64,000 nt of DNA from Alcanivorax jadensis T9 (GTDB lineage Bacteria; Pseudomonadota; Gammaproteobacteria; Pseudomonadales; Alcanivoracaceae), in NCBI RefSeq assembly GCF_000756655.1, contig NZ_ARXU01000006.1, positions 62,001 through 126,000 of the forward strand, given 5' to 3'. Shown piece after piece: positions 1 to 64,000 of this stretch (its first letter is position 1; the number at the start of each line of letters is the position of its first letter). The translations under genes and the position numbers were made by a program. The notes below the pieces were generated by a model. It searched no databases, was not told the DNA's origin, and saw nothing but the letters and a program-made list of their open reading frames with translations.

Positions 1-187
1 CCGCCGATTCGCCATACCCCAGCCAATCAATAGCGGTAATCCGGTAACGGCTTTCCAGCTCCTTGGTCACAGGCTCCCAAATACTATGGTCTGTGCCGCC
101 ATTGTGCAGCATGAGCAAATGCGGCCCATTGGGATTTCCCAATTGGGTGTAAGCAACGCGGCCATGTCGTGTTGTAAGACGATGCAT
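1..187 (-). CDS. Alpha/beta hydrolase, N-terminal fragment cut by the window edge
   Basis: The first 62 residues of an alpha/beta-hydrolase-fold protein are readable on the minus strand. They begin MHRLTTRHGRVAYTQLG, continue into a strand and oxyanion-hole segment LLMLHNGGTDHSIWEPV, and then IDWLGYGESA. This is the usual order of strand, HNGG turn, and the D-x-x-G-x-G-x-S segment before the nucleophile elbow. The catalytic serine would lie beyond position 1, so substrate and exact family cannot be told. A GTG lies directly before the chosen ATG and could also be the start. It lies downstream of, and on the same strand as, the AraC-type regulator gene (about 114 bases apart), so the regulator may control it; that is inference. 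Confidence 0.8.
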   Translation of the reverse strand, partial: MHRLTTRHGRVAYTQLGNPNGPHLLMLHNGGTDHSIWEPVTKELESRYRITAIDWLGYGESA

Positions 188-301
188 CACTGATCTTCCC
201 CGTTATTTCAATCATGCAACTGTAGCGAAAGGGGGTAAAAGTAGGCTTGTATGGATTGTGTGTGTTTCTTTAATACTTGTCTGAAAGAGCGAGCCCAAAC
301 G

Positions 302-1093
302 CTAGGTGAAGCTCATGGCTACCGTGCCTTCCATAAGAAGGCTCGGCGAAAAGCCTGTGATGGCCGTTACCGCTTTACTAAAGTGCGCTAAATCGTAAAA
401 GCCTGCAGCATGTGCCGCATCTGTGAGGGTAGCTCCGAGGGCGAGTTCAGGAATGCTCTTCCACAAACACACGCTGCGAATATATTCCAAGGGGCTGCAA
501 AGAAGATATTGCTTGAACAAGGCATTCAAGCGCGACACCGACACATGCACAGAATCAGCAAGGGCCGCCACCGACAATTCATCGAACCCGTGGGCCTCCA
601 CCAGCGCCATTGCCTGCGCTACTCTCGGATCATAATTAACCGCTTCAGGCTTTGGGTTCAGCACTGTAATAATATCGTCGAACAAAACCTGCGCTTCTGC
701 CACATCAGCCAACTGCCCAAAACGCGGCTGGCAAAGCGCCTGAATGGCAGAGAGCTCGTCAGCATTAAGCAAGCGCCCCACGGGGTTGCCTATCGCCTGT
801 AATAAAGCAGGGTAAGCCTCGCTGGTAATGAAGGCATCAACGGTGGTTGTCGCCCCTGGCGCATGCATAAAAGAACGAGGCGCGGCAGGCCCAACAATGG
901 CACCCATTAGCTTCACCTCGTTGTCTGCCCGACCGCGAACGCTAAATGCTTCGTCGTTAGCTACCAGCACAGTAGCAGACAAGCGACGATACGGTGACGC
1001 ACGGCGATCCAGTTCAAACGATGGCACTTGACGCAAAAAGCAGCGTGGCCAGATATACACGCCAGCACGATCCGTATCGGATTTTGCAGACAT
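302..1093 (-). CDS. AraC-family transcriptional regulator
   Basis: A 263-residue DNA-binding regulator. The C-terminal third carries the paired helix-turn-helix arrangement of the AraC/XylS family: a first HTH around residues 173-200 (LSVAALADSVHVSVSRLNAL) and a second around 223-252, ending in the family signature ITGFSPSLL. The N-terminal part (about 1-150) should be the ligand or dimerisation domain, but no ligand can be inferred. The start is supported by GGAGG five bases upstream of the ATG. The gene is followed on the same strand by an alpha/beta hydrolase, a plausible regulated target. Confidence 0.85.
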   Translation of the reverse strand: MSAKSDTDRAGVYIWPRCFLRQVPSFELDRRASPYRRLSATVLVANDEAFSVRGRADNEVKLMGAIVGPAAPRSFMHAPGATTTVDAFITSEAYPALLQAIGNPVGRLLNADELSAIQALCQPRFGQLADVAEAQVLFDDIITVLNPKPEAVNYDPRVAQAMALVEAHGFDELSVAALADSVHVSVSRLNALFKQYLLCSPLEYIRSVCLWKSIPELALGATLTDAAHAAGFYDLAHFSKAVTAITGFSPSLLMEGTVAMSFT

Positions 1094-1129
1094 AACGCCT
1101 CCATCAAGAAAAGCATTGGGGGTTAGGGA

Positions 1130-3046
1130 TCAGGTCTCCCATTTCCCATCAAACCTCCCCACAAACCAATTCCCTCCGCTCCCCGTCAACAACAACTGCT
1201 CCCTCGCCCTTGTCATCCCCACATACAACAATCGCACCTCGCTCTCCAGATTCTCATCGTCATCCCTCAACCCTCCCAACCCCGCCAGTACCACGGTATC
1301 GAATTCCAGCCCCTTGCTGCTCTGCCGAGTGAGTAGCGCGATGCGCTCGGCATTGGCGTCGTAGGCTTTCTTGCTGGCGTTGTCTTTCAGCCAGGCATGG
1401 GGAATGTTTTCCCGCTTGAGAGCCCGTTGCAGGGTGTCGGCTTGCCAGGTGTAGCCGTAGATCACCGCGATGGTGTTGAGCGGCTGGCCGTTCTGGTGCC
1501 ATTTGCGAATACAGCGGGCGATGTAGTGGGCTTCGTCGTTGAAGGTGTCGAACTTGCGGAATGCCGGGGGCGGGCCGCTGGCGCCTGCCATTTCCGGGGC
1601 GATGAGGGGGATGTGGTCGTCGTCGGCGTCTTGGGCTTGCAGGAAGTCCTTGGCGAAATCGTAGGCGTAGCTGAGGATTTCGCGGGTGTTGCGGTAATTC
1701 AGTTTCAGAATGGTGGTACGGCCACGGGCCTGGATGCCCGCGCTGGACAGGGGGAACTTGAGGCTGCGTTTTTTGTAGATGGACTGGGCATCGTCGTAGA
1801 GCAGCAACAACGAGTTGGTGTCCGGGTCGATCATCTGCACGACCAGCGCCAGCCAGTCCTGCTCGAAGTCGTGGCCTTCATCGATCATGACCGCGCTGTA
1901 TTGAGCGCGGGGGATCTGGCCCTTGTCCACGGCCTGAATGACGGTCTCCACCTGCCGCTCCCAGGGTTTTAATTCGGGCGGGGCGGGGATCAGATCCACG
2001 TTATAGGTTTGCAGTTGCCGGCCACACCATTCATGGAAGTGGTGTACCTGCACTTTCTCTTCGATGCCCTTTTCGGCAATAAAGCTGCGCAGCCGTGCAG
2101 CCAGGGTGATGTTGAAGCACAGCACCAGTATCGGTTTGGTGACGGCCTGGGCCAGGTGCAGGCAGCGGTAGCCGAGGATCAGGGTCTTGCCGGAGCCGGC
2201 CACGCCGTGGATGACCCGGTGGCCCTCACCCATGCTGCGAGCCAGTTGTTCCTGCTGCAGGTCCATCACGCGGACGATGTCCGGGATGTTGTTGTAGTCT
2301 GCCCTGCCCTCGGCCACGGCTTTGCTGCCGTTGGCGCTGCCCTGCCCTCGTGTACCGGCATCTTCATCCGCTTCGTCATCCTCGGCATCAAACAGCCCTT
2401 GCTGGGGCGCGTTGATGCGGATTTCCGGGAACAGGTTCCAGCGGATACGATCGATCAGCGGGAGGGTGAGCTTGTCGCCGAAGGCGTAATCGAACATGGC
2501 CCAGAGTTGTTCCTGGAACACTTCCGGGTCAGCAGTGGCGGTCATTTCATCGCGACAGATCACACGGTGCGGCGGCAGTACCAGCTCCTGCTGCTCTTCG
2601 TTGATGGCGTCGTTCCACTGCTTGCGGGTGATATTGGGAAACACCACGCCGTAGCCCCACGGGAAGCAGAGTTTGCCTTTGAACTGTTCGCGGGTCTGTT
2701 GCAGGTGTTCATCGCGCTGCAAGCGGTTGATGGCGGTAAGCGCGCACTGGCGGGCCTGTTGCAGCGGGTTGCTGACGGTCTTCAGGCCACCCGGGGTGAG
2801 GATCTCGGCATCACGGGGATTGAGGCTTTTCAGGGTATCCAGCTTCCAGTCTTTCACCTCCAGAAACAGCAGGCCACGACCGGGATGCAGAACGATGTAA
2901 TCGGGATAGCGCCGTTTGCGCCCGACGGGGGTGTCGTACCAGACGGTGTAGTCATCCTCCAGCAGGGCTTCCAGCCGCTGCCCCAGGCGGCGTTCGCCCG
3001 ACGTCATGCGGCGGATAGTCGTGAGGCTGGGGATGATCGTGGCCAT
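1130..3046 (-). CDS. NERD-domain UvrD/Rep-type DNA helicase
   Basis: A 638-residue fusion of a nuclease-related domain and a superfamily 1 helicase. Residues about 14-130 match NERD, with the restriction-endonuclease-like core D49...E63-x-K65 (PDYIVLHPG then LFLEVKDWK). Residues 281-288 are the Walker A GVAGSGKT, 389-392 the Walker B DEGH, and around residue 610 lies YVGMTRAREQLLLTG, UvrD motif VI. A variable acidic linker (about 222-240) separates the halves. Such proteins are predicted to act in DNA repair or in defence against foreign DNA; neither role can be settled here. The small exported-protein gene immediately upstream on the same strand is only a few bases away. Confidence 0.88.
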   Translation of the reverse strand: MATIIPSLTTIRRMTSGERRLGQRLEALLEDDYTVWYDTPVGRKRRYPDYIVLHPGRGLLFLEVKDWKLDTLKSLNPRDAEILTPGGLKTVSNPLQQARQCALTAINRLQRDEHLQQTREQFKGKLCFPWGYGVVFPNITRKQWNDAINEEQQELVLPPHRVICRDEMTATADPEVFQEQLWAMFDYAFGDKLTLPLIDRIRWNLFPEIRINAPQQGLFDAEDDEADEDAGTRGQGSANGSKAVAEGRADYNNIPDIVRVMDLQQEQLARSMGEGHRVIHGVAGSGKTLILGYRCLHLAQAVTKPILVLCFNITLAARLRSFIAEKGIEEKVQVHHFHEWCGRQLQTYNVDLIPAPPELKPWERQVETVIQAVDKGQIPRAQYSAVMIDEGHDFEQDWLALVVQMIDPDTNSLLLLYDDAQSIYKKRSLKFPLSSAGIQARGRTTILKLNYRNTREILSYAYDFAKDFLQAQDADDDHIPLIAPEMAGASGPPPAFRKFDTFNDEAHYIARCIRKWHQNGQPLNTIAVIYGYTWQADTLQRALKRENIPHAWLKDNASKKAYDANAERIALLTRQSSKGLEFDTVVLAGLGGLRDDDENLESEVRLLYVGMTRAREQLLLTGSGGNWFVGRFDGKWET

Positions 3047-3051
3047 GATGC

Positions 3052-3633
3052 CTACTTCTCCCAGCTCATGGTGACCCCATAGGCCTTGCCGTCAACGTCC
3101 AGGGAGGAATATTGAAGCATGATTACCCCGCCACTTTCTGGCTGCCACTGAACCACTGGCAGTTTTTTCTCTATGTCTCCTTTCCCGTCTAGCCAGAATA
3201 CGAGCTTCTCCACCCAGCCGGGATCAAAGGCATCAAATGATGGCTTACCAAACTTTCTCTCTAATGTTGCTTTTTGGTTTTTAAAGAAACGCTTTTGCCC
3301 CACCTCGTTCTTGAACCAAGCACCGTAATAAACCAGAGAAATACGATCCCCGCCGCATTGATACCAGGTTATTTCAGAGAGATCCGGGGTGTTGTGTTCA
3401 AACGCCAGAAGTTCTTGCTCCAGCATGGTTTCCAGAGGCAGACCGGCCTCTGCACCCCGGTCAACCTCCATCTGATAGGTTTCCAGGCAGGAATCGCCGG
3501 GTGAAACGCCCAGGAACACGGAGGAGTGGGCTAACGAGGGGCACAGGAATACGGACAGTACGAAGAGGGTTCGGCACTGCTGGGGAATAGCTCGGCAGAT
3601 TTTCTGGTTAGGCGTTCCCCAGAATAAAGGCAT
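3052..3633 (-). CDS. Small exported protein of unknown function
   Basis: A 193-residue ORF with a hydrophobic stretch near residues 22-36 (TLFVLSVFLCPSLAHSS) that looks like a signal peptide, although it is preceded by about 20 residues, so the true start may be downstream or non-ATG. The mature part contains two cysteines (DSCLETY and WYQCGGD) that could form a disulfide, and a run of charged helix around the middle. I do not recognise a family. It ends five bases before the helicase start, so the two are probably co-transcribed, which is an odd pairing for a cytoplasmic helicase. Confidence 0.6.
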   Translation of the reverse strand: MPLFWGTPNQKICRAIPQQCRTLFVLSVFLCPSLAHSSVFLGVSPGDSCLETYQMEVDRGAEAGLPLETMLEQELLAFEHNTPDLSEITWYQCGGDRISLVYYGAWFKNEVGQKRFFKNQKATLERKFGKPSFDAFDPGWVEKLVFWLDGKGDIEKKLPVVQWQPESGGVIMLQYSSLDVDGKAYGVTMSWEK

Positions 3634-3695
3634 CCCATCCCTCGTTGTTTTATTGCCCGCGATCCTGGCGGGCTTATTATTGGTATTCGTTATTT

Positions 3696-3766
3696 GTGAT
3701 CCAGTTCGAATTTACACAATCCGTACGCTGAAATAAATGAATAGGCTTCATTTTCTTGTTTAGGGG
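3696..3766. repeat. Dispersed element, copy 1
   Basis: The segment begins GTGATCCAGTTCGAATTTAC and later has AATGAATAGGCTTC. It aligns with 11751-11830, which has GCGATCCCGTTCGAATTTAC and AATGAACAGGCTTC in the same order and spacing. Both are intergenic and immediately precede REP-like or low-information DNA. No coding potential is conserved between copies. Confidence 0.55.
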
Positions 3767-3791
3767 TTCGCCATGCGAGCATGGCTCCAAC
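3767..3791. repeat. 25-bp REP palindrome
   Basis: Begins TTCGCC and ends CTCCAAC around the perfect palindrome GCCATGCGAGCATGGC. The same 25-mer, with compensating changes in the stem, recurs in at least seven other intergenic sites in this window. Confidence 0.85.
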
Positions 3792-4138
3792 AAGAGAATC
3801 AGACAGCATCGTGTAACGGCTGTCCGCTGCAAGCCTTCACCACCCTGCCCGCCGGTTTCTTTATTGGGACGGCAGTGCACAAATAGACACAAAGCCCCAA
3901 CTCAATGAATCTGACCCGCCCCGGGATTTCTTCTACCTTGATTCAATCCGCCACCTTAACCAGGGCAGCCATGCCGAAAACCGCTGGCTGCGACTGCTGA
4001 CAATGTGAATAAGGCGGTTCCGGAATCGGGCGAGCTCTGGCCTGCCGCTTCCGGTTTACTGAGATTGCCGGCCACACCGGCGGCTCTTTTGGCTTACTGC
4101 CCGGCCCGCCCGGGCGACGATGCGCTTCGGAACTTGCC

Positions 4139-6163
4139 ATGAAATATGCCCTGCCCACATTGATGAGCTGTCTGCTCCTTGCTGCCTGTGGCGGCAGCGA
4201 TAGCGGCACCCCGACCACGACTAACGCCCCGGCCACAACGCCGACACCCAGTGAGCCACCGCCAACGCCCGACCCGGATCCGGAGCTGCTCGCCTGCGAC
4301 CAGACGCCGCCTAACCCGCTGCGTAATGCGTATTTTGGTGAGCTGCATCTGCATACGGTGTACTCGCTGGATGCCGTTGCCGCGCAGCTGACCCCGGAAG
4401 GCGCCTACCGCTTTGCCATGGGAGAGCCGGTGGCCGCCCCACCCTATGACGCCGCCGGGAATTCGCTGATTCCGCCTTATCAGATTGATCGCCCGCTGGA
4501 TTTTGCGGCGGTGACCGATCACGGCGAATGGCTGGGCGAACGGGAATTGTGTGAGGACCCCAGCCTGGACCCGCTGGCCTACAGCTCCCCCGAGTGCACG
4601 GTGTACCGCCAGGACCGGGAGCTCGGTTTCCTGCTGTTTGGCGGTGGCTGGGCTGGTTTTAGCCAGTTGGTGCCATTCCCCAATATCAGCTTTGACGAAC
4701 CCTTCCTGCTCACCGACAACGAAGTCCACCGCCCATTATTTTGCGGGGTGACGGGGGAGAAGTGCCGGGGCGCCGCGCGTGGGCCCTGGCTGGATGTGCA
4801 GCTGCAGGCTGAGCGCTTTAACCAGCCGGGCTGCTTCACTGCCTTTAACGGCTACGAGTACACCATGTCGCCGCTGAGCGACAACATGCACCGTAATGTG
4901 ATCTTTTCCGGGGACCAGGTGCCGCAGGACCCTGTCAGTGTCTATGAAGCGCCGGACCCTTCGGCTCTGTGGGAACAACTGGACGAGGCCTGCACCGGTG
5001 AGTGCGAGTACCTGACCATTCCCCACAACTCCAACCTGAGTAACGGGCGCATGTTTGCCGGACCGGAAGAAGACGGCTACGACATTGCCGAAAAACGCCG
5101 AGCCGAACCGCTGATCGAGATCTTCCAGGTGAAGGGGGATTCCGAATGTGCGCGGGTGGAAAATGGCAGCCCGGATGATCCCCTGTGTGATTTTGAAAAA
5201 CTGCCAGCCACTAATTTCTTCGAGTTCTTCCTGGGCATCAATCCGATTCCCCCGGCCCCCGCATTTCAGAACTATGTGCGCCATGGTCTGAAGGAAGGGC
5301 TATTGATCGAGGAAGCCAAGGGTGCCAACCCGTTCCAGTACGGTTTCATTGCCAGCACCGACAGCCACTTCGGCCTGCCCGGTGCGGTGGATGAAGACAA
5401 CTTTGTCGGCCACCGGGATGTGCCTCCGGTGGACGGGGTGAAAGACGATTACTTCAATAACCCCGGTGGCCTTGCCGTTGTCTGGGCTGAAGAGAATACC
5501 CGCGCGTCCCTGTTTGATGCCATGCAGCGCAAGGAAACCTATGGCACCAGTGGCCCGCGCATGCAGCTGCGGGTATTTGGTGGCAGCACCGAGCAAATGC
5601 CGGACAACATGTGTGAGCGTGGCGGCCAGGCGTTTGTGGAAACCGGCTACGCGGCCGGCGTGCCCATGGGCGGCGAACTGCACGCCGGCCAGGGCACCCC
5701 ACGCTTCGCCGTGTGGGCCACCGCGGATACCTTCCCCCGTGAGAACGAGCGCAGCGTCAATGTGCCCCTGCAGCGTGTGCAAATCGTCAAAGGCTGGGTG
5801 GAAAAAGATGCCAATGGCCAGTCCCTGGCCCGCGAGCAGGTGTTTGATATTGCCACCGGAAACAGCGACTGGTCCCTGGACGATGACACCTGCCAGGTGT
5901 CCGGTAGCGGCCCGCAACAACTGTGTGCGGTGTGGGACGACCCGCAATTCCAGGCCGATCAGAATGCCTTCTACTACGCCCGTGTGGTGGAAGCCCCCAC
6001 CTGCCGCTGGCTGACCCGCCAGTGCATGAATGCACCGGCGGATCTGGATTGCAGCAACAATCCACAAGAAGAGTGGGCGGCCTGCTGCGAAATCGAGAAC
6101 GGCAATGCCCCCTCCCGCATTCAGGAACGGGCCTGGGCCTCACCGATCTGGTACAAGCAGTGA
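4139..6163 (+). CDS. DUF3604 family lipoprotein
   Basis: A 674-residue exported protein. The N-terminus is a lipoprotein signal with lipobox LAAC (Cys17), followed by a Thr/Pro-rich linker (about residues 20-50). The segment NAYFGELHLHTVYSLDA near residue 65 gives the paired histidines typical of DUF3604 and PHP-like metal-dependent folds, and later segments (AVTDHGEWLG, IPHNSNLSNG, STDSHFGLPG) carry further conserved Asp/His candidates for metal binding. Many cysteines suggest disulfides. Function is not established; a metal-dependent phosphoesterase-like enzyme is only a possibility. The stop overlaps the next start (GTGA), so it is translationally coupled to the parvulin-like gene. Confidence 0.85.
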   Translation: MKYALPTLMSCLLLAACGGSDSGTPTTTNAPATTPTPSEPPPTPDPDPELLACDQTPPNPLRNAYFGELHLHTVYSLDAVAAQLTPEGAYRFAMGEPVAAPPYDAAGNSLIPPYQIDRPLDFAAVTDHGEWLGERELCEDPSLDPLAYSSPECTVYRQDRELGFLLFGGGWAGFSQLVPFPNISFDEPFLLTDNEVHRPLFCGVTGEKCRGAARGPWLDVQLQAERFNQPGCFTAFNGYEYTMSPLSDNMHRNVIFSGDQVPQDPVSVYEAPDPSALWEQLDEACTGECEYLTIPHNSNLSNGRMFAGPEEDGYDIAEKRRAEPLIEIFQVKGDSECARVENGSPDDPLCDFEKLPATNFFEFFLGINPIPPAPAFQNYVRHGLKEGLLIEEAKGANPFQYGFIASTDSHFGLPGAVDEDNFVGHRDVPPVDGVKDDYFNNPGGLAVVWAEENTRASLFDAMQRKETYGTSGPRMQLRVFGGSTEQMPDNMCERGGQAFVETGYAAGVPMGGELHAGQGTPRFAVWATADTFPRENERSVNVPLQRVQIVKGWVEKDANGQSLAREQVFDIATGNSDWSLDDDTCQVSGSGPQQLCAVWDDPQFQADQNAFYYARVVEAPTCRWLTRQCMNAPADLDCSNNPQEEWAACCEIENGNAPSRIQERAWASPIWYKQ

Positions 6164-7065
6164 ACACGATCGGCTGGCTTCGTCACCCCTTACTCCACTG
6201 CCTGCTCTTGGGCAGTGGCGCCTTCCTGGCGCAGTCGTTGTTCACAGATCCCAGCGCCGATCACCCCGCCGCCACAGAAATCCATTTGGGTGCCTCAGAG
6301 GTGGAGGCGTTAAAGGCGCAGTGGCGACAACAGCTGGGGCGTGAACTGACCCCCGATGAACTGCAGGCGTCGCTGCAGGCCCGGGTGGATGAAGAGATTC
6401 TGATTAACGAGGCCCGGTTGCGTGGCTGGGATCGCACGGACCCCATCGTTCGCCGCCGCCTGCGCGAGAACCTGGCCTTTACCGAACAGCCCGCCAGCCA
6501 CCCGTCCGATGCGCTGGCTACCGCCTATGAATTGGGGATGCCCCTGCAGGACCCGGTGGTGCGCAAGCGCCTTCTGCTTCGTATGCAGGCCGAACTGCGC
6601 AGCCAGGCGGACCTGGAAGCGGAGAGTGCCGAACTGGCCCGCTATGCTGACTCGGCCACGACCCTGGCACGGCGTTGGCATGTGTCCCATGTACTGCGCA
6701 CCGGCCCGGACGCCAGGGCAGAGCTGCTTTCACTGCCGTCGTTTTCTCCTCAGGACGCGACCCGCTATTCCGAGCCTTTTCTCGCCGGCAATGTATTGGC
6801 GGATATCAGCGACAGGACTCTCGCCAAGACCTTTGGCCCCGGATTTGCCGCACAACTGGAAGCCCTGCCTACCCGCCAGTGGGCCGGCCCGGTGGAGAGT
6901 GTTTTCGGGCAGCATCTTGTCTGGATTGAGGGAACAACCCGTCAGCCGGTACCGATTAACCCGGCCAAGGTGTATCTGGCCTGGAAAGCCGACCAGGAAA
7001 ACCAGGCACTGCGAGAGGGTATGTCGCAGCTGCGTCAGCAATACACAGTGAGTTGGGAAGAATGA
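6160..7065 (+). CDS. Parvulin-like periplasmic peptidyl-prolyl isomerase
   Basis: A 301-residue protein starting at GTG 6160, chosen because GTG overlaps the upstream TGA (GTGA) and is followed by a hydrophobic signal/anchor segment (HPLLHCLLLGSGAFLAQSLF). A charged helical region follows (about 30-140), resembling the SurA/PpiD chaperone arm (VDEEILINEARLRGW). The C-terminal part contains WHVSHVLRTG and GPVESVFGQHLVWIE, the parvulin 'GPV-S-FG-HLV' signature. It probably folds or holds exported clients; its coupling to both neighbours suggests these may be the DUF3604 lipoprotein and HupE-like protein. The catalytic competence of the domain cannot be judged by eye. Confidence 0.8.
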   Translation: MNTIGWLRHPLLHCLLLGSGAFLAQSLFTDPSADHPAATEIHLGASEVEALKAQWRQQLGRELTPDELQASLQARVDEEILINEARLRGWDRTDPIVRRRLRENLAFTEQPASHPSDALATAYELGMPLQDPVVRKRLLLRMQAELRSQADLEAESAELARYADSATTLARRWHVSHVLRTGPDARAELLSLPSFSPQDATRYSEPFLAGNVLADISDRTLAKTFGPGFAAQLEALPTRQWAGPVESVFGQHLVWIEGTTRQPVPINPAKVYLAWKADQENQALREGMSQLRQQYTVSWEE

Positions 7066-8021
7066 GCCATCTGTTACGCCACTGTGTGGCCGCTTTGATC
7101 CTCGTCACCCTCGCCAATACGGCCCACGGCCATGGGCTGGTACCGATGCTGTTGAAGCTGGAACAGATCGACGACCTGCATCTGCGTGTCAGCCTCAAGT
7201 CCGGCGTTACCGTCGCGCAGACGCCGACACCGGTCTTCCCCGAAACATGCACGCCGTCCGCGCCGCAACGCACCATGGCAAAGGAGGCGCACTGGACGAT
7301 CTGGCAGCTTCGCTGCGACGAACCACCCTACAGCATCAGCCTGCCTGGTCTGGGCGAGTACCAGGCCGTGGCTCAATACCATTCGCCTGGCGAGCCTACT
7401 CACAGCAGCTTGCTGGATGCCCACTCCCCCGTCTTCCAGTTCAAGGCATCCGGGGACTGGCTGGGCACACTGATCCGTACCGCTCACTCCGGCATCATTC
7501 ATTTGCTCGCCGGCTGGGATCACCTTCTTTTCGTTATCGGCCTGACCCTGTGGCTGCGCCGGGGCAAACCTCTGGTGCTTGCGATTACCAGCTTCACTCT
7601 GGGCCACAGCCTGACCCTGGCCTTGGCTGCCAGCGGTATCATCCGCTTTCCCGTTACCCTGGCCGAGATCGCCATTGCCGCCAGTTTGCTGGCCATGGCG
7701 TTCCAGCTGAACCGGGGCACCCTCAAGCAGCCCAGCAGGGCCACCGTGCTCCTTCTGCCGCTGGGGTTTGGTTTGTTGCATGGCCTCGGGTTTGCCAATG
7801 TGCTCAATACCCAGGGGCTCAGCGGTAACGATTTGATCATTACCCTGCTGGGTTTCAATCTCGGTCTGGAGCTGGGGCAATTGCTGTGTGTGGCGGCGGT
7901 GCTGCTGGTGATATTTGGCATGAAGCACCATATCCAGCGCCTGCAGAGCATTGCTGTTTACAGCATCGGCAGCATGGCGGTTTTCTGGATGTGGGAACGG
8001 GCGCTGTTACTGGCGGTTTGA
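7062..8021 (+). CDS. HupE/UreJ-family membrane protein
   Basis: A 319-residue membrane protein. ATG 7062 overlaps the previous TGA (ATGA). Residues 1-25 form a signal peptide ending ANTAHGHG. A periplasmic domain of about 120 residues with two cysteines follows, then about six or seven transmembrane helices. The first helix carries HLLAGWDHLLFVIG, the conserved His/Asp/His motif of HupE/UreJ proteins, which is proposed to bind or move nickel or another metal. No hydrogenase or urease genes are in view, so a nickel role is not supported by context. Third gene of a coupled trio. Confidence 0.85.
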   Translation: MSHLLRHCVAALILVTLANTAHGHGLVPMLLKLEQIDDLHLRVSLKSGVTVAQTPTPVFPETCTPSAPQRTMAKEAHWTIWQLRCDEPPYSISLPGLGEYQAVAQYHSPGEPTHSSLLDAHSPVFQFKASGDWLGTLIRTAHSGIIHLLAGWDHLLFVIGLTLWLRRGKPLVLAITSFTLGHSLTLALAASGIIRFPVTLAEIAIAASLLAMAFQLNRGTLKQPSRATVLLLPLGFGLLHGLGFANVLNTQGLSGNDLIITLLGFNLGLELGQLLCVAAVLLVIFGMKHHIQRLQSIAVYSIGSMAVFWMWERALLLAV

Positions 8022-8142
8022 GACTGGGCAGCCGTCGACATTTCATCTCTTGTGGTTGCTTAACAGAACGTTCGGCGGCTGGACGCTGAGGACCGATGGC
8101 ATTCGATCCCGCAGAGTTGTTTTTATCGGTATTTTTCTCTTC

Positions 8143-8164
8143 GTGATCCCGTTCGATATTGCAC
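8143..8164. repeat. Dispersed element, short copy
   Basis: GTGATCCCGTTCGATATTG matches the 5' end of the copies at 3696 and 11751, but the rest has decayed or was never present. It lies about 27 bases before a REP copy, like the 3696 copy. Confidence 0.4.
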
Positions 8165-8190
8165 GGCTGTAGTCAGAAAAAAGTCAGGGG

Positions 8191-8215
8191 TTCGCCATGC
8201 GAGCATGGCTCCAAC
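8191..8215. repeat. 25-bp REP palindrome
   Basis: Identical to the copy at 3767-3791, including the GCCATGCGAGCATGGC core. It sits between the convergent HupE-like and cbpM genes. Confidence 0.85.
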
Positions 8216-8271
8216 AAAGAGGGAAAAGGAAAGGGGCGCCCGTGGTAGCTGATGGGCGCCATCGGGAATCA

Positions 8272-8574
8272 TCACGTCTCGAACCGTTTTAGCCGCCGTA
8301 GTAGCTCGTGGTTTTCCCGGCGTAGCGCCTCCACTTCATCCAGCAACTCCATGGCCAGTGCCACGCCTGCCCAGTTGATTTCCAGGTCACGCCGCAGGCG
8401 GGTGGCGCGGGCAATGTCAGCGACGACGGCATCGTCGAATTGCCATTCGCTGGCCTGCCTGTCGTGGGGCTCGATAATGCCAAGGCTGACGATGTCGATC
8501 AGGTCCTGCTCTGATATCTGCACCAATTGGTAAATGTCGCTACTGCATACGGTGATTCTTAGTTGAGAGGCCAT
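8272..8574 (-). CDS. cbpM: Chaperone modulator CbpM
   Basis: A 100-residue MerR-like small protein. The start MASQLRITV is chosen because it begins two bases after the cbpA stop, whereas the longer reading would overlap cbpA. The body (ISEQDLIDIVSLGIIEPH, then ARATRLRRDLEINWAGVALA) matches the CbpM helix-turn-helix-like fold, followed by a coiled-coil tail of alternating leucines (LLDEVEALRRENHELLRRL). In E. coli, CbpM binds the J domain of CbpA and blocks its stimulation of DnaK. The cbpA-cbpM order and tight spacing match that system. Confidence 0.9.
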   Translation of the reverse strand: MASQLRITVCSSDIYQLVQISEQDLIDIVSLGIIEPHDRQASEWQFDDAVVADIARATRLRRDLEINWAGVALAMELLDEVEALRRENHELLRRLKRFET

Positions 8575-8576
8575 GA

Positions 8577-9515
8577 TTACCGTCTCCATTGTGCGCGCGG
8601 ATCGAAGCTCGCCTTGTCGGCGAGTTGTTGCCACAACTGTTCAATGTCTTCGCCGGTGGCATCTGGCATGACTACTTTCAGCACGGCAATCAGGTCACCC
8701 TTGCCGGTCTTGCCGGGCAACCCTTTGCCGGGAATGCGCAGCTTCTTGCCGTTCTGGCTGTGTGCCGGGATAGTCATTTGAACCGCGCCGGTGAGAGTGG
8801 GCACTTCAATTTTCGCCCCCAGCGCCACTTCCCAGGGCGCCACCGGCACGGTGACGATCAGGTTGTGGCCTTCCACATCGAACAAGGGATGCGGCACCAG
8901 GCGGATGCGCAGGTATACGTCGCCAGCGGGGGCATTGCCGATACCGGCAATCCCCTGCCCTTTCAGCCGGATACGCTCACCACCGGTCACACCGGCCGGA
9001 ATTTTCACGTTCAGGGTTTTGCTCTTCTCGCCGAGCACCTGACCGTACTGGTCGTATTCCGGCAACCGGTAGGAAACCGACTTGGATTCGCTGCTGACCG
9101 TGTCTTCCAGAAAGATGGGCAGCTCGATTTCCACATCCTGGCCGCGCCGCGACGGGGCATGGCCACCGCGGGCCTGGCGGGCGCCGGTGAACAGGGATTC
9201 GAAGAAGTCGGAAAAGCCCGCATCGGCAGGATCAAACCCGCCGCCTGACGGCTGCCAGCCGGGGGGCGGCTGGAACGAGCCATGGTCGCCTTGCTGGTTG
9301 CGCAGGGCGCGGAGCTGGTCGTAGTCGGCGCGCTTGTCCGGGTCTTTCAGCACCTGCCAGGCTTCGGCCACGTCCTTGAACCTGGCTTCGGCGTCGTCTT
9401 CCTTGCTGATATCCGGGTGATATTTGCGGGCCAGACGGCGGTAGGCCGTCTTGATGGCGGCCGCGTCGGCGTCTGGCTCCACTCCGAGCAGGGCGTAGTA
9501 GTCCTTAAAGTCCAT
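8577..9515 (-). CDS. cbpA: Curved-DNA-binding protein / DnaJ-class co-chaperone CbpA
   Basis: A 312-residue J-domain protein. The J domain spans about residues 4-68, with HPD at 33-35. It is followed by a G/F-rich linker (about 75-110) and two substrate-binding beta domains with the class B layout; no Cys-rich zinc module is present, which separates it from DnaJ itself. Family members stimulate DnaK ATPase and bind curved DNA. The gene directly precedes cbpM, its inhibitor, so the pair forms a self-limited co-chaperone unit. Confidence 0.92.
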
Positions 9516-9716
9516 TTCACCTCTCCGGGGTCAGATGCCCCATTCCTACCATACTGCTATTTCAGTGACATTCCTGCGGAATATGCGCCATTCCTGATTA
9601 CCGTCAAATTCCGCCGCCCGGCGTCCTTTCTCCTACTCTCTGCTTAAAGCCATTGTTGAATCGTGGCCGCCCAGCGCGCCCCTGTAACGAGCAGGTGCAA
9701 CTCGCTCGCGCCCGGG

Positions 9717-11558
9717 TCAAAGGCGTATTTCTCCTTGCTGTATCTGCCGGGCCAGCTCCGCCGTCAGAGGCTGGTAACCGCGCTGGCTATCCAGCAGTAC
9801 GTACACCGGTTCGGCCACCTGATCAGGCGCGAAGCCTTGTTGTTTCAGCTCTACCTTGCGGTATTTGAAAGTGCCGGTGGTTTCCTGGTGGTCGCGGATG
9901 CGCAGGAACAGGGGCACTGCATAGGCCGGCAACAAACGGTTCAGATGTTGTGCCAGGCCTGGGCCGTTGAGGGTGACACCCGGGCTGAGCGTGACCGCCG
10001 CCATTCCCGCGCGGCCATCGCAGCCGGGAATGCTGACCCCGTACACCACGCCGTGATCAATATCCGGGTGCTGCGCTATGGCTCCTTCCACTTCGCCGGC
10101 GGCCACGTTTTCCCCTTTCCAGCGGAAGGTATCGCCGACCCGGTCGACGAATTGAATGTGGTGCATGCCCTGGTCACGCACCAGATCGCCGGAGTTGAAC
10201 CAGCAGTCGCCTTTCTTGAAGACATCACGCAGCAGCTTTTTCTCGCCGGCAGCGGGGTCGGTGTAGCCATCGAAGGGGCGGCGCGGGGTCACTTCGCTGA
10301 TCAGCAGGCCGATCCCACCCCTGGGAATGCGCTGCATAAAGCCGTTGTGGTTACGGCGCGGGGTTTCGGTGTCGTTGTCGAACTCGACGATGGCGAAAGG
10401 CAGCGGCGTAAAGCCGGCGGTCTGCGACACGCCAAAAAGATTGATAAAGCCGATATTGGATTCACTGGCACCGTAAAACTCGTAGATACGATGAATGCCA
10501 AACCGCTGCTCGAACTGGTCCCAGATTTCCGGGCGCAGGCCATTGCCGGTGATTAACCGAATACGGTGCTGACGATCCGTGGGACAGGGCTTCACATTGA
10601 GCAGGTAACGGAGCAGCTCACCGATATAACAGAACACGGTGGCGTCGTAGTGGCGCACCCTCTCCCAGAACTGGGACGCACTGAACTTGCGATCCAGTGC
10701 TAGGCTCGCGCCCATGGATAACACCGAACCCCAGGCCACGGTAAGGGCATTGTTGTGGTACAGGGGCAGGCAGCAATAGAACACGTCTTTGCGGCGTATG
10801 CCCAGGGTCATGCCGCCCACTCCGGCCATGGCGGCCAGCCAGCGATAGTGGGTCATCACCGAGGCCTTGGGCAGCCCGGTGGTGCCGGAGGTAAAGATGG
10901 AAAAGCACGGCTGCTCGGCACGCACTCGACCGGTGCCGGGCGGGTTGGCTTGCGATTGCCGGGCGGCGTATTCGTCCAGATCCAGCCAGCCCGGGGGCGC
11001 AGGCTCACCCTGGTCGCCGCCGTGCCACAGGTAACAGATCGACGGGGCTGGCTGCGCGGTGTTCGGGGCGCTTGCCACTGGGGTAAAACAGGTGGTGGCC
11101 AGGGCCGCTGCACATTCCGCACTGACCACCAGCAGCCGCGGCGTCACCAACTGGATACTGTGTTCCAGCACCTCGCCACTCTGGTTGTGGTTGAGCATGC
11201 CGGCGATGGCACCCAGTTTGACCGTGGCCGCCACACAGGCCAGCGCTTCGGGCCGGTTTTCCATCATGATGGCGACGGTGTCACCGGGGCCCACGCCCTG
11301 CTCCGCCCAGCAGGCGGCCAGGCGGTTTGCCCAGGCGTTGAATTGCGCGTAGGTCCACTGCTGATCCTCGAACCGCAAGGCGATGTTATGCGGAGTACGA
11401 CGGGCCCAGTATTCGATGACCTTGCCAATGGACTGCTTGCTGGCAGGCCGCAACCCGGCCAGGCGCAACAGGTTGCCGCGCTGAATATCCAGCAGCGGCG
11501 GCACCATGTAGCGCACCCCTTTGGCCAGGTCCCGCCAGCCAACTTTTTTCACCGGCAT
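9717..11558 (-). CDS. Long-chain acyl-CoA synthetase (FATP/FadD6-like)
   Basis: A 613-residue AMP-forming ligase. The ATG at 11558 is chosen because GGAGG lies seven bases upstream; an in-frame upstream extension lacks support. The AMP-binding motif FTSGTTGLPKA is at about residues 222-232, YEFYGASESNIGF lies in the middle, and FNSGDLVRDQG with DRVGDTFRWKGENVA marks the hinge and C-terminal lid. The hydrophobic N-terminal region and overall pattern resemble FATP or FadD6-like long-chain enzymes that activate fatty acids to CoA esters at the membrane. In a lipid-using organism it would feed beta-oxidation or storage-lipid synthesis. Confidence 0.88.
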   Translation of the reverse strand: MPVKKVGWRDLAKGVRYMVPPLLDIQRGNLLRLAGLRPASKQSIGKVIEYWARRTPHNIALRFEDQQWTYAQFNAWANRLAACWAEQGVGPGDTVAIMMENRPEALACVAATVKLGAIAGMLNHNQSGEVLEHSIQLVTPRLLVVSAECAAALATTCFTPVASAPNTAQPAPSICYLWHGGDQGEPAPPGWLDLDEYAARQSQANPPGTGRVRAEQPCFSIFTSGTTGLPKASVMTHYRWLAAMAGVGGMTLGIRRKDVFYCCLPLYHNNALTVAWGSVLSMGASLALDRKFSASQFWERVRHYDATVFCYIGELLRYLLNVKPCPTDRQHRIRLITGNGLRPEIWDQFEQRFGIHRIYEFYGASESNIGFINLFGVSQTAGFTPLPFAIVEFDNDTETPRRNHNGFMQRIPRGGIGLLISEVTPRRPFDGYTDPAAGEKKLLRDVFKKGDCWFNSGDLVRDQGMHHIQFVDRVGDTFRWKGENVAAGEVEGAIAQHPDIDHGVVYGVSIPGCDGRAGMAAVTLSPGVTLNGPGLAQHLNRLLPAYAVPLFLRIRDHQETTGTFKYRKVELKQQGFAPDQVAEPVYVLLDSQRGYQPLTAELARQIQQGEIRL

Positions 11559-11750
11559 ATTTGCCTCCGTTGCTCTGCCCAATCCTACCCCGCCAGGCCG
11601 GCTGCTGATGGAGCAACCTGACGTCCTGCGTCTGCCGGATGGCATTGGTTATTGCGTCGTCTGGCTCAAGCTGGCGAGCAAGACGGTGTCGTGGCTAGCT
11701 GCCTTGCGATCCGAGCATGGGCCAGCCGTTGTTAGTGGTTGGTGCGCGTT

Positions 11751-11830
11751 GCGATCCCGTTCGAATTTACATAATCGTGGGATGTAAAGGAATGAACAGG
11801 CTTCCTGGATCTGTTTCTAGGGATCGCGGG
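11751..11830. repeat. Dispersed element, copy 2
   Basis: Shares GATCCCGTTCGAATTTACA and AATGAACAGGCTTC with the copy at 3696-3766. It also begins GCGATCCC and ends GGGATCGC, so this copy is bounded by an 8-bp inverted repeat that could mark its ends. Confidence 0.5.
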
Positions 11831-12027
11831 GATGGCGGTGGGATTCGCGGCTCGAGGGCCGTTCCTACGGAAATAGGGAGGCAAGGGTTAGCCTTTCGAG
11901 AGGGACTGCTACAGTGACCTGCCGAATTAGGGTTTTTCACTCGGCGATTCTTGTCCACCCTATTGCCGGAAAGTCGTGACAACAACCGGGCCCAGGGATG
12001 TCGATATGAAAAGCGCCATTAAAGAAC

Positions 12028-12063
12028 CAAAAAATCCGGCTCCCATTATATGAGAGCCGGATT
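12028..12063 (-). terminator. Rho-independent terminator of the TSP3-repeat lipoprotein gene
   Basis: Read on the minus strand, the arm AATCCGGCTC pairs perfectly with GAGCCGGATT across an 11-base loop and is followed by a run of T residues. It lies about 75 bases past the stop of the lipoprotein gene. Confidence 0.85.
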
Positions 12064-12136
12064 GTTCAGGCTGCTGATACTGCCGCATTACTTAATGTAA
12101 AGTCTGACGGCAATATATCCGTTGTTCCTGCTTTGC

Positions 12137-14746
12137 TTAGAACCCGAATGGATCACAGAACGGATCAATCACTGGATCACAGAAGTCGTCGCCGGGAATC
12201 AGCGGATCAGATGGGTCCGGATCGCTATTGTCACCTACACCATCACCGTCCGCATCCTCCCACTCAGCGGGGTTATCAGGGAAGGCATCAACGCTATCCT
12301 CGAAGCCGTCACCGTCGGAGTCGGCACCACCACCATTGGGAGTTGGATCACTATTATCGCCAACACCGTCGCCGTCACTGTCTAACGTTTCTGTGGGGTC
12401 ATTCGGGAACGCGTCGACGACATTATTGACGCCATCACCATCACGATCCAGGTCACTGTTATCGCCGATCCCGTCACCGTCAATATCGCTGAACTCGTTG
12501 GGATCATCCGGGAAAGCGTCCTGATCATTCCAGACGGTATCTCCATCACGGTCCTCATCACTGTTATCGCCAACGCCGTCACCATCCAGATCACCGGATT
12601 CGCTGCTGTCATCCGCGAACGCATCATCGTCGTTGATAACGCCATCGCCATCGCGGTCGGTATCCGCATTGTCACCAACACCATCACCATCAAGGTCCGA
12701 GGTTTCAGTGGGGTCATTCGGGAACGCATCGTTGTCGTTGTCGACGCCATCGCCGTCACGGTCGCTATCCGCGTTGTCACCAGTGCCGTCGCCATCGATG
12801 TCACCACTTTCACTGGCATCGTCAGGAAATGCATCTTCGCCGTCGTCAACGCCGTCACCATCCGAATCCACCCCGGTCTTGACGGTGTAACTGCAGTCAG
12901 TGGCCACATCCAGGTCGCGAGCTGGGCTAGCGAGCGCAGATACATCGACAGCGGCCTTGAGCTGTTCCGCTGCGGCAGTATTCAGGTAAAAGCGCGGGGC
13001 ACTTGGGGCATTGGTTCCGAAAACGCCCACGCCATATGCGTTCTCAGCAACCGTCCCGAGCGAGCCCTTCGGTTGGTATTTCTTGAGCCATGAATCCCGG
13101 CTCACGGCTATACCCAGGTTCTCACGGGTCTGATCAATGTAAAGCGCCTCTTCCGCCGGGATATCCAGGTTATTGATTACCACCACCCGTGCCGCGCCAA
13201 GAAATAAATTGATGGCTTCAATCCTATAGCTGACCGTTCCCAGGCTGGTGCTTGTCGATGCCTTGAAGAACTCTGCCGAGCCATCCGCAAGGGTGACGTA
13301 TACATCCGGACCCACGTATACAGAAAACGCGCCTACAGAACCTGTAAACGTGCTGATGATCGTCGCAATATCATGCTCTTCGTAAAAATCAGGCGGTGTG
13401 TCACCAAAGGTCGGAATCACCGTCGCGGGAATCACGCCGTAGAATGCATAGGCCGGGTTATTGACCTGGTATCTGGTTGGCTCGGAAACAATGTGTCCTA
13501 TGGCACCCGCCTCAAAGACCGAGCACTGGTTCAAGACATGCCGCCATTTGCGGTTTGCGGAAGCTGAAAACGTATCCATCAGCTGGCCTATACTGCGACC
13601 CTGCAAGCTGAGCTTTTGCGCGGCCAGAGCAAACTCCGCATGTACCTCATCAATGACAAAGCCATATTCGATCAGCTGGACCGCCCCGCCGCCCTCCTGG
13701 AGGCGTGCGTAGTCCTGGCTACTGTACGCATCCCAGTCGCTGATCGGGACTCCCTTTCTCAGTCTGTGCTGTCCGTGGGTCGTCGAACATCCCCCAAAAC
13801 CGCAACGCAGACTTCCTACATCAAGCCGGTCTGCAGTAATAGCCGTGTCATTGAGATTAAACGTAGCGGCAGAGGCCTTGAATGCATCGATGACGGTGGT
13901 CTTTTCAGACGGCACTTCGCTGGCATTGATCAGGGCGTTACTGCCCTCACCTCCGACGATGCTATTTTTCTCTGCCAACTTGCCGGTATCCACCCCGTCA
14001 AAGTCACCGCCATTTTTACCTATGGCCTCATCCAGCTGGTTAACCACCTGATTGCTTTTCGCCGACAGGGTATTACCCGCCGCCTTCTTGCCGTTGCTGT
14101 CGCCAGCCTTTTCCTGGGCATCGGCAAGCATTGAAGCCAGCACTCGTGCCGTCAGCTGTTTGCGCTGTGCAAGCACCCGGGTGGTGTCATCCGTGCTGTC
14201 CGCGTCCTTGACATAGTCTTTGGTGATACAGTCTTTCTTCTCTGCCTCGGTAGTGGCCAGCGGACACAACTGCTCGGCAAAGCTGGAGTCATTGACGACC
14301 TCCAGTACGGTCTTGTCTGGCGCAGCTTCTTTTTCAACCGCCAGCAACGTGCTGATCGGCGTCACCGGAATTTTTTCTTCACTATCCTTCAGACCTGCGG
14401 GGGCCCGGAGGGTGTAGCCTTTGGAGATGGGGGTGCCAGGATTGTCGAGATCCACGGTGACCCCAGCAATGGCCTCAACGATGACTTCATACTCCTCGAA
14501 CAGCGAGGCACTCGCGTATAGGGAGAACTGACCGTTTTCATCGGTGGTGGCGGTAGTCTGCTCATCGGTACAGGACAAATCCTTATTGGTATCAAGGCAG
14601 ACTTTGGCCCCCACCAGGTAGCCGTCAGCGGCATAGCCGCCTTGTTCGGCCAGGTTATCCGGCTCCGTACCTGGCTCGCGGTTATCATCTCCGCCACATC
14701 CAGCCAACAGCAGCAACAGCCCTGACAGCATCCATTTATTGTTCAT
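12137..14746 (-). CDS. Large surface lipoprotein with thrombospondin type 3 repeats
   Basis: An 869-residue exported protein with lipobox LAGC (Cys17) and GGAGACC before the ATG. Residues about 38-95 (GYLVGAKVCLDTNKDLSC, then DENGQFSLYA) resemble a carboxypeptidase-regulatory-like or bacterial Ig-like module. The middle 500 residues are of unknown fold. From about residue 627 there are five tandem 35-residue units of the form D-x-D-G-D-G-V...DAFPDDP...DGDGVGDN plus a sixth degenerate unit, then a Cys-containing tail (DDFCDPVIDPFCDPFGF). These are Ca2+-binding TSP type 3 repeats, suggesting a rigid calcium-stabilised stalk or adhesion role at the cell surface. A terminator follows. Confidence 0.85.
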   Translation of the reverse strand: MNNKWMLSGLLLLLAGCGGDDNREPGTEPDNLAEQGGYAADGYLVGAKVCLDTNKDLSCTDEQTTATTDENGQFSLYASASLFEEYEVIVEAIAGVTVDLDNPGTPISKGYTLRAPAGLKDSEEKIPVTPISTLLAVEKEAAPDKTVLEVVNDSSFAEQLCPLATTEAEKKDCITKDYVKDADSTDDTTRVLAQRKQLTARVLASMLADAQEKAGDSNGKKAAGNTLSAKSNQVVNQLDEAIGKNGGDFDGVDTGKLAEKNSIVGGEGSNALINASEVPSEKTTVIDAFKASAATFNLNDTAITADRLDVGSLRCGFGGCSTTHGQHRLRKGVPISDWDAYSSQDYARLQEGGGAVQLIEYGFVIDEVHAEFALAAQKLSLQGRSIGQLMDTFSASANRKWRHVLNQCSVFEAGAIGHIVSEPTRYQVNNPAYAFYGVIPATVIPTFGDTPPDFYEEHDIATIISTFTGSVGAFSVYVGPDVYVTLADGSAEFFKASTSTSLGTVSYRIEAINLFLGAARVVVINNLDIPAEEALYIDQTRENLGIAVSRDSWLKKYQPKGSLGTVAENAYGVGVFGTNAPSAPRFYLNTAAAEQLKAAVDVSALASPARDLDVATDCSYTVKTGVDSDGDGVDDGEDAFPDDASESGDIDGDGTGDNADSDRDGDGVDNDNDAFPNDPTETSDLDGDGVGDNADTDRDGDGVINDDDAFADDSSESGDLDGDGVGDNSDEDRDGDTVWNDQDAFPDDPNEFSDIDGDGIGDNSDLDRDGDGVNNVVDAFPNDPTETLDSDGDGVGDNSDPTPNGGGADSDGDGFEDSVDAFPDNPAEWEDADGDGVGDNSDPDPSDPLIPGDDFCDPVIDPFCDPFGF
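12225..12880 (-). repeat. Tandem 105-bp units encoding TSP3 calcium-binding repeats
   Basis: Five successive 35-codon units, plus a degenerate sixth, within the lipoprotein gene. The DNA repeats less perfectly than the protein, so the array is old enough to have diverged, but recombination between units could still alter its length. Confidence 0.8.
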
Positions 14747-15337
14747 TTTGGTCTCCAGACCCCATTACACAGACGGGCTTTTACACCTGTCTGCAACCCC
14801 GCGAAGACATTCGCGCCCAAATAAGAATATAAGATTAGCGAACAATACCCTTAAAGTGTGACACAGTTCAATATTCGCATGAGAAAGGAGGATGAGGGGC
14901 ACCACCTGGGTCAAGAACAGCTCCGCGAATGATGCGGGCAAGTCTGAATCCCGCGCAGGCGTGATAACCAGGCGTGGTTAACGCAGTTTCCCGGATACGG
15001 CAAAGTCACGCTATCTCTTGAGCGAGGCGTCCCTTCAAAGTGATTCTAATAAGCTGGGGCATTGCCAACGCATCCCGCTGGGAGACTGCGAACAGCCTAG
15101 CTACAGAAGCAAATACAGATTTATTTGCAGCAAGCCGGCGCCTGGCGAGCCATGCCCCCCCCCGAATGGGCCTTGCCGAAAAACCCATCTGGGTGGGTAA
15201 AGCGCCCTGGCGGACAACGGATTCCAGTGACCACTAGCGTCACCGGGGCTCGATGAACTCTACGTTTCGCAACTTGCTTTCCGATGCCTGGGAGGGTGGA
15301 TTCGCCCATGGAGTGGGGCTCCTACAGGGCGAACGGA
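14747..15337. other. Intergenic region without a supported gene
   Basis: This gap upstream of the TSP3 lipoprotein gene must contain its promoter, but no convincing -35/-10 pair could be fixed by eye. The lower end holds a short palindromic repeat (15301-15334). ORFs of 60-65 codons here overlap each other on both strands and look random. Confidence 0.5.
15301..15334. repeat. REP-like hairpin after dbpA
   Basis: TTCGCCC and GGGCGAA form the outer stem, with GGAG/CTCC inside. It sits immediately past the dbpA stop codon and may stabilise or terminate its transcript; there is no clear T run. Confidence 0.5.
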
Positions 15338-16717
15338 TTAAAGCTTCTTCACCCTCCGGCTCTTGCCCTTGATCTTGCCGCTCATCAATCTCTGCAGCGC
15401 CAAGTCGGCACTATCCCGTTCAATGGCCACATAGGCCTGGTAATCGGTCACTGTGATCTTGCCGACCTGATTGCCGGGGATGCCGGCATCGCCGGTGAGG
15501 GCCCCCAGGATATCCCCGGGGCGCAGTTTGTCCTTGCGGCCGGCACCGATGCACAGGGTCACCGTGGGCGGCAGCATGGGGTCGCCCTGGCGGGGTTTGA
15601 GGCTGGAGACCGGGTGCCAGTTGAGCTTTTCGCCCTGTAGCTCTTCGATGGCCATGGCCCGGCGACTTTCGCGAGGGGCCACCAGGTTGATGGCCAAACC
15701 CTTCTCCCCGGCCCGGCCGGTACGGCCGACCCGGTGGATGTGGGTCTGCGGGTCATGGGACAGTTCTGCGTTGATCACCATATCCAGGCTGTCGATATCC
15801 AGCCCCCGTGCGGCTACGTCCGTGGCCACCAGTACCGACAGGCTACGGTTGGCGAACAGGGTGAGCACTTCGTCCCGTTCGCGCTGTTCCAGGTCGCTGT
15901 TCAGGGCTCGGGCGGACAACCGCTGGCGGCAGAGCTGGCTGACCACGTCCTGGCACTGCTGCTTGGTGACGCAGAACACCACGCAGCTGGTGGGCCGGAA
16001 GCAGGCGATAGCCTCGGCCACGGCTTCGTAGCGTTGCAAGGGGTCCACTTCGTAGAAGCGCTGCTCGATGCGGGTGTTGTCGTGCATCGCCTCCACTTCC
16101 ACGTGTTCCGGGTTGCGCATGAAGGTTTCGGCCAGCTGCTTGATGCCCGCCGGGTAGGTGGCGGAGAACAGCAGCGTCTGGCGACGTTCCGGGGTCTGGC
16201 GAATCACTTCGGCAATATCATCGAAGAAACCCATGTCGAGCATGCGGTCCGCTTCATCCAGCACCAGGGTGTTGAGGCCGTCGAGACTGAGGGTGCCCTT
16301 GCTCAGGTGCTTGAGTATTCGCCCTGGGGTGCCCACCACCACCTGGGCGCCATGCTCCAGGGAACCGATCTGCGGGCCAATGGGTTGGCCGCCACACAGG
16401 GTCAGCACCTTGATGTTACCGGCGCCACGAGCCAGACGCCGGATCTCTGCGGCCACCTGATCGGCCAGCTCCCGGGTGGGGCACAGCACCAGTGCCTGGC
16501 AGCCGTAATAGCGCAGGTTTAGCGGGTGCAGCAGGCCGATCCCGAAGGCGGCGGTCTTGCCGCTGCCGGTGCTGGCCTGGGCGATCACATCCCGGCCCTG
16601 CAACAGGGGCGGCAGGCTGGCCGCCTGCACCGGTGTCATGGCGGTGTAGCCCAGTGTGTCCAGGTTGGCGAGCATGTCGCCGCTGAGAGGCAGGGAAGAA
16701 AACAGGGTATCAGTCAC
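15338..16717 (-). CDS. dbpA: ATP-dependent RNA helicase DbpA
   Basis: A 459-residue DEAD-box helicase starting at GTG. Motif I ASTGSGKT is at 48-55, DEAD at 154-157, SAT at 185-187, and HIHRVGRTGRAG is motif VI. The C-terminal 80 residues (TVTLCIGAGRKDKLRPGDIL through VKKL) form the DbpA RNA-recognition domain, which in E. coli binds hairpin 92 of 23S rRNA and directs the helicase to 50S subunit assembly. Length and domain order match the family. It is monocistronic here. Confidence 0.93.
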   Translation of the reverse strand: MTDTLFSSLPLSGDMLANLDTLGYTAMTPVQAASLPPLLQGRDVIAQASTGSGKTAAFGIGLLHPLNLRYYGCQALVLCPTRELADQVAAEIRRLARGAGNIKVLTLCGGQPIGPQIGSLEHGAQVVVGTPGRILKHLSKGTLSLDGLNTLVLDEADRMLDMGFFDDIAEVIRQTPERRQTLLFSATYPAGIKQLAETFMRNPEHVEVEAMHDNTRIEQRFYEVDPLQRYEAVAEAIACFRPTSCVVFCVTKQQCQDVVSQLCRQRLSARALNSDLEQRERDEVLTLFANRSLSVLVATDVAARGLDIDSLDMVINAELSHDPQTHIHRVGRTGRAGEKGLAINLVAPRESRRAMAIEELQGEKLNWHPVSSLKPRQGDPMLPPTVTLCIGAGRKDKLRPGDILGALTGDAGIPGNQVGKITVTDYQAYVAIERDSADLALQRLMSGKIKGKSRRVKKL

Positions 16718-16888
16718 GTAAAGGGCCCGGGTGTCAGGAAATCAGGCGTGCAGTGTACCAACAGTTGAGCCGGGGGCGATGGATTTTGCAGGGGGACTGC
16801 CTGGAACCCATTTCTTTGGTTTTAAAATCCATACTTAGCTGGAATAGCGCTCGGTGCTTAAGTAGCTTCGTAGCATCACCCTCTCCCT

Positions 16889-16916
16889 GTCCCTCTCCCC
16901 TCAAGGGAGAGGGGAC
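16889..16916. repeat. CCCTCTCCC palindromic repeat
   Basis: GTCCCTCTCCC pairs with GGGAGAGGGGAC (one bulged G) across CTCAA. It is preceded by another CCCTCTCCC, a pattern typical of dispersed intergenic palindromes in high-GC proteobacteria. Confidence 0.7.
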
Positions 16917-17024
16917 CCTCCAGGAAGGTTACGGGGCGCCCAAGCCTTACGCCTTGCAAGAAACACCTATCTACCACAGGGCATGAAAACACTCTGGACA
17001 AGCACAGCATAATCACTTTAGTCT

Positions 17025-17056
17025 TGTAAACACTTGTACACATACAGATGTGCACT
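17025..17056. promoter_or_regulatory. Putative operator region upstream of the reductase-desaturase operon
   Basis: TGTAAACACTTGTACA has TGTA/TACA ends with an 8-base centre, and the overlapping GTACACAT-acag-ATGTGCAC is an inverted repeat with one mismatch. In Pseudomonas the homologous desaturase operon is controlled by a TetR-type regulator (DesT), so a repressor site here is plausible, but no regulator gene lies nearby and the match to a known operator was not tested. Confidence 0.35.
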
Positions 17057-17285
17057 TGCTGCGCTATCTCCGATTGTATGTCTGCATGGGTATTGCGTAG
17101 GGATTCGGTAAAAGGGGTTGGTCACAGCGACCCGCACAAGCGGATACTGAAATCCGAACCTGACATGAGACAGCTACAACAACAGTGACTAAACGGATTA
17201 TGGCGAGCCGCCCCGGCTGCCCGCCGCCAGCCTGGCACGCCAGGCAAGCTTCACCTCAAATAATGACAACGATCGAGGAACCGTT

Positions 17286-18404
17286 ATGCGTCAACCCGCC
17301 CAGCCTGAGCCAGGTGCATCACCCTCCATCTGGTCTCGCCTGAGTACTATCACCGATTATTTCGCCTGGCCCTTGCGCACCTCTCATTACCTGGAGCTGG
17401 TGAACCCGCTGTGGACCACTCACAAGATGCAGGCCCGCGTCGTCAAAGTCTGGGATGAAACCAAGGATGCGCGCACCCTTACCCTACGCCCCGGCTTGAA
17501 CTGGCGCGGCCACCGTGCAGGCCAGCATGTGCGAGTGGGGATTCCCGCCAACGGCAAGCATTACACCCGCACCTACACCATCTCCTCCCCACCGGAGCGG
17601 GAAGACGACTGCTTTACCATCACCGTGAAGGCCATCGACAAGGGCACCATTTCCCACCACATCGTGCGCAATATCAAGGTGGGCGATTACCTGCCCATCG
17701 GGCTGCCGCAGGGGGACTTTTACCTGCCGGATGCGCAGCCGATTCAGCCGCTGTTTATTACTGCAGGCAGCGGCATCACCCCGGCGTTCAGCATGATCAA
17801 CAGCCTGATTGCCCAGGGTCGTTTGCCGGATACTTGCCATATTCACTACGCACCCCACGAGTTTGATGTGGTGCTGGGCAAGGAATTGAAGGCAATGGAT
17901 CGCTACAACGATCGCTATCACCTGAACCTGATTTATAGCCGCGAGGGCGACGACCCGAGCGGAAACCGCTTTTCTAAGGCCCAGCTGGATGCGCTCTGCC
18001 CGGACTGGAAAGACCGGGATGTGTACGCATGCGGCCCCCCTTCCCTGCTGGAAGCCATTGAGCAATGCATGGAAGAAGCGGGCTGTAGCCGCCAGCTTCA
18101 TGTGGAGCGATTCCGCGCTCCCTTTACCGAGATTCCCGACGATGCAGTAGGTGGTCGGGTGCGCTTTGCACAGAGCGATGTGGAAGCCGACGGTGACAGT
18201 GACACACCACTGCTGAAAGTGGCCGAGGAGGCAGGCATGAACCCGCCCCACGGCTGCCGCATGGGCATCTGCCATACCTGCAACACCACCCTGGTATCCG
18301 GGTGTGTGCGAGACCTGCGTACCGGTGAGGTACTGAACGAGGCAGGCAGCATTGTACAAACCTGCATCTGCGCCGCCGCCGGCGACTGCGAACTGGATTT
18401 GTGA
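17286..18404 (+). CDS. Ferredoxin-NAD(P)H reductase fused to a 2Fe-2S domain, desaturase electron donor
   Basis: A 372-residue three-domain reductase. The flavin site RTYTIS is at 95-100, the NAD(P) loop GSGITP at 161-166 and ACGPPSLLE near 248, and a plant-type 2Fe-2S ferredoxin domain has Cys324, Cys329, Cys332 and Cys360 (C-x4-C-x2-C-x27-C). It should carry electrons from NAD(P)H through flavin and iron-sulfur to the diiron desaturase encoded ten bases downstream. The same pairing is known for P. aeruginosa DesB and its oxidoreductase and for mycobacterial DesA3 with Rv3230c. Confidence 0.92.
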   Translation: MRQPAQPEPGASPSIWSRLSTITDYFAWPLRTSHYLELVNPLWTTHKMQARVVKVWDETKDARTLTLRPGLNWRGHRAGQHVRVGIPANGKHYTRTYTISSPPEREDDCFTITVKAIDKGTISHHIVRNIKVGDYLPIGLPQGDFYLPDAQPIQPLFITAGSGITPAFSMINSLIAQGRLPDTCHIHYAPHEFDVVLGKELKAMDRYNDRYHLNLIYSREGDDPSGNRFSKAQLDALCPDWKDRDVYACGPPSLLEAIEQCMEEAGCSRQLHVERFRAPFTEIPDDAVGGRVRFAQSDVEADGDSDTPLLKVAEEAGMNPPHGCRMGICHTCNTTLVSGCVRDLRTGEVLNEAGSIVQTCICAAAGDCELDL

Positions 18405-18414
18405 GGGAAGAATC

Positions 18415-19614
18415 ATGAAAACCCATCAATACCCGGTCGACCTGACCGATGAACAGATCGAAGAATTCGGCCGCGAGCTGGAAGCCATTCGCAACGAGGT
18501 ATTTGATTCCCGGGGCGACCGGGATCGCGCCTATATCCTCAAGGTGATCAAGACCCAGCGCACCATGGCGGTGAGCTCCCGTTTTGTCATTTACCTTTCA
18601 CTGTTTTTCATTCCTGCCTGGGGGCACGCGCTGGCGACCTGGCCAGTGGCACTCACCATCATGGGCCTGGGTGTATTCGCGCTCGGCATCGCCAAGATCC
18701 TGGAAAACATGGAGATTGCCCATAACGTGCTGCACGCCCAGTGGGACTGGATGAAGGACCCGGAGATTCAGTCCAACACCTGGGAATGGGACACCATGAG
18801 CCCGTCCGACCGCTGGATGCATTCGCACAACGTGGTGCACCACACCTGGACCAATGTGCTGGAGAAGGATCTGGATGTGGGCTACGGCATCATGCGGGTG
18901 ACACCCATGCAGAAGTGGAAGCCGGCGTTTCTGTTGCAGCCGATTTATTTCATTCTGCTGATGCTGTTGTTCGAAGAAGGCGTGGCCGTCCATGAACAAG
19001 CCATCGATGATCACCTGAAAGGCAAGAATAAGCTGAAGGACTTTACGCCCCTGTTAAAACGTATCGGTTACAAGGTATGGCGGCAGGTGGCCAAGGATTA
19101 CATCGCCTGGCCGCTGGCGGCGGCGCTGGTGGCAATTCCGATTTCCTTCTTTGTGCCCTTCTCGCCCCTGCTGGTATTCGGCATGGTGGCCGGTGCCAAT
19201 GCGGTGGCCAACCTGATCCGCAACATCTGGGCGTTCACCATTATCTTCTGCGGGCACTTCCCCGCCGGGGCGCACAACTTCACCCTGGAACAGGTGGAAG
19301 GCGAAACCCGTGGCCGCTGGTATCTACGCCAGATGCTGGGCTCCTGCAATATTGAAGGCAGCAAACTGTTCCATATTCTCTCCGGCAACCTGTCACACCA
19401 GATCGAACATCATCTGTTTCCGGATATGTGCAGCAACCGCTACAAGGAAGTCGCACCCCGGGTACGGGCACTGGCTGACCGCTACGGCATTCCGTACAAC
19501 AGCGCCTCCCTGTTTCGCCAGTTCGGCACCACCTGGCTGAACAATCTGCGCCTGGCCTTCCCGGGTGGCGGAGAACCCTACGAACCGCGCCGCGAGGAAG
19601 CCAGCCAGTCCTGA
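18415..19614 (+). CDS. Membrane fatty acyl desaturase (DesB/DesA3-like)
   Basis: A 399-residue integral-membrane diiron desaturase. The start MKTHQYPVDL is preceded by GAGGGAAG and lies ten bases after the reductase stop. Three histidine boxes are present: HNVLH at 103-107, HNVVHH at 138-143 and HQIEHH at 328-333, with hydrophobic segments around 55-100, 172-190 and 230-280. The family introduces a double bond into acyl-CoA or lipid acyl chains, probably at delta-9, which adjusts membrane fluidity. The partner reductase supplies electrons. The glutamine-containing third box is shared with front-end desaturases, so regiospecificity is not certain. Confidence 0.9.
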   Translation: MKTHQYPVDLTDEQIEEFGRELEAIRNEVFDSRGDRDRAYILKVIKTQRTMAVSSRFVIYLSLFFIPAWGHALATWPVALTIMGLGVFALGIAKILENMEIAHNVLHAQWDWMKDPEIQSNTWEWDTMSPSDRWMHSHNVVHHTWTNVLEKDLDVGYGIMRVTPMQKWKPAFLLQPIYFILLMLLFEEGVAVHEQAIDDHLKGKNKLKDFTPLLKRIGYKVWRQVAKDYIAWPLAAALVAIPISFFVPFSPLLVFGMVAGANAVANLIRNIWAFTIIFCGHFPAGAHNFTLEQVEGETRGRWYLRQMLGSCNIEGSKLFHILSGNLSHQIEHHLFPDMCSNRYKEVAPRVRALADRYGIPYNSASLFRQFGTTWLNNLRLAFPGGGEPYEPRREEASQS

Positions 19615-19621
19615 TTCGGGG

Positions 19622-19710
19622 CGTAGGGTGGATTAGCCGGAAGGCGTAATCCACCATGACATTCACCGCTTCAAAAGGTGGATTACGCCTTGCGGCTAAT
19701 CCACCCTACG
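19622..19710. repeat. TAGGGTGGATTA-family inverted repeat
   Basis: Two 34-bp arms (19622-19655 and 19677-19710), starting CGTAGGGTGGATTAGCC, are near-perfect inverses separated by 21 bases. The element lies just past the desaturase stop and could fold into a long hairpin in its transcript. Related copies occur near 22759 and 33195. Confidence 0.85.
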
Positions 19711-19766
19711 TTTTGGCTTTGTAAGAGATGATGCTTGCATCACGAAAGGTGGAGCAGGCTTCGGCC

Positions 19767-19831
19767 TCTCGCTTTGCGAGCAAAGCGCCAACGGATACGG
19801 AAGTTTGTTGGAGCCTTGCTCGCAAGGCGAA
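19767..19831. repeat. Paired REP palindromes (inverted doublet)
   Basis: A degenerate REP (19767-19792, core GCTTTGCGAGCAAAGC) is followed by an inverted canonical copy (19807-19831, core GCCTTGCTCGCAAGGC). It lies between the convergent desaturase and reductase-like genes. Confidence 0.75.
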
Positions 19832-19855
19832 GGTTCTTTCAGCAAGCCGCTGCGT

Positions 19856-20920
19856 TTAGCGCCGTCTTACCAGCCCGTCTTCCAGCACCTGATCGAAGTG
19901 ATCCTTCAAGGTATCCGCCGCCGGTCGATAATTCACACCCAGCGTCTTGCTGCGGCTGTTTTCGAAGCGCAGCGGGTAGCCCACGTTGCGGCTGATGAAC
20001 TTGCGGGTGACCGGGCCCATGAATGGGCCAACGGCCCATACCACCGGCTTGGGCACCTTCATCATCGGGAAGGGGTATTGCTTGCCGAATTGCTTGCGCA
20101 GGATGCCGGCGATGTCGAGCATGGACACGGACTGGCTGACCAGGATGTAGCGCCCTTCTGCTTCCGGTTTGAACGCGCCTAAAAGGTGAGCCTGCGCCAC
20201 TTCACGCACATCCACCATGCCGTATTCCAGTGCCGGCACGCCGGTTTTCAGTTTACCGCGTCCCATGTCCAGCAGGGTGCCAATGCTGGCGGAGTTGCTG
20301 GCGTTGGTCAGTGAGGGGCCATAGACCATGCCCGGATTGATGGTCACCAGATCCCAACGGCTTTCTGCACTGCCCTCCTGGCCATCGTGGATCTTCCAGG
20401 CTTCGCGCTCGGCGGCCACCTTGGAGTACTGGTAGGGGTTATGGTCGACGCTGCTGGTGGTATTCCAGTCTGCTTCGGTGAAGGCGCTCTTGCCCTTCAT
20501 GTCGGTGGCATCACCGTATACCGAGGCCACGCTGCTGGTGAGCACCACGCGCTTGAGGGTGTCGCAGCGGTTAGCGGCATTGAGCACATTGCGGGTGCCT
20601 TCCACGGCCGGGCGCACCAGGGCCTCGTTGGCATCGGTAAAGCCCTCCAGCACGAACGGCGAGGCGGTGTGCATGAGAATGTCGCAGCCCTGCATGGGCG
20701 CATCGAAACTCTGCGCATCCAGCAGGTCAGCCTTGAACAGTTTCAGGGTGCCGGGGGCAGCGTCGGCGATGCGTTTCAGATGATCCACGCTCTTGGCCTT
20801 GTTGGGATCACGCACCGTGGCATGCACGGTATGGCCCGCTTCCAACAGGTATTTGACGATCCAGCCGGCAATGTAGCCGGAAGCGCCGGTGACCATCACG
20901 GTATGAGTGTTACTGGGCAT
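19856..20920 (-). CDS. NAD(P)-dependent epimerase / dihydroflavonol reductase-like protein
   Basis: A 354-residue extended short-chain dehydrogenase. The nucleotide loop TGASGYIAGW is near residue 11, the strand-end DLLD near 65, TSSVAS near 128, and the catalytic Tyr-x-x-x-Lys appears as YQYSKVAAERE near 165. This order matches the dihydroflavonol-4-reductase/cinnamoyl-CoA reductase-like branch. Bacterial members act on varied carbonyl substrates, and the substrate cannot be inferred. The ATG is preceded by GGGAGCC. It is probably monocistronic. Confidence 0.85.
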   Translation of the reverse strand: MPSNTHTVMVTGASGYIAGWIVKYLLEAGHTVHATVRDPNKAKSVDHLKRIADAAPGTLKLFKADLLDAQSFDAPMQGCDILMHTASPFVLEGFTDANEALVRPAVEGTRNVLNAANRCDTLKRVVLTSSVASVYGDATDMKGKSAFTEADWNTTSSVDHNPYQYSKVAAEREAWKIHDGQEGSAESRWDLVTINPGMVYGPSLTNASNSASIGTLLDMGRGKLKTGVPALEYGMVDVREVAQAHLLGAFKPEAEGRYILVSQSVSMLDIAGILRKQFGKQYPFPMMKVPKPVVWAVGPFMGPVTRKFISRNVGYPLRFENSRSKTLGVNYRPAADTLKDHFDQVLEDGLVRRR

Positions 20921-21066
20921 GCTTGGCTCCCGCCGATAAAAAGAAGGCCAACGCTACCATGATGGCAAAACAAGACTAGGGCTGTTCGTGCCATTCCATG
21001 ACTGTGCGGCCAATAGAAATTACAACGAAAACAGGCGCCAGCGGCGCCTGTTTCCAGGGAAAAGAA

Positions 21067-21489
21067 TCAATTCTGCCAACGCGACCGGTTAAGCCACATC
21101 CACGCGGCCAGCCCCAGCCCCCAGGCGCCATTGACGGTCAGGCCACCGACCACCTTGGTGGCGTTCACGTCCAGACCTTTTAAGGGGAACACCAGCAGCA
21201 TGGCCACCAGTGTCGGGCCGATGGCACCGAGAATCAGCGCCCCCAGCCAGTGCCGGATACCCTGCCAGCGGCGGATCAGCCACCAGACCGGAATACCCCA
21301 GACCCCGCCCCAGAATGCCAGTGACAAAACCTGGGGAATGCCCAGGGGCGGTACCGGGGTCATGTTCCAGGGCGCCGCCGGGATAAGGCCCGCCAGCCAG
21401 AACAGCGCCAATACCCCCTGGTGAAACAGCAGGGTAGCAATGAAGCCCCCGGTGAAGGCCTGCAACCATTGTTGTGGCGAGTTGGACAT
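21067..21489 (-). CDS. Small integral-membrane protein, function unknown
   Basis: A 140-residue protein with about four hydrophobic helices. The start MSNSPQQWL is chosen because GGAG lies upstream and the longer reading adds an unlikely charged leader. Segments such as GGFIATLLFHQGVLALFWLAG and GGVWGIPVWWL suggest a four-helix membrane domain seen in many uncharacterised proteobacterial proteins. No catalytic or binding motif is evident. Confidence 0.7.
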   Translation of the reverse strand: MSNSPQQWLQAFTGGFIATLLFHQGVLALFWLAGLIPAAPWNMTPVPPLGIPQVLSLAFWGGVWGIPVWWLIRRWQGIRHWLGALILGAIGPTLVAMLLVFPLKGLDVNATKVVGGLTVNGAWGLGLAAWMWLNRSRWQN

Positions 21490-21586
21490 GGTCACTCCGA
21501 CGTTGAGAGGTGTTGGTAAATGATTACCCGGCAACTCTACACCATCACCCTCCTCTGCGCGTGAACAGACCAGGAGCAAGATCCGT

Positions 21587-21817
21587 TCAGCCGTCGTCCG
21601 GAATTTCCGGTGTCACCAGTTGCGCCAGCATTTCCAGGGATTCTTGCCAGCCCTGATAGCAGAATTCCACCGGTATCACCTCCGGCACCCCTTCCTGGGT
21701 GATGGTCAGATCGGTGCCACACAGCACCTCTTTCAACGTGATGGTTACCTGCATTTCGCCGGGCAGGTTGGGGGTGGCGCGCAGGACAAGATGAAGACGG
21801 GCGGTATTACCGGACAT
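21587..21817 (-). CDS. Short SRPBCC/AHSA1-like protein, C-terminal half only
   Basis: A 76-residue ORF with a good ribosome-binding site (AAGGAGAATCATC before ATG). From residue 22 on (MQVTITLKEV, CGTDLTITQEGVPE, YQGWQESLEMLAQLV) it resembles the last third to half of START-like SRPBCC/AHSA1 proteins, whose full fold needs about 140-160 residues. It lacks the N-terminal strands of the helix-grip fold. Either it is a decayed remnant that has kept a start site, or a genuine minimal protein that dimerises to complete the fold. Confidence in expression is moderate. Confidence 0.5.
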   Translation of the reverse strand: MSGNTARLHLVLRATPNLPGEMQVTITLKEVLCGTDLTITQEGVPEVIPVEFCYQGWQESLEMLAQLVTPEIPDDG

Positions 21818-21897
21818 GATGATTCTCCTTGTTGGATGTGGCGCCTCTCTTCAGGGAGGGCACGGGTTTATCGAATACGGAGAGGGGGATTCGACAG

Positions 21898-21922
21898 TTC
21901 GCCATGCGAGCATGGCTCCAAC
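21898..21922. repeat. 25-bp REP palindrome
   Basis: Canonical copy with core GCCATGCGAGCATGGC, between the divergent SRPBCC-like and pirin genes. Confidence 0.85.
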
Positions 21923-22042
21923 AGGAATACATCCACTTTATTGGTCTTATTAAACGAAAAAGCGCTATTTTTAATCATTATTTCAGATCATATAGTCACT
22001 CCATCGAGGGACAGGTAATAGAGCCTGTTACAGGAGGACGCC

Positions 22043-22741
22043 ATGATCGAGCTTCGCACACGCAATGAACTGGGCCATGCCCGGCACGGCTGGCTGGATA
22101 CCCGGCATCACTTTTCCTTTGCTAACTACCATGACTCGCAACGGGTGCATTGGGGAGATTTGCGGGTGTGGAACGATGACACCATCGCCCCACAGACCGG
22201 CTTCCCTGCACATTCCCACCGGGAGATGGAAATCATCACCTATGTGCGCAAGGGGGCGATCACCCACCAGGACAGCCTGGGTAACAGTGGCCGTACCGAG
22301 GCTGGAGATGTGCAGGTGATGTCCGCAGGCACCGGGATTACTCATAGTGAGCAAAACTTGGAGGATACGGAGACACAGATCTTCCAGATCTGGATTATTC
22401 CGAACGCCACCGGGCTGCCGCCCACCTGGGGCAGCAAGCCGTTCCCGAAGGCCTCCCGCGACGGGCACTTCGAGGTGCTGGCCAGTGGTTACCCGGAAGA
22501 CACGGACGCCCTGGCGATCCAGGCGGATGCGCGGGTGGTAGCGGCCACGCTGAGTCATGGTCAGGACATCGAGTACGTGCTCAACCCGACTCGCAAGGTC
22601 TACCTGGTGCCTGCCAAGGGACGGGTGCGGGTGAATGGGGTGCTGGCCGAAACTGGCGATGGCCTGGCCATCAGTGACGAAGCCCGGCTGTCTGTGGTGG
22701 CAGAATCAGACAGCGAGATCGTGCTGGTGGAAACCGTCTAG
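22043..22741 (+). CDS. Pirin family protein (YhhW-like)
   Basis: A 232-residue bicupin protein. The metal ligands of pirins are in place: His57 and His59 in FPAHSHREME, then His101 and Glu103 in GTGITHSEQN, the same numbering as in E. coli YhhW. The ATG follows AGGAGGACGCC. YhhW and human pirin show quercetin 2,3-dioxygenase activity in vitro, but the physiological substrate is unknown. No operon partner is visible. Confidence 0.92.
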   Translation: MIELRTRNELGHARHGWLDTRHHFSFANYHDSQRVHWGDLRVWNDDTIAPQTGFPAHSHREMEIITYVRKGAITHQDSLGNSGRTEAGDVQVMSAGTGITHSEQNLEDTETQIFQIWIIPNATGLPPTWGSKPFPKASRDGHFEVLASGYPEDTDALAIQADARVVAATLSHGQDIEYVLNPTRKVYLVPAKGRVRVNGVLAETGDGLAISDEARLSVVAESDSEIVLVETV

Positions 22742-22758
22742 GAAAGCCGTGATCGATG

Positions 22759-22857
22759 CGTAGGGTGGATTAGCCGCAGGCCTAATCCACCTTCCTTGCG
22801 GTCACCCAAACCTGCCGAACGACAGGGTGGATAACGCCTGCGGCTAATCCACCCTAC
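22759..22857. repeat. TAGGGTGGATTA-family inverted repeat
   Basis: The arms 22759-22791 and 22825-22857 are imperfect inverses of each other (CGTAGGGTGGATTAGCC against GGCTAATCCACCCTAC). The element sits between the convergent pirin and sodium-channel genes and is followed by a REP copy at 22892-22916. Confidence 0.8.
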
Positions 22858-22891
22858 CTCCCAGAAGAAGGCACGGAGTGTTTCCGGGCCT

Positions 22892-22916
22892 TTCGCCTTG
22901 CAAGCAAGGCTCCAAC
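22892..22916. repeat. 25-bp REP palindrome
   Basis: REP variant whose core is GCCTTGCAAGCAAGGC. The two stem arms changed together relative to the 3767 copy, which indicates selection for, or copying of, the hairpin. Confidence 0.8.
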
Positions 22917-22939
22917 AAAGCCAGCCAACGGCTATTCCA

Positions 22940-23791
22940 CTACTGATCCGACTTTTTCTGCAGCGCTGTTTCCAGGGAGGCAATCTTTTCATGCATGGTG
23001 CGCATCAGGTCGAGCATTTCCTGGCGCTCGTCGTGGGCGATCTGGTTGTTGGCGTCCCGTTCGGCACGCTGTTCGCTTTCGTGCACTTCCTGAGTGGCAC
23101 TGACGATGATGGCGATGAACAGGTTCAGCACCATGAAGCTGGAGATCAGAATGAACGGCACGAAGAAGATCCAGGCCATGGGATAGACGGCCATCACCGG
23201 CCGGGCAATGCCCATGGACCAGCTTTCCAGGGTCATGATCTGGAACAGGCTGTAAATGCTCGCTCCCAGAGTGCCGAACCACTGCGGGAACGCCTCACCA
23301 AACAGCTCGGTGCCCATTACCGCAAAGATGTAGAACATCATCAGCAACAGCGCTGCGGTCCAGCCGATGCCGGGTAACGCCTGCATCAGGGATTCCACCA
23401 GCATGCGAAGCCGTTTCACCGATGACAGCAGCCGCAGCACCCGCAAGATACGCAGGCTCCGCAGAATCGCCAGGGGCCCGGATGCCGGTGCCAGGGAAAT
23501 AGCGACGATCAGAAAGTCGAACACATTCCAGCCGGAGCGGAAAAAGCGCGGCCCGAAGGCGACCAGCTTGAGCACAATTTCCAGTACGAAAACCGCCAGT
23601 ACTATCTGGTTGAGCAGGTTCAACCACTGCCCTGCCCGCTCCTGTGCCACCGCGGAGGTTTCCACACCCAGAATAATCGCATTGAGCAGGATCAGAGCGG
23701 TAATGGTGTGACCGAAGAACGGGGTATTGAGCCAGGTGGCCAGGCGCTGTCGCCAGCCATCGGAGGATACGGAAGTTGAAGAGGCCTGCAT
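22940..23791 (-). CDS. Voltage-gated sodium channel, NaChBac/NavAb family
   Basis: A 283-residue six-helix ion channel subunit that would form a homotetramer in the inner membrane. The ATG at 23791 is preferred over an upstream TTG. S4 carries arginines at every third position (about 111, 114, 117, 120). The selectivity filter TLESWSM (about 187-193) is identical to the NavAb filter and typical of bacterial Nav channels; its glutamate ring selects Na+. S5-S6 ends NLFIAIIVSA, followed by a charged coiled-coil tail (about 245-280), the usual tetramerisation stem. Such channels may serve Na+-dependent pH control or motility. Confidence 0.95.
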   Translation of the reverse strand: MQASSTSVSSDGWRQRLATWLNTPFFGHTITALILLNAIILGVETSAVAQERAGQWLNLLNQIVLAVFVLEIVLKLVAFGPRFFRSGWNVFDFLIVAISLAPASGPLAILRSLRILRVLRLLSSVKRLRMLVESLMQALPGIGWTAALLLMMFYIFAVMGTELFGEAFPQWFGTLGASIYSLFQIMTLESWSMGIARPVMAVYPMAWIFFVPFILISSFMVLNLFIAIIVSATQEVHESEQRAERDANNQIAHDERQEMLDLMRTMHEKIASLETALQKKSDQ

Positions 23792-23857
23792 GGACAATCA
23801 CCGAATAATCCAGGAGGCGCGAGTATACCTGATACGGGAGGGGGGATTGATAGGGTC

Positions 23858-23931
23858 GTTGGAGCCATGCTTGCATGGCGAAAAGCCGGAATCGACCCCC
23901 GAGCCTTTCGCTTTGCGGGCAAAGCTCCAAC
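23858..23931. repeat. Paired REP palindromes (inverted doublet)
   Basis: Two 25-bp copies in opposite orientation, at 23858-23882 (core GCCATGCTTGCATGGC) and 23907-23931 (core GCTTTGCGGGCAAAGC), 24 bases apart. The doublet lies just past the ABC binding-protein stop. Confidence 0.8.
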
Positions 23932-23945
23932 GGGAAAGTACGCGG

Positions 23946-25139
23946 TCAGTCTTCCAGGGTCACCACGGGCTCCCAGACACCGTCGGTGACTTTGGAGAGG
24001 ATCATATCGTTACCGGCACGATGATTGGTGGCGCTCATCTTGATATCCACCCCGGTGACCGGATCACTGAAATCCAGGGACTCCATGGCCGCCAGGAAGG
24101 AATCGGTGGTAAGATCCGGTCCGGCCTCGCGCAATGCCTCGATGGTCACCATGGCACCGACACGCCCCAGCACCGCACCACCACTGGGTACCGAGCCATA
24201 CTGCGTCTGGTACTCATCTGCCCATTGTTTCGCTTCCGGCACATCCTTCATGCGGCTGACAATATCCTGCCAGGGGGAGACACCGTAGAGTCCTTCTGTG
24301 ACACCGCCGGGCGCCGCCGCCACTGCGGAATGGAAGCCGGCCTGGGAGAGCACGAATTTCACATCATCCCAACCCATTTCCTTGGCGGTAGCCACCACGG
24401 AAATGATCGGCCGAACCGGCAGGGCCACGGCGACCAGCTGACAGCCGGCATCCTTCAGGCGCGCCAGGGTGCCGGTGAAATCACTCTCGTCTGGACGGTG
24501 AGAGGTGCTTTCCGCCAGGGTAAGAGTCTCTTGGCCGGCGGCAGCATCGGTGATGGCCTGGTTCACTTCCTCGCCGAAATCCGAGGGAATGTACATCACA
24601 CAGATTTTCTCGATGCCATACTCATCGGTCATCCAGTTAACGCCTTTCAGTACCCCTTCGTGGTAGCTGGGACCGAAAACGAAACGATGGGAAAAGTCGC
24701 CCTCTTCTTCCATCTGCCGGGACAGGGCCAGGGGAAGAATGCTGGGCACATTATTGCGGTCCATCAGAGGGAAAGCTGCCAGGTTATGGGGCGTCCCCAG
24801 GCTCATCACCATGGCGAAGATTTCATCCCGGCTGATCAGCTTGTTGGTGGCCTGGGTGGCCTTGGGCACCTGGTAGGCATGATCCTCGACGATGTAACGA
24901 ATCTTGCGCCCATGAATACCGCCTTCGGCATTCACTTCGGCAAACATGTCGTTGGCCACCTGCACCGCCGGTGAGGAAAACGCCGCAAACACGCCGGACA
25001 AGTCGTGCATGCCACCCAGCTTGATTTCGGTATCACTGACGCCACGCACCGACTCGGCGGCGGCGCTCTCTTCTTCCTTGTTATCACTGCACCCGATCAG
25101 GGTGGCTGCGGCGAGAGCCGCCAGGCAAAGCTTCTTCAT
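23946..25139 (-). CDS. Periplasmic substrate-binding lipoprotein of a branched-chain-type ABC transporter
   Basis: A 397-residue solute-binding protein. ATG 25139 is chosen for AGGAG upstream and the lipoprotein signal MKKLCLAALAAATLIGC (lipobox LIGC, Cys17). The body (IKLGGMHDLSGVFAAFS, then GRKIRYIVEDHAYQVPKA) has the type I periplasmic binding fold of the LivJ/Leu-Ile-Val family. Its gene follows the acyl-CoA ligase and the liv-type transporter genes on the same strand, so it is their ligand receptor. Liv-like systems import amino acids, amides, urea or aromatic and short organic acids; the adjacent ligase hints at a carboxylic acid. Confidence 0.88.
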   Translation of the reverse strand: MKKLCLAALAAATLIGCSDNKEEESAAAESVRGVSDTEIKLGGMHDLSGVFAAFSSPAVQVANDMFAEVNAEGGIHGRKIRYIVEDHAYQVPKATQATNKLISRDEIFAMVMSLGTPHNLAAFPLMDRNNVPSILPLALSRQMEEEGDFSHRFVFGPSYHEGVLKGVNWMTDEYGIEKICVMYIPSDFGEEVNQAITDAAAGQETLTLAESTSHRPDESDFTGTLARLKDAGCQLVAVALPVRPIISVVATAKEMGWDDVKFVLSQAGFHSAVAAAPGGVTEGLYGVSPWQDIVSRMKDVPEAKQWADEYQTQYGSVPSGGAVLGRVGAMVTIEALREAGPDLTTDSFLAAMESLDFSDPVTGVDIKMSATNHRAGNDMILSKVTDGVWEPVVTLED

Positions 25140-25163
25140 GATGCACTCTCCTCTCGAATTCAT

Positions 25164-26978
25164 TCAGTACATGGAATCAATCAGGTGCTTGTGTTTTTTC
25201 TCCACGAAGGAACGCTTCAGCTTCATGGTGGCAGTCAGCTCCTCATCTTCGGCGGTGAGCAGCACGTCGATCAGGCGGAAATACTTGATCTGTTCCACCT
25301 GGGCGAACTGTTTGTTCACATCGGTAATGATGCTGTCGATCAGGTCAACGACCTCTTTGGCACGACACAGGGAGGCGAAGTTGGAAAACGGCACCTGGCG
25401 GTCCTGGGCATATTTCTCCACGTTTTCCTGATCGATCATGATCAGGCAGGTGAGATACTTGCGCTGATCACCAATCACCACGGCATCAGAAATATACGGG
25501 GAAAACTTCATCCGACTTTCGATTTCCGCCGGCGTGATATTCTTGCCGCCGGCAGTGATGATGATGTCTTTCAAACGGCCGGTGATGGTGAGCATGCCGT
25601 CTTCCAGACGCCCTACATCGCCGGTGTGCAGCCAGCCGTCGCGGATATCTTCAGCGGTTTTTTCCGGCTTGCGCCAGTAACCGGCGAACACATGGTCGCC
25701 ACGCACCAGCACTTCCCCGTTTTCGGCAATCCGTACCTCGGTATCGGGTAGCGGCTCGCCCACGGAGCCGACCTGGGCCCGGTCTTTGCTGTTAAGCGAT
25801 ACTACCCCGGTGGTTTCGGTCATGCCGTAGCCTTCATAGAGCGGCACGCCCAGGGCCTGGAACCAGCGAATCAGATCCGGCGAGATCGGCGCCGCGCCGG
25901 TAGTGCCCCGACGCAGGCGCGCCATACCGATCAGGTCGCGTACATTGCGCAGCACCAGCAGATTCCAGAACTGGTAATGCAGCCAGGAAAGCGCTGAGCG
26001 TTTGCGCTCACAGTGCCAGCCATCCCCGGCGGCAAGAGCCCGGTCGAAACACCAGCGGCCGAAACCGGTGGCTTCGTCTCGCAGGGTCATCATGGAGCTA
26101 TAGATTTTTTCCCACAGTCGCGGCACTGCGGCAAAGGTATTGGGCGACACTTCACGCAGGTTCTCGAACACGGTTTCCGGGCTTTCCGCAAAGTTCACGG
26201 TACAGCCCTTGAAGATGGGCACTTCCACCGACACCAGCCGTTCCAGAATATGACACAGGGGCAAGAAGCAGAGCTGGTCGTCATCCTTGTGGGCTTCCAG
26301 CACCTGCTCACCGGCGGCAAGCTGGAACAGCACATTGCGGTGGCTGATCATGGCGCCCTTGGGCGCGCCGGTGGTGCCGGAGGTGTAGATCAACATGCGG
26401 ATGTCATCGGGCTGACTTTGCGCAATACTGGCGCTGAATTGTGCTTCCGCATCAGGGATCTGCTCGCTCAGGGCGTAGAGTTCATCCAGGAACATGACCA
26501 TGGGATCGTCAAAATCCCGCAGACCCTTGCGATCGAACACGATCACTTTTTTCAAGGTGGGCACCTGATCGCGCACGGTCAGGTACTTGTCCAGCTGTTC
26601 GTCGTTTTCCACAAACAGAAAAGCGGAACCACTGTCGTTGACCAGGTAGGCCAGCTGATCGGCACTGTCCGTGGTATAGACGCCATTGCTGACGCCGCCG
26701 GCCCCGGCGATACCCAGATCGCAGTACAGCCATTCCTTGTTGTCTTCACTAAGAATGGAGACCGGCTGGCCCCGCTCCAGGCCCAGAGACAATAGCGCCA
26801 CGCCGATGGCGCGGGCTTTTTCGTAATAGTCCTGCCAGCTATAGCTCTGCCAGATGCCCAGGTCCTTTTCACGGTGCGCAATGCGCGCTCCCCGTTCCAG
26901 GCATTGCTGGCGCCACAGTTTGACCACGGTATCGCAACCGTGGAGAAGGGTCGGTGCGTTGTTGGTTGTTGTCATCAT
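25164..26978 (-). CDS. AMP-forming long-chain acyl-CoA synthetase in a liv-type operon
   Basis: A 604-residue FAA1-like ligase. The AMP-binding motif IYTSGTTGAPKGA is near residue 183, GYGMTETTGVVSLNS near 395, and the hinge TGRLKDIIITAGGKNITPAEIE near 480. The ATG-ATG start overlaps the livF-type stop by one base (TGATG), so it is translationally coupled. It would convert an imported carboxylic acid to its CoA ester. Placement between transporter and binding-protein genes is a recurrent arrangement in proteobacteria and suggests coupling of uptake to activation. Confidence 0.88.
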   Translation of the reverse strand: MMTTTNNAPTLLHGCDTVVKLWRQQCLERGARIAHREKDLGIWQSYSWQDYYEKARAIGVALLSLGLERGQPVSILSEDNKEWLYCDLGIAGAGGVSNGVYTTDSADQLAYLVNDSGSAFLFVENDEQLDKYLTVRDQVPTLKKVIVFDRKGLRDFDDPMVMFLDELYALSEQIPDAEAQFSASIAQSQPDDIRMLIYTSGTTGAPKGAMISHRNVLFQLAAGEQVLEAHKDDDQLCFLPLCHILERLVSVEVPIFKGCTVNFAESPETVFENLREVSPNTFAAVPRLWEKIYSSMMTLRDEATGFGRWCFDRALAAGDGWHCERKRSALSWLHYQFWNLLVLRNVRDLIGMARLRRGTTGAAPISPDLIRWFQALGVPLYEGYGMTETTGVVSLNSKDRAQVGSVGEPLPDTEVRIAENGEVLVRGDHVFAGYWRKPEKTAEDIRDGWLHTGDVGRLEDGMLTITGRLKDIIITAGGKNITPAEIESRMKFSPYISDAVVIGDQRKYLTCLIMIDQENVEKYAQDRQVPFSNFASLCRAKEVVDLIDSIITDVNKQFAQVEQIKYFRLIDVLLTAEDEELTATMKLKRSFVEKKHKHLIDSMY

Positions 26979-27781
26979 CAGCGCCAGGTCTTCTTTCGTT
27001 TCCAGCGTTTTTCCGGTCGGTCATCCCCCGCCGACTGGCCCAGATAGAACTCGCGAATATCGTCACTGGCGAGCAGTTCCTCGGCGCTGCCATCCATGAC
27101 GATGCGGCCGGTTTCCAGCACATAGCCATGATCCGCCGTGTTCAGCGCCACCTGGGCGTTCTGTTCCACCAGCAGCAGGGTCACGCCCTGCTCCTTGTTG
27201 AGCCGACGAACGATGGCGAAGATTTCCTGCACCAGCAGCGGCGACAGCCCCAGGGACGGCTCATCCAGCAACATCAGCGACGGTCGAGACATGAGCCCGC
27301 GACCGATAGCCAGCATCTGTTGTTGGCCACCAGACAGGGTGCCGGCAGGCTGGTTGCGGCGCTCCAGCAGGATCGGGAAATAGTCATACACCATTTCCAT
27401 GTCCTGGCGGATGCCCGCCTTGTCGCGGCGGATGTAGGCGCCCATGGCCAGGTTTTCTTCCACGGTCAGAAACGGAAACACTTCCCGGCCTTCCGGTACG
27501 TGGGCAATGCCTTGGCGCACCAGGGCATCCGGCTCGCGGCCCTGGATCGCTTCTCCGGCCAGGGTAATGCTGCCCTTTCGCGGAGCCAGTGCCCCGGAAA
27601 TGGTTTTCATCAGGGTGGTCTTGCCGGCGCCGTTGGCGCCGAGAATGGCAACCACCTTGCCCTCGAATACATCGATGGACACCCCGCGCAGGGCCATCAC
27701 CGGGCCGTAGAAAGCTTCCAGGTTTTTCACCTGCAGCAGCGGCTGGGCATCATTCATGGTTTCTTTCTGCAGTGCACTCAT
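26978..27781 (-). CDS. livF: Branched-chain-type ABC transporter ATP-binding protein LivF
   Basis: A 267-residue cytoplasmic ATPase. Walker A GANGAGKT is near residue 48, the signature LSGGQQQMLAIGRGL near 146, and Walker B LMLLDEPSLGL follows. It starts with ATG overlapping the livG-type stop (ATGA), with GGAGG upstream. It pairs with the LivG-type ATPase to power the membrane permeases encoded upstream. Confidence 0.9.
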   Translation of the reverse strand: MSALQKETMNDAQPLLQVKNLEAFYGPVMALRGVSIDVFEGKVVAILGANGAGKTTLMKTISGALAPRKGSITLAGEAIQGREPDALVRQGIAHVPEGREVFPFLTVEENLAMGAYIRRDKAGIRQDMEMVYDYFPILLERRNQPAGTLSGGQQQMLAIGRGLMSRPSLMLLDEPSLGLSPLLVQEIFAIVRRLNKEQGVTLLLVEQNAQVALNTADHGYVLETGRIVMDGSAEELLASDDIREFYLGQSAGDDRPEKRWKRKKTWR

Positions 27782-28548
27782 GAGGTTGCCTCCGTGCCCA
27801 GATAGGCTTCGATCACCTTGGGATCCGCCTGCACTTCGGCGGCCGTGCCCATAGCCAGTGGTCGGCCTTCCGAGACCGCCAGCACCCGGTTGGACACCCG
27901 CGATACCAGGCTCATGTCGTGCTCGACCATCAGTACCGTCAGGCCCAGATCTTTCTGCATGTCCTCAATCCACCAGGCCATGTTCTGGGTTTCTTCCACG
28001 CTCAGGCCGGAGGCCGGCTCATCGAGCAGGATCAGCTTCGGCTCGCTGGACAGGGCCCGGGCGATTTCCACTACCTTGCGCACCCCGTAAGGCAGTCCGG
28101 CAATCAGCTTGTCCCGGTAGGCGGCCAGGTCGAGGAAGTCGATCACCTCTTCCACCAACAGACGATGCTGCCGTTCACTGCGCCTTACCTTGGGCAGGAA
28201 CAACAGCTCCTCGAACCAGCGGGTATTGCGGCGGCAATGACGACCGATCAACAGGTTCTGCAGTACCGAGGAGTGATCGAACAGCTCGATATTCTGGAAG
28301 GTACGAGCGATACCCAGCCCCGCCACCTTGTGAGCCGGCAGGCCGGTAATGTCCTGACCATCGAATACAATTTGTCCGGCGCTCGGTTCGTAGAGGCGAC
28401 TGATCAGATTGAAGATGGTGGATTTGCCTGCCCCGTTGGGGCCAACCAGGGTGAACACTTCGCCGGGCTCCACGGTGAAGCTGACGCCATCCACCGCTTT
28501 CACGCCGCCGAAGGAAATGGAGAGATCCTTTACCTGTAACAGACTCAT
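27778..28548 (-). CDS. livG: Branched-chain-type ABC transporter ATP-binding protein LivG
   Basis: A 256-residue ATPase. Walker A GPNGAGKST is near residue 36 and LILLDEPASGLS near 165, with the long insertion after Walker A typical of LivG (LIGRHCRRNTRWFEELLFL). The signature region reads LPYGVRKVVEIARAL. It is coupled by four-base overlaps (ATGA) to both neighbours. Confidence 0.9.
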   Translation of the reverse strand: MSLLQVKDLSISFGGVKAVDGVSFTVEPGEVFTLVGPNGAGKSTIFNLISRLYEPSAGQIVFDGQDITGLPAHKVAGLGIARTFQNIELFDHSSVLQNLLIGRHCRRNTRWFEELLFLPKVRRSERQHRLLVEEVIDFLDLAAYRDKLIAGLPYGVRKVVEIARALSSEPKLILLDEPASGLSVEETQNMAWWIEDMQKDLGLTVLMVEHDMSLVSRVSNRVLAVSEGRPLAMGTAAEVQADPKVIEAYLGTEATS

Positions 28549-29642
28549 CGTTGGCGCTCCGTTTTCAGGTAAGTACGGGTGCGGCGGAACATGCCCTTGC
28601 GATACAGCGGAAACAGCTGCAGCCAGGTGCGCACCTTGAACCAGACGCCGTAGAGCCCGCGCGGTTCGTAAATCACCATGAGCAGAATCAGCAGTGCAAA
28701 CAGGGCGGTGTCCATGCCCGGGTAGGCGGCGATCTTGATGCCGGCGGCGTTATCGAAAAAATCCCGGGCGATGGCGATCAGCTGGGGCAGCAGCACCACC
28801 ACAATGGCGCCGAAGAAGGCGCCGTGCACCGAGCCCAGCCCGCCGATCACCACCTGCAGCAACAGAGTGATGGAAATCAGCACCAGGAAGCTTTCGTAAT
28901 TCACCGCCTGGGCCAGATGGGCATAGAGCGCCCCGGCCAAACCGGTGATGGCGCAGGACAGGCTGAAGGACAGGGTCTTGGCGCGGGCCACATTGACCCC
29001 CAGCGCCCGGGCGGACACTTCACTGTCACGCACGGCCAGGAAGGAACGGCCGGAGGCACTGCGCAGCAGGTTCAGATAACCCAGGGTGACCAGCACCAGC
29101 ACCGCCAGGCACAGATAGTAGAAGGCTTCCGGAGTGGCATAGCGGTCGATCTCCATGCCGAACAGGGCAATGGGTGGGGCAAATACCCCGGCGACCCCAC
29201 CGGTAATCGGCTCGGCGATAATGGCCACATCCTCGATAATGATGCTCAGCGCGAGAGTGGCGATGGCCAGATAAATGCCGCTCATGCGCAGGATCGGTCG
29301 GGAGATGATGGCGCCGATCACCCCGGAAGTAACCGCGCTGGCCAGCAAGGCGGGAAGGAAATGCCAACCGCGCAACATCAGCGCCAGATTGGTAAAGGCA
29401 CCAATGGCCATAAAGGCTGCATGCCCCAGACTGACCTGGCCGGTATGGCCGCTGATCAGCATCAATCCCAACCCCGCCAGGGACCACACCAGCACGGCTG
29501 TCAGCTCGCCTAGATAATAGGTGCCAAGCAGCCAGGGCGCGGCTACCAATAGCGCCATCAGGATGGCGTACTGGGCCAGGTGCCAGCGACCTTCAAACAG
29601 ATTGATATCGTCGTCGTAACGGCTTTTGAATCGGTTGCTCAT
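28545..29642 (-). CDS. livM: Branched-chain-type ABC transporter permease LivM
   Basis: A 365-residue inner-membrane permease with about ten hydrophobic helices and the LivM hallmarks LISGHTGQVSLGHAAFMAIGAF and VIGGLGSVHGAFFGAIVVVLL. A basic C-terminal tail (KVRTWLQLFPLYRKGMFRR) extends into the cytoplasm. It starts three bases after the livH-type stop and overlaps livG by four. Confidence 0.9.
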   Translation of the reverse strand: MSNRFKSRYDDDINLFEGRWHLAQYAILMALLVAAPWLLGTYYLGELTAVLVWSLAGLGLMLISGHTGQVSLGHAAFMAIGAFTNLALMLRGWHFLPALLASAVTSGVIGAIISRPILRMSGIYLAIATLALSIIIEDVAIIAEPITGGVAGVFAPPIALFGMEIDRYATPEAFYYLCLAVLVLVTLGYLNLLRSASGRSFLAVRDSEVSARALGVNVARAKTLSFSLSCAITGLAGALYAHLAQAVNYESFLVLISITLLLQVVIGGLGSVHGAFFGAIVVVLLPQLIAIARDFFDNAAGIKIAAYPGMDTALFALLILLMVIYEPRGLYGVWFKVRTWLQLFPLYRKGMFRRTRTYLKTERQR

Positions 29643-29645
29643 GGC

Positions 29646-30524
29646 CTACACCTTCTTCTGGCTGATCTGCGCGAACAGGCCGCCGGGGCGCAGGATCAGC
29701 ACCAGCAACATCAACACATAGGGGGCAATCTGGCCGACGCCGGAAGGCAGATAGCGGCCCGCGAACGGCTCCACGATCCCCACCAGCAGGCCACCCAGCA
29801 GCGCCCCGGGCAAGGAACCCAAACCGCCGATGACCGCCGCGGCAAACGCCTTGATACCGAACAGCAGCCCCACCGAAGGCTCCACCGCGCCCTTGGCGGC
29901 AAACATGACCCCGGCAATCGCCGCCACCACCCCGGACAGGGCCCAGACAATGGCGTTAATGCGTTTTACCGGAATGCCCATGTAGTAGGCCGCCATCTGG
30001 TTCTGGCTGCTGGCCTGCATGGCCACGCCAAGACGGGTGCGGGCAAAGAAGAAATAGAGAATGGCGGTAAGCGCCACGGTGGTAATGATGATCACCGCAT
30101 CCACCACCGGAATGATCAGCTCGCCCACCGTCCAGACCAGGCCGATAAAGGGCGTTTCCAGGGAGGTGGGATCATGGCCCCAGATCACCCCGGCCACGAA
30201 GCGGATCAGAAAGCCCAGCGCGATGGTAAGAATCACCATGGCGAATTGCGGCTGCCCGAAGATGGCGCGCAACACGAAACGATCGAGGAGGTAGCCGAAC
30301 AGGCCGAGGATCAACGCCGCCAGCGTAATGCCGACCAGAAAAGGCAGATCCGCATAGCTGGTGTTGATGAAGGTAACGCCGAGAAAGGCCCCCAGCATCA
30401 TCATGTCGCCCTGGGCGAAGTTGACCGCTTCGGATGCCTTATAGATCAATACAAAACCCAGTGCCAACAGCCCGTAAATACAGCCATTGGCAATCCCGCT
30501 GACCAGCAGCTGGAGTATATCCAT
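29646..30524 (-). CDS. livH: Branched-chain-type ABC transporter permease LivH
   Basis: A 292-residue permease with about eight helices and the LivH motifs GLLALGFVLIYKASEAVNFAQGDMM and VIGGLGSLPGALLGG. It is the first gene of the six-gene minus-strand run livH-livM-livG-livF-ligase-binding protein. The operon promoter should lie in 30525-30700, but no confident hexamers were found. Confidence 0.9.
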   Translation of the reverse strand: MDILQLLVSGIANGCIYGLLALGFVLIYKASEAVNFAQGDMMMLGAFLGVTFINTSYADLPFLVGITLAALILGLFGYLLDRFVLRAIFGQPQFAMVILTIALGFLIRFVAGVIWGHDPTSLETPFIGLVWTVGELIIPVVDAVIIITTVALTAILYFFFARTRLGVAMQASSQNQMAAYYMGIPVKRINAIVWALSGVVAAIAGVMFAAKGAVEPSVGLLFGIKAFAAAVIGGLGSLPGALLGGLLVGIVEPFAGRYLPSGVGQIAPYVLMLLVLILRPGGLFAQISQKKV

Positions 30525-30716
30525 GGTCCCTCTCTCCCGGGGGGTTATTATTCTGTTGCTTTTTTATTCAATGGACCCGAGCCTAGCGGAAGTCCGACAT
30601 TCTCACCAGTATGTAAAATGTAACAGGATCAGAATGAGATTGAAGGGGCTTCCTGGTCCTGCATTCTCCGCCACTTCCGGTATGCTTGACTGTCATCCAG
30701 CAGACCTCAGTACACC

Positions 30717-31313
30717 ATGAATGTAAATGATCGCCATCGCATTGATGACATTGCCCGGGTTCTCGGTCGGGCGTTTTATCAGGATCCGCTTTTCACTTAT
30801 TTCTTTCCGGATGACCAGCGCCGCCAGGCGTTGTCGCATCATACCTTTCGCTTCCTGGCCCTCCATGCGCACCACCGGGGAGAAATCTGCACCACGCCGG
30901 GAACCGTGGTCGGGGCTGCCGTGTGGCTGCCATCCCAGGCATTGCATCGCAGTGTGCTGGATATGGTGCGCTTTGGTGCCCTGCCCATGTTGCGCCAGGG
31001 ACCGACGGCGGTGAAACGGCAGCTGGATGCCGGGGATGCCATGCAAAAGGTGCATGACGCGCTGATGCAAAAGCCTCACGCCTACCTGTTATTGCTGGGG
31101 ATTGATCCGCAGAAGCAGGGCCAGGGGCTGGCCACACGGCTGTTGCAGCCAACGCTGGACCGGCTGGATCGGGAAGGACTGTCTGCCTATCTGGATACCC
31201 ATAACCCGGACAATGTGTCTCTGTACCGGCGTTTCGGGTTTGAGGTGGTGCATGAGGCGCTGATGCCGGGAACGGAGGTGCGGCACTGGGCGATGGTGCG
31301 GGGAAACCGCTAG
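30717..31313 (+). CDS. GNAT-family N-acetyltransferase
   Basis: A 198-residue acetyltransferase. The acetyl-CoA site is visible as LLLLGIDPQKQGQGLATRLLQP (motif A, Q-x-x-G-x-G/A), followed by NVSLYRRFGFEVV (motif B). The N-terminal half resembles GNATs found beside ABC or drug-tolerance genes (AFYQDPLFTYFFPDD). The target could be an amine of a small molecule or a protein N-terminus; nothing here decides. It is divergent from the liv operon. Confidence 0.85.
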   Translation: MNVNDRHRIDDIARVLGRAFYQDPLFTYFFPDDQRRQALSHHTFRFLALHAHHRGEICTTPGTVVGAAVWLPSQALHRSVLDMVRFGALPMLRQGPTAVKRQLDAGDAMQKVHDALMQKPHAYLLLLGIDPQKQGQGLATRLLQPTLDRLDREGLSAYLDTHNPDNVSLYRRFGFEVVHEALMPGTEVRHWAMVRGNR

Positions 31314-31331
31314 CGAGGAACGTCCCTCGCA

Positions 31332-31394
31332 GTTGGAGCTTTGTTCACAAAGCGAACCGGCCTGCCTGATTCGCCATGCGAGCATGGCTCCAAC
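31332..31394. repeat. Paired REP palindromes (inverted doublet)
   Basis: Copies at 31332-31356 (core GCTTTGTTCACAAAGC) and 31370-31394 (core GCCATGCGAGCATGGC) in opposite orientation. The doublet lies between the convergent GNAT and ABC-F genes. Confidence 0.8.
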
Positions 31395-31410
31395 GGAGGG
31401 AAAGCCGGGT

Positions 31411-33000
31411 TCAGCCTACGCCCTGACTTTTCAGGTAATCGTCGTAGCTACCGTGGAAGTCGACGATACCGGTGGGAGTGATTTCAATAATCCGGGTGGC
31501 CAGGGAGGACACGAATTCCCGGTCGTGGCTGACGAACAGCAAGGTACCCGGGTAGTTTTCCAGCGCCAGGTTCAAGGACTCGATGCATTCCATGTCCATG
31601 TGGTTGGTGGGCTCATCCAGCAGCAGGATGTTGGGCCGTTGCAGCATGATCTTGCCGAACAACATACGTCCCTGCTCGCCCCCGGAGATCACCTTCACGG
31701 ATTTACCGATATCTTTCTGGGAAAACAGCAGCCGCCCCAGGGTGCCCCGGATGACCTGTTCATCATCCTTTTCCTGACCCCACTGGTTCATCCAGGCAAA
31801 CAGGTCCATATCGTCGGCAAAGTCGCGGGCGTGATCCTGAGCGTAGTAGCCCCGCTCACTGTTCTCGGACCATTTCACTTCCCCGGCGGTGGGCTCCAGC
31901 TCCCCCACCAGACAGCGCAGCAGGGTGGATTTGCCGATACCGTTGGGGCCGATAATGGCGATCCGCTCGCCCACTTCCACACGCAGGTCCAGGCCGGAAA
32001 ACAGTTCCTGGTCAAAAGTCTTGGCCAGGCCTTTCACTTCCAGCGCGTTGCGGAACAACTTCTTGTCCTGCTCGAAAATGATGTAAGGGTTCTGACGGCT
32101 GGAGGGTTTCACTTCATCCAGCTTGATCTTGTCGATCTGCTTGGCGCGGCTGGTGGCCTGCTTGGACTTGGAGGCGTTGGCGCTAAAGCGGCTGACGAAG
32201 GTTTTCAGCTCGGCGATCTGCTGTTTCTTCTTGGCATTGTCCGAATGCAGGCGCTCGCGGGCCTGGGTGGCCGCGGTCATGTATTCATCATAGTTGCCCG
32301 GGTAGAGGCGCACCTCGCCGTAATCCAGATCTGCCATATGGGTGCAGACGCTGTTGAGGAAGTGGCGATCGTGGGAAATGATGACCATGGTGCACTGGCG
32401 CTGGTTGAGAACCTCTTCCAGCCAGCGGATGGTATTGATGTCCAGGTTGTTGGTGGGCTCATCCAGCAACATGATTTCCGGGTCGGCGAACAGGGCCTGG
32501 GCCAACAGCACACGCAGCTTCCAGCCGGGGGCGATTTCGCTCATTGGGCCGAAGTGCTGCTCCACCGGAATATCCAGACCCAGCAACAGTTCACCGGCGC
32601 GGGATTCGGCGGTGTAGCCGTCCAGCTCGGCGAATTCCGCTTCCAGCTCACCGGCGCGGATGCCATCTTCCTCGCTCATTTCCGCCTTGGCGTAGATGCC
32701 GTCGCGCTCTTCCTTGATCTTCCACAACTCTTCGTTGCCCATGATCACGGTGTCCACCACCGAGTATTTCTCGTAGGCGAATTGATCCTGGCGCAGCTTG
32801 CCGATGCGCTCGTCCGGGTCCTTGGACACATTGCCGGCGGACGGCTCCAGGTCGCCCCCGAGGATCTTCATCAGGGTGGATTTGCCGCAGCCGTTGGCGC
32901 CGATCAGGCCGTAACGGTTGCCGTTGCCGAATTTCACGGACACGTTTTCAAACAGCGGTTTGGCACCGAACTGCATGGTTAGGTTGGCGGTTGTAAGCAA
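31411..33000 (-). CDS. ABC-F ATPase, YbiT-like
   Basis: A 529-residue soluble protein with two ATPase cassettes and no membrane segments. The start is placed at TTG 33000 because [17 protein letters not shown] then matches the family N-terminus and the length equals that of YbiT (about 530); upstream codons do not fit. Walker A motifs are GANGCGKST (near 37) and GPNGIGKST, and Walker B motifs are [12 protein letters not shown] and [12 protein letters not shown]. The linker is helical and charged. ABC-F proteins act on ribosomes as translation factors or antibiotic-protection proteins. Confidence 0.88.
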
Positions 33001-33134
33001 TGTTTTGTACCGGTTGGAAAAGCGAAAAGCGCGGCTGACGACCGTCGAAATCAAGAGGGCCAGCGGCGTAGGAGTGCGCGAAGCGCGCGCATTGTCGCAC
33101 AGCGGTCGCCTCCGGGACAGAGCCAGAAGCGAGT

Positions 33135-33342
33135 GTAGGGTGCACTGAGCCTAAGGCGAACTGCACCACCCGGCGTTGGATTGGCTCAGACACCGTAGGG
33201 TGGATTAGCCGAAGGCGTAATCCACCAAAGCCACCACCCGCACGTCGGACCCTATGATGGTGGATTACGGCCTTCGGCCTAATCCACCCTACCCCTGCCG
33301 CGCCGGAATGGTGCAGTTCGCCTTAGGCTCAGTGCACCCTAC
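33135..33342. repeat. Nested inverted repeats of two TAGGGTG families
   Basis: The outer arms 33135-33168 and 33309-33342 (GTAGGGTGCACTGAGCC...) are perfect 34-bp inverses. Inside them lies a second inverted repeat, 33195-33227 and 33258-33292 (GTAGGGTGGATTAGCC...), of the family seen at 19622 and 22759. The outer family recurs at 48163. One element appears to have inserted into the other. Confidence 0.85.
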
Positions 33343-33370
33343 GGGGGGAGATCCGGGTAGAGGAACGGTG

Positions 33371-33904
33371 CTAGTAGCCGGTGAACAGCTCGGCGGATTC
33401 GCCTTCCAGCACATAGCCTGCGGTGCCGTATTCGGTGTCCTGGCTGGAGACCTTGAGGTTGCCTTCCAGCCACAGGGCCTCGAACACCAGGTCCAGGGGC
33501 ACACCCTGCCCTTTCATCTTCACCAGGATAATCTGGTTACGGGGCGGCGGTGGCGTGTGGATACAGGCGCCGAAGTACGGCACCAGCAGGAATTCACGCA
33601 CGTATTCCTCATCTCCATCCAGGGGCACCCCATAGCCGGGCAGGCGCACGACGGTGTTATCCAGCTCGGCCTTCAGCGGCGCTTCCCGCCAGGCCTTGTC
33701 GATGGCATCCATCATTTGCTCGCCACGGGCATCACCGTCATCGATATCTTCCGGTGGCTGATCACCGTAAATTTCGCTGAATAACCCCTCATAGACCGCA
33801 TTGACGTCGTAGTCCGCAGGGACTAGATCATCCCATTCCAGTTCGCGGGCCGCCCAGCCCGGCAAGCTGATCAACAGACATAGAAAGATGATCAGACTAC
33901 GCAT
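33371..33904 (-). CDS. DUF3299 periplasmic protein of the zinc-uptake cluster (ZrgD-like)
   Basis: A 177-residue exported protein. The signal peptide is residues 1-18 (MRSLIIFLCLLISLPGWA). The body includes WDDLVPADYD and the DUF3299 motif VREFLLVPYFGACIHTPPPPRNQI with a single cysteine. The gene immediately follows a FtsX-like permease, as in the Zur-controlled zrg cluster of Vibrio cholerae. Its exact role in zinc acquisition is unknown. Confidence 0.82.
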   Translation of the reverse strand: MRSLIIFLCLLISLPGWAARELEWDDLVPADYDVNAVYEGLFSEIYGDQPPEDIDDGDARGEQMMDAIDKAWREAPLKAELDNTVVRLPGYGVPLDGDEEYVREFLLVPYFGACIHTPPPPRNQIILVKMKGQGVPLDLVFEALWLEGNLKVSSQDTEYGTAGYVLEGESAELFTGY

Positions 33905-33905
33905 A

Positions 33906-35144
33906 TCAGTTCCTCGGGGTCAGGCCATCGGCCAGGCTGTTGCGGAAGGCTTTTTCCGCTGGAATCAGGCCGGCCAGGGAACCGGCCAGCAGGATCGCCG
34001 CAAGGGTAGGCAATTCCCGCACCGACAGGAAGGTGTCCGGCAGGCGCAGGGACCATTCCGCCAGTGCCAGCGGCGCCAGTGCCCACTGTGCCACAAACAG
34101 CAGCGTCAGCCCCAGCAGGCTGCCGATCACCGTGACAAGCAGACTCTCGCCCACGATCACGCCATAGACGGCAAGCCGACCGGCGCCAGCGGCGCGCAGC
34201 ACCGCCAGTTCGTGGCGGCGCCCTTCCAGGGCAGCCAGAATGGTGGACACCAGCACCAGTAACGCCACCAGCAATACCGCCATGGAGGTGGCCCGCAGGG
34301 CGTTTTCCCCCACCGCTGTCATGCGCCATAGTCGCTGCAGCTGGACACCGGGAATAATGGCGCTTAGCGGTTCTGCCTTATAGCGGGACAATTCCCGTTG
34401 CAGGCTGAGTACGGCGGTGCGTCGCTCCAGACCCAGCATCACTGCATTGACCGAATCCGGAGTGTCGGCCCGTTGACCGGGCCGGGGCGGTAGCCCGGAA
34501 CGAAACTGGCCGCCGCTGTGAATGGCGGCCATGCCGGCCAGGGAAACATGCACGCTCTGATCCACCGGGGTGCCGGTAGCGGACAGCACGCCCACCACAG
34601 TAAACGGGTGGTTATCGTGCTCGATAATGGCTGGTCCGCTGGCACCATGGGCCAGCACCATATCGTCTCCCAGCTGATAGCCCAGCCGTTGGGCCACCGC
34701 ACTACCGAGCACCACCTGATCCGCGCCGGCAAACCATTGCCCGTCAGCCAGGGACAGCGCCTGGTCCCGTCCATAGCGATAATGGGCCAGGTAGCTGTCG
34801 TTGGTGGCCACTACCGGGAAGCCTCGATGGGAGTCGCCCAGAGCAATGGGAATCCACCACTTCACGTCCGGGTGGTCGGCCAGATGCTCCACCGTGTCCC
34901 AGCGAATGCCGGCGGTGGGGTCACTGAGCCGGAACACGCTGTACAGCAGGATATTCATGGGCCCGCCCCGGGCGCTGACAATCAGATCAATGCCGGACAC
35001 GGTGCTGGCAAAATTGGCGCGCACCTGGTGACGCAGCCGCTCGATGCCCACGATCATCACCAGACTCAGAGCGATGGCCACCACGATCAGGGTGGCAGAG
35101 GTTTTACGCGTGTGCAGGGAGGCGAGCACAATTCTAGGCAGCAT
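33906..35144 (-). CDS. FtsX-like ABC permease of the zinc-uptake cluster (ZrgB-like)
   Basis: A 412-residue permease of the MacB/FtsX type: an N-terminal helix (about 18-38, TLIVVAIALSLVMIVGI), a large periplasmic domain (about 45-280) and three C-terminal helices with FtsX sequence (MAVLLVALLVLVSTILAALEGRRHELAVLRAAGAG). This architecture typically transmits force to the periplasm rather than moving a small solute directly. It overlaps the ATPase gene by 11 bases, so the two form one complex. Confidence 0.85.
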   Translation of the reverse strand: MLPRIVLASLHTRKTSATLIVVAIALSLVMIVGIERLRHQVRANFASTVSGIDLIVSARGGPMNILLYSVFRLSDPTAGIRWDTVEHLADHPDVKWWIPIALGDSHRGFPVVATNDSYLAHYRYGRDQALSLADGQWFAGADQVVLGSAVAQRLGYQLGDDMVLAHGASGPAIIEHDNHPFTVVGVLSATGTPVDQSVHVSLAGMAAIHSGGQFRSGLPPRPGQRADTPDSVNAVMLGLERRTAVLSLQRELSRYKAEPLSAIIPGVQLQRLWRMTAVGENALRATSMAVLLVALLVLVSTILAALEGRRHELAVLRAAGAGRLAVYGVIVGESLLVTVIGSLLGLTLLFVAQWALAPLALAEWSLRLPDTFLSVRELPTLAAILLAGSLAGLIPAEKAFRNSLADGLTPRN

Positions 35145-35835
35145 GGTGCTCTCCCCCGTTCAGTGCCGAGAACGCGACGCTGCGGTGGAAATGGTCCGCC
35201 ACCTGGTTGTCGTGGCTGACCATCAGCAAGGCACTGCCGGCGTGTTCACAGTGTTCGCAGAGCAATGCCAAAAGGGTATCGCGGCTGTGGCTATCCAGGG
35301 CCGAGGTGGGTTCGTCGGCGATGATCAGATCCGGTTTCCCGAACAGGGCCCGGGCGGCCGCCACCCGCTGTTGCTGGCCGAATGACAGCTGCCAGGCGGG
35401 CAAAGCTGAGGTGGCTGCATCCAACCCCAGACGGGTCAGCAGATCCTGTGCCGCGACCCTTCGCTGCTTGTTATTGCCGGCCGCTTCCCGTTCACAGCGT
35501 CGCCGGGAGAACCCGGCACTGAGACAGACGTTATCCACCGCAGTCAGGTACGGCAGCAGGTTGAAGGCCTGGAAGATGACACCGATATGGTCCGCCCGAA
35601 AAGCGTCCCGGCGCCGTTGCGACAGAGAGGAAAACAATTGTCCTGCCACCCGGATGTCACCCTGCTGAGCCGGCCTGATGCCGGTAATCAACGACAACAA
35701 GGTGCTTTTCCCGCAACCACTGGGGCCATGCAGCAGCACCCGCTCACCGGCCTGCAGCACAAAGCGATCGATATGAATGAAAGGCCGGGCTTGCCCCGGG
35801 TGCTGATAACGCAAGCTATCCAGTTCAAGTACCAC
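35134..35835 (-). CDS. ABC ATPase of the zinc-uptake cluster (ZrgC-like)
   Basis: A 233-residue ATPase. The GTG start is supported by GGAGTAACT. Walker A GPSGCGKST is near residue 38 and Walker B LIIADEPTSALD near 163. The signature is LSFGQQQRVAAARAL, with Phe in place of the usual Gly after Ser. The family is the LolD/MacB group that partners with FtsX-like permeases. It starts two bases after the ZrgA-like stop. Confidence 0.88.
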   Translation of the reverse strand: MVLELDSLRYQHPGQARPFIHIDRFVLQAGERVLLHGPSGCGKSTLLSLITGIRPAQQGDIRVAGQLFSSLSQRRRDAFRADHIGVIFQAFNLLPYLTAVDNVCLSAGFSRRRCEREAAGNNKQRRVAAQDLLTRLGLDAATSALPAWQLSFGQQQRVAAARALFGKPDLIIADEPTSALDSHSRDTLLALLCEHCEHAGSALLMVSHDNQVADHFHRSVAFSALNGGEHHAA

Positions 35836-35837
35836 AG

Positions 35838-36386
35838 TTACTCCAGGGGAATGCGGGTGTTACCGGGCGCCAGACGCAAAGCGCTCTGCCCGTCAGGCAA
35901 TAACAGGATGACCTCGGTAGCCAGACCGGAAAAAATCGCCAGGAACGGCAGTGTGACCTCGCTCAGCTTGTCCGGGGACTGACACTGAAAGGTCCATTCC
36001 GCTTCCACGTCCGCGTGATGGCTATGCTCATGGTGAGCATGATCGGGGTCGTGCTGCTGACTCTCCGGAAACAGTGCCGCGACGCCGCTACGGGTTTCAT
36101 GGCTGAGCCTGCAGCCTGCGACAGGGGACGGCAGCGGCTCACTCACCTGTTTCAGGCGATCCGCATAGCGAACGCGGGCGGCGGCATCCGCCGGCGGTTG
36201 CTCGGTGCCGAGAATATCCATCAGCGGCGCCCGGAAACTGACAGTCAGGCTCTGCCCTTCCACCACTACCGCCGCGTCGGCCAGACCATGCTGATGGACC
36301 CCGGCGGCGTTAGCCAGATTGCTGAGCAACATCAATAACCCGAACCCTAACCCGGCCAGGCATTCAAGCCGTACGAATCTCTTCAT
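35838..36386 (-). CDS. DUF2796 zinc-uptake protein ZrgA-like, His-rich
   Basis: A 182-residue periplasmic protein. The ATG at 36386 gives a clean signal peptide (residues 1-27, ending LANAAG); the longer reading adds an unlikely leader. The mature N-terminus has VHQHGLADAAVVVEG, the DUF2796 opening. A central loop DPDHAHHEHSHHADVE carries at least seven histidines for metal capture. In Vibrio cholerae ZrgA is a Zur-controlled zinc-uptake protein. It overlaps the MerC gene by 23 bases. Confidence 0.85.
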   Translation of the reverse strand: MKRFVRLECLAGLGFGLLMLLSNLANAAGVHQHGLADAAVVVEGQSLTVSFRAPLMDILGTEQPPADAAARVRYADRLKQVSEPLPSPVAGCRLSHETRSGVAALFPESQQHDPDHAHHEHSHHADVEAEWTFQCQSPDKLSEVTLPFLAIFSGLATEVILLLPDGQSALRLAPGNTRIPLE

Positions 36387-36768
36387 GATGACTCTCACAT
36401 TCCTTGCAGGCGCGGATGTTGCCCACATGGGTGGCAACCAGACAGATTCCGACCAGGCTGGTGAGCAGCGGTTCCCACAGGGTGTCATGCAACGCTGCTT
36501 CGAACGCAGTGAGCAGACACAACGCGATCAGCGCCAACAGACCTGGCAACAATACCTTGCGCCGCCGATGCCTGCGGTAACCGGCCACCATGGCGAGCAC
36601 ACTGATCGGCACGATCAGTGCCAGCAACGCCTGATGAAACAGTTCATCCACGCCGCCAACCACCGACAGCAAGCCAATCGCAAAGAGGCCGGCGACGCTG
36701 GCCACACAATGAATCATACACAAACCAGACAGGGCGATGGCCGCCTGGTCCAGACGTAAACGTGACAT
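36364..36768 (-). CDS. MerC-domain membrane protein
   Basis: A 134-residue inner-membrane protein with four hydrophobic helices. ATG 36768 is preceded by GGAGACAACC. The first helix carries GLCMIHCVAS, the paired cysteines of the MerC fold, and the C-terminus ends ACKECESHHEEIRTA, a Cys/His tail that could bind a soft metal. MerC proteins next to Zur or zrg genes are likely zinc-related rather than mercury transporters; no mer genes are present. Confidence 0.8.
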   Translation of the reverse strand: MSRLRLDQAAIALSGLCMIHCVASVAGLFAIGLLSVVGGVDELFHQALLALIVPISVLAMVAGYRRHRRRKVLLPGLLALIALCLLTAFEAALHDTLWEPLLTSLVGICLVATHVGNIRACKECESHHEEIRTA

Positions 36769-36803
36769 GGTTGTCTCCAGAATCTTCAACGGGTTTCTGA
36801 ATC

Positions 36804-36870
36804 GTTGGAGCCTTGTTCACAAGGCGAACTCGCGCCGTTTGGCTATTCGCCTTGCAAGCAAGGCTCCAAC
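36804..36870. repeat. Paired REP palindromes (inverted doublet) inside the zinc cluster
   Basis: Copies at 36804-36828 (core GCCTTGTTCACAAGGC) and 36846-36870 (core GCCTTGCAAGCAAGGC) in opposite orientation, between zur and the MerC gene. If the cluster is one transcript, this hairpin would sit within it and could lower expression of the transporter half. Confidence 0.8.
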
Positions 36871-36891
36871 AACCCCCGCAGTCCGCGAGGA

Positions 36892-37350
36892 TTACAGCGC
36901 AACACAACTCGCGCAGCGGCCATGCACTTCCAGCAAGGGGTTCTGCTGGGTCACGAACCCCAGGCTGTTGATGCTCTGCTGCAACTCGCTGATGGCCGCC
37001 CCCGCCATGGGGGTTTCCTGCACGGCACCACAGTCGTCACAGAGCAGGAACACCGTGCCCTGGTGACCGTGATGGCAGGTGATGTGATCGCAGGCCAGGT
37101 ATTGGTTGGTGGAACTGAGCCGGTGGGCCAGCCCCTGTTGCACCAGAAAATCCAGCGCCCGGTAGATGGTGGGCGGCTGGGCATTGTCCTGGTATTGCGC
37201 CTTGAACTGGTCCAGCAACTGGTAGGCACTCTGAGGGCCCGACTGGGCCAGCAACAACGCCATGACCTGACGCCGCTGGGGAGTCATGCGCACGCCCTGC
37301 TCGCGGCAATGCTGTTCGGCGCTGGCGAGAATACGGTCGGTGCGGCTCAT
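36892..37350 (-). CDS. zur: Zinc uptake regulator Zur (Fur family)
   Basis: A 152-residue repressor. The winged helix spans about residues 1-80 (MTPQRRQVMALLLAQ, then PPTIYRALDFLVQQGLAHRL). Two structural CxxC pairs are present: Cys104/Cys107 (LLCDDCG) and Cys146/Cys149 (RCASC), with C87, H89 and HHGH around 93-96 as likely regulatory zinc ligands. In zinc-replete cells the family represses uptake genes by binding the AT-rich palindrome seen at 39652-39669. It is encoded inside the operon it probably controls. Confidence 0.92.
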   Translation of the reverse strand: MSRTDRILASAEQHCREQGVRMTPQRRQVMALLLAQSGPQSAYQLLDQFKAQYQDNAQPPTIYRALDFLVQQGLAHRLSSTNQYLACDHITCHHGHQGTVFLLCDDCGAVQETPMAGAAISELQQSINSLGFVTQQNPLLEVHGRCASCVAL

Positions 37351-37357
37351 GACAGTC

Positions 37358-37987
37358 CTATATATCCAGTGTGACCAGCAGGCGTTGCTGACCGGGAGAC
37401 ACGGGCGGGGATCGGTGAACCACGCCCGAGCCCGGATTATCCCGCCAGGTGTCGCCTTTGAACAGGGCTACCTGCCCGGCCGACAACTGTTGCACGCTGT
37501 CGGCGGCAAAGCGGCCCTCCTGCTCTACGCCCGGCACCAGCAGACCGGCAGGCACCGACGGAGCCGGCAGCCACTGGCTGCCCGGGCCACCGTAGGTACA
37601 CAGCAAGCGCACGGGGATGCGATCCACATGGAAACGCGGGCACATGGGCTTTTCCAAAGCAGTGACGCGCACTCCCACGCCACTCACACCGAACAGGCAG
37701 GCCATCATGCCCGCCAGCAACATCAGGTCCTCACGCAGTGGTGCAAAATCCTCACCGGGCAGCGAGCGCTCGATGGAACCCGCCAGGTCTTTAACATCCA
37801 GCCAGCTTTTGGCCGCCAGCTTCTTCCGGCATGCCTGCTGTACAAGCTGCTGATCGATCGGGCTGCGCCGATCCCAGACTGCCACCTGTACCGGGTCCAT
37901 CATCACATCGGCGAGCACCCCGGCATCATCGCGCATGACCAGTCCCGGTGCGGCATAGGCCCTGGGCAACGTCCTTGCGTCAATCAT
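37358..37987 (-). CDS. DUF1826 protein of the zinc-starvation cluster
   Basis: A 209-residue cytoplasmic protein. ATG 37987 overlaps the GTPase stop (ATGA). The C-terminal half contains [21 protein letters not shown] and [13 protein letters not shown], which with FHVD provide an H-x-D...H arrangement reminiscent of metal-dependent oxygenase folds; that reading is speculative. DUF1826 genes commonly accompany Zur and COG0523 genes. No enzyme activity is known. Confidence 0.8.
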
Positions 37988-39234
37988 CCGGCCATCTCCC
38001 ACTGCGGGAACGGATCTTCCAGCTGCTGCCACAATGCCTTGCCGGCGAGCATTTCTTCTTCCGTGAGCAGACAGGCATCCAGCGCCCGGCGAGTCGTCTC
38101 CGGTTGCAGGTTGTGACCAATGAAGACCAGTTCCTGGCGCATGTCGCCGAAGGGTTCCTGCCATTTCTCCATGATCATGGCGCGGTATTCCGGGTCTGTG
38201 GGCCAGTTGTGGTTCGGCACGGTTTTCCAGAACAGGCCCGCCGGGCCGTGGTGGGCGATCTCGCCGGCCTGGCTCCAGTTGCCGGCAAATTGCGGGCGGC
38301 TGGCCAGCCAGAAGAACCCCTTGGAACGCAGCAAGGTGCCGTAGGGCCAGGGCTGCTGCAGAAAGTCCCAGAACCGTTGCGGGTGGAAAGGGCGACGGGC
38401 TTCATAACTGAAACTGCTGATGCCGTATTCCTCGGTTTCCGGCAAGTGCTCGCCGCGCATTTCCTTGAGCCAGCCCGGCGCCTGCTGGGCTTTTTCAAAA
38501 TCGAACAGGCCGGTATCCAGCACCGCATCCAGAGGCACCATGCCGTGCTTGATCGGTATTATGCGAGCGTCCGGATTAAGCAGCCGCAGCGTGGCGCAGA
38601 GCATCTCCAGATCTGTCTCGCTGACCAGGTCGGTCTTGCTGATCAGCAGCACATCGCAGAATTCCACCTGCTCCACCAGCAGGTCCACCACGTTTCGCTG
38701 ATCGTCTTCGCCCAGACTTTCACCGCCTTCCTGCAGGGTGCGGGCACTGCGGTAGTCGCGCAGGAAATTTACCGCATCCACCACGGTTACCATGGTATCC
38801 AGCCGCGCCACCGAAGAAAGGCTGTCACCGTTTTCGTCTTCGAAGGTAAAAGTTTCCGCCACCGGTAGCGGCTCGGAAATGCCGGTGGACTCGATCACCA
38901 GATAGTCAAAGCGCCCTTCCCGGCACAGCCGGGTTACTTCCAGCAGCAGGTCTTCGCGAAGGGTGCAGCAGATACATCCGTTGCTCATCTCTACCAGCTT
39001 TTCCTCGGCGCGGTTCAACGACACCTGGTTGCTGACCAACGCCGCGTCGATATTGATCTCGCTCATGTCGTTGACGATCACCGCCACGCGCAGGCCGGCA
39101 CGGTTATTGAGAATGTGATTGAGGACGGTGGTTTTGCCGGCACCGAGAAAGCCCGATAGCACGGTAACGGGTAGCTGGCGCACGGGCGTCGCTTGCTGAG
39201 TAGTCATGGGATTATCCGGTTCATGAGTGTGCAT
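37984..39234 (-). CDS. COG0523 GTPase, zinc metallochaperone candidate (ZigA/ZNG-like)
   Basis: A 416-residue G3E-family GTPase. Walker [11 protein letters not shown] spans 27-36, the metal-binding GCICC is at 86-90, and the specificity motif LLISKTDL lies near 205. The C-terminal CobW domain runs from about 300, with HHGPAG and a basic segment. COG0523 proteins bind zinc and use GTP to deliver it to client enzymes during scarcity. The start could instead be Met10 (39207); both lack a strong ribosome site and the gene overlaps the DksA-like stop. It is coupled to the DUF1826 gene. Confidence 0.9.
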
Positions 39235-39634
39235 AGTGTCGTTCGTTGGCTTCCAGCCGGGTTTTCACTTCGGCGCAATACTCCGTGGTGGGCCGGGCCA
39301 GCAGCCGGCGTAATCCGATGGGTTCGCCACTGATCTGGCAATAGCCATAGTCACCCTGGTTAAGACGACGCAGGGCCTGACGGATTTTTCCCAGCAACAC
39401 CTGACGACGAGCCAGGAAGCGCAGCTGGTGCCGACAGGCTTCCTCATCCGCAGCGGCATCCAATGGGTCCGACTGGGGCGGGGTTTGTAATGCCTGTCGA
39501 GCGTCGGCCAGTTCCTGTTCGCAGTCCTTGGCCAGTGCCAGCAAACGGTCACGGAAGAATGCCTGCTGAGCAGCATCCATGTAGTCCGACTCCGACATGG
39601 CGAGCAGGGCCTTTTCACTGGGAACGTCCGGCAT
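39221..39634 (-). CDS. dksA2: Zinc-independent DksA paralogue (DksA2-like)
   Basis: A 137-residue RNA-polymerase-binding protein. AAGGAGG precedes the ATG. The coiled-coil tip keeps DxxDxA (SDPLDAAAD, residues 55-63), required for action in the secondary channel with ppGpp. The C-terminal globular domain has only Cys99 and Cys120: the usual four-cysteine zinc finger is reduced to CxxS and CxxV. This matches P. aeruginosa DksA2, which replaces zinc-containing DksA during zinc starvation. It is the first gene after the Zur box. Confidence 0.92.
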
Positions 39635-39651
39635 GATCGCCTCCTTTTAAA

Positions 39652-39669
39652 GTTATGTTATAACATAAC
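39652..39669. promoter_or_regulatory. Zur box
   Basis: GTTATGTTATAACATAAC is a perfect 18-bp palindrome matching the gammaproteobacterial Zur operator pattern. It ends 18 bases upstream of the DksA-like start codon, where it would cover the promoter or start of transcription. No second copy was seen in the intergenic gap before the MerC gene. Confidence 0.88.
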
Positions 39670-39899
39670 AATAGCGGACGACAATCCGTTGCACGGAAAA
39701 AGCCCCATGGCCCTACCGATGATTCCCTCTCAAAGAAATGACGAAACCGTATTACCAGGGTTTACGCGCTGACGCCGAGGAAAGCCTTGATACACCAGCG
39801 CCTGGCGGCGCTGGAAAATTCAAAAAAACGACGACCCGGACATTCATAGCGCTGCCCCACAGGCAACAAAGCCGGGCCCTTATCGGACTGACTACCCTT

Positions 39900-40784
39900 C
39901 TACTCTGCACCCGCCATGAAGGGCACAACCTGATACCCCGCTTCCTCAAACATTACCCGCAGGCTATCCGGCCCACCAAGGTGCAAGGCGCCCACCAGCA
40001 CCAGATTCGGCGTACCTTCCGTCATGGCCTGCTGGATTTTCGGATACCACTGGCGATTACGCTCGATGATAAGATTCTGGTAGATGCCTGGGTATTCGGT
40101 CTGCATTTCATCGGCACCCAGCAAGGCGTAGAGACCATCCATGTCGCCTTTGCGCCAGGCATCAACGGCCTCCTCCATCATGCCATCCATGTGCTCAATG
40201 CCTTCCAGGGAAGATTCAATCAGGGCATCACTACTCTCTTCATTGAGCTGCGCCATGAACGACAGCAGGGTATCGCTGGATTCCAGGAAACCCAGCGTCT
40301 TGCCCTGCTGATTGGCCCGGGTGAAATAAAATTCGTCCACGCCCCGGCCAAAACCCTGACGCCCCAGTTCATGAACGGTCATGGCCATGGAGACCATGGC
40401 CGGCTTGAACCCCTGGTAGGTGGCCAGCGGAAAGTTGGCCTGGGCAGCATAGTCCTGCAATTGCCGCCAGACCGGATCAGACAAATCGTCTTCAAGGGAA
40501 CGACCAGCTGGCTGCATCATCATCTGCGTCAGTCGCCGGGAAAAGGCCGGCGAGGCAGAGTCGGCCAGGTTGGATTCCAGATACACCTGCTGCGCCTGCT
40601 CAAAGGCCTGCTGCATGGCTGCCGGTGGCGGCAGATCCGCCGCACGCAGGAAATGCACGGTGGCCCCCAGCCGGATACGTTTGTCATCCTTGCTGACTTC
40701 CCAGACCGGATCCGCCTGAAGCCAGGACGCCAGAGACAGCAACACCACCAGCACCGCAAACCGTCGAATAATCGATAACCCCAT
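39900..40784 (-). CDS. TraB/GumN family protein
   Basis: A 294-residue exported protein. The signal peptide is about residues 1-24 (RFAVLVVLLSLASWLQA). Conserved family blocks are IRLGATVHFLRAADLPPP near the N-terminus, a central Glu-rich stretch, and LVLVGALHLGGPDSLRVMFEEAGYQV near the C-terminus, the G-x-x-H...G-x-x motif of TraB/PrgY/GumN proteins, which are predicted metalloproteases of the Tiki superfamily. The His pair fits a metal site. A GGGGG run lies upstream of the ATG. Its adjacency to the zinc cluster may be chance. Confidence 0.85.
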   Translation of the reverse strand: MGLSIIRRFAVLVVLLSLASWLQADPVWEVSKDDKRIRLGATVHFLRAADLPPPAAMQQAFEQAQQVYLESNLADSASPAFSRRLTQMMMQPAGRSLEDDLSDPVWRQLQDYAAQANFPLATYQGFKPAMVSMAMTVHELGRQGFGRGVDEFYFTRANQQGKTLGFLESSDTLLSFMAQLNEESSDALIESSLEGIEHMDGMMEEAVDAWRKGDMDGLYALLGADEMQTEYPGIYQNLIIERNRQWYPKIQQAMTEGTPNLVLVGALHLGGPDSLRVMFEEAGYQVVPFMAGAE

Positions 40785-40931
40785 GACAAGCCCCCGTTAT
40801 TTTTTTCCAGTGTGTCAGCTTGCGGTGAAAAAGAAAGATGGATTCCACTCAGGTTACTGGCGTGATTGATCAACGGTTAGCCCGCCAACATGACTCCTGT
40901 AAAAACCGGCGCCTCTGAGCTGGCAGAACCG

Positions 40932-42260
40932 TTATTGCAGCAAAGGTAGCAACCCACCGAGCACACCGGCGGCGATCAGATTGAGTACGATACCGGCGCG
41001 GATCATGGTTCTCTGTGGCACATGGCCGCTGCCGTAGACCATGGCATTGGGCGGTGTGGCCACCGGCAACATGAACGCACAGCTGGCGGCAAAAGCCACC
41101 AATAGGGCCACGGTGACCGGGTCGGCACCCACCGAAGAGGCCACTGGCATCAGCAGCGGTATCAGCAAGGCAGCACTGGCGGTATTGCTGGCCAGCTCGG
41201 TGAGAAAAATCACGAAGCTCGCGATGATCAGATAGACCAGCCAGGTTTCCTCTGCCGGTAGCGCCTGACTGATACCGTCTGCCAGCCAGGCGCTGGTACC
41301 GGAACTCTGCAGCAACATGGACAGCGTAATACCGCCACCGAACAACAGAAGCACGCCCCAGTTCGCGTGCGCTTCAATATGCTGCCAGCTCACGCAGCGG
41401 CTGATCCCCAGCAGGACAATGGCCATGCAGGCCACCCAGCTATCAAAGGATGTCTCGATACCCAACCTGTCCCCCAGGGGGGCACCGAAAACCCACAACC
41501 CCACCGTCAGCAGAAAAATCGCCAGCGTCATTATCGCGCCGGGGCTGGTCGGAAAAGGCAGGATGGTTTTCACATCCACTGTTGGCAGATTGGCTTCCGG
41601 GCGAGTGGTGTAAAACAGTACCAGCAGGGCCAGCGGAAACAGCAACAGAAACGCCGGGATACCAACGGCCAGCCAGTCGTTGAATGACCAGCCCAACGCC
41701 GCTGCCGCGATGGCATTGGGGGGACTGCCCACCAGGGTAGCCATGCCGCCGATATTGGCGGACCAGGCCAGGGCCAGCAGCAGAAATACCCGATAACGGG
41801 GATGGCTGTCAGCCAAGGGGGCGGATAGCCCCAGGGCAATGGGCAGCATCATGGCGGTGGTCGCCGTGTTGCTGATCCACATGGACAGCAGTGCTGTGGT
41901 GACTGCAAGCAGTAACGCCGCCGGTAACGCTCTGCCACCGGCCAGGGTCAGCAGCCGCTGCGCCAGCCAGCGGTCGATACCGTGTTCGCCCAGCGCCGCC
42001 GCCAGGGCAAAGCCTCCCAGAAACAGGGCCACGACAGGATGGGCAAAGCCGGCAAGCGCGCTATCCAGATTCGCCAACCCCAGACCGACGCCAAGCACCG
42101 GTACCAGCAGCGCGGTAAACGTGAGCGGAATGGCTTCGCTGAGCCACAGCAGCCCGATCAGCACAAACAGGGCCAACCCGGCTCCGGTTTTGGAGTCAGC
42201 AGGTAGATGGTATGCCATTACAGCGGCCACAACGGCCATGGCAATCAGCAGGAATCGCAT
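40932..42260 (-). CDS. SLC13/DASS-family sodium-coupled anion symporter
   Basis: A 442-residue transporter with about eleven helices. The paired SNT motifs that form the two Na+ and substrate sites are at 130-132 (SNTATTAMMLP) and 358-360 (SNTASAALLIP), with the inverted-repeat layout of the VcINDY fold. Substrates in this family are di- and tricarboxylates or sulfate; conserved GSPPNAIAAAAL and ATPPNAMVYGSG do not settle which. Na+ coupling would suit a marine cell and the sodium channel encoded elsewhere in this window. Confidence 0.88.
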   Translation of the reverse strand: MRFLLIAMAVVAAVMAYHLPADSKTGAGLALFVLIGLLWLSEAIPLTFTALLVPVLGVGLGLANLDSALAGFAHPVVALFLGGFALAAALGEHGIDRWLAQRLLTLAGGRALPAALLLAVTTALLSMWISNTATTAMMLPIALGLSAPLADSHPRYRVFLLLALAWSANIGGMATLVGSPPNAIAAAALGWSFNDWLAVGIPAFLLLFPLALLVLFYTTRPEANLPTVDVKTILPFPTSPGAIMTLAIFLLTVGLWVFGAPLGDRLGIETSFDSWVACMAIVLLGISRCVSWQHIEAHANWGVLLLFGGGITLSMLLQSSGTSAWLADGISQALPAEETWLVYLIIASFVIFLTELASNTASAALLIPLLMPVASSVGADPVTVALLVAFAASCAFMLPVATPPNAMVYGSGHVPQRTMIRAGIVLNLIAAGVLGGLLPLLQ

Positions 42261-42385
42261 GGTTATTATTCTGTTGCCGGTTCAGCCCGAGCTTACGGAC
42301 TGCCTGCCGTAATAACCAGTGTCCAGCATGGAACCTCCCCAGCTCACACTGACCCCGCAGCACCGCCATGCTAGGGTTAGGTCCC

Positions 42386-43762
42386 ATGGATACGATCAAA
42401 CAACTCGAAACAGCCATGGGTCAGATTGTCGGCTTTCTCTGGGGACCACCGCTGGTCGTCCTGCTGGTGGGCGGCGGTCTGTTCTTCCTGCTCTATTCCC
42501 GCCTGCTGCCCTACCGCTACCTGCCGCAAAGCGTGCGCCTGCTGTGGCGCAAACCGGACCGCGATGATCCAGGTCAGCTCTCTCATTTTCAGGCGTTAAG
42601 CACTGCGCTGTCCGGCACCCTGGGCATGGGCAATGTGTCCGGTGTGGCTATTGCCATCGCGGTAGGCGGCCCCGGGGCGATTTTCTGGATGTGGGTCAGT
42701 GCCCTGGTGGGTATCGCCACCAAATTCTATACCTGCACCCTGGCGGTGATGTTTCGCGGCCAGGACAGCGAAGGCCAGTGGCAAGGCGGCCCCATGTATG
42801 TGGTGCGCGAAGGGCTGGGCAAGAAATGGCTGCCGCTGGCCTATTTCTTTGCCGTGGCCGGATTGCTGGGCACCATGCCGATCTTCCAGATCAATCAACT
42901 GGTCCAGGTGCTGCGCGACACCCTGGCCATCCCTGCCGGGCTGGCCAGCGCCGATGCTCATTTCACCTTCGACCTGATGCTGGGCCTGGTGCTGGCCCTA
43001 CTGGTGATGGCGGTGGCTCTGGGTAAGTTGCCCCGGCTGGGCAAGGTCACCGGCATGCTGGTACCGACCATGGTAGTGGGATATCTGCTGCTTACCGCCG
43101 TGGTGCTGGCAAGCCATGCCAGCGAGATCCCTGCCGCCTTTGCGATGATTTTCGAGGATGCCTTCAGCGGCAATGCCGTTGCCGGCGGCGTGGTGGGGGC
43201 TGTGATAATCACCGGCATTCGCCGAGCCGCGTTTTCCAATGAAGCCGGCATCGGTACCGAAGCCATGGCCCATGGTGCCGCCCAGACCAGGGAGCCGGTG
43301 CGTGAAGGCATGGTCGCCATGCTCGGGCCGGTGATCGATACACTCATCGTCTGCACCTGCACGGCTCTGGTCATTCTGATCAGCGGCGTCTGGCAAAGCG
43401 GGGAAAGCGACGGGGTCACGCTTACCGCCAACGCCTTTGGCAACCTGTTCCCCCATGGCGGCGCCGTCATTCTGGCAGTGCTGGTGTCCCTGCTCAGCCT
43501 GAGTACGGTTTTTACCTTCTGGTACTACGGCAGCAAGTGCCTGGGCTTTTTGATTGGGGCGAAATACCAGCACCATTACATATGGTGGTATCTGGTGCTG
43601 GTGGTGTTGGGTGCGGTGGCATCACTGAAGCTGGTGGTGAGTCTGATCGATTCCATGTACGCGCTGATGGCGATTCCCACCATGACCTCTGCCCTGCTGC
43701 TGGCGCCGAAGGTCAATCAGGCGGCCAAGCGATATCTCAAGCCGTCGCAAGCATCTCGGTGA
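42386..43762 (+). CDS. AGCS-family sodium:alanine/glycine symporter
   Basis: A 458-residue symporter with about eleven helices. The start MDTIKQLETAMGQ is preferred over an upstream ATG (42368) because TTAGG lies before it and the family begins there. The AGCS signature is GTLGMGNVSGVAIAIAVGGPG near residue 76, followed by FWMWVSALVG, and RAAFSNEAGIGTEAMAHGAA near 285. It imports alanine, glycine or a similar small amino acid with Na+. Its 3' end overlaps the convergent HAD gene by 26 bases. Confidence 0.88.
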   Translation: MDTIKQLETAMGQIVGFLWGPPLVVLLVGGGLFFLLYSRLLPYRYLPQSVRLLWRKPDRDDPGQLSHFQALSTALSGTLGMGNVSGVAIAIAVGGPGAIFWMWVSALVGIATKFYTCTLAVMFRGQDSEGQWQGGPMYVVREGLGKKWLPLAYFFAVAGLLGTMPIFQINQLVQVLRDTLAIPAGLASADAHFTFDLMLGLVLALLVMAVALGKLPRLGKVTGMLVPTMVVGYLLLTAVVLASHASEIPAAFAMIFEDAFSGNAVAGGVVGAVIITGIRRAAFSNEAGIGTEAMAHGAAQTREPVREGMVAMLGPVIDTLIVCTCTALVILISGVWQSGESDGVTLTANAFGNLFPHGGAVILAVLVSLLSLSTVFTFWYYGSKCLGFLIGAKYQHHYIWWYLVLVVLGAVASLKLVVSLIDSMYALMAIPTMTSALLLAPKVNQAAKRYLKPSQASR

Positions 43763-44345
43763 ATTGCTCAAAATCGGCAAGGTGCCAATCAGTTTCGTCG
43801 GGGTAGCTGTCGGTTAGTGCGGGATCATAGAAACAGCTGATCATATTGGCGCGCCGCGCCGCCTGCAGGTCGTAAAGAAAATCGCCCACATAGACAAGAC
43901 GCTTCGGGCTGAGGCTCCAGGCAGCCGCGATCTGTAACAGGCCGTCGGGAGCGGGTTTTGGCGGGCAGTCTTCCCGCGCAAGCAGTATATCTACCTGTAT
44001 TCCCAGACGGGTCATAGTCAGGTCTGCGACTTCACGAGCATTACGGGTGAGAATGGCGGTAGGCAAGTTACGGCGGGAACAAAACTGCAGGCATTCGCGA
44101 GCACCGGGTATCCATTCGGCACGCTCGGCACCACGGCGCTCATGATCGAGAACAATCTGCTCGGCAGCACGTCGGTCACTCTCAGGGAGTAACTGAATAT
44201 ATTCCAGTACCCCTACTCCCTCCGGGCAAGCCAGTTCGCCACGAATGGCGGTAAAGTCGAGACGCGAATCCACCAGGGTACCGTCCAGATCGAAGATCAC
44301 TCCCTGAATCGAGGAAAGCGTATTAGTGTCAGGTATTTTCATCAT
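43737..44345 (-). CDS. HAD-superfamily phosphatase
   Basis: A 202-residue haloacid-dehalogenase-like hydrolase. Motif I is FDLDGTLVDS (nucleophile Asp19, acid Asp21), motif II lies near AILTRNAREV, the motif III lysine is in KPAPDGLLQ and motif IV is YVGDFLYDLQAARRA. A helical cap (about 30-100) follows motif I, as in phosphoglycolate-phosphatase-like members. The substrate is unknown. The 3' end runs 26 bases into the AGCS gene on the other strand. Confidence 0.85.
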   Translation of the reverse strand: MMKIPDTNTLSSIQGVIFDLDGTLVDSRLDFTAIRGELACPEGVGVLEYIQLLPESDRRAAEQIVLDHERRGAERAEWIPGARECLQFCSRRNLPTAILTRNAREVADLTMTRLGIQVDILLAREDCPPKPAPDGLLQIAAAWSLSPKRLVYVGDFLYDLQAARRANMISCFYDPALTDSYPDETDWHLADFEQFTEMLATA

Positions 44346-44446
44346 CGCAGTGTACCCCGAGCCAACGTGAAAGTAGCAACAAGCTTGCTATTCACAAGGA
44401 TCAAACTGGGAGATACTGACCCTCACGTTATTTAGGAGTGATGCTC

Positions 44447-44962
44447 ATGAAACGCTTTGCAAAAGCACTCAGCGGATTGGCCTTGTTGTCACTGGCCCCT
44501 CTCGCCAGCGCTGGCGGCGTCTATATCGGCGCCGGACTCTACAACGCCTCCGTAGATGAAAAAGTGGACAGCCTGAACTTTGACGATAGCGATACCACCG
44601 GCGCCCTCTTCCTGGGTTGGCGCCCCATCGAACTGATCGGCGCGGAAGTGGGCTATTACGACTTCGGCAAGCAGGAAGCTGACAACGGCACCAAAATTGA
44701 AGGCGGTGCCGTTACCCTGGCCGGGCTGCTGAGTTTCGAATTGGGCCCGGTAGGCCTTTATGGCAAGGCCGGTGTGGCAGATACGGATTTTGATATCAGC
44801 AATGGCGCCAGCAAGGATGATGATTCATCCACGGATGCCTTCGGCGGGGTCGGTGCCACCGTGGATCTGCTCGACAAGCTATACCTGTATGGCGAGTTCG
44901 TGCACTTCGATAATGATGCCGGGGTCGATATGATCGGCGCCGGTCTGCGTTACCACTTTTGA
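44447..44962 (+). CDS. Small outer-membrane beta-barrel protein
   Basis: A 171-residue exported protein. ATG 44447 sits eight bases after AGGAG; two further starts upstream are too close to it. The signal peptide is residues about 1-22 (ALLSLAPLASA). The rest alternates hydrophobic and polar residues in eight short strands and ends GAGLRYHF with C-terminal Phe, the recognition signal for BAM insertion. It resembles the OmpA-like/porin-family eight-stranded barrel (GVYIGAGLYN, then VGLYGKAGVAD). Ligand unknown. Confidence 0.85.
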   Translation: MKRFAKALSGLALLSLAPLASAGGVYIGAGLYNASVDEKVDSLNFDDSDTTGALFLGWRPIELIGAEVGYYDFGKQEADNGTKIEGGAVTLAGLLSFELGPVGLYGKAGVADTDFDISNGASKDDDSSTDAFGGVGATVDLLDKLYLYGEFVHFDNDAGVDMIGAGLRYHF

Positions 44963-44985
44963 TGATAAGCACAGCCATCAAATAG

Positions 44986-45021
44986 CCTGTAGGAGCCTGC
45001 TTGCAGGCAAGCTCCTACAGG
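44986..45021. repeat. GTAGGAGC-type palindrome
   Basis: CCTGTAGGAGC and GCTCCTACAGG form a perfect 11-bp stem with an inner CCTGC/GCAGG. It lies between the convergent barrel and lipase-foldase genes and could serve both as terminator-like structure, though no T run follows. Confidence 0.75.
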
Positions 45022-45029
45022 TAACGTCT

Positions 45030-46055
45030 TCAACGTGTCTGGGTGTTGATCCGATCCAGGGCCTGCACCCGGGTCAATTCCTTATCTTCAAATAGCTGCT
45101 GCTGCAGCCGTGCCAGGGCCACCTGCTGATCGGTGTGTGACAGGCCACTGCTGATCAATTGCTGGCGTTGCTCACGGTAGTCCTCATAGCGCGTCTGCCA
45201 GTCTTGTCGCTGTTGTTCCAGTGCCTCGAAACGCGCCACGGCCTGGGTCCCGAAAGTCTGCTCCCGCAGCGCCCGGATTTCCGCGTCGCTGGCACCCTGC
45301 TCCCGTAACGTCTGGGTGCGTTGCTCCAGCCATACCGGTGCGCGGGTGTCATAAAGCATCTGCTGCATGCCCGGCGGCAGGTTCTGCTCAAGGTTGCTCA
45401 ACTGCCGGTCGCGTTGCGCTGCCGACAGCCCTTCATTCTCAAGCAGCGCCTGCCGTTCAATCATGTACCGGTCGTAGGTCATATCCAGACCATAAAAGGC
45501 ATCGGCGACTTCCGGGCCCAGATAGGCCTGCTGCATATCATGACGCTGGCGAATGGCCGCGCGCATGGCCGTCACACTGCCATCGTGTTCCGGTAATTGC
45601 TCCATGGCTTGCCGCAACCCCATGTATTGCTCATAGAGCGCCCAGGCCTGCTGCGCGGCTTGCGGTGGCAACTGTTCTGCCAAGTGTCCCGCCAGGCGCG
45701 CCTGAATATCGTCCAGGGACTCTTCCCCCAGCGCCGTCAGAAAATAATCAAACACCTGGCGAATGGCAGGATTGATCAGCAGATCGCCATCGGCAGTGAC
45801 CCGCAGATTGCCATCCACCTGGGTACCAACCAGGGAAGCCGGTGCGGGCCCCAGAGCCTGCGCACGCTGGCGGTAGTAGTCGTAGCGGGTCGAACCGGTC
45901 AGCTCCGCTTCGACGGGTTCCTCCAGGCGAGTGCGGTCGGTATCGGCGGTGGAATCCGGCGGACTGTTGCGATCGGAAGCGCCCGGTATACCCCAGATCA
46001 GCACTGCCGCCATCGACAAAAGCAACAGAACACCCACAAGGTAGCGTTTTTCCAT
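45030..46055 (-). CDS. lifO: Lipase-specific foldase (Lif / lipase chaperone)
   Basis: A 341-residue inner-membrane-anchored periplasmic steric chaperone. ATG 46055 follows AAAAAGGGAATCACC. One N-terminal helix (about 4-24) is followed by a Pro/Ser/Asp linker, then the foldase body. IRQVFDYFLTALGEES near 105-120 is the family motif required for lipase activation; the rest is alpha-helical and Gln-rich (EQQRQDWQTRYEDYREQRQQ). It should fold the lipase encoded divergently about 1 kb away. It lies 62 bases after the tetR gene on the same strand, so the two are probably co-transcribed. Confidence 0.92.
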   Translation of the reverse strand: MEKRYLVGVLLLLSMAAVLIWGIPGASDRNSPPDSTADTDRTRLEEPVEAELTGSTRYDYYRQRAQALGPAPASLVGTQVDGNLRVTADGDLLINPAIRQVFDYFLTALGEESLDDIQARLAGHLAEQLPPQAAQQAWALYEQYMGLRQAMEQLPEHDGSVTAMRAAIRQRHDMQQAYLGPEVADAFYGLDMTYDRYMIERQALLENEGLSAAQRDRQLSNLEQNLPPGMQQMLYDTRAPVWLEQRTQTLREQGASDAEIRALREQTFGTQAVARFEALEQQRQDWQTRYEDYREQRQQLISSGLSHTDQQVALARLQQQLFEDKELTRVQALDRINTQTR

Positions 46056-46117
46056 GGTGATTCCCTTTTTGTTGTTATTCTTTTGGTTGTGCTGTTCGCC
46101 CTGATTCTGTCGCCCGG

Positions 46118-46792
46118 TTAACTTTCCTCCAGCCCCAGCAGCCGACTGAAGAAGGGTGACGCCATCATCTCCTGCCAATCGTGCCGGTTACCCAGCATGG
46201 CGATACACAAACGCCCCATGACCTGAATATAGTGGGGCATCTCGGTATGTTCGGCCTGCATGCAAAACTGATAACCAAGATGCTCAATGCCCTGCACCAG
46301 AGACGTTAGCGCCAGATCTCCCGGCGGGGTTCGACCGTGTTTCACCATGCTGTCATGCAAGATGGCAACGATGCGCCGGTTATGTTCATCGCGATACCGC
46401 GACACCGGTGATGAGCGATCATGCAACTCGCGAAACCGAGCCTCCATCAAGAGTCCCTTGGAGCGTCCCCAGTTCAGGTAACCGCTCAAGGCCATGGGCA
46501 GATAGTCATAAAACTCTTTCTGCGGCTGTTCGAACACTTTGACAAACAACCGCTCCACGTCCTCGTTACAGTCGCGAATGATCTCATCAATCACATCCAC
46601 GGCGGAGGAGAAATATTTATAGAAGGTGGGGCGTGACACATCCGCCTGCTTGAGAATCAACGCCACTGTGGTGCCATAGGTGCCATGCTCTCCATACACC
46701 TCCCGGGCCGCCTCAAGAATCCGCTCGCGGGTGTCCCCGGTTTTTCCGACCGGCCGTCCCCGCCGCCGCTTTTGTCCTGAATCAGACTGCAT
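46118..46792 (-). CDS. TetR-family transcriptional regulator
   Basis: A 224-residue regulator. The start MQSDSGQKRRRGRPVG is chosen because residues before it in the longer reading lack support and GGGTGGGAAGA lies upstream. The HTH spans about residues 38-62 (YGTTVALILKQADVSRPTFYKYF). The C-terminal ligand domain (70-224) is helical. It lies between the lipase and its foldase, with a perfect palindrome 12 bases upstream of its start, so it probably represses itself, the foldase and the lipase. The ligand, perhaps a fatty acid, is unknown. Confidence 0.88.
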   Translation of the reverse strand: MQSDSGQKRRRGRPVGKTGDTRERILEAAREVYGEHGTYGTTVALILKQADVSRPTFYKYFSSAVDVIDEIIRDCNEDVERLFVKVFEQPQKEFYDYLPMALSGYLNWGRSKGLLMEARFRELHDRSSPVSRYRDEHNRRIVAILHDSMVKHGRTPPGDLALTSLVQGIEHLGYQFCMQAEHTEMPHYIQVMGRLCIAMLGNRHDWQEMMASPFFSRLLGLEES

Positions 46793-46803
46793 TCTTCCCA
46801 CCC

Positions 46804-46819
46804 TTAACACTGATGTTAC
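46804..46819. promoter_or_regulatory. Putative TetR operator O1, before tetR-lifO
   Basis: TTAACA-CTGA-TGTTAC: a perfect TAACA/TGTTA palindrome with a four-base spacer, 12 bases upstream of the tetR start codon. It matches the palindrome at 46948-46963 in arm sequence and spacing. Confidence 0.6.
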
Positions 46820-46947
46820 TTTACCCCAATTTTCCAGGCTGACCAGACACAACCCGGAAAATACCCGAAACCATTGGAACTGATACTTTATTCTTAATGC
46901 CGTGCACAGTTAACAGCAGAATATAGGCTGCTTATAACAAACAAACA

Positions 46948-46963
46948 TTAACATTGCTGTTAA
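46948..46963. promoter_or_regulatory. Putative TetR operator O2, before the lipase
   Basis: TTAACA-TTGC-TGTTAA: a perfect 6-bp-arm palindrome with a four-base spacer, 104 bases upstream of the lipase start. It has the same TAACA-N4-TGTTA core as O1. Confidence 0.6.
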
Positions 46964-47067
46964 TTAATGGCCTGACATCCTTTAAGGTAAACCCACTCCT
47001 GAATCAAGGAGCGCTCGGCGAAGACCTGGCAGTACCGCCGATAATAATAAACAACAAGGTGATGCCA

Positions 47068-48036
47068 ATGATTTTATCCCGAAGAGCGCCGCTACGGGCG
47101 CTAAATCTACCCCTTTGTCTGCTGCTGTCAGCCCTCTGCGTGCCCGCGCATGCCGGATGGTTCGACTGGCTGTTCAAGGATACCTATACCGAAACCCGTT
47201 ATCCCATCGTGCTCAGCCATGGCCTGTTCGGCTTTGATGACATTGCCGGCTACAACTACTGGTACCGAATTCCCGAAGAGCTGCGCCGCAGTGGTGCCGA
47301 GGTGTATGTCACCCAGGTGGCTGCCGCCAACAGTACCGAAGTGCGCGGCGAACAACTGGCTCGCCAGGTGGAGGCGATCCTCGCTGCGACCGGTGCAGAA
47401 AAGGTCAACCTGCTCGGCCACAGCCATGGTGGCCCCACCGTTCGCTATGTGGCCTCGGTATACCCGGACTATGTGGCGTCTGCCACCTCCGTGGCTGGCC
47501 CGCATACCGGCGCCCGCATGGCGGATGTACTGCTGGGCGTACAGGAAACCTTGCCACTGGCTGGCGACCTTCTCGGCAGCATCGTCAACGCCGCAACCGG
47601 ATTTCTGGATCTGATTTCCGGTGGTGGCTATGAGCAGGATTCCTTGGCTGCCCTCTATTCCCTGTCCACCGCCGGCAGCACGGCGTTCAACAGCCACTAT
47701 CCCGAAGGCCTCCCGGACGACACCTGCGGCCATGCCCCGGAAATGGCCGATAACGGCGTGCGCTACTACTCCTGGTCCGGCGCCAAGCCTTTGACCAATG
47801 TGCTGGATATCAGCGATGCCGGTATGGGCCTGCTCGCCCTGCTTTACCTTGGCGAGAAGAACGATGGCCTGGTGTCCAGTTGCTCCAGCCACCTGGGGCT
47901 GGTGATCCGCAATGACTACCGCATGAATCATCTGGACGAAGTGAATCAGATCGCTGGCCTGGTCAGCCCCTTCGAGACCAACCCCACAGCAGTATTCCGC
48001 CAGCATGCCAATCGGCTGAAAAACCGCGGACTCTGA
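47068..48036 (+). CDS. Secreted triacylglycerol lipase (family I.1/I.2-like)
   Basis: A 322-residue exported esterase. ATG 47068 is preceded by AAGG at a spacing of eight. The signal peptide ends at AHA (residue 29). The nucleophile elbow GHSHG (Ser119), Asp266 in EKNDGLV and His288 in MNHLDEVNQ form the triad; Cys220 and Cys272 fit the conserved disulfide of Pseudomonas lipases. The match to foldase-dependent lipases is strong, and its foldase lies nearby in divergent orientation. It would hydrolyse long-chain glycerides outside the cell after type II secretion. A terminator follows. Confidence 0.94.
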   Translation: MILSRRAPLRALNLPLCLLLSALCVPAHAGWFDWLFKDTYTETRYPIVLSHGLFGFDDIAGYNYWYRIPEELRRSGAEVYVTQVAAANSTEVRGEQLARQVEAILAATGAEKVNLLGHSHGGPTVRYVASVYPDYVASATSVAGPHTGARMADVLLGVQETLPLAGDLLGSIVNAATGFLDLISGGGYEQDSLAALYSLSTAGSTAFNSHYPEGLPDDTCGHAPEMADNGVRYYSWSGAKPLTNVLDISDAGMGLLALLYLGEKNDGLVSSCSSHLGLVIRNDYRMNHLDEVNQIAGLVSPFETNPTAVFRQHANRLKNRGL

Positions 48037-48079
48037 ATCTGGCAAAACAATAAAAATAACGGGAGAGCAATTTCTTTGA

Positions 48080-48102
48080 GGGCGCCGCAAGGCGCCCTTT
48101 TT
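48080..48102 (+). terminator. Rho-independent terminator of the lipase gene
   Basis: GGGCGCC-GCAA-GGCGCCC followed by TTTTT, about 45 bases past the lipase stop codon. Confidence 0.9.
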
Positions 48103-48162
48103 CTTTTCTTCTTCGCAGGTAGAGTGAAGAAATACTGCGATGGGCCTGCAGACATATGCGAT

Positions 48163-48261
48163 ATCAAAAACGTAGGGTGCACTGAGCCTCAGGCGAACTG
48201 CACCATCAAACGTCGGATCGGTGCAGTTCGCCTGAGGCTCAGTGCACCCTACGTTTTTGAT
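48163..48261. repeat. 42-bp perfect inverted repeat (TAGGGTGCACTGAGCC family)
   Basis: The arms 48163-48204 and 48220-48261 are exact inverses around a 15-base centre. The inner part belongs to the family seen at 33135, but the arms extend ten bases further (ATCAAAAACG / CGTTTTTGAT). It lies between the lipase terminator and the MFS gene. Confidence 0.85.
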
Positions 48262-48515
48262 GATCTGCATCGTTGGTCATTCAGATTCAAGATTCTGTCA
48301 TCCTCACCGCTATTTCCCGGACAGGCGCCACACTGTCATGCAATCGACACTGGCTTTGCCAATTGTCAGCAACGATACTGGCCGGCTGCCTTTCTTGCGT
48401 AGCCAGCTTGACCTCAAGTCAGGTTGAGACTTTAGGGTTGATTCAATCCGTTCCTGTGTCGAAAGAGATGCACCAGGAACGACGACGTAAGATGCCCTGT
48501 TGCGAGGAAAACGCT

Positions 48516-50072
48516 ATGCCCACCCCCCAACCCGCCACACGCCGTGAGTGGCTGGGACTGACGGTGCTGATGCTGCCCACCGTGTTGCTGGCCCTGGATA
48601 TGACGGTGCTGCATCTGGCCGCTCCCCATCTCAGTGCCGATCTGAAGCCCACCAGCGCCGAGCTGCTGTGGATCCTGGATATCTATGGCTTCATGATCGC
48701 CGGCTTCCTGGTGACCATGGGGACTCTGGGCGATCGCATTGGTCGGCGGCGTCTGTTGCTTACCGGGGCCACCGCCTTCGGTATTGCTTCAGCCATGGCG
48801 GCCTTTGCCACCAGTGCGGAAATGCTGATTGCCACCCGCGCGTTACTGGGCATTGCCGGGGCCACTCTGATGCCCTCTACCCTGTCGCTGCTGCGGAATA
48901 TGTTTCAGGTGGAGCAGGAGCGCACCGTGGCGATTACCGTGTGGATGACCGGTTTCATCGTCGGTAGTGCCATTGGTCCGCTGGTGGGCGGTGCGTTGCT
49001 GGAATTCTTCTGGTGGGGCTCGGTGTTCCTGCTGGGGGTACCGGTCATGCTGTTGCTACTGGTGTGCGGCCCGCTGCTGTTACCGGAATTTCGTGATGAG
49101 GAAGCCGGCGCCCAGGACTGGACCAGCGCCCTGCTGTCGGTGGCCATGGTTCTGGCGGTAATCTACGGTCTGAAAGACATGGCACGCAACGGGGTGTCAC
49201 TGATACCGCTGCTGTCCATTGCTCTGGGACTCGCTATCGGGATGCTGTTTGTCCGTCGCCAGCGGCGGCTGGCCGAGCCCATGTTTGATCTGTCGCTGTT
49301 TGCCATCCGCACCTTCAGCACCTCGGTGGCGGCCATGATGCTGACCATTCTGGCCCTGTCCGGCGCCTGGCTGATGGTATTCCAGTACCTGCAGGGGGTG
49401 CTCGACCTGTCGCCGCTGGAGGCCGGGCTGGTGATGCTGCCGCCTGCCCTGGTGCAAACCGTAGCCTCTTTGCTGGTTCCCCGGCTGACCCGTTACCTGC
49501 CCCACTGGCAACTGGTTAGTGCCGGACTTGTGATGGCAACCTTCGGTTTGCTGATCCTGCTGCTGGTGCACAGTCCGGCCCAGATCCCCTTGTTGATCGT
49601 GGGAATGACAGTGATGGGCGTGGGCGTCATGCCGATGATGATTCTGGGTACCGACATGGTGGTCAGCGCCGCACCGGCACGCAAAGCCGGCGCGGCATCG
49701 GCCACGTCGGAAACCGCTACCGAACTGGGCATGGCCCTGGGGATTGCGGTGATCGGCAGTATTGGCGCGGCCGTGTACCGGCAACATATGCTGGAGCAGC
49801 TCCCTGCGGGATTGCCTGACGAGCTGTCACTGGCTGCCGGGGATACCCTGGGCGGCGCCATCGGTGCCGCCGCGCAGTTGGGCCCGGAACTGGGCGCGCC
49901 GGTGATGGCCGCCGCCCGAGAGGGCTTCAGCCTGGCACTGCATACCAACTCGGCCATTGGTGCAGGGATTCTGGCAATCACTGCCGTGCTGGTGGCTGTG
50001 ATGCTGCACAGCCGCACCCCGGACGATGGGGTGGAAGCGGAGCCAACCGTGCCTACTTCACCCGATCAATAA
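48516..50072 (+). CDS. DHA2-family MFS drug exporter (QacA/SmvA-like)
   Basis: A 518-residue transporter with about fourteen helices. ATG 48516 follows GAGGAAA at good spacing. The first helix ends ALDMTVLHLAAPHLS, the SmvA/QacA pattern with an acidic residue in helix 1, followed by GTLGDRIGRRRLLL (motif A). SmvA exports methyl viologen, acriflavine and other cations by proton antiport. No local regulator gene was found. Its 3' end overlaps the convergent small exported-protein gene by 20 bases. Confidence 0.88.
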   Translation: MPTPQPATRREWLGLTVLMLPTVLLALDMTVLHLAAPHLSADLKPTSAELLWILDIYGFMIAGFLVTMGTLGDRIGRRRLLLTGATAFGIASAMAAFATSAEMLIATRALLGIAGATLMPSTLSLLRNMFQVEQERTVAITVWMTGFIVGSAIGPLVGGALLEFFWWGSVFLLGVPVMLLLLVCGPLLLPEFRDEEAGAQDWTSALLSVAMVLAVIYGLKDMARNGVSLIPLLSIALGLAIGMLFVRRQRRLAEPMFDLSLFAIRTFSTSVAAMMLTILALSGAWLMVFQYLQGVLDLSPLEAGLVMLPPALVQTVASLLVPRLTRYLPHWQLVSAGLVMATFGLLILLLVHSPAQIPLLIVGMTVMGVGVMPMMILGTDMVVSAAPARKAGAASATSETATELGMALGIAVIGSIGAAVYRQHMLEQLPAGLPDELSLAAGDTLGGAIGAAAQLGPELGAPVMAAAREGFSLALHTNSAIGAGILAITAVLVAVMLHSRTPDDGVEAEPTVPTSPDQ

Positions 50073-50454
50073 TAACCCGGGTGTCGCCGGCCTCTGTCGG
50101 GCCGGCGCCGAAGGCCGCCACCAAGGTGGGGCCTTCGTGCAGGCGCACCTGCTGACGGATTCTGTGGCGCCCGTCACCACTGCTGCCGTAGGCGATGTCG
50201 AGAGCAAAGCTGTCCTTGCCCAGGCGGTCAATTGCCACGTCATAACCACTACCACTGGCTTGCCAATGGTGACGACTGTCACTCTGATAGAGCCGAATCA
50301 CCCAGTCGCGACCGCCCTCTTCATTGCCCTGCTCCACCACCCGGATACCGCTGTCAGGTACGCCATGGCGCTCCATCACCAGAAAGTGGAAAGCACTGGC
50401 AATCGCCACCAGACACACCACCGCGCTTAACAGCAGACGCCATTTTCCCGTCAT
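50053..50454 (-). CDS. Small membrane-anchored protein, function unknown
   Basis: A 133-residue ORF with one N-terminal hydrophobic segment (residues 5-27, WRLLLSAVVCLVAIASAFHFLVM), then a polar region. The body looks beta-rich (GYDVAIDRLGKDSFALDIAYGSS) with no recognised family. The ATG lies at 50454. It overlaps the MFS exporter by 20 bases tail to tail. Expression is likely but unproven. Confidence 0.6.
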   Translation of the reverse strand: MTGKWRLLLSAVVCLVAIASAFHFLVMERHGVPDSGIRVVEQGNEEGGRDWVIRLYQSDSRHHWQASGSGYDVAIDRLGKDSFALDIAYGSSGDGRHRIRQQVRLHEGPTLVAAFGAGPTEAGDTRVIIDRVK

Positions 50455-50504
50455 TGCCGACCCCTATCAGTTATCCAAAGCCCATTGTTTCAATTCCGTT
50501 TCCG

Positions 50505-50770
50505 GGGGGCCTCTGCGTAACTCCTTGCATGCTCAGCGAGACCTGAAGTGTGCAGCTGTTGTGTTTTGTCGCGACGGACAGGGTGGTTCCCTTTCCTAGC
50601 GACAAAGCGCAGCAGATGTGCGCTTCAGATCTCGCCCTCCGGGGCTTTCAGGCTGGCCCACACTCGTTGTTGCACTTTCTCGACAGGCAACCAGCATGCC
50701 TTTAAAAGTGCGCCTAGATTGTGAACCAGCCTGAAAGCCTGAGTATACAAGGAGTTACGCAGAGGCCCCC
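50505..50770. mobile_element. Structured 266-bp element with 32-bp terminal inverted repeats
   Basis: The terminal arms 50505-50536 and 50739-50770 (GGGGGCCTCTGCGTAACTCC...) match at 30 of 32 positions. Inside are two further hairpins: 50536-50572 pairs with 50599-50635 (29 of 37 Watson-Crick, six of eight differences being G-U compatible on the plus strand), and 50643-50656 pairs perfectly with 50726-50739 over 14 bp, enclosing GCACTTT/AAAGTGC and AGGCA/TGCCT. No ORF lies inside. A miniature transposable element is the simplest reading; a structured RNA is the alternative. No target-site duplication is obvious. Confidence 0.7.
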
Positions 50771-50851
50771 TACTCTCACAGTGGAATTGTATTTTTTGGC
50801 CAACAGGCGTTAAGTGGATGACAGGATCATTGGAGAAGAGGTGGTATAACA

Positions 50852-51700
50852 ATGAAAATGCACATCATGCCAATTCGCCGGAATCTCAAGTTTCACGTTC
50901 CGGATGACAAGGTACTCAACTGGCACAGTTGGGGTCCCACGGTCACCCAGTTCTTCAACACCCTGTCGCTGTTTTTCCCGGAAGGCGAGCGTTTCTTCAT
51001 CAACAGTGTACGCAAGTATCGCGACCGCATTGAGGACCCGGAACTGCAGGAAGCGGTGCGGGCCTTTATCGGCCAGGAGGCCATGCACGGGCGCGAGCAC
51101 GAGGATTACAACCAGAAGATGGTGGAGGCCGGTCTGCCGGTGGATACCCAGGAAGCCATTGTTTCCAAACTGCTGGATGTGATTTCCAAATACACCCCCA
51201 ATGCCCTGCAACTCTCCGCCACCGTGGCACTGGAACACCTGACCGCCATTCTTGCGGATATCCTGCTGCGTGAACCGGACCTGATTGATGATTCGGATGA
51301 GTCATACCAGCGTCTGTGGCACTGGCATGCCCTGGAAGAGACCGAACACAAGGCGGTAGCGTTTGATGTTTACCAGACCGTATTCGGTAGCGGCATCAAG
51401 GCGTGGGGTTTGCGCAGTGTGGGCCTGATCCTCGCCACCACCATTTTCTTCTCGCTGTTCTATCCTTTCTACCTGATCAACACCTGGAAGGTAGGCCAGC
51501 TGTTCAATCTGAAAGGCTGGTGGCTATCGTTCAAGTTCCAGTGGCTGAAACCGGGCGGCCTGCGCCGGGTGGTGATTCCCTGGCTGGACTGGTTCAAACC
51601 CAAGTTCCACCCCTGGGACCATGACAACCGGGAGTTCCTGGCGGAAATGGATAACCTGATCGGCGACGCAGACGGCTATCAGAAAAACGAAGCAGCCTGA
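50852..51700 (+). CDS. PF10118 metal-dependent hydrolase-like protein, ferritin-like
   Basis: A 282-residue protein of the uncharacterised PF10118 family. Candidate diiron ligands lie in GQEAMHGREHEDY, VALEHLTAI and ALEETEHKAVAFD, giving the E...ExxH...E...ExxH pattern of ferritin-like four-helix bundles. A hydrophobic segment (about 188-210, LILATTIFFSLFYPFYLI) suggests membrane association. Members are often annotated as metal-dependent hydrolases, but the motifs fit an oxygenase or desaturase-like diiron site as well. A terminator follows at 51723. It starts 82 bases after the structured element. Confidence 0.85.
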   Translation: MKMHIMPIRRNLKFHVPDDKVLNWHSWGPTVTQFFNTLSLFFPEGERFFINSVRKYRDRIEDPELQEAVRAFIGQEAMHGREHEDYNQKMVEAGLPVDTQEAIVSKLLDVISKYTPNALQLSATVALEHLTAILADILLREPDLIDDSDESYQRLWHWHALEETEHKAVAFDVYQTVFGSGIKAWGLRSVGLILATTIFFSLFYPFYLINTWKVGQLFNLKGWWLSFKFQWLKPGGLRRVVIPWLDWFKPKFHPWDHDNREFLAEMDNLIGDADGYQKNEAA

Positions 51701-51722
51701 TCCAAAGCGACAAGGCATGCAC

Positions 51723-51752
51723 AAAAAGCCCCGGAAAGTTCCGGGGCTTTTT
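51723..51752 (+). terminator. Bidirectional rho-independent terminator
   Basis: AAAAAGCCCCGGAA-AGT-TCCGGGGCTTTTT: a perfect stem with A and T tracts on either side, 20 bases after the PF10118 gene. Confidence 0.93.
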
Positions 51753-51795
51753 GCTTAAGGGGATTCTTGAAGAAGCAGACTGTGCCAACGTCTTC

Positions 51796-51981
51796 GTCAT
51801 GCGAGCATGACTTCCCACACATCCCGACGTTGGGGTTTGTGGGAAGCGATGTTTACATCGCGAAGGGTGTGCACTGGCACAGACCTCAAGTGAACGATAT
51901 GACCGGAGAATTCCAGGGCCTTTTCAATTCGCTCCAGTGGTTTCGGCTGAGCGGAGGGAGCGGGGTGAAACCACCGCTCCC
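51796..51981. repeat. Cluster of short palindromes
   Basis: Includes GTCATGCGAGCATGAC (51796-51811, a REP-like core), GCGATG-TTTA-CATCGC (51846-51861) and GGGAGCGG...CCGCTCCC (51956-51981). It resembles the mosaic intergenic palindromes common in Pseudomonas-like genomes. Confidence 0.65.
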
Positions 51982-52020
51982 ACAAAACCTGGCTATGCGA
52001 TCGCCGCCACCGTCACGTGT

Positions 52021-55000
52021 TTATTCCCGTTTCACCTCGACCCACTGGCCCTTACTCCGCGCCTGACGGCGACCGTCGTACATGGCTTCCACGGTCCAGG
52101 CGGGCAGGTAGAAACGGCCAGCGAAGGAGGCGTTCAGGTCCACGCTCAAGGTCAGAGCATTCTTGCTGCCGGGTTTCAGGTCGAAGTAATGCATTACCCG
52201 GTCATCGCGCAGATCCTGATAGGTCACCTTCTCGTTGTTGTCCGCGCTGCCATCCAGGCGACTGCTGGTGAGCTGCCAGCCGGAAGGCAGGATTTGAGTC
52301 AGCGCCACATCGTCCAGAGTGCGCGACCCGGTGTTGGTCACCGTGACTTCGGCAGTGAAGTCCTGCCCCTGGTCCAGGCTAGCCGGGTTGATCGGCTTGT
52401 CATTGGCAAGGAACCGCACTGCCAGACTCAGGCCTTCGCTCACCGGCGCTTCGTTGCCCGGCGACGGGGTGCCGGTCTGGCTTAGGGTAACGAACAGCTT
52501 GCGGTCGCTGTCGTTACGCACGCTCAGCGACTGCGTGTCATCCCCTTCCCTGCCGCCGGCATTGAGTGGCTGGCGGGTGACCGGCGAGGTGGCGGCAATA
52601 TCCTGCCAGCTCTGTTTGCCTTCCTGCCACGCAAAGCGGTAACCATGATCGCCCCCCTGACTGCCCGCATAGCGGGCCATGGCCATCAGTGACCAGGCGG
52701 TGGTCTGGGTGCTGTACCAGCTCTGCCCGGATAGCTGATCGGCAATGTCACGGGCCAGGGTCCAGGCCTCCTGCTCCCGGTTCTGCGCCTCAGCCACAGT
52801 CAGGCGAATGGCCTGATCACGCAGGGAGGAGCCATAGGTGTAGCTGGCACCGTCATACTCCAGATTCTCAACGTCCAGGGCGGTCAGCTCCGCCGCCACA
52901 TCGCTGAGCCCCATCTGCTGATAGGCCGCCGCCAGCAACCAGCGACCGCTGTGGTAACTGGCGCTGCGAGGATAATCCTGCTTCGCCATCTGCAGACGCT
53001 CGCGCAGGCGGTTCATGGCCCCCACCTGGGGCTTGCCGGCCAGGGCCAGGGTGTACTGGCGATAGGCTTCGGCGCTCCATTCCCAGGGTCGATCTCCCAG
53101 GGTCTGACTGCGCCGCGACTGATAGTCGACCCAGTCATCGATCATGCCGGCGGGCACCGCATACCCCAGCCGTCTGGCTTCCAGCAGGAAGTGGCCGGCA
53201 TAGGTGGAGCCCCAGTCATTGGCCTGGGCCTGGCCGGGCCAGTAACCGAAGCCGCCATTGGCCAGCTGGAAACGCTTGAGCCGTTCGATGCCGGCGGTAA
53301 TGTTGGTCTGGATCTCCTGTTGCTGCTGCTCATCCAGTTGCACCAGCTGTTTCAGGTACAACTGCGGCAGCACCGACGAGGTGGTTTGCTCGACGCAACC
53401 ATGGGGATAGCGCAGCAGGTAATTCAGGCGTCGCTCCAGGCCCATGGCCGGCAGGGCACTGACTGTCAGGGTAGCACTGTTGGTACCGGTCATACCGTGG
53501 TGCTGGTAATCCAGCGCCCAGCTTTCCCCTTTCTCCAGCATCTTGAAGGTATCGCGGGTAGTAGGCGGGTTGGCCGCCCGTACCGGCAGGTGCACGGTTT
53601 CGCTGGCGCGATGCTTGCCGCCCGTGGCCGTCACCGTGACAGAGCCGGTACCCACCCGGTCGTTGGCGCGCAGACGCAGCATGGCGATCTGGTCCGACGG
53701 CCCGGTAAAGGTCATTTCCGCCTCGCCGGTTTCCACACTGAACAGGTCATCATCCGCCTGCACGGACAGCTTGACCTGTTTCACCGCGTCGTCGGTCACG
53801 AACACCGTCACCGGCAGGTCCACGGTTTCGCCGGGGCCCATCACCCGTGGCAGGGTACTCAGCACGGCCAGCGGCTGGGTGACGGTGATGTCCTGATCGG
53901 CCTTGCCATAAGCACCGTTGTCACCGGCCACCACCATGGCCCTGACCTGCCCCATGTAGGACGGCAGGGTGATCTCGTGACTGGCGCTGTCGCCCGCGTC
54001 CAGGGTGAAGGGACCGAGGAATTTCACCACCGGCGGGAAACGGCGGCGCTGTTTCTCGCGGCCGTCATCGGCACCATCGGAGCCGCCCAGGGCCAGCAAC
54101 CGGTCCAGCTCGGCCCCGTAGGCGCCGACCACCATATCGAACAGGTCCCAGGTCAGTACACCCAGGGCCTCACGACGGTAGAAGGCGCCATGGGGATCCG
54201 GGGTGCGGTAGTTAGTCAGGCCCAGTAGGCCCTCGTCCACCAGCGCCAGGGTATAGGTCATGGCCTTGCCCTGCTTTTCGCTGACTTTCACGATGAAGCT
54301 TTCTTCCGGCTTCACTTTTTTCGGAGCCTTGATCTGCGGCTGCAGACGGGTGGCCGGGTCTTCCACCAGCAACGGCACGATGCCGTACAAGCGGATGGGA
54401 CGATCGTTGTCCCGCTGGTGTGGCTGCAACAGGGCCACATGCACATACACGTTGGGCGCCATCTCGGCAGTGACCGGGATATCCAGCGTCTGGGCCTGGC
54501 CACTGGCCGGTAGCCAGTAGTGATCCAGCACCCGGGAGCCGTTCTCCAGACTTACCAGCAGGCGGCCTTCGCTGACGGCGGGCAGTTCCACCCGGGCGGT
54601 GTCTCCCACCTGGTAACTTTCTTTATCTGCGGACAGGGACAAGCGGGTGGCGGCATCCTGGCTGCCACTGGCCTGGTCGCTGCTCCAGCCCAGATACACC
54701 GTCTGCGAGGTGCAGTGATCACTTTGTCGATCACAGACGCGGATCAGGTGGCGGCCCCAGTCATAGGCGGCGCCGTCCAGCGTCCACTGGCCGCGCCCCT
54801 CTGCATCGGTGGTGATCTGGGCCTGGGTGACAGATCGGGTGTTGGGGTCGCTGATAAAGTTGCTCAGGTCCTCGCCGGAACGGTCCCACCACCAGCGCCA
54901 GTCAATTTCATAAACAGTAATATCCAGGGGCCGACCGGATACGGCCTTGCCCTCACTGCTGACGCTGATCAGGTCGATGGCGTGCTTGCCCTCGCGGGAC

Positions 55001-57612
55001 AACGCACCGCCCCAACCACTTCCCTGCGGCACCTGCATGCCTACCCAATGTTTGAAGGGATAGACCGGCACACTGCGGATCTGGGTGCTGTAGTCACCGC
55101 TGTTCTCAAACACCCGGGTTGTCAGGGTGGCACGCAGCAGGCCAGGGGTCTGCTCCACCGGGATGGTGAGCGGAAAGCTGGCCTTGCCCTGCCCGTCCAC
55201 ATGGGCCTCGAAGGCAGTAAAGGGCTCGCTACTGAGCGCGCGGGTGCTGTCATCGAAATGATAGGCATTGAGGCCATCGAAGCGGGTGGTGGTCGCCGCC
55301 ACTCGTACTTTTACATCCGCTTTCAGGTTGGCGGCGGTAGCGCCGTTGAGCCATTGAGTAAACAGGCCCACCTGCGCCGCCTCGTTGGCGGGCAGTTGCT
55401 CGGGCAATTCCAGGTCGATCTTCAGGCGGTTGGGCTTGATCGCTTCCACCCGCACCGGGGTATCGAAGTAGCGCTGGCCCAGCCGGGCTACAGCACGCCA
55501 GTTGCCAGTGGGCGCGTCTTCACTGGTGCTCAGGGTGAAGGCATAGAAGTCCCCCACCGGCTGATCCAGGGTGTAGCTTTTCACCTTGTTTCCACGGGGG
55601 TCGAACCAGTCCAGAGTCAGCGGGTGATCGTCGGGCAGCACAGCGTTCTTGTCTTCGAGAATAAAGGTCAGGTGGATGTCATCGCCCGGGCGCCACACAT
55701 CACGCTCTCCGTAGAAGAACCCTTTCAGGCCGTCTCGCACGGTCTGGCCGCTGGTGTTGAACTGGTTGGTGGGCAGCGCCCGGTTGCGGGCCACTTTCAG
55801 GAAACCGGTGTCGCGGTCTTTCACCGCCTGCAGATAAAAAGGTGTGCCATCCAGCTGGATGCTGGCCATCCCCTCTTTATCGGTAAGACCCATGCCCACC
55901 TGTTGCTGCTGGTAGTTGTAGGCCTTCACCACCACCTCGGCGGCGGGCTGGTTAGTGTCCAGGGTGGTAGCTACCACGTGCAGGGTATCGTCCTGACCGC
56001 GCTTGGCGATCAGCCCCAGGTTGGAGGCCAGGAAAGCGCGAGTGCTGCTGGCCAGGTCGTTATAGCGGTAGTAACTGTCGGAGCAGGGGTTGTCCTGTTC
56101 ATACCAGCTCAGGTAGCCGGCATCGCGGTAATAGTCGGCCAGCCGGTCCGGCTGCTGCTGTTCCTGGCCCGGGCCCTCGTAGTTGTCCGGCAGGGTTGTG
56201 TTGCGGGTCAGGGAGGCATCCGGGCAGGTGTAGGTAATGTCATCGCCATCAATGGTCAAGGTGAGATGCACCAGACCATTGGGGTGTTTGGCCATCAGCT
56301 CGGTCAGGTCCAGATGATAGCGCTGCCAGCCGTCGCCGTTGGCGGGCAACTCAAGGGTTTTCTGCCACAGGTAGCGACCGGTGCGGGTGTCCATGTCCCC
56401 TTCATCCAGCTCACTACCCTGCAGATAATTGCCAATATTGTCGTCAAACACCCGGAAGGCCTGCACCTTCACCGAGCGGATCCCCACCGCTTCAAAGGGC
56501 ACGCTGAGTTGCTTGCCATCCGGCAGGATGGTGCCCTTGCCGGCAAAGCGCACGCCGGGCTTGCTCATCATCAGGGTGACGGTTTTTTCCAGTTTTTCCG
56601 CCAGCCGGCCATGGCGGGCGGAGCGCAGGCCGGCATCGATCACCAGCGCCACATTTTCTTCCTTGTCGTCCTGCGGATAGACCCGCAGGCGGCTGCCGTC
56701 CACTTCCAGGCGTGGCGCCTTGCCGTTCAGGGTGACCAGGCCGTTGAGGTTCTGGGAGCCTTGCAACGCCTCGGAAAAATTCACTTCCACATGAGGTTTG
56801 GGGTAGTTCACTGCCCGCACATTGGTGACTTCGAAGACCGCCACCGCCGGGACGTTGTAATGGCGTTCACCCTGGTTCTCTACACCCAGGGGGGAGCCAT
56901 CCCAGCTCAAGGTCACCTGGCTGGCCTGGTCACCCCGGCGGATGCCGGCAACGGTAAATCCATGGCGGAAACCGGCCTTGTCGTGTTCCCAGCGTACCGG
57001 TAGCGTCTGATTGTCCTGGCTGGCACGCAGGCTTTTCTCCACCGCTTCGGCCTCGGCCAGATCCCGGGTTTCCAGGCTACCGGTGAGCACCATTTGTTCG
57101 CCGGCCTCGGCCGGCAACAGGGACTGCACCGTCAGGCTCAGTTGCTGACGCATCACCTGCAGGGGGAATTCTGCCGGAGGCAGCGTTTCATCCACACCGT
57201 CCAGGCCCTGGGCATAGAGCATCAGAGTCAGCGTCTCACCGGCGGCCAGCGGTTCCGAGGGGCGGATTTCCAGTCTGTCTTCGGCGGTGAAGCGTATTTC
57301 TGCCGGCATGTCCGGCACCAGACGGGCAACGCCGGAGACCGGTTGATCAAGCTTTTCTGCAGACGCTACCGGATGATTAAAGCGCACCACCAGCGGCGCC
57401 CGGGAACTGATGATCGAAGGGGGAGATGCCGCCAGGTGAGCCTGCCAGCGCTGATCCAGCTGTGTCGGCGCAGGCTGCGCGATTTGCCTGTCGGCTTTAT
57501 CCTGTTTAGGAGGAGAGTCACTGTCCCCCTTCTCTCCGGTATCACAGGCGCCCAGTGACAATGCCAGGCACAGCATCAGTAACCGAAAAAACGGCAATCC
57601 CCTCGTTGACAT
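52021..57612 (-). CDS. Bacterial alpha-2-macroglobulin (YfhM-like lipoprotein)
   Basis: An 1863-residue periplasmic lipoprotein. ATG 57612 gives a lipobox LGAC with Cys23. The sequence shows successive macroglobulin-type beta domains, a bait-like middle, and the thioester Cys1406-Val-Glu-Gln1409 in YPHGCVEQTTSS, followed by the helical thioester domain (GGFGYWPGQAQANDWGSTYAGHFLLEA). The thioester cysteine and glutamine are both kept, so it should be able to trap proteases covalently in the periplasm, as E. coli YfhM is thought to. The penicillin-binding protein PbpC often encoded beside it is not in this window. Confidence 0.93.
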   Translation of the reverse strand: MSTRGLPFFRLLMLCLALSLGACDTGEKGDSDSPPKQDKADRQIAQPAPTQLDQRWQAHLAASPPSIISSRAPLVVRFNHPVASAEKLDQPVSGVARLVPDMPAEIRFTAEDRLEIRPSEPLAAGETLTLMLYAQGLDGVDETLPPAEFPLQVMRQQLSLTVQSLLPAEAGEQMVLTGSLETRDLAEAEAVEKSLRASQDNQTLPVRWEHDKAGFRHGFTVAGIRRGDQASQVTLSWDGSPLGVENQGERHYNVPAVAVFEVTNVRAVNYPKPHVEVNFSEALQGSQNLNGLVTLNGKAPRLEVDGSRLRVYPQDDKEENVALVIDAGLRSARHGRLAEKLEKTVTLMMSKPGVRFAGKGTILPDGKQLSVPFEAVGIRSVKVQAFRVFDDNIGNYLQGSELDEGDMDTRTGRYLWQKTLELPANGDGWQRYHLDLTELMAKHPNGLVHLTLTIDGDDITYTCPDASLTRNTTLPDNYEGPGQEQQQPDRLADYYRDAGYLSWYEQDNPCSDSYYRYNDLASSTRAFLASNLGLIAKRGQDDTLHVVATTLDTNQPAAEVVVKAYNYQQQQVGMGLTDKEGMASIQLDGTPFYLQAVKDRDTGFLKVARNRALPTNQFNTSGQTVRDGLKGFFYGERDVWRPGDDIHLTFILEDKNAVLPDDHPLTLDWFDPRGNKVKSYTLDQPVGDFYAFTLSTSEDAPTGNWRAVARLGQRYFDTPVRVEAIKPNRLKIDLELPEQLPANEAAQVGLFTQWLNGATAANLKADVKVRVAATTTRFDGLNAYHFDDSTRALSSEPFTAFEAHVDGQGKASFPLTIPVEQTPGLLRATLTTRVFENSGDYSTQIRSVPVYPFKHWVGMQVPQGSGWGGALSREGKHAIDLISVSSEGKAVSGRPLDITVYEIDWRWWWDRSGEDLSNFISDPNTRSVTQAQITTDAEGRGQWTLDGAAYDWGRHLIRVCDRQSDHCTSQTVYLGWSSDQASGSQDAATRLSLSADKESYQVGDTARVELPAVSEGRLLVSLENGSRVLDHYWLPASGQAQTLDIPVTAEMAPNVYVHVALLQPHQRDNDRPIRLYGIVPLLVEDPATRLQPQIKAPKKVKPEESFIVKVSEKQGKAMTYTLALVDEGLLGLTNYRTPDPHGAFYRREALGVLTWDLFDMVVGAYGAELDRLLALGGSDGADDGREKQRRRFPPVVKFLGPFTLDAGDSASHEITLPSYMGQVRAMVVAGDNGAYGKADQDITVTQPLAVLSTLPRVMGPGETVDLPVTVFVTDDAVKQVKLSVQADDDLFSVETGEAEMTFTGPSDQIAMLRLRANDRVGTGSVTVTATGGKHRASETVHLPVRAANPPTTRDTFKMLEKGESWALDYQHHGMTGTNSATLTVSALPAMGLERRLNYLLRYPHGCVEQTTSSVLPQLYLKQLVQLDEQQQQEIQTNITAGIERLKRFQLANGGFGYWPGQAQANDWGSTYAGHFLLEARRLGYAVPAGMIDDWVDYQSRRSQTLGDRPWEWSAEAYRQYTLALAGKPQVGAMNRLRERLQMAKQDYPRSASYHSGRWLLAAAYQQMGLSDVAAELTALDVENLEYDGASYTYGSSLRDQAIRLTVAEAQNREQEAWTLARDIADQLSGQSWYSTQTTAWSLMAMARYAGSQGGDHGYRFAWQEGKQSWQDIAATSPVTRQPLNAGGREGDDTQSLSVRNDSDRKLFVTLSQTGTPSPGNEAPVSEGLSLAVRFLANDKPINPASLDQGQDFTAEVTVTNTGSRTLDDVALTQILPSGWQLTSSRLDGSADNNEKVTYQDLRDDRVMHYFDLKPGSKNALTLSVDLNASFAGRFYLPAWTVEAMYDGRRQARSKGQWVEVKRE

Positions 57613-57743
57613 AATACGCTTCCAATGCAAATTGATGATCAGGCCAAACATAGCACAACCGTTCTGCAATGCGTGGGCAGATCCACCGCAGTGTCAACGG
57701 TTTGGCAAAAGAGAAACAGCGGATTGAGCGGGGTCCTGTCGTG

Positions 57744-58781
57744 ATGCAGAAAAAAACCGGCTGGGGGCTGGCAGCCCTGGCCATGGCGTCGCTACTGACC
57801 ACCTGGTGGCTGACCCCGGGCGATCCCGATGAGGCGCTCTGGGAGGACTACCTGAGCCGGATTGCCCGGCTGACTCGACAGGATATTCCCGCGCGAGACC
57901 CGCTTCCCGTACTGGCCTATCCCGGTGCCCGAGAACTACGGCTGCCGCTGCCGGAACACCGGGTGGATATGCTCGACTATCTGGAACTACGACACTGCGG
58001 CCTGATGGAACTGATCAGCCAGCGCAACAGCTCGCTGGGTAAGCTGCAGGCGGATTCCTTACGGCTCAGTCATGAACTGGCGTTTATTCACCAGGCGCGC
58101 ACCTGCCTGGAGGAACAAACCCTGGATGACCCGGAGCTGGTCAACGTCATGTCGCAGGTGGTGGCCGAAAAGGAAGCCGCGCTGCCGGCCCTGTACTGGA
58201 ATGTACTTACCGCCAGCGAGGAAATACGGCGCTTTTTCAGCCAGTCCCCTTCCGCCAGTGTCGGCGACACCAGTGCTGCCTTGCAGAGCCTGCAACAGCT
58301 GAGTCACACCCTGATCGCCCACAAACAAAGTGGCGCCGTGACACCACTGAATCTGGAACCCTTGCTGGAAACCCTGGCCCGTAACCAGGCCGGCGGTCAT
58401 CTACTGCGGCGCATGGCGCTTTCACTGCGGGAACTGGAGCGGGGCAACCAGCTGCTCGAAGGCATTGATCCGCAGCGCCTCTGCCCCCGCAATCAGGCCA
58501 GCACCCGGGCCCGGCGGTTGCGCAATGTGCTGGACAATGTCTGGGGCCCCAGTGTGCAAAAATCGCTGGCGGAAAGTCGCCGCCAGCGCCAAACACTGGC
58601 TGACAGCCTGGAACAGATGAACGGTCTGCTGGATTCACCCCCTGCCCCTTTCACCCGCTGGCGGCACCATTACTTCGGCCCGAACGGGGTGGAAAGCCGC
58701 ATGGAGCGTGCGCTGGAGCGCCATGTGACCCTGTGGCAGGAACACCTGGGCGCCTGCGGACTGATGCCGGGGAAACCCTGA
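57744..58781 (+). CDS. DUF3080 family protein
   Basis: A 345-residue exported or anchored protein. The start is ATG 57744 (a GTG precedes it). One hydrophobic N-terminal segment (about 7-24) is followed by an almost wholly alpha-helical body with two Cys-containing segments (LRHCGLMELISQRNS and QARTCLEEQTLDDPEL) and a conserved C-terminus (WQEHLGACGLMPG). The family is of unknown function and common in gammaproteobacteria. It is divergent from the alpha-2-macroglobulin gene with 131 bases between them. Confidence 0.8.
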   Translation: MQKKTGWGLAALAMASLLTTWWLTPGDPDEALWEDYLSRIARLTRQDIPARDPLPVLAYPGARELRLPLPEHRVDMLDYLELRHCGLMELISQRNSSLGKLQADSLRLSHELAFIHQARTCLEEQTLDDPELVNVMSQVVAEKEAALPALYWNVLTASEEIRRFFSQSPSASVGDTSAALQSLQQLSHTLIAHKQSGAVTPLNLEPLLETLARNQAGGHLLRRMALSLRELERGNQLLEGIDPQRLCPRNQASTRARRLRNVLDNVWGPSVQKSLAESRRQRQTLADSLEQMNGLLDSPPAPFTRWRHHYFGPNGVESRMERALERHVTLWQEHLGACGLMPGKP

Positions 58782-58879
58782 CTCGGAGCTTATATGCACT
58801 TTCGTGCAAAAATTGACCTGGCGGGCTAAACAGAAAGTCTACAAAGCGAATGTTTCGGCGAACAACTGTCCACATAATG

Positions 58880-58980
58880 CCAGGCGTCGATGAGGTCCCA
58901 TCCATCGACTCCGGAGTTTTACTCCGTGATAGCTCTCCCGAGCCAAACTATTCACGGCGCCTTTTGGCGCCGTTTTTTTT
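58880..58980 (+). ncRNA. Candidate small RNA with three hairpins
   Basis: About 100 bases past the DUF3080 stop there are three consecutive structures: GTCGATG...CATCGAC (58886-58909), CGGAGT-TTT-ACTCCG (58912-58926) and the terminator ACGGCGCC-TTTT-GGCGCCGT plus T8. CATAAT at 58873-58878 could be a -10 box; the -35 region is weak. It may be an independent sRNA, or a processed 3' fragment of the DUF3080 mRNA. Confidence 0.4.
58954..58980 (+). terminator. Strong rho-independent terminator
   Basis: An 8-bp perfect stem ACGGCGCC/GGCGCCGT with a TTTT loop, followed by at least seven T. It ends the DUF3080 transcript or the candidate small RNA. Confidence 0.95.
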
Positions 58981-58998
58981 GGGGGGGATGTACCGGGT

Positions 58999-59271
58999 AG
59001 CTACGAAGCCGCTGTAGGAGCGCCGCTTGAGGCGCGAACCGAGCGCGAGCGAGGGGACACGACAGAGGTATAGAGCTGTCGGTCATTCTTTCTGAAACCT
59101 GTCGAGCCTTGATATTCCTGATTGCCCTGCGGGCAATGTCCTCGCTGAGGCTCGGTTCGCGCCTCAAGCGGCGTTATTCGCACGCTCACACTTCGGGCCG
59201 CACGGAACTGCGTGCGTTACTCCGCTACGCTCCGTTCCTACAGCGGTTATCAGAAAGGTTGCCTCGTAGCT
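58999..59271. repeat. Multi-block inverted-repeat element beside pelG
   Basis: Nested arms: AGCTACGA (58999-59006) with TCGTAGCT (59264-59271), GCTGTAGGA (59011-59019) with TCCTACAGC (59236-59244), and a perfect 23-bp pair at 59022-59044 and 59150-59172 (GCCGCTTGAGGCGCG...). Interior hairpins include ATTGCCC-TGC-GGGCAAT. The right edge touches the pelG stop codon. It has no ORF of its own. Confidence 0.7.
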
Positions 59272-60641
59272 CAATTCAACATAAACGTCGAATACTCCAG
59301 TTCTCCCATCTTCCGATTCACCAGCCACAACCCCAGCATCACACACACAGCCAACGACAGCAGGAAACCGAAGCCGAAGAATTGCGGACCCAGGTACAAG
59401 CTTATGCCGGTAAAGATCACGTTCAACACGAAGAACAGGCCGGTGAGCAGTACCAGCATGCGGCGCTGGTCCAGGTAGCAGAACACGTTGATGATGGCCA
59501 GGAACACCACCTGTAACGCCGTGGCCACCAGCTGGACTTTGAGCAACGGCAGGTACAAGTCGGTAATCCCCAGGGCCGCGAAAATCTGGGCGCCAGCCAC
59601 CATGATCACCAGGGCCGAGATGGCCTGGATCTTGAGGATCTGGAAGATGCCCTGACGAATCACGAACACCATCTGGTTGCGCATCTCCTCGATATAGGAC
59701 AACGACCCCCCTTCACGCACCGCATCGTAGAAATTGCTGTAGTACTCCACAAAGTCGGTTTCCATGCGCACCAGAAACACGGCCATGCCGGGAATCAGCG
59801 ACAGGTAGGACAGGAACACCGGAATATCATAGATCAGCGAGGCGTGCAGCGGACCAATCACCTCGCTCCCGGTGCCGCTGTAAAACCAGAACATGGCCTT
59901 GTCGGCCCATACCCCGGCGTTGTAGAAAAACCCCACCAGCATCAGGCTGGGATACAGGTAGCGGGGGCGAAACATGTCGAAGGACACCATGCTGAGCGCC
60001 GGGTAGCCGCGCACGATCAATACCAGCATGCCGGCGAGCAAGGTCACCTGACCCAGCAGAAACCCGAGCAACAACCCTTCCAGATCAAGAAAGCGCAGCA
60101 ACAGAGCACCCACCACGGTGATCCCGTAACCCAGGGCGTACAGCACCAGTATTGCCTTGTACTGTTTCATGCCTGACAGGAACACGGTGGCGATCCAGAT
60201 ATTGCACAGCACCACAAAGCTGGCCGCCATCAACACCCGGAACAGGATGCTCTGCTCCGGAAACAGGAACACCGCCGCTACTAACGACAGCACCCCGCCA
60301 ATCACCGTGACCAGCAGGGTAACGCCGCCATAGTTGGGCAGAATCAAATCTTCGCGCTGCTCAAAGGCGCGGTCAGCACAGAAACGGGTAAAGGCCAGTT
60401 GCACGGTACCGGTGAGCACCAGGCTGATCGCGATCAGATAGGTAACAGTGACCTGGAACTGGGATACGGCAATATCCGGTACCACCGCCCCCAGGCTGAA
60501 AATACCGATGATCAGGATACCGATAATCGACAGCACCCAAGGCCCGGAGCTGATCACGCCGGCATAGGCGTAGGCACGGATCAAGCCCAGCAAGGTATCC
60601 TTGCGCAGCAGTTTTCGCAGTTCGAAGCCGATACCCGCCAT
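59271..60641 (-). CDS. pelG: Pel exopolysaccharide inner-membrane transporter PelG
   Basis: A 456-residue polytopic membrane protein with about twelve helices. The opening MAGIGFELRKLLRKDTLLGLIRAYAYAG and AGVISSGPWVLSIIGILIIG are characteristic of PelG, a MOP/polysaccharide-flippase relative. It works with PelD, PelE and PelF to move the growing cationic Pel polymer across the inner membrane. Its start overlaps the pelF stop by one base (TGATG). Confidence 0.93.
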   Translation of the reverse strand: MAGIGFELRKLLRKDTLLGLIRAYAYAGVISSGPWVLSIIGILIIGIFSLGAVVPDIAVSQFQVTVTYLIAISLVLTGTVQLAFTRFCADRAFEQREDLILPNYGGVTLLVTVIGGVLSLVAAVFLFPEQSILFRVLMAASFVVLCNIWIATVFLSGMKQYKAILVLYALGYGITVVGALLLRFLDLEGLLLGFLLGQVTLLAGMLVLIVRGYPALSMVSFDMFRPRYLYPSLMLVGFFYNAGVWADKAMFWFYSGTGSEVIGPLHASLIYDIPVFLSYLSLIPGMAVFLVRMETDFVEYYSNFYDAVREGGSLSYIEEMRNQMVFVIRQGIFQILKIQAISALVIMVAGAQIFAALGITDLYLPLLKVQLVATALQVVFLAIINVFCYLDQRRMLVLLTGLFFVLNVIFTGISLYLGPQFFGFGFLLSLAVCVMLGLWLVNRKMGELEYSTFMLN

Positions 60642-62161
60642 CAGTGCTCCCCTTCCAGCAAACCCTGATACAGCTCACGGTAAGAGCCGAACATCTGCTG
60701 CTGGGTGTACAGGGTTTCCACTCGGCGAATGCCGGCCTGCTGCGCGTCGTGCCAGGCCTGCGGGTCACTGAGTAGCTTGGCCACCGCCTTGCCCAGAGCT
60801 TCCGGGTCAGCAATGCCCACCACGGAACCGGCCGTGCCAAACGCCCGATCCTCTTCCTCCAGTCCTTCGATCAATTGTCGACAGGAACCCACATCCGTGG
60901 ACACCGCCGGCACGCCAGCGGCAAAGCCTTCCAGCAATACCAGCGGCAGGGCTTCACTAATGGAGCTGAGCACCACTACGCCTACTTTTGGCAGCAGCTC
61001 GTCGATCTTCTGAAAGCCGAGAAACTCCACGTTCTTTTCCAGGCCCAGACTGGTGACCAAAGAGCGGCACTCTGCAGCGTATTCCTTGTCTTCATCCTCG
61101 GGCCCGGCAATCCAGCCCTTGGCGTCGGGTATCTCGTTAACCAGGGTGCGCATGGCGCGCAGGAAGGTTTTGACGTCCTTGATGGGGACTACCCGGCCGA
61201 TCAGGCAGGCGGTCTGGGGTATCTCTTCACCCCGGACAGCACGGACCTTTTCCATGCGTGGCAGGTCGATGCCATTGGGAATATTGAGCGTGCGCTCGGC
61301 GGGGGCGCCGTCTTCCACCTGCCGTTGCCGGTTGCGTTCGTAAAGCGCCACGATGCGGTTCGATGACTGGTAACACTCGCGCCCCAGCTCGGTAAAAAAG
61401 TTCACCCACTTTTCGCGAAAGTACGCCATTTCCGCATTATTCTTTTCCACCAGCCCGCGGTTATCGCTGATCCATTCACTCTGGAACAAATCAATCTTGC
61501 GTTCCTTGGTGTAGATACCGTGTTCGGACAGCAGCAGCGGCTTACCGGTGCGCCGTTTCAGCATGGCGCCCAGAAAGCCGGCATAACCGGTGGAGATGGT
61601 GTGATACATGCGCGCCGGGATCAGATTGGAGGCAATGTCATTCAGCACCCAGAGCGGCGCATGCATGATGCGAACTGTCCAGAAATAATCGACAAATGAA
61701 GGATCCCGGCTGTGTTCCCGATAGGCATCTGAAATGAAATTCCAGCTTGCCCGGCTATGCAAAAATGACTCCTCAGAGTAACAGCAGCCATCCCCCAGGC
61801 CATCCAACGTTTCTCCAAGCAGAGCTTCCCGCTCCGGAGAATGTTCGCCGGAGCGCATCAGATCGTGTAAACGGCTCAGGCGATGATAGGCTTCGGCATC
61901 ACCTTTTTTCGGTTTTTTTTGCGCGCCACGCTGGAAGTCATGCAGGTAATGCACCTCCAGATGAACCACATTGTCCGGCAGGGTGTATTTCATGTCGCCA
62001 TAGTCTTCCGGGCGACTGCCGATAAAACAGCAGGCAAAGGTATATTCGGGAAACCCCCGGATGATCTGGTTTACCCAGCTCGACACCCCGCCACTGACAT
62101 AGGGAAAGGTCCCCTCCAGCAACAGGCAGATGTCTGCCTTATCCGCTCTGGGCAGCGCCAT
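60641..62161 (-). CDS. pelF: Pel glycosyltransferase PelF
   Basis: A 506-residue cytosolic GT4-type glycosyltransferase. ICLLLEGTFPYVSGGVSSWVNQIIRGFP at the N-terminus and LLSEHGIYTKERKIDLFQSEWI are PelF hallmarks; NIPNGIDLPRM, VGVVVLSSISEALPLVLLEGFAAGVP (nucleotide-sugar site, E-x7-E-like) follow. It uses UDP-sugars (UDP-GlcNAc or UDP-GalNAc in P. aeruginosa) to make the Pel polymer. It overlaps pelE by 23 bases. Confidence 0.94.
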   Translation of the reverse strand: MALPRADKADICLLLEGTFPYVSGGVSSWVNQIIRGFPEYTFACCFIGSRPEDYGDMKYTLPDNVVHLEVHYLHDFQRGAQKKPKKGDAEAYHRLSRLHDLMRSGEHSPEREALLGETLDGLGDGCCYSEESFLHSRASWNFISDAYREHSRDPSFVDYFWTVRIMHAPLWVLNDIASNLIPARMYHTISTGYAGFLGAMLKRRTGKPLLLSEHGIYTKERKIDLFQSEWISDNRGLVEKNNAEMAYFREKWVNFFTELGRECYQSSNRIVALYERNRQRQVEDGAPAERTLNIPNGIDLPRMEKVRAVRGEEIPQTACLIGRVVPIKDVKTFLRAMRTLVNEIPDAKGWIAGPEDEDKEYAAECRSLVTSLGLEKNVEFLGFQKIDELLPKVGVVVLSSISEALPLVLLEGFAAGVPAVSTDVGSCRQLIEGLEEEDRAFGTAGSVVGIADPEALGKAVAKLLSDPQAWHDAQQAGIRRVETLYTQQQMFGSYRELYQGLLEGEH

Positions 62162-63149
62162 AGCCCCTCCAGTACTCCACGGATTTATTCAGGGCAGTAA
62201 ACTGACTGCCATCGGGAATCTGTTCCATCAATAAGCGCACCATGGGTAGTTGCCGACGTTGCAGGGCGATTTCCGCCAGCCAGGGATTCACCTGTGCCGG
62301 GGACAACCCCAGCCGGCGGGCAAATACCAGGGATTCCTGGGATTCCCCCAGGTTTCCCTGACTCATCTTGATGCGCCCGCGCAATAACCACAGCCCCGCA
62401 TCTTCGGGGGATTCCATCAGCCCCATATCGGCATAGAAGCTCGCCCGTTCCAGGGTCAGGGTCATGATGTCACCGCGTACCAAATCCTGATAACTCAGCT
62501 CCCAGTACAACTCTGCAAGACGACGGGCAAGCCGGTAGCGACGAGACTCCTTGGCCCGCTCCAGCAAATGCAGGACACGGTCAATATCGCGGGTGATGTC
62601 TTTTTCCTTCTGGTCGAGAATACCGTAGGCAAGCAGGCGCAAATCCTCATAGGAATCTCCCAGGGAATCACGCAGCAGTCGGCCGGTAATACGCCCGGGC
62701 ATATCCTTGAGCACCAGCATTCCCTGAATCCGCAAGGCGTTGGGCGCGGTCTCACTGGTAAGCAAGCTTTTCAGATCAATCTGCCGGAAACCGGCGCTAT
62801 GTTGATTGTTGACCGGTGTAAAATAGGGCTTTGCCACCTGGGAAAAAGGCAGCGGCATGAACAGTGCCGGCAACATCACACCCAGGGCGATGCCACCGAT
62901 AATGGTCAGTAGCCCGATCGCAGGGATAAAAAAGGCAAAGGAAAAAATCAGTGCCAGCGAAAACACTTTCGGCTTCCGAAAACGGGTCGGAAGAAAGGTC
63001 CACGCCACAGCGGACAACAAGGCCGACGCCAGACCATGGGCGACCAGGTAAAGCAGAAAATAGGACAGCGAGCTGTTCTGGCTGAGCAACAGCAGCAGTG
63101 AGCCCAGCTCGGCACTGATCGCATAGATAAGCAGCTTCCAGCTAGACAC
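62139..63149 (-). CDS. pelE: Pel inner-membrane scaffold PelE
   Basis: A 336-residue protein. GTG 63149 is preferred: GGAGG lies six bases upstream and it overlaps the pelD stop by eight, while the longer reading would overlap pelD by 56. Two N-terminal hydrophobic regions (about 5-45 and 60-100) anchor it, followed by a cytosolic helical region with TPR-like repeats (ARRLAELYWELSYQDLVRGD, AGLWLLRGRIKMSQGNLGES). In P. aeruginosa PelE bridges PelD, PelF and PelG. Confidence 0.88.
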   Translation of the reverse strand: MSSWKLLIYAISAELGSLLLLLSQNSSLSYFLLYLVAHGLASALLSAVAWTFLPTRFRKPKVFSLALIFSFAFFIPAIGLLTIIGGIALGVMLPALFMPLPFSQVAKPYFTPVNNQHSAGFRQIDLKSLLTSETAPNALRIQGMLVLKDMPGRITGRLLRDSLGDSYEDLRLLAYGILDQKEKDITRDIDRVLHLLERAKESRRYRLARRLAELYWELSYQDLVRGDIMTLTLERASFYADMGLMESPEDAGLWLLRGRIKMSQGNLGESQESLVFARRLGLSPAQVNPWLAEIALQRRQLPMVRLLMEQIPDGSQFTALNKSVEYWRGYGAAQSG

Positions 63150-64000
63150 CGGCCACCTCCAGCAACTCACGGAGCTGATCGCCAGGGTCACGCTCACCCA
63201 GTAATCGATGGTAGTACTTCACCCCGGCCTGGCGGAGGCTGAAGAAGGCATAGTCCTCCTGTAGCCATTTTTCCGTGCGCAGTACAAAACCTTCCAGACT
63301 GGAATCACCAGTCATCGGCATCATAATCATCAGCACGTTGTCATGGACCCACCAAGCCAGATCCAGACTACGTAGGCCCCGCGCCAGCGCTTCCAGAATC
63401 TGCGCGGCCTGTTCGCTGTCATCGGCCACAAACAGGGTCAGGGCGGTGTCCACCCGCGCTTCACCGCGCAACCGGGAAAGCGCCGTCATTTCACTGGCAA
63501 AGCGGGTCGGCAGGTTCGGCCAGGTATCCAGAAGGCTGTCCACCTCTTCTCCGTAGTGCGCCACATCCGCATAGAAGTTCAGTAGCACAGAGAGCAACTG
63601 CAGGTTTTCATAATTCATGGACAGGAACGGCAACCGTTCCACCACCAGCACACCGATCATTTCCCCGGCACTGTTGGTCACCGGTGCGGCCACCAGATAG
63701 CGGCCCACATAGGCATCATCCTGGGTGTTCTGCTGAACATGGGCGAGCATGCCGATGTCCAGGGCATGATTGAGCAGGGCATCGTGCTGATCCAGAGGCT
63801 TGTTCTCACCCAGCAGAGCGGCGGCCTGGTCATTGACCTTGCCGTCCAGGACTGGATACAGGGCAGCGCGTTGTAATTGACAGTACTCCGCCAGCAAATT
63901 GATCAGATCATCCGCAGCCGGCAGGACTTTGCTGTCGCTTTCATCCAGGGTCAGATCGCGCAGACGGAACAATGCATCGCGCACGGTGTAGGGCCTGACC
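63142..64000 (-). CDS. pelD: Pel c-di-GMP receptor PelD, C-terminal part
   Basis: The reading frame stays open to the window edge, so this is the 3' part of pelD; a GTG at 63984 is internal. Visible are a GAF domain (YLVAAPVTNSAGEMIGVLVVERLP) and a degenerate GGDEF domain from VDTALTLFVADD on. Arg-Ser-Leu-Asp in GLRSLDLAWW and Arg in VLRTEKWLQ fit the RxxD inhibitory site and second arginine by which P. aeruginosa PelD binds cyclic di-GMP to switch on Pel synthesis. The N-terminal membrane helices lie outside the window. Confidence 0.88.
   Translation of the reverse strand, partial: VRPYTVRDALFRLRDLTLDESDSKVLPAADDLINLLAEYCQLQRAALYPVLDGKVNDQAAALLGENKPLDQHDALLNHALDIGMLAHVQQNTQDDAYVGRYLVAAPVTNSAGEMIGVLVVERLPFLSMNYENLQLLSVLLNFYADVAHYGEEVDSLLDTWPNLPTRFASEMTALSRLRGEARVDTALTLFVADDSEQAAQILEALARGLRSLDLAWWVHDNVLMIMMPMTGDSSLEGFVLRTEKWLQEDYAFFSLRQAGVKYYHRLLGERDPGDQLRELLEVAGV

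Follow-up and report, generated by a model that had tools for sequence, protein, structure and literature searches.

A hairpin-bearing block of Alcanivorax jadensis T9 is probably an old copy of an IS5-type MITE found in several gammaproteobacterial groups

Results

The window analyzed here is a stretch of 64,000 nucleotides of Alcanivorax jadensis T9 (contig NZ_ARXU01000006.1, positions 62,001 to 126,000 of the forward strand). A 266 bp block at 50505-50770 lies between two divergent open reading frames (ORFs), one on the minus strand (50053-50454, no Pfam match) and one on the plus strand (50852-51700, matching PF10118 at 1.7e-84). Two hairpins are nested inside its terminal inverted repeats (Table 1). 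Re-pairing of the repeats bore out the 30/32 paired positions claimed in the initial annotation, the remaining two being one G-T and one C-A; the best terminal match among 20,000 random 266 bp stretches of the same window was 20/32. Our recount also agreed with the annotated make-up of hairpin 1, whose 37 positions (element positions 32-68 against 131-95) comprise 29 Watson-Crick pairs, six G-U, one C-A and one G-A, and with the perfect 14 bp base of hairpin 2 (element positions 139-152), which is followed by a tandem C-A mismatch. Folded as RNA, the whole element reached -176.3 kcal/mol on the plus strand (z = -15.9) and -166.1 kcal/mol on the minus strand (z = -14.4), and 0/200 shuffles were as good on either strand. 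Rfam 15 assigned no family to the window stretch, the best match (E 0.47) being a microRNA model that scored 19.3 bits where the cutoff is 100; at ten other element loci, the hits at the gathering threshold were limited to six tRNAs and a single cobalamin riboswitch.

Table 1. Features of the 266 bp block and the adjoining leader (window coordinates; near set, n = 80; wider set, n = 30).
Feature	Position	Strand	Remarks
Outer stem, left arm	50505..50536		19-bp IS5-type end at 50506-50524, diverged version in window copy
Hairpin 1	50536..50635	+	more stable on plus in 80/80 near-set and 26/30 wider-set copies
Junction mini-hairpin CCTCCGG	50636..50642		within block CGCCCTnCGGGGC
Hairpin 2	50643..50739	-	perfect 14-bp base; more stable on minus in 78/80 near-set and 27/30 wider-set copies
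Outer stem, right arm	50739..50770		19-bp IS5-type end at 50751-50769, diverged version in window copy
PF10118 gene leader, 81 bp	50771..50851	+	contains CTCTCACAG; 10 relatives at the locus have CTGTCACAG, element or not

A palindromic motif resembling CTGTCACAG stands upstream of the PF10118 gene in 11/11 genomes, with or without the element; in the window it lies within 50771-50790 and is one base off. This motif is a possible operator.

The search for further copies that the initial annotation had proposed returned many. BLAST gave 32 matches to the block in its own genome, 17 of them longer than 140 bp, and 29/56 relatives also had matches. The genus was represented by 17 genomes, own genome included, of which 13 showed 13-23 matches each and four showed 2-7, these being matches rather than copies. 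An order-wide draw, in which fewer candidates were scored per genome, gave matches in 20/244 genomes, own included. Plasmids and phages held no match to the window copy, and plasmids none to one wider copy. For the counts that follow, a near set was built from 144 BLAST pieces, which gave 110 distinct copies; 106 were aligned (4 were left out) and 80 were non-redundant, including five from sister genera of the family. A wider set was drawn from 67 stretches that matched the exact core pattern, whose record titles include Alcanivorax, Alloalcanivorax, Pseudomonas saliphila, Gilvimarinus, Marinobacterium and Bermanella as well as MAGs labelled Thiotrichaceae, Xanthomonadaceae and Aeromonadales; the pattern was not found in viral contigs. 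Fifteen stretches of the Alcanivorax group were set aside by hand, and 30 of the other 52 had clear ends; seven of these 30 are still titled Alcanivorax or Alloalcanivorax, so that "wider" does not stand for other families only. The junction block CGCCCTnCGGGGC is invariant in the wider set by construction, since it was part of the fetching pattern.

The element is thus short, dispersed and without a transposase ORF, as a MITE is. Size variants with the same ends ranged from 69 to 314 bp (among them 69, 87, 178, 211, 299 and 314 bp); the 178 bp variant retains hairpin 1 only, and hairpin 1 is mostly lost from the 211 bp variant. We infer that such loss of whole hairpins matches what is expected from replication slippage. 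A solitary 19 bp end, GGAGCCTCTGAATAACTCC, with TTAA on each side was seen at another locus (L072, G000:C10:49714) and resembles a remnant after core loss.

Presence and absence were compared at the window locus, as the initial annotation had suggested, and empty sites do exist there (G005, G009 and G010). One relative, G001, carries an orthologous copy, and G014 carries an independent insertion, displaced by about 20 bp, that duplicated CTAG; the empty site in G016 has this motif once. Among the 80 non-redundant copies, YTAR, which makes up 0.2% of the window 4-mers, lay to the left of 29, to the right of 27 and on both sides of 17. Identical flanking 4-mers were found in 16/80 copies (shuffled mean 3.9, maximum 10), the other 64 having none. 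A 4 bp YTAR target duplication is therefore a property of the family, but the window copy itself, flanked by CCGG and CTAC, has no clean duplication and its ends are off the consensus, suggesting that it is an old copy.

Although the initial annotation had proposed that the block could act on the PF10118 gene 81 bp downstream, the locus comparison does not point that way. The orthologous copy in G001 and the independent insertion in G014 would be consistent with a cis-regulatory element of this gene. Against this, the element was present at only 3 of the 11 loci compared (one of them the independent insertion) and absent from the stretch examined in the other eight, so the gene does not need it, and the same genomes have copies in numerous other locations. 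We regard a cis-regulatory role at this gene as very improbable. By a rough ORF call that placed 79 of the 80 copies, 28 lay between divergent genes, 40 between tandem genes and 11 between convergent ones, and copy orientation was unbiased (15 versus 25, p = 0.15).

The commonest 19 bp end of the family, GGAGCCTCTGAATAACTCC, resembles the ends carried by IS5-family elements in G005, G032 and Marinobacterium, which are about 1.15 kb long and have YTAR duplications. Several end types were seen, namely GGAGCC.., GGAACC.., GGGCAC.., GGACCC.. and CAGGCTG... For some copies the likeness was close: the end of an Alcanivorax MAG copy (L236) matched the IS5 end of G005 and G032 at 20/20 positions (22/22 with two target bases, E about 4e-7), that of a second MAG copy (L231) matched the IS5 end of G218 at 15/15 (19/19 with four target bases, E 2e-5), and that of a Marinobacterium copy (L251) matched an IS5 element of its own genome at 18/19 (E 6e-4). 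The first two matches are between different genomes and only the third is within one genome. Two of the transposases matched the IS5 model NF033581 (4.8e-106 and 6e-108), and a clean TTAG, CTAG or CTAA duplication was present at three of the four IS loci compared; the G218 locus lacked one and its gene is broken. IS5-like terminal repeats thus occur in members of the family, the window copy carrying a diverged version. That ends follow the resident transposase is therefore read from a handful of examples; for the CAGGCTG type, the search gave no IS partner. The block had been annotated as undescribed, a label that does not hold for its ends: the family carries a known IS end type, which was part of what the initial annotation had itself named as refuting its proposal.

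In the search for a resident autonomous partner, PF01609 was positive in G005 and gave none in G000, G007, G011 and G013, all rich in element ends, so present mobility in those four genomes is unproven. PF01609 was found in 7/16 further genomes reached through loci and PF05598 in 2/10 genomes searched, and the G005 transposase had any match in only 10 of the 44 element-bearing genomes searched. Twelve PF01609 loci were examined, among which L285 (Marinobacterium) had IS5-type ends with a duplication and L292 had similar ends without one. When ten IS loci were compared with the element, the matches listed, six per locus at most, were confined to the ends and short pieces, except that in L310 a fragment of the element lies next to the IS. 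In G013, two inverted element ends 1264 bp apart (L199, G013:C2:311624-312887) enclose a 299-aa ORF; this unit was rejected as an autonomous partner because the ORF matches DUF2914 and not a transposase, and the two ends may frame a cargo unit or be there by coincidence.

Folded alone as RNA, the two hairpins showed opposite strand preferences in both sets (Table 1). The whole element folded better on the plus strand in 74/80 near-set and 15/30 wider-set copies. Shared descent explains part of the polarity of the hairpins. Changes were also counted on trees as single-step events, in mostly paired columns; the trees and the parsimony are rough, and the copies are not fully independent. In this count, hairpin 1 gave 41 events to G-U and 16 to A-C (p = 0.001), hairpin 2 gave 20 and 27 (not significant), and the two hairpins differed at p = 0.003, or p = 0.10 and 0.09 set by set. 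The outer stem had no strand preference (23:20 and 8:15), as expected for double-stranded ends. A looser count gave 50:13 and 18:7 for hairpin 1, 11:28 and 10:21 for hairpin 2, and 34:27 and 12:21 for the outer stem; this pattern weakened under the stricter filter, and the stricter count is the one we rely on. The richness of hairpin 1 in G-U had been put forward as a sign of a functional plus-strand RNA. We found that all copies of the set share it and that hairpin 2 reverses it, so it is no mark of a single functional plus-strand RNA; a structured RNA should prefer G-U on one strand throughout, and here folding favored plus for hairpin 1 and minus for hairpin 2, and the outer stem leaned to neither.

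The opposite polarity of the hairpins, their difference in events and the lean of hairpin 1 to G-U would suit a core selected as RNA, in which transcripts entering from either side first meet the best-folding hairpin, which shields, ends or processes them and makes the insertion tolerable or useful. We consider this account rather unlikely. Hairpin 2 taken alone gives no significant excess, and 35 of the 57 hairpin 1 events are C>T, which leaves room for a mutational bias. Moreover, the 28 copies between divergent genes have no gene end facing the element, and the unbiased orientation also speaks against it.

The same polarity appeared under DNA parameters, with hairpin 1 favoring plus in 80/80 near-set and 25/30 wider-set copies and hairpin 2 favoring minus in 79/80 and 29/30. 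This would be consistent with hairpins that act as single-stranded DNA, for example on an exposed lagging-strand template or during mobility, like the REPINs moved by RAYT. Y1_Tnp matches, at a level that does not distinguish the RAYT subtype, were present in 9/10 genomes searched; G000 had three, of which one is interrupted by an internal stop. The exception, G028, holds 13 element matches and is 86% complete; three of four Y1 loci were without element trace and the fourth had only short, weak matches. A 4 bp target duplication and IS5-type ends are, to our knowledge, not typical of Y1 enzymes, and we judge a single-stranded DNA role of this kind improbable.

The covariation check proposed in the initial annotation gave a mixed answer. 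The arms do change in pairs: two-sided changes occurred at 64/91 predicted pairs (31 sequences), and at positions 2-26 of the near-set outer stem, 235 cells showed paired changes against the consensus and 101 showed other changes. Within a copy, the outer-stem arms matched at 18.45/19 positions on average, compared with 13.7 between different copies, while clustering of paired changes in this stem was weak (17 observed versus 12.2 expected, 26 copies). Between orthologs, two-sided changes were too few to test (5-261 in L006/L129; 150-224 in L100 or L101/L107). Paired change can also stem from copying of one DNA arm from the other. Eight loci of genome OFTM290 were compared. In L233 the two arms of hairpin 1 are perfectly complementary over 29 nt, but in its sister copies L225, L229, L259 and L268 exact complementarity covers only 7-9 nt; the 3' arm of L280 is identical to theirs, and L237 and L258 are shortened or different. 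L233 thus shows arm-to-arm copying at the DNA level, one likely mechanism of paired change, and covariation alone is therefore no proof of RNA.

This copying is what would be expected of a plain decaying DNA palindrome, whose arms stay alike only through template-switch copying and whose core is alike across taxa because of recent spread. The absence of strand preference in the outer stem agrees with it, and template switching can maintain hairpins (PMC8794818). We hold this explanation to be quite possible, if somewhat short of an even chance. The opposite hairpin polarity weighs against it, as do slow divergence and loop conservation, described below, each with its own limits.

Sixteen ortholog pairs were assembled, from which two at the L018/L015 locus and the redundant L100/L107 were dropped. 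In the remaining 13, the element differed at 64/3473 sites (1.8%), the next 40 bp at 4.8% and sequence more than 120 bp away at about 8-11%, which favors a core selected as RNA over a decaying palindrome. With all 16 pairs, the element differed by 4.8%, the nearest 60 bp by 4.7% and the flanks by 8.0%, so that slow divergence depends on setting the two contrary pairs aside; the ortholog copies were also picked by similarity to the window copy, a choice that favors slow, well-kept copies. At the excluded locus of G000, the flanks are about 95-99% alike with those of L332 (G001) and L334 (G005) and the elements about 25% different. L015 (G000:C5:174288-174553) sits in the same gap as L332 and L334; the locus was treated as an independent insertion in this gap, and element replacement could be the cause instead.

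The two sets also differed in loop conservation. In the wider set, the internal-loop positions of hairpin 2 were more alike than its stem (0.757 versus 0.662), again in favor of the RNA account. In the near set loop and stem were equally alike (0.900 and 0.896), and the terminal part of hairpin 2 was, at 0.593 in the wider set, the least alike region after the outer stem, both of which count against it. Junction and loop positions were conserved in the wider set, where the fetching pattern included part of the junction.

Discussion

Empty sites, YTAR duplication and IS5-like ends identify an IS5-type MITE and not an undescribed kind of mobile RNA. We conclude that the block very probably represents an old copy from a family of non-autonomous IS5-type MITEs, about 265 bp long and spread over several gammaproteobacterial groups; the status of the family as mobile DNA with IS5-type ends has good support. 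The initial annotation had offered a mobile structured RNA element or a transposon derivative: mobility, many copies and the transposon origin stand, and a new kind of mobile RNA does not. Likewise, the target-site duplication it suggested looking for is seen in the family and not in the window copy. In the mechanism that we propose, an IS5 transposase supplied in trans would cut at the 19 bp ends and paste the element into YTAR sites.

Several known systems resemble this family. MITEPsy1 of Pseudomonas syringae is a 100 nt element that was caught moving in a trap and has ends like those of the insertion sequence ISPsy2, and MITEPsy1-like sequences are reported from other bacteria, Marinobacter aquaeolei included (PMC3189936). 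The ends of both families have TCTGAAAAAGCC in common, and MITEPsy1 makes a 4 bp duplication of CTAG or YTAA; our element is longer and has a double-hairpin core, of which that excerpt describes none for MITEPsy1, the two being compared by description and not by interior sequence (PMC3189936). IS5 insertion is accompanied by YTAR (PMC10359306). The element shares its end type and YTAR duplication with IS5-family insertion sequences of the NF033581 type and, unlike them, has no transposase gene. QMITE2 of Coxiella burnetii is also small, with terminal repeats (23-29 bp), a core of 113-145 bp and a transcript predicted to fold stably, but its duplications are 7-9 bp and ours 4 bp; the two are set apart by description, not by sequence (PMC10969869).

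The element also invites comparison with other hairpin repeats. REPINs and BIMEs are paired inverted hairpins that are intergenic and occur in many copies, and all three features recur here. The element differs from them in its target duplication, its IS5 ends and the fact that hairpins 1 and 2 are different sequences. We know of no target duplication in REPIN/RAYT repeats, whereas the present family duplicates YTAR. Among the top-listed literature, in which subscription journals are thinly covered, we found no published description of the MITE family, which is apparently new and unnamed and set apart by its elaborate core.

A neutral MITE has no need of a conserved core, and the MITE label therefore leaves the core unexplained. 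The ends differ between lineages, in some of which they match known IS5 ends, whereas the core is retained; the complementarity of the arms would be preserved at least partly by template switching, one arm being copied from the other during replication, and perhaps with the help of a further constraint on the core. The pattern fits hairpins that would each act in whichever single strand, be it RNA or DNA, places them nearest the 5' end, and selection of the core as RNA or single-stranded DNA is possible. With considerable reserve, we suggest a strand-symmetric mobile element in which lasting selection as single strands acts in opposite senses on the two hairpins, the 5'-nearest hairpin being the well-paired one on any strand that becomes transcribed or exposed, and in which the same core persisted across several gammaproteobacterial groups as the ends shifted to fit different IS5 transposases; we find this doubtful as a whole.

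The IS5-type MITE occurs in oil-degrading and other marine Gammaproteobacteria. It provides a natural test of what preserves the core of a non-autonomous element whose ends differ from lineage to lineage, and of the share of compensatory hairpin change that comes from template switching as opposed to selection on RNA.

Two further loci deserve mention. In Marinobacterium stanieri (L251:5103-5607), the element (5340-5607) starts where a cobalamin riboswitch match (5103-5349) ends, and from this arrangement it may lie in the leader of a riboswitch-controlled gene. At another locus (L062:1-4000), the contig starts at an element end, followed by two genes that, from the appearance of their sequences, we take to be alkane-monooxygenase-like, the second with a presumably rubredoxin-like tail.
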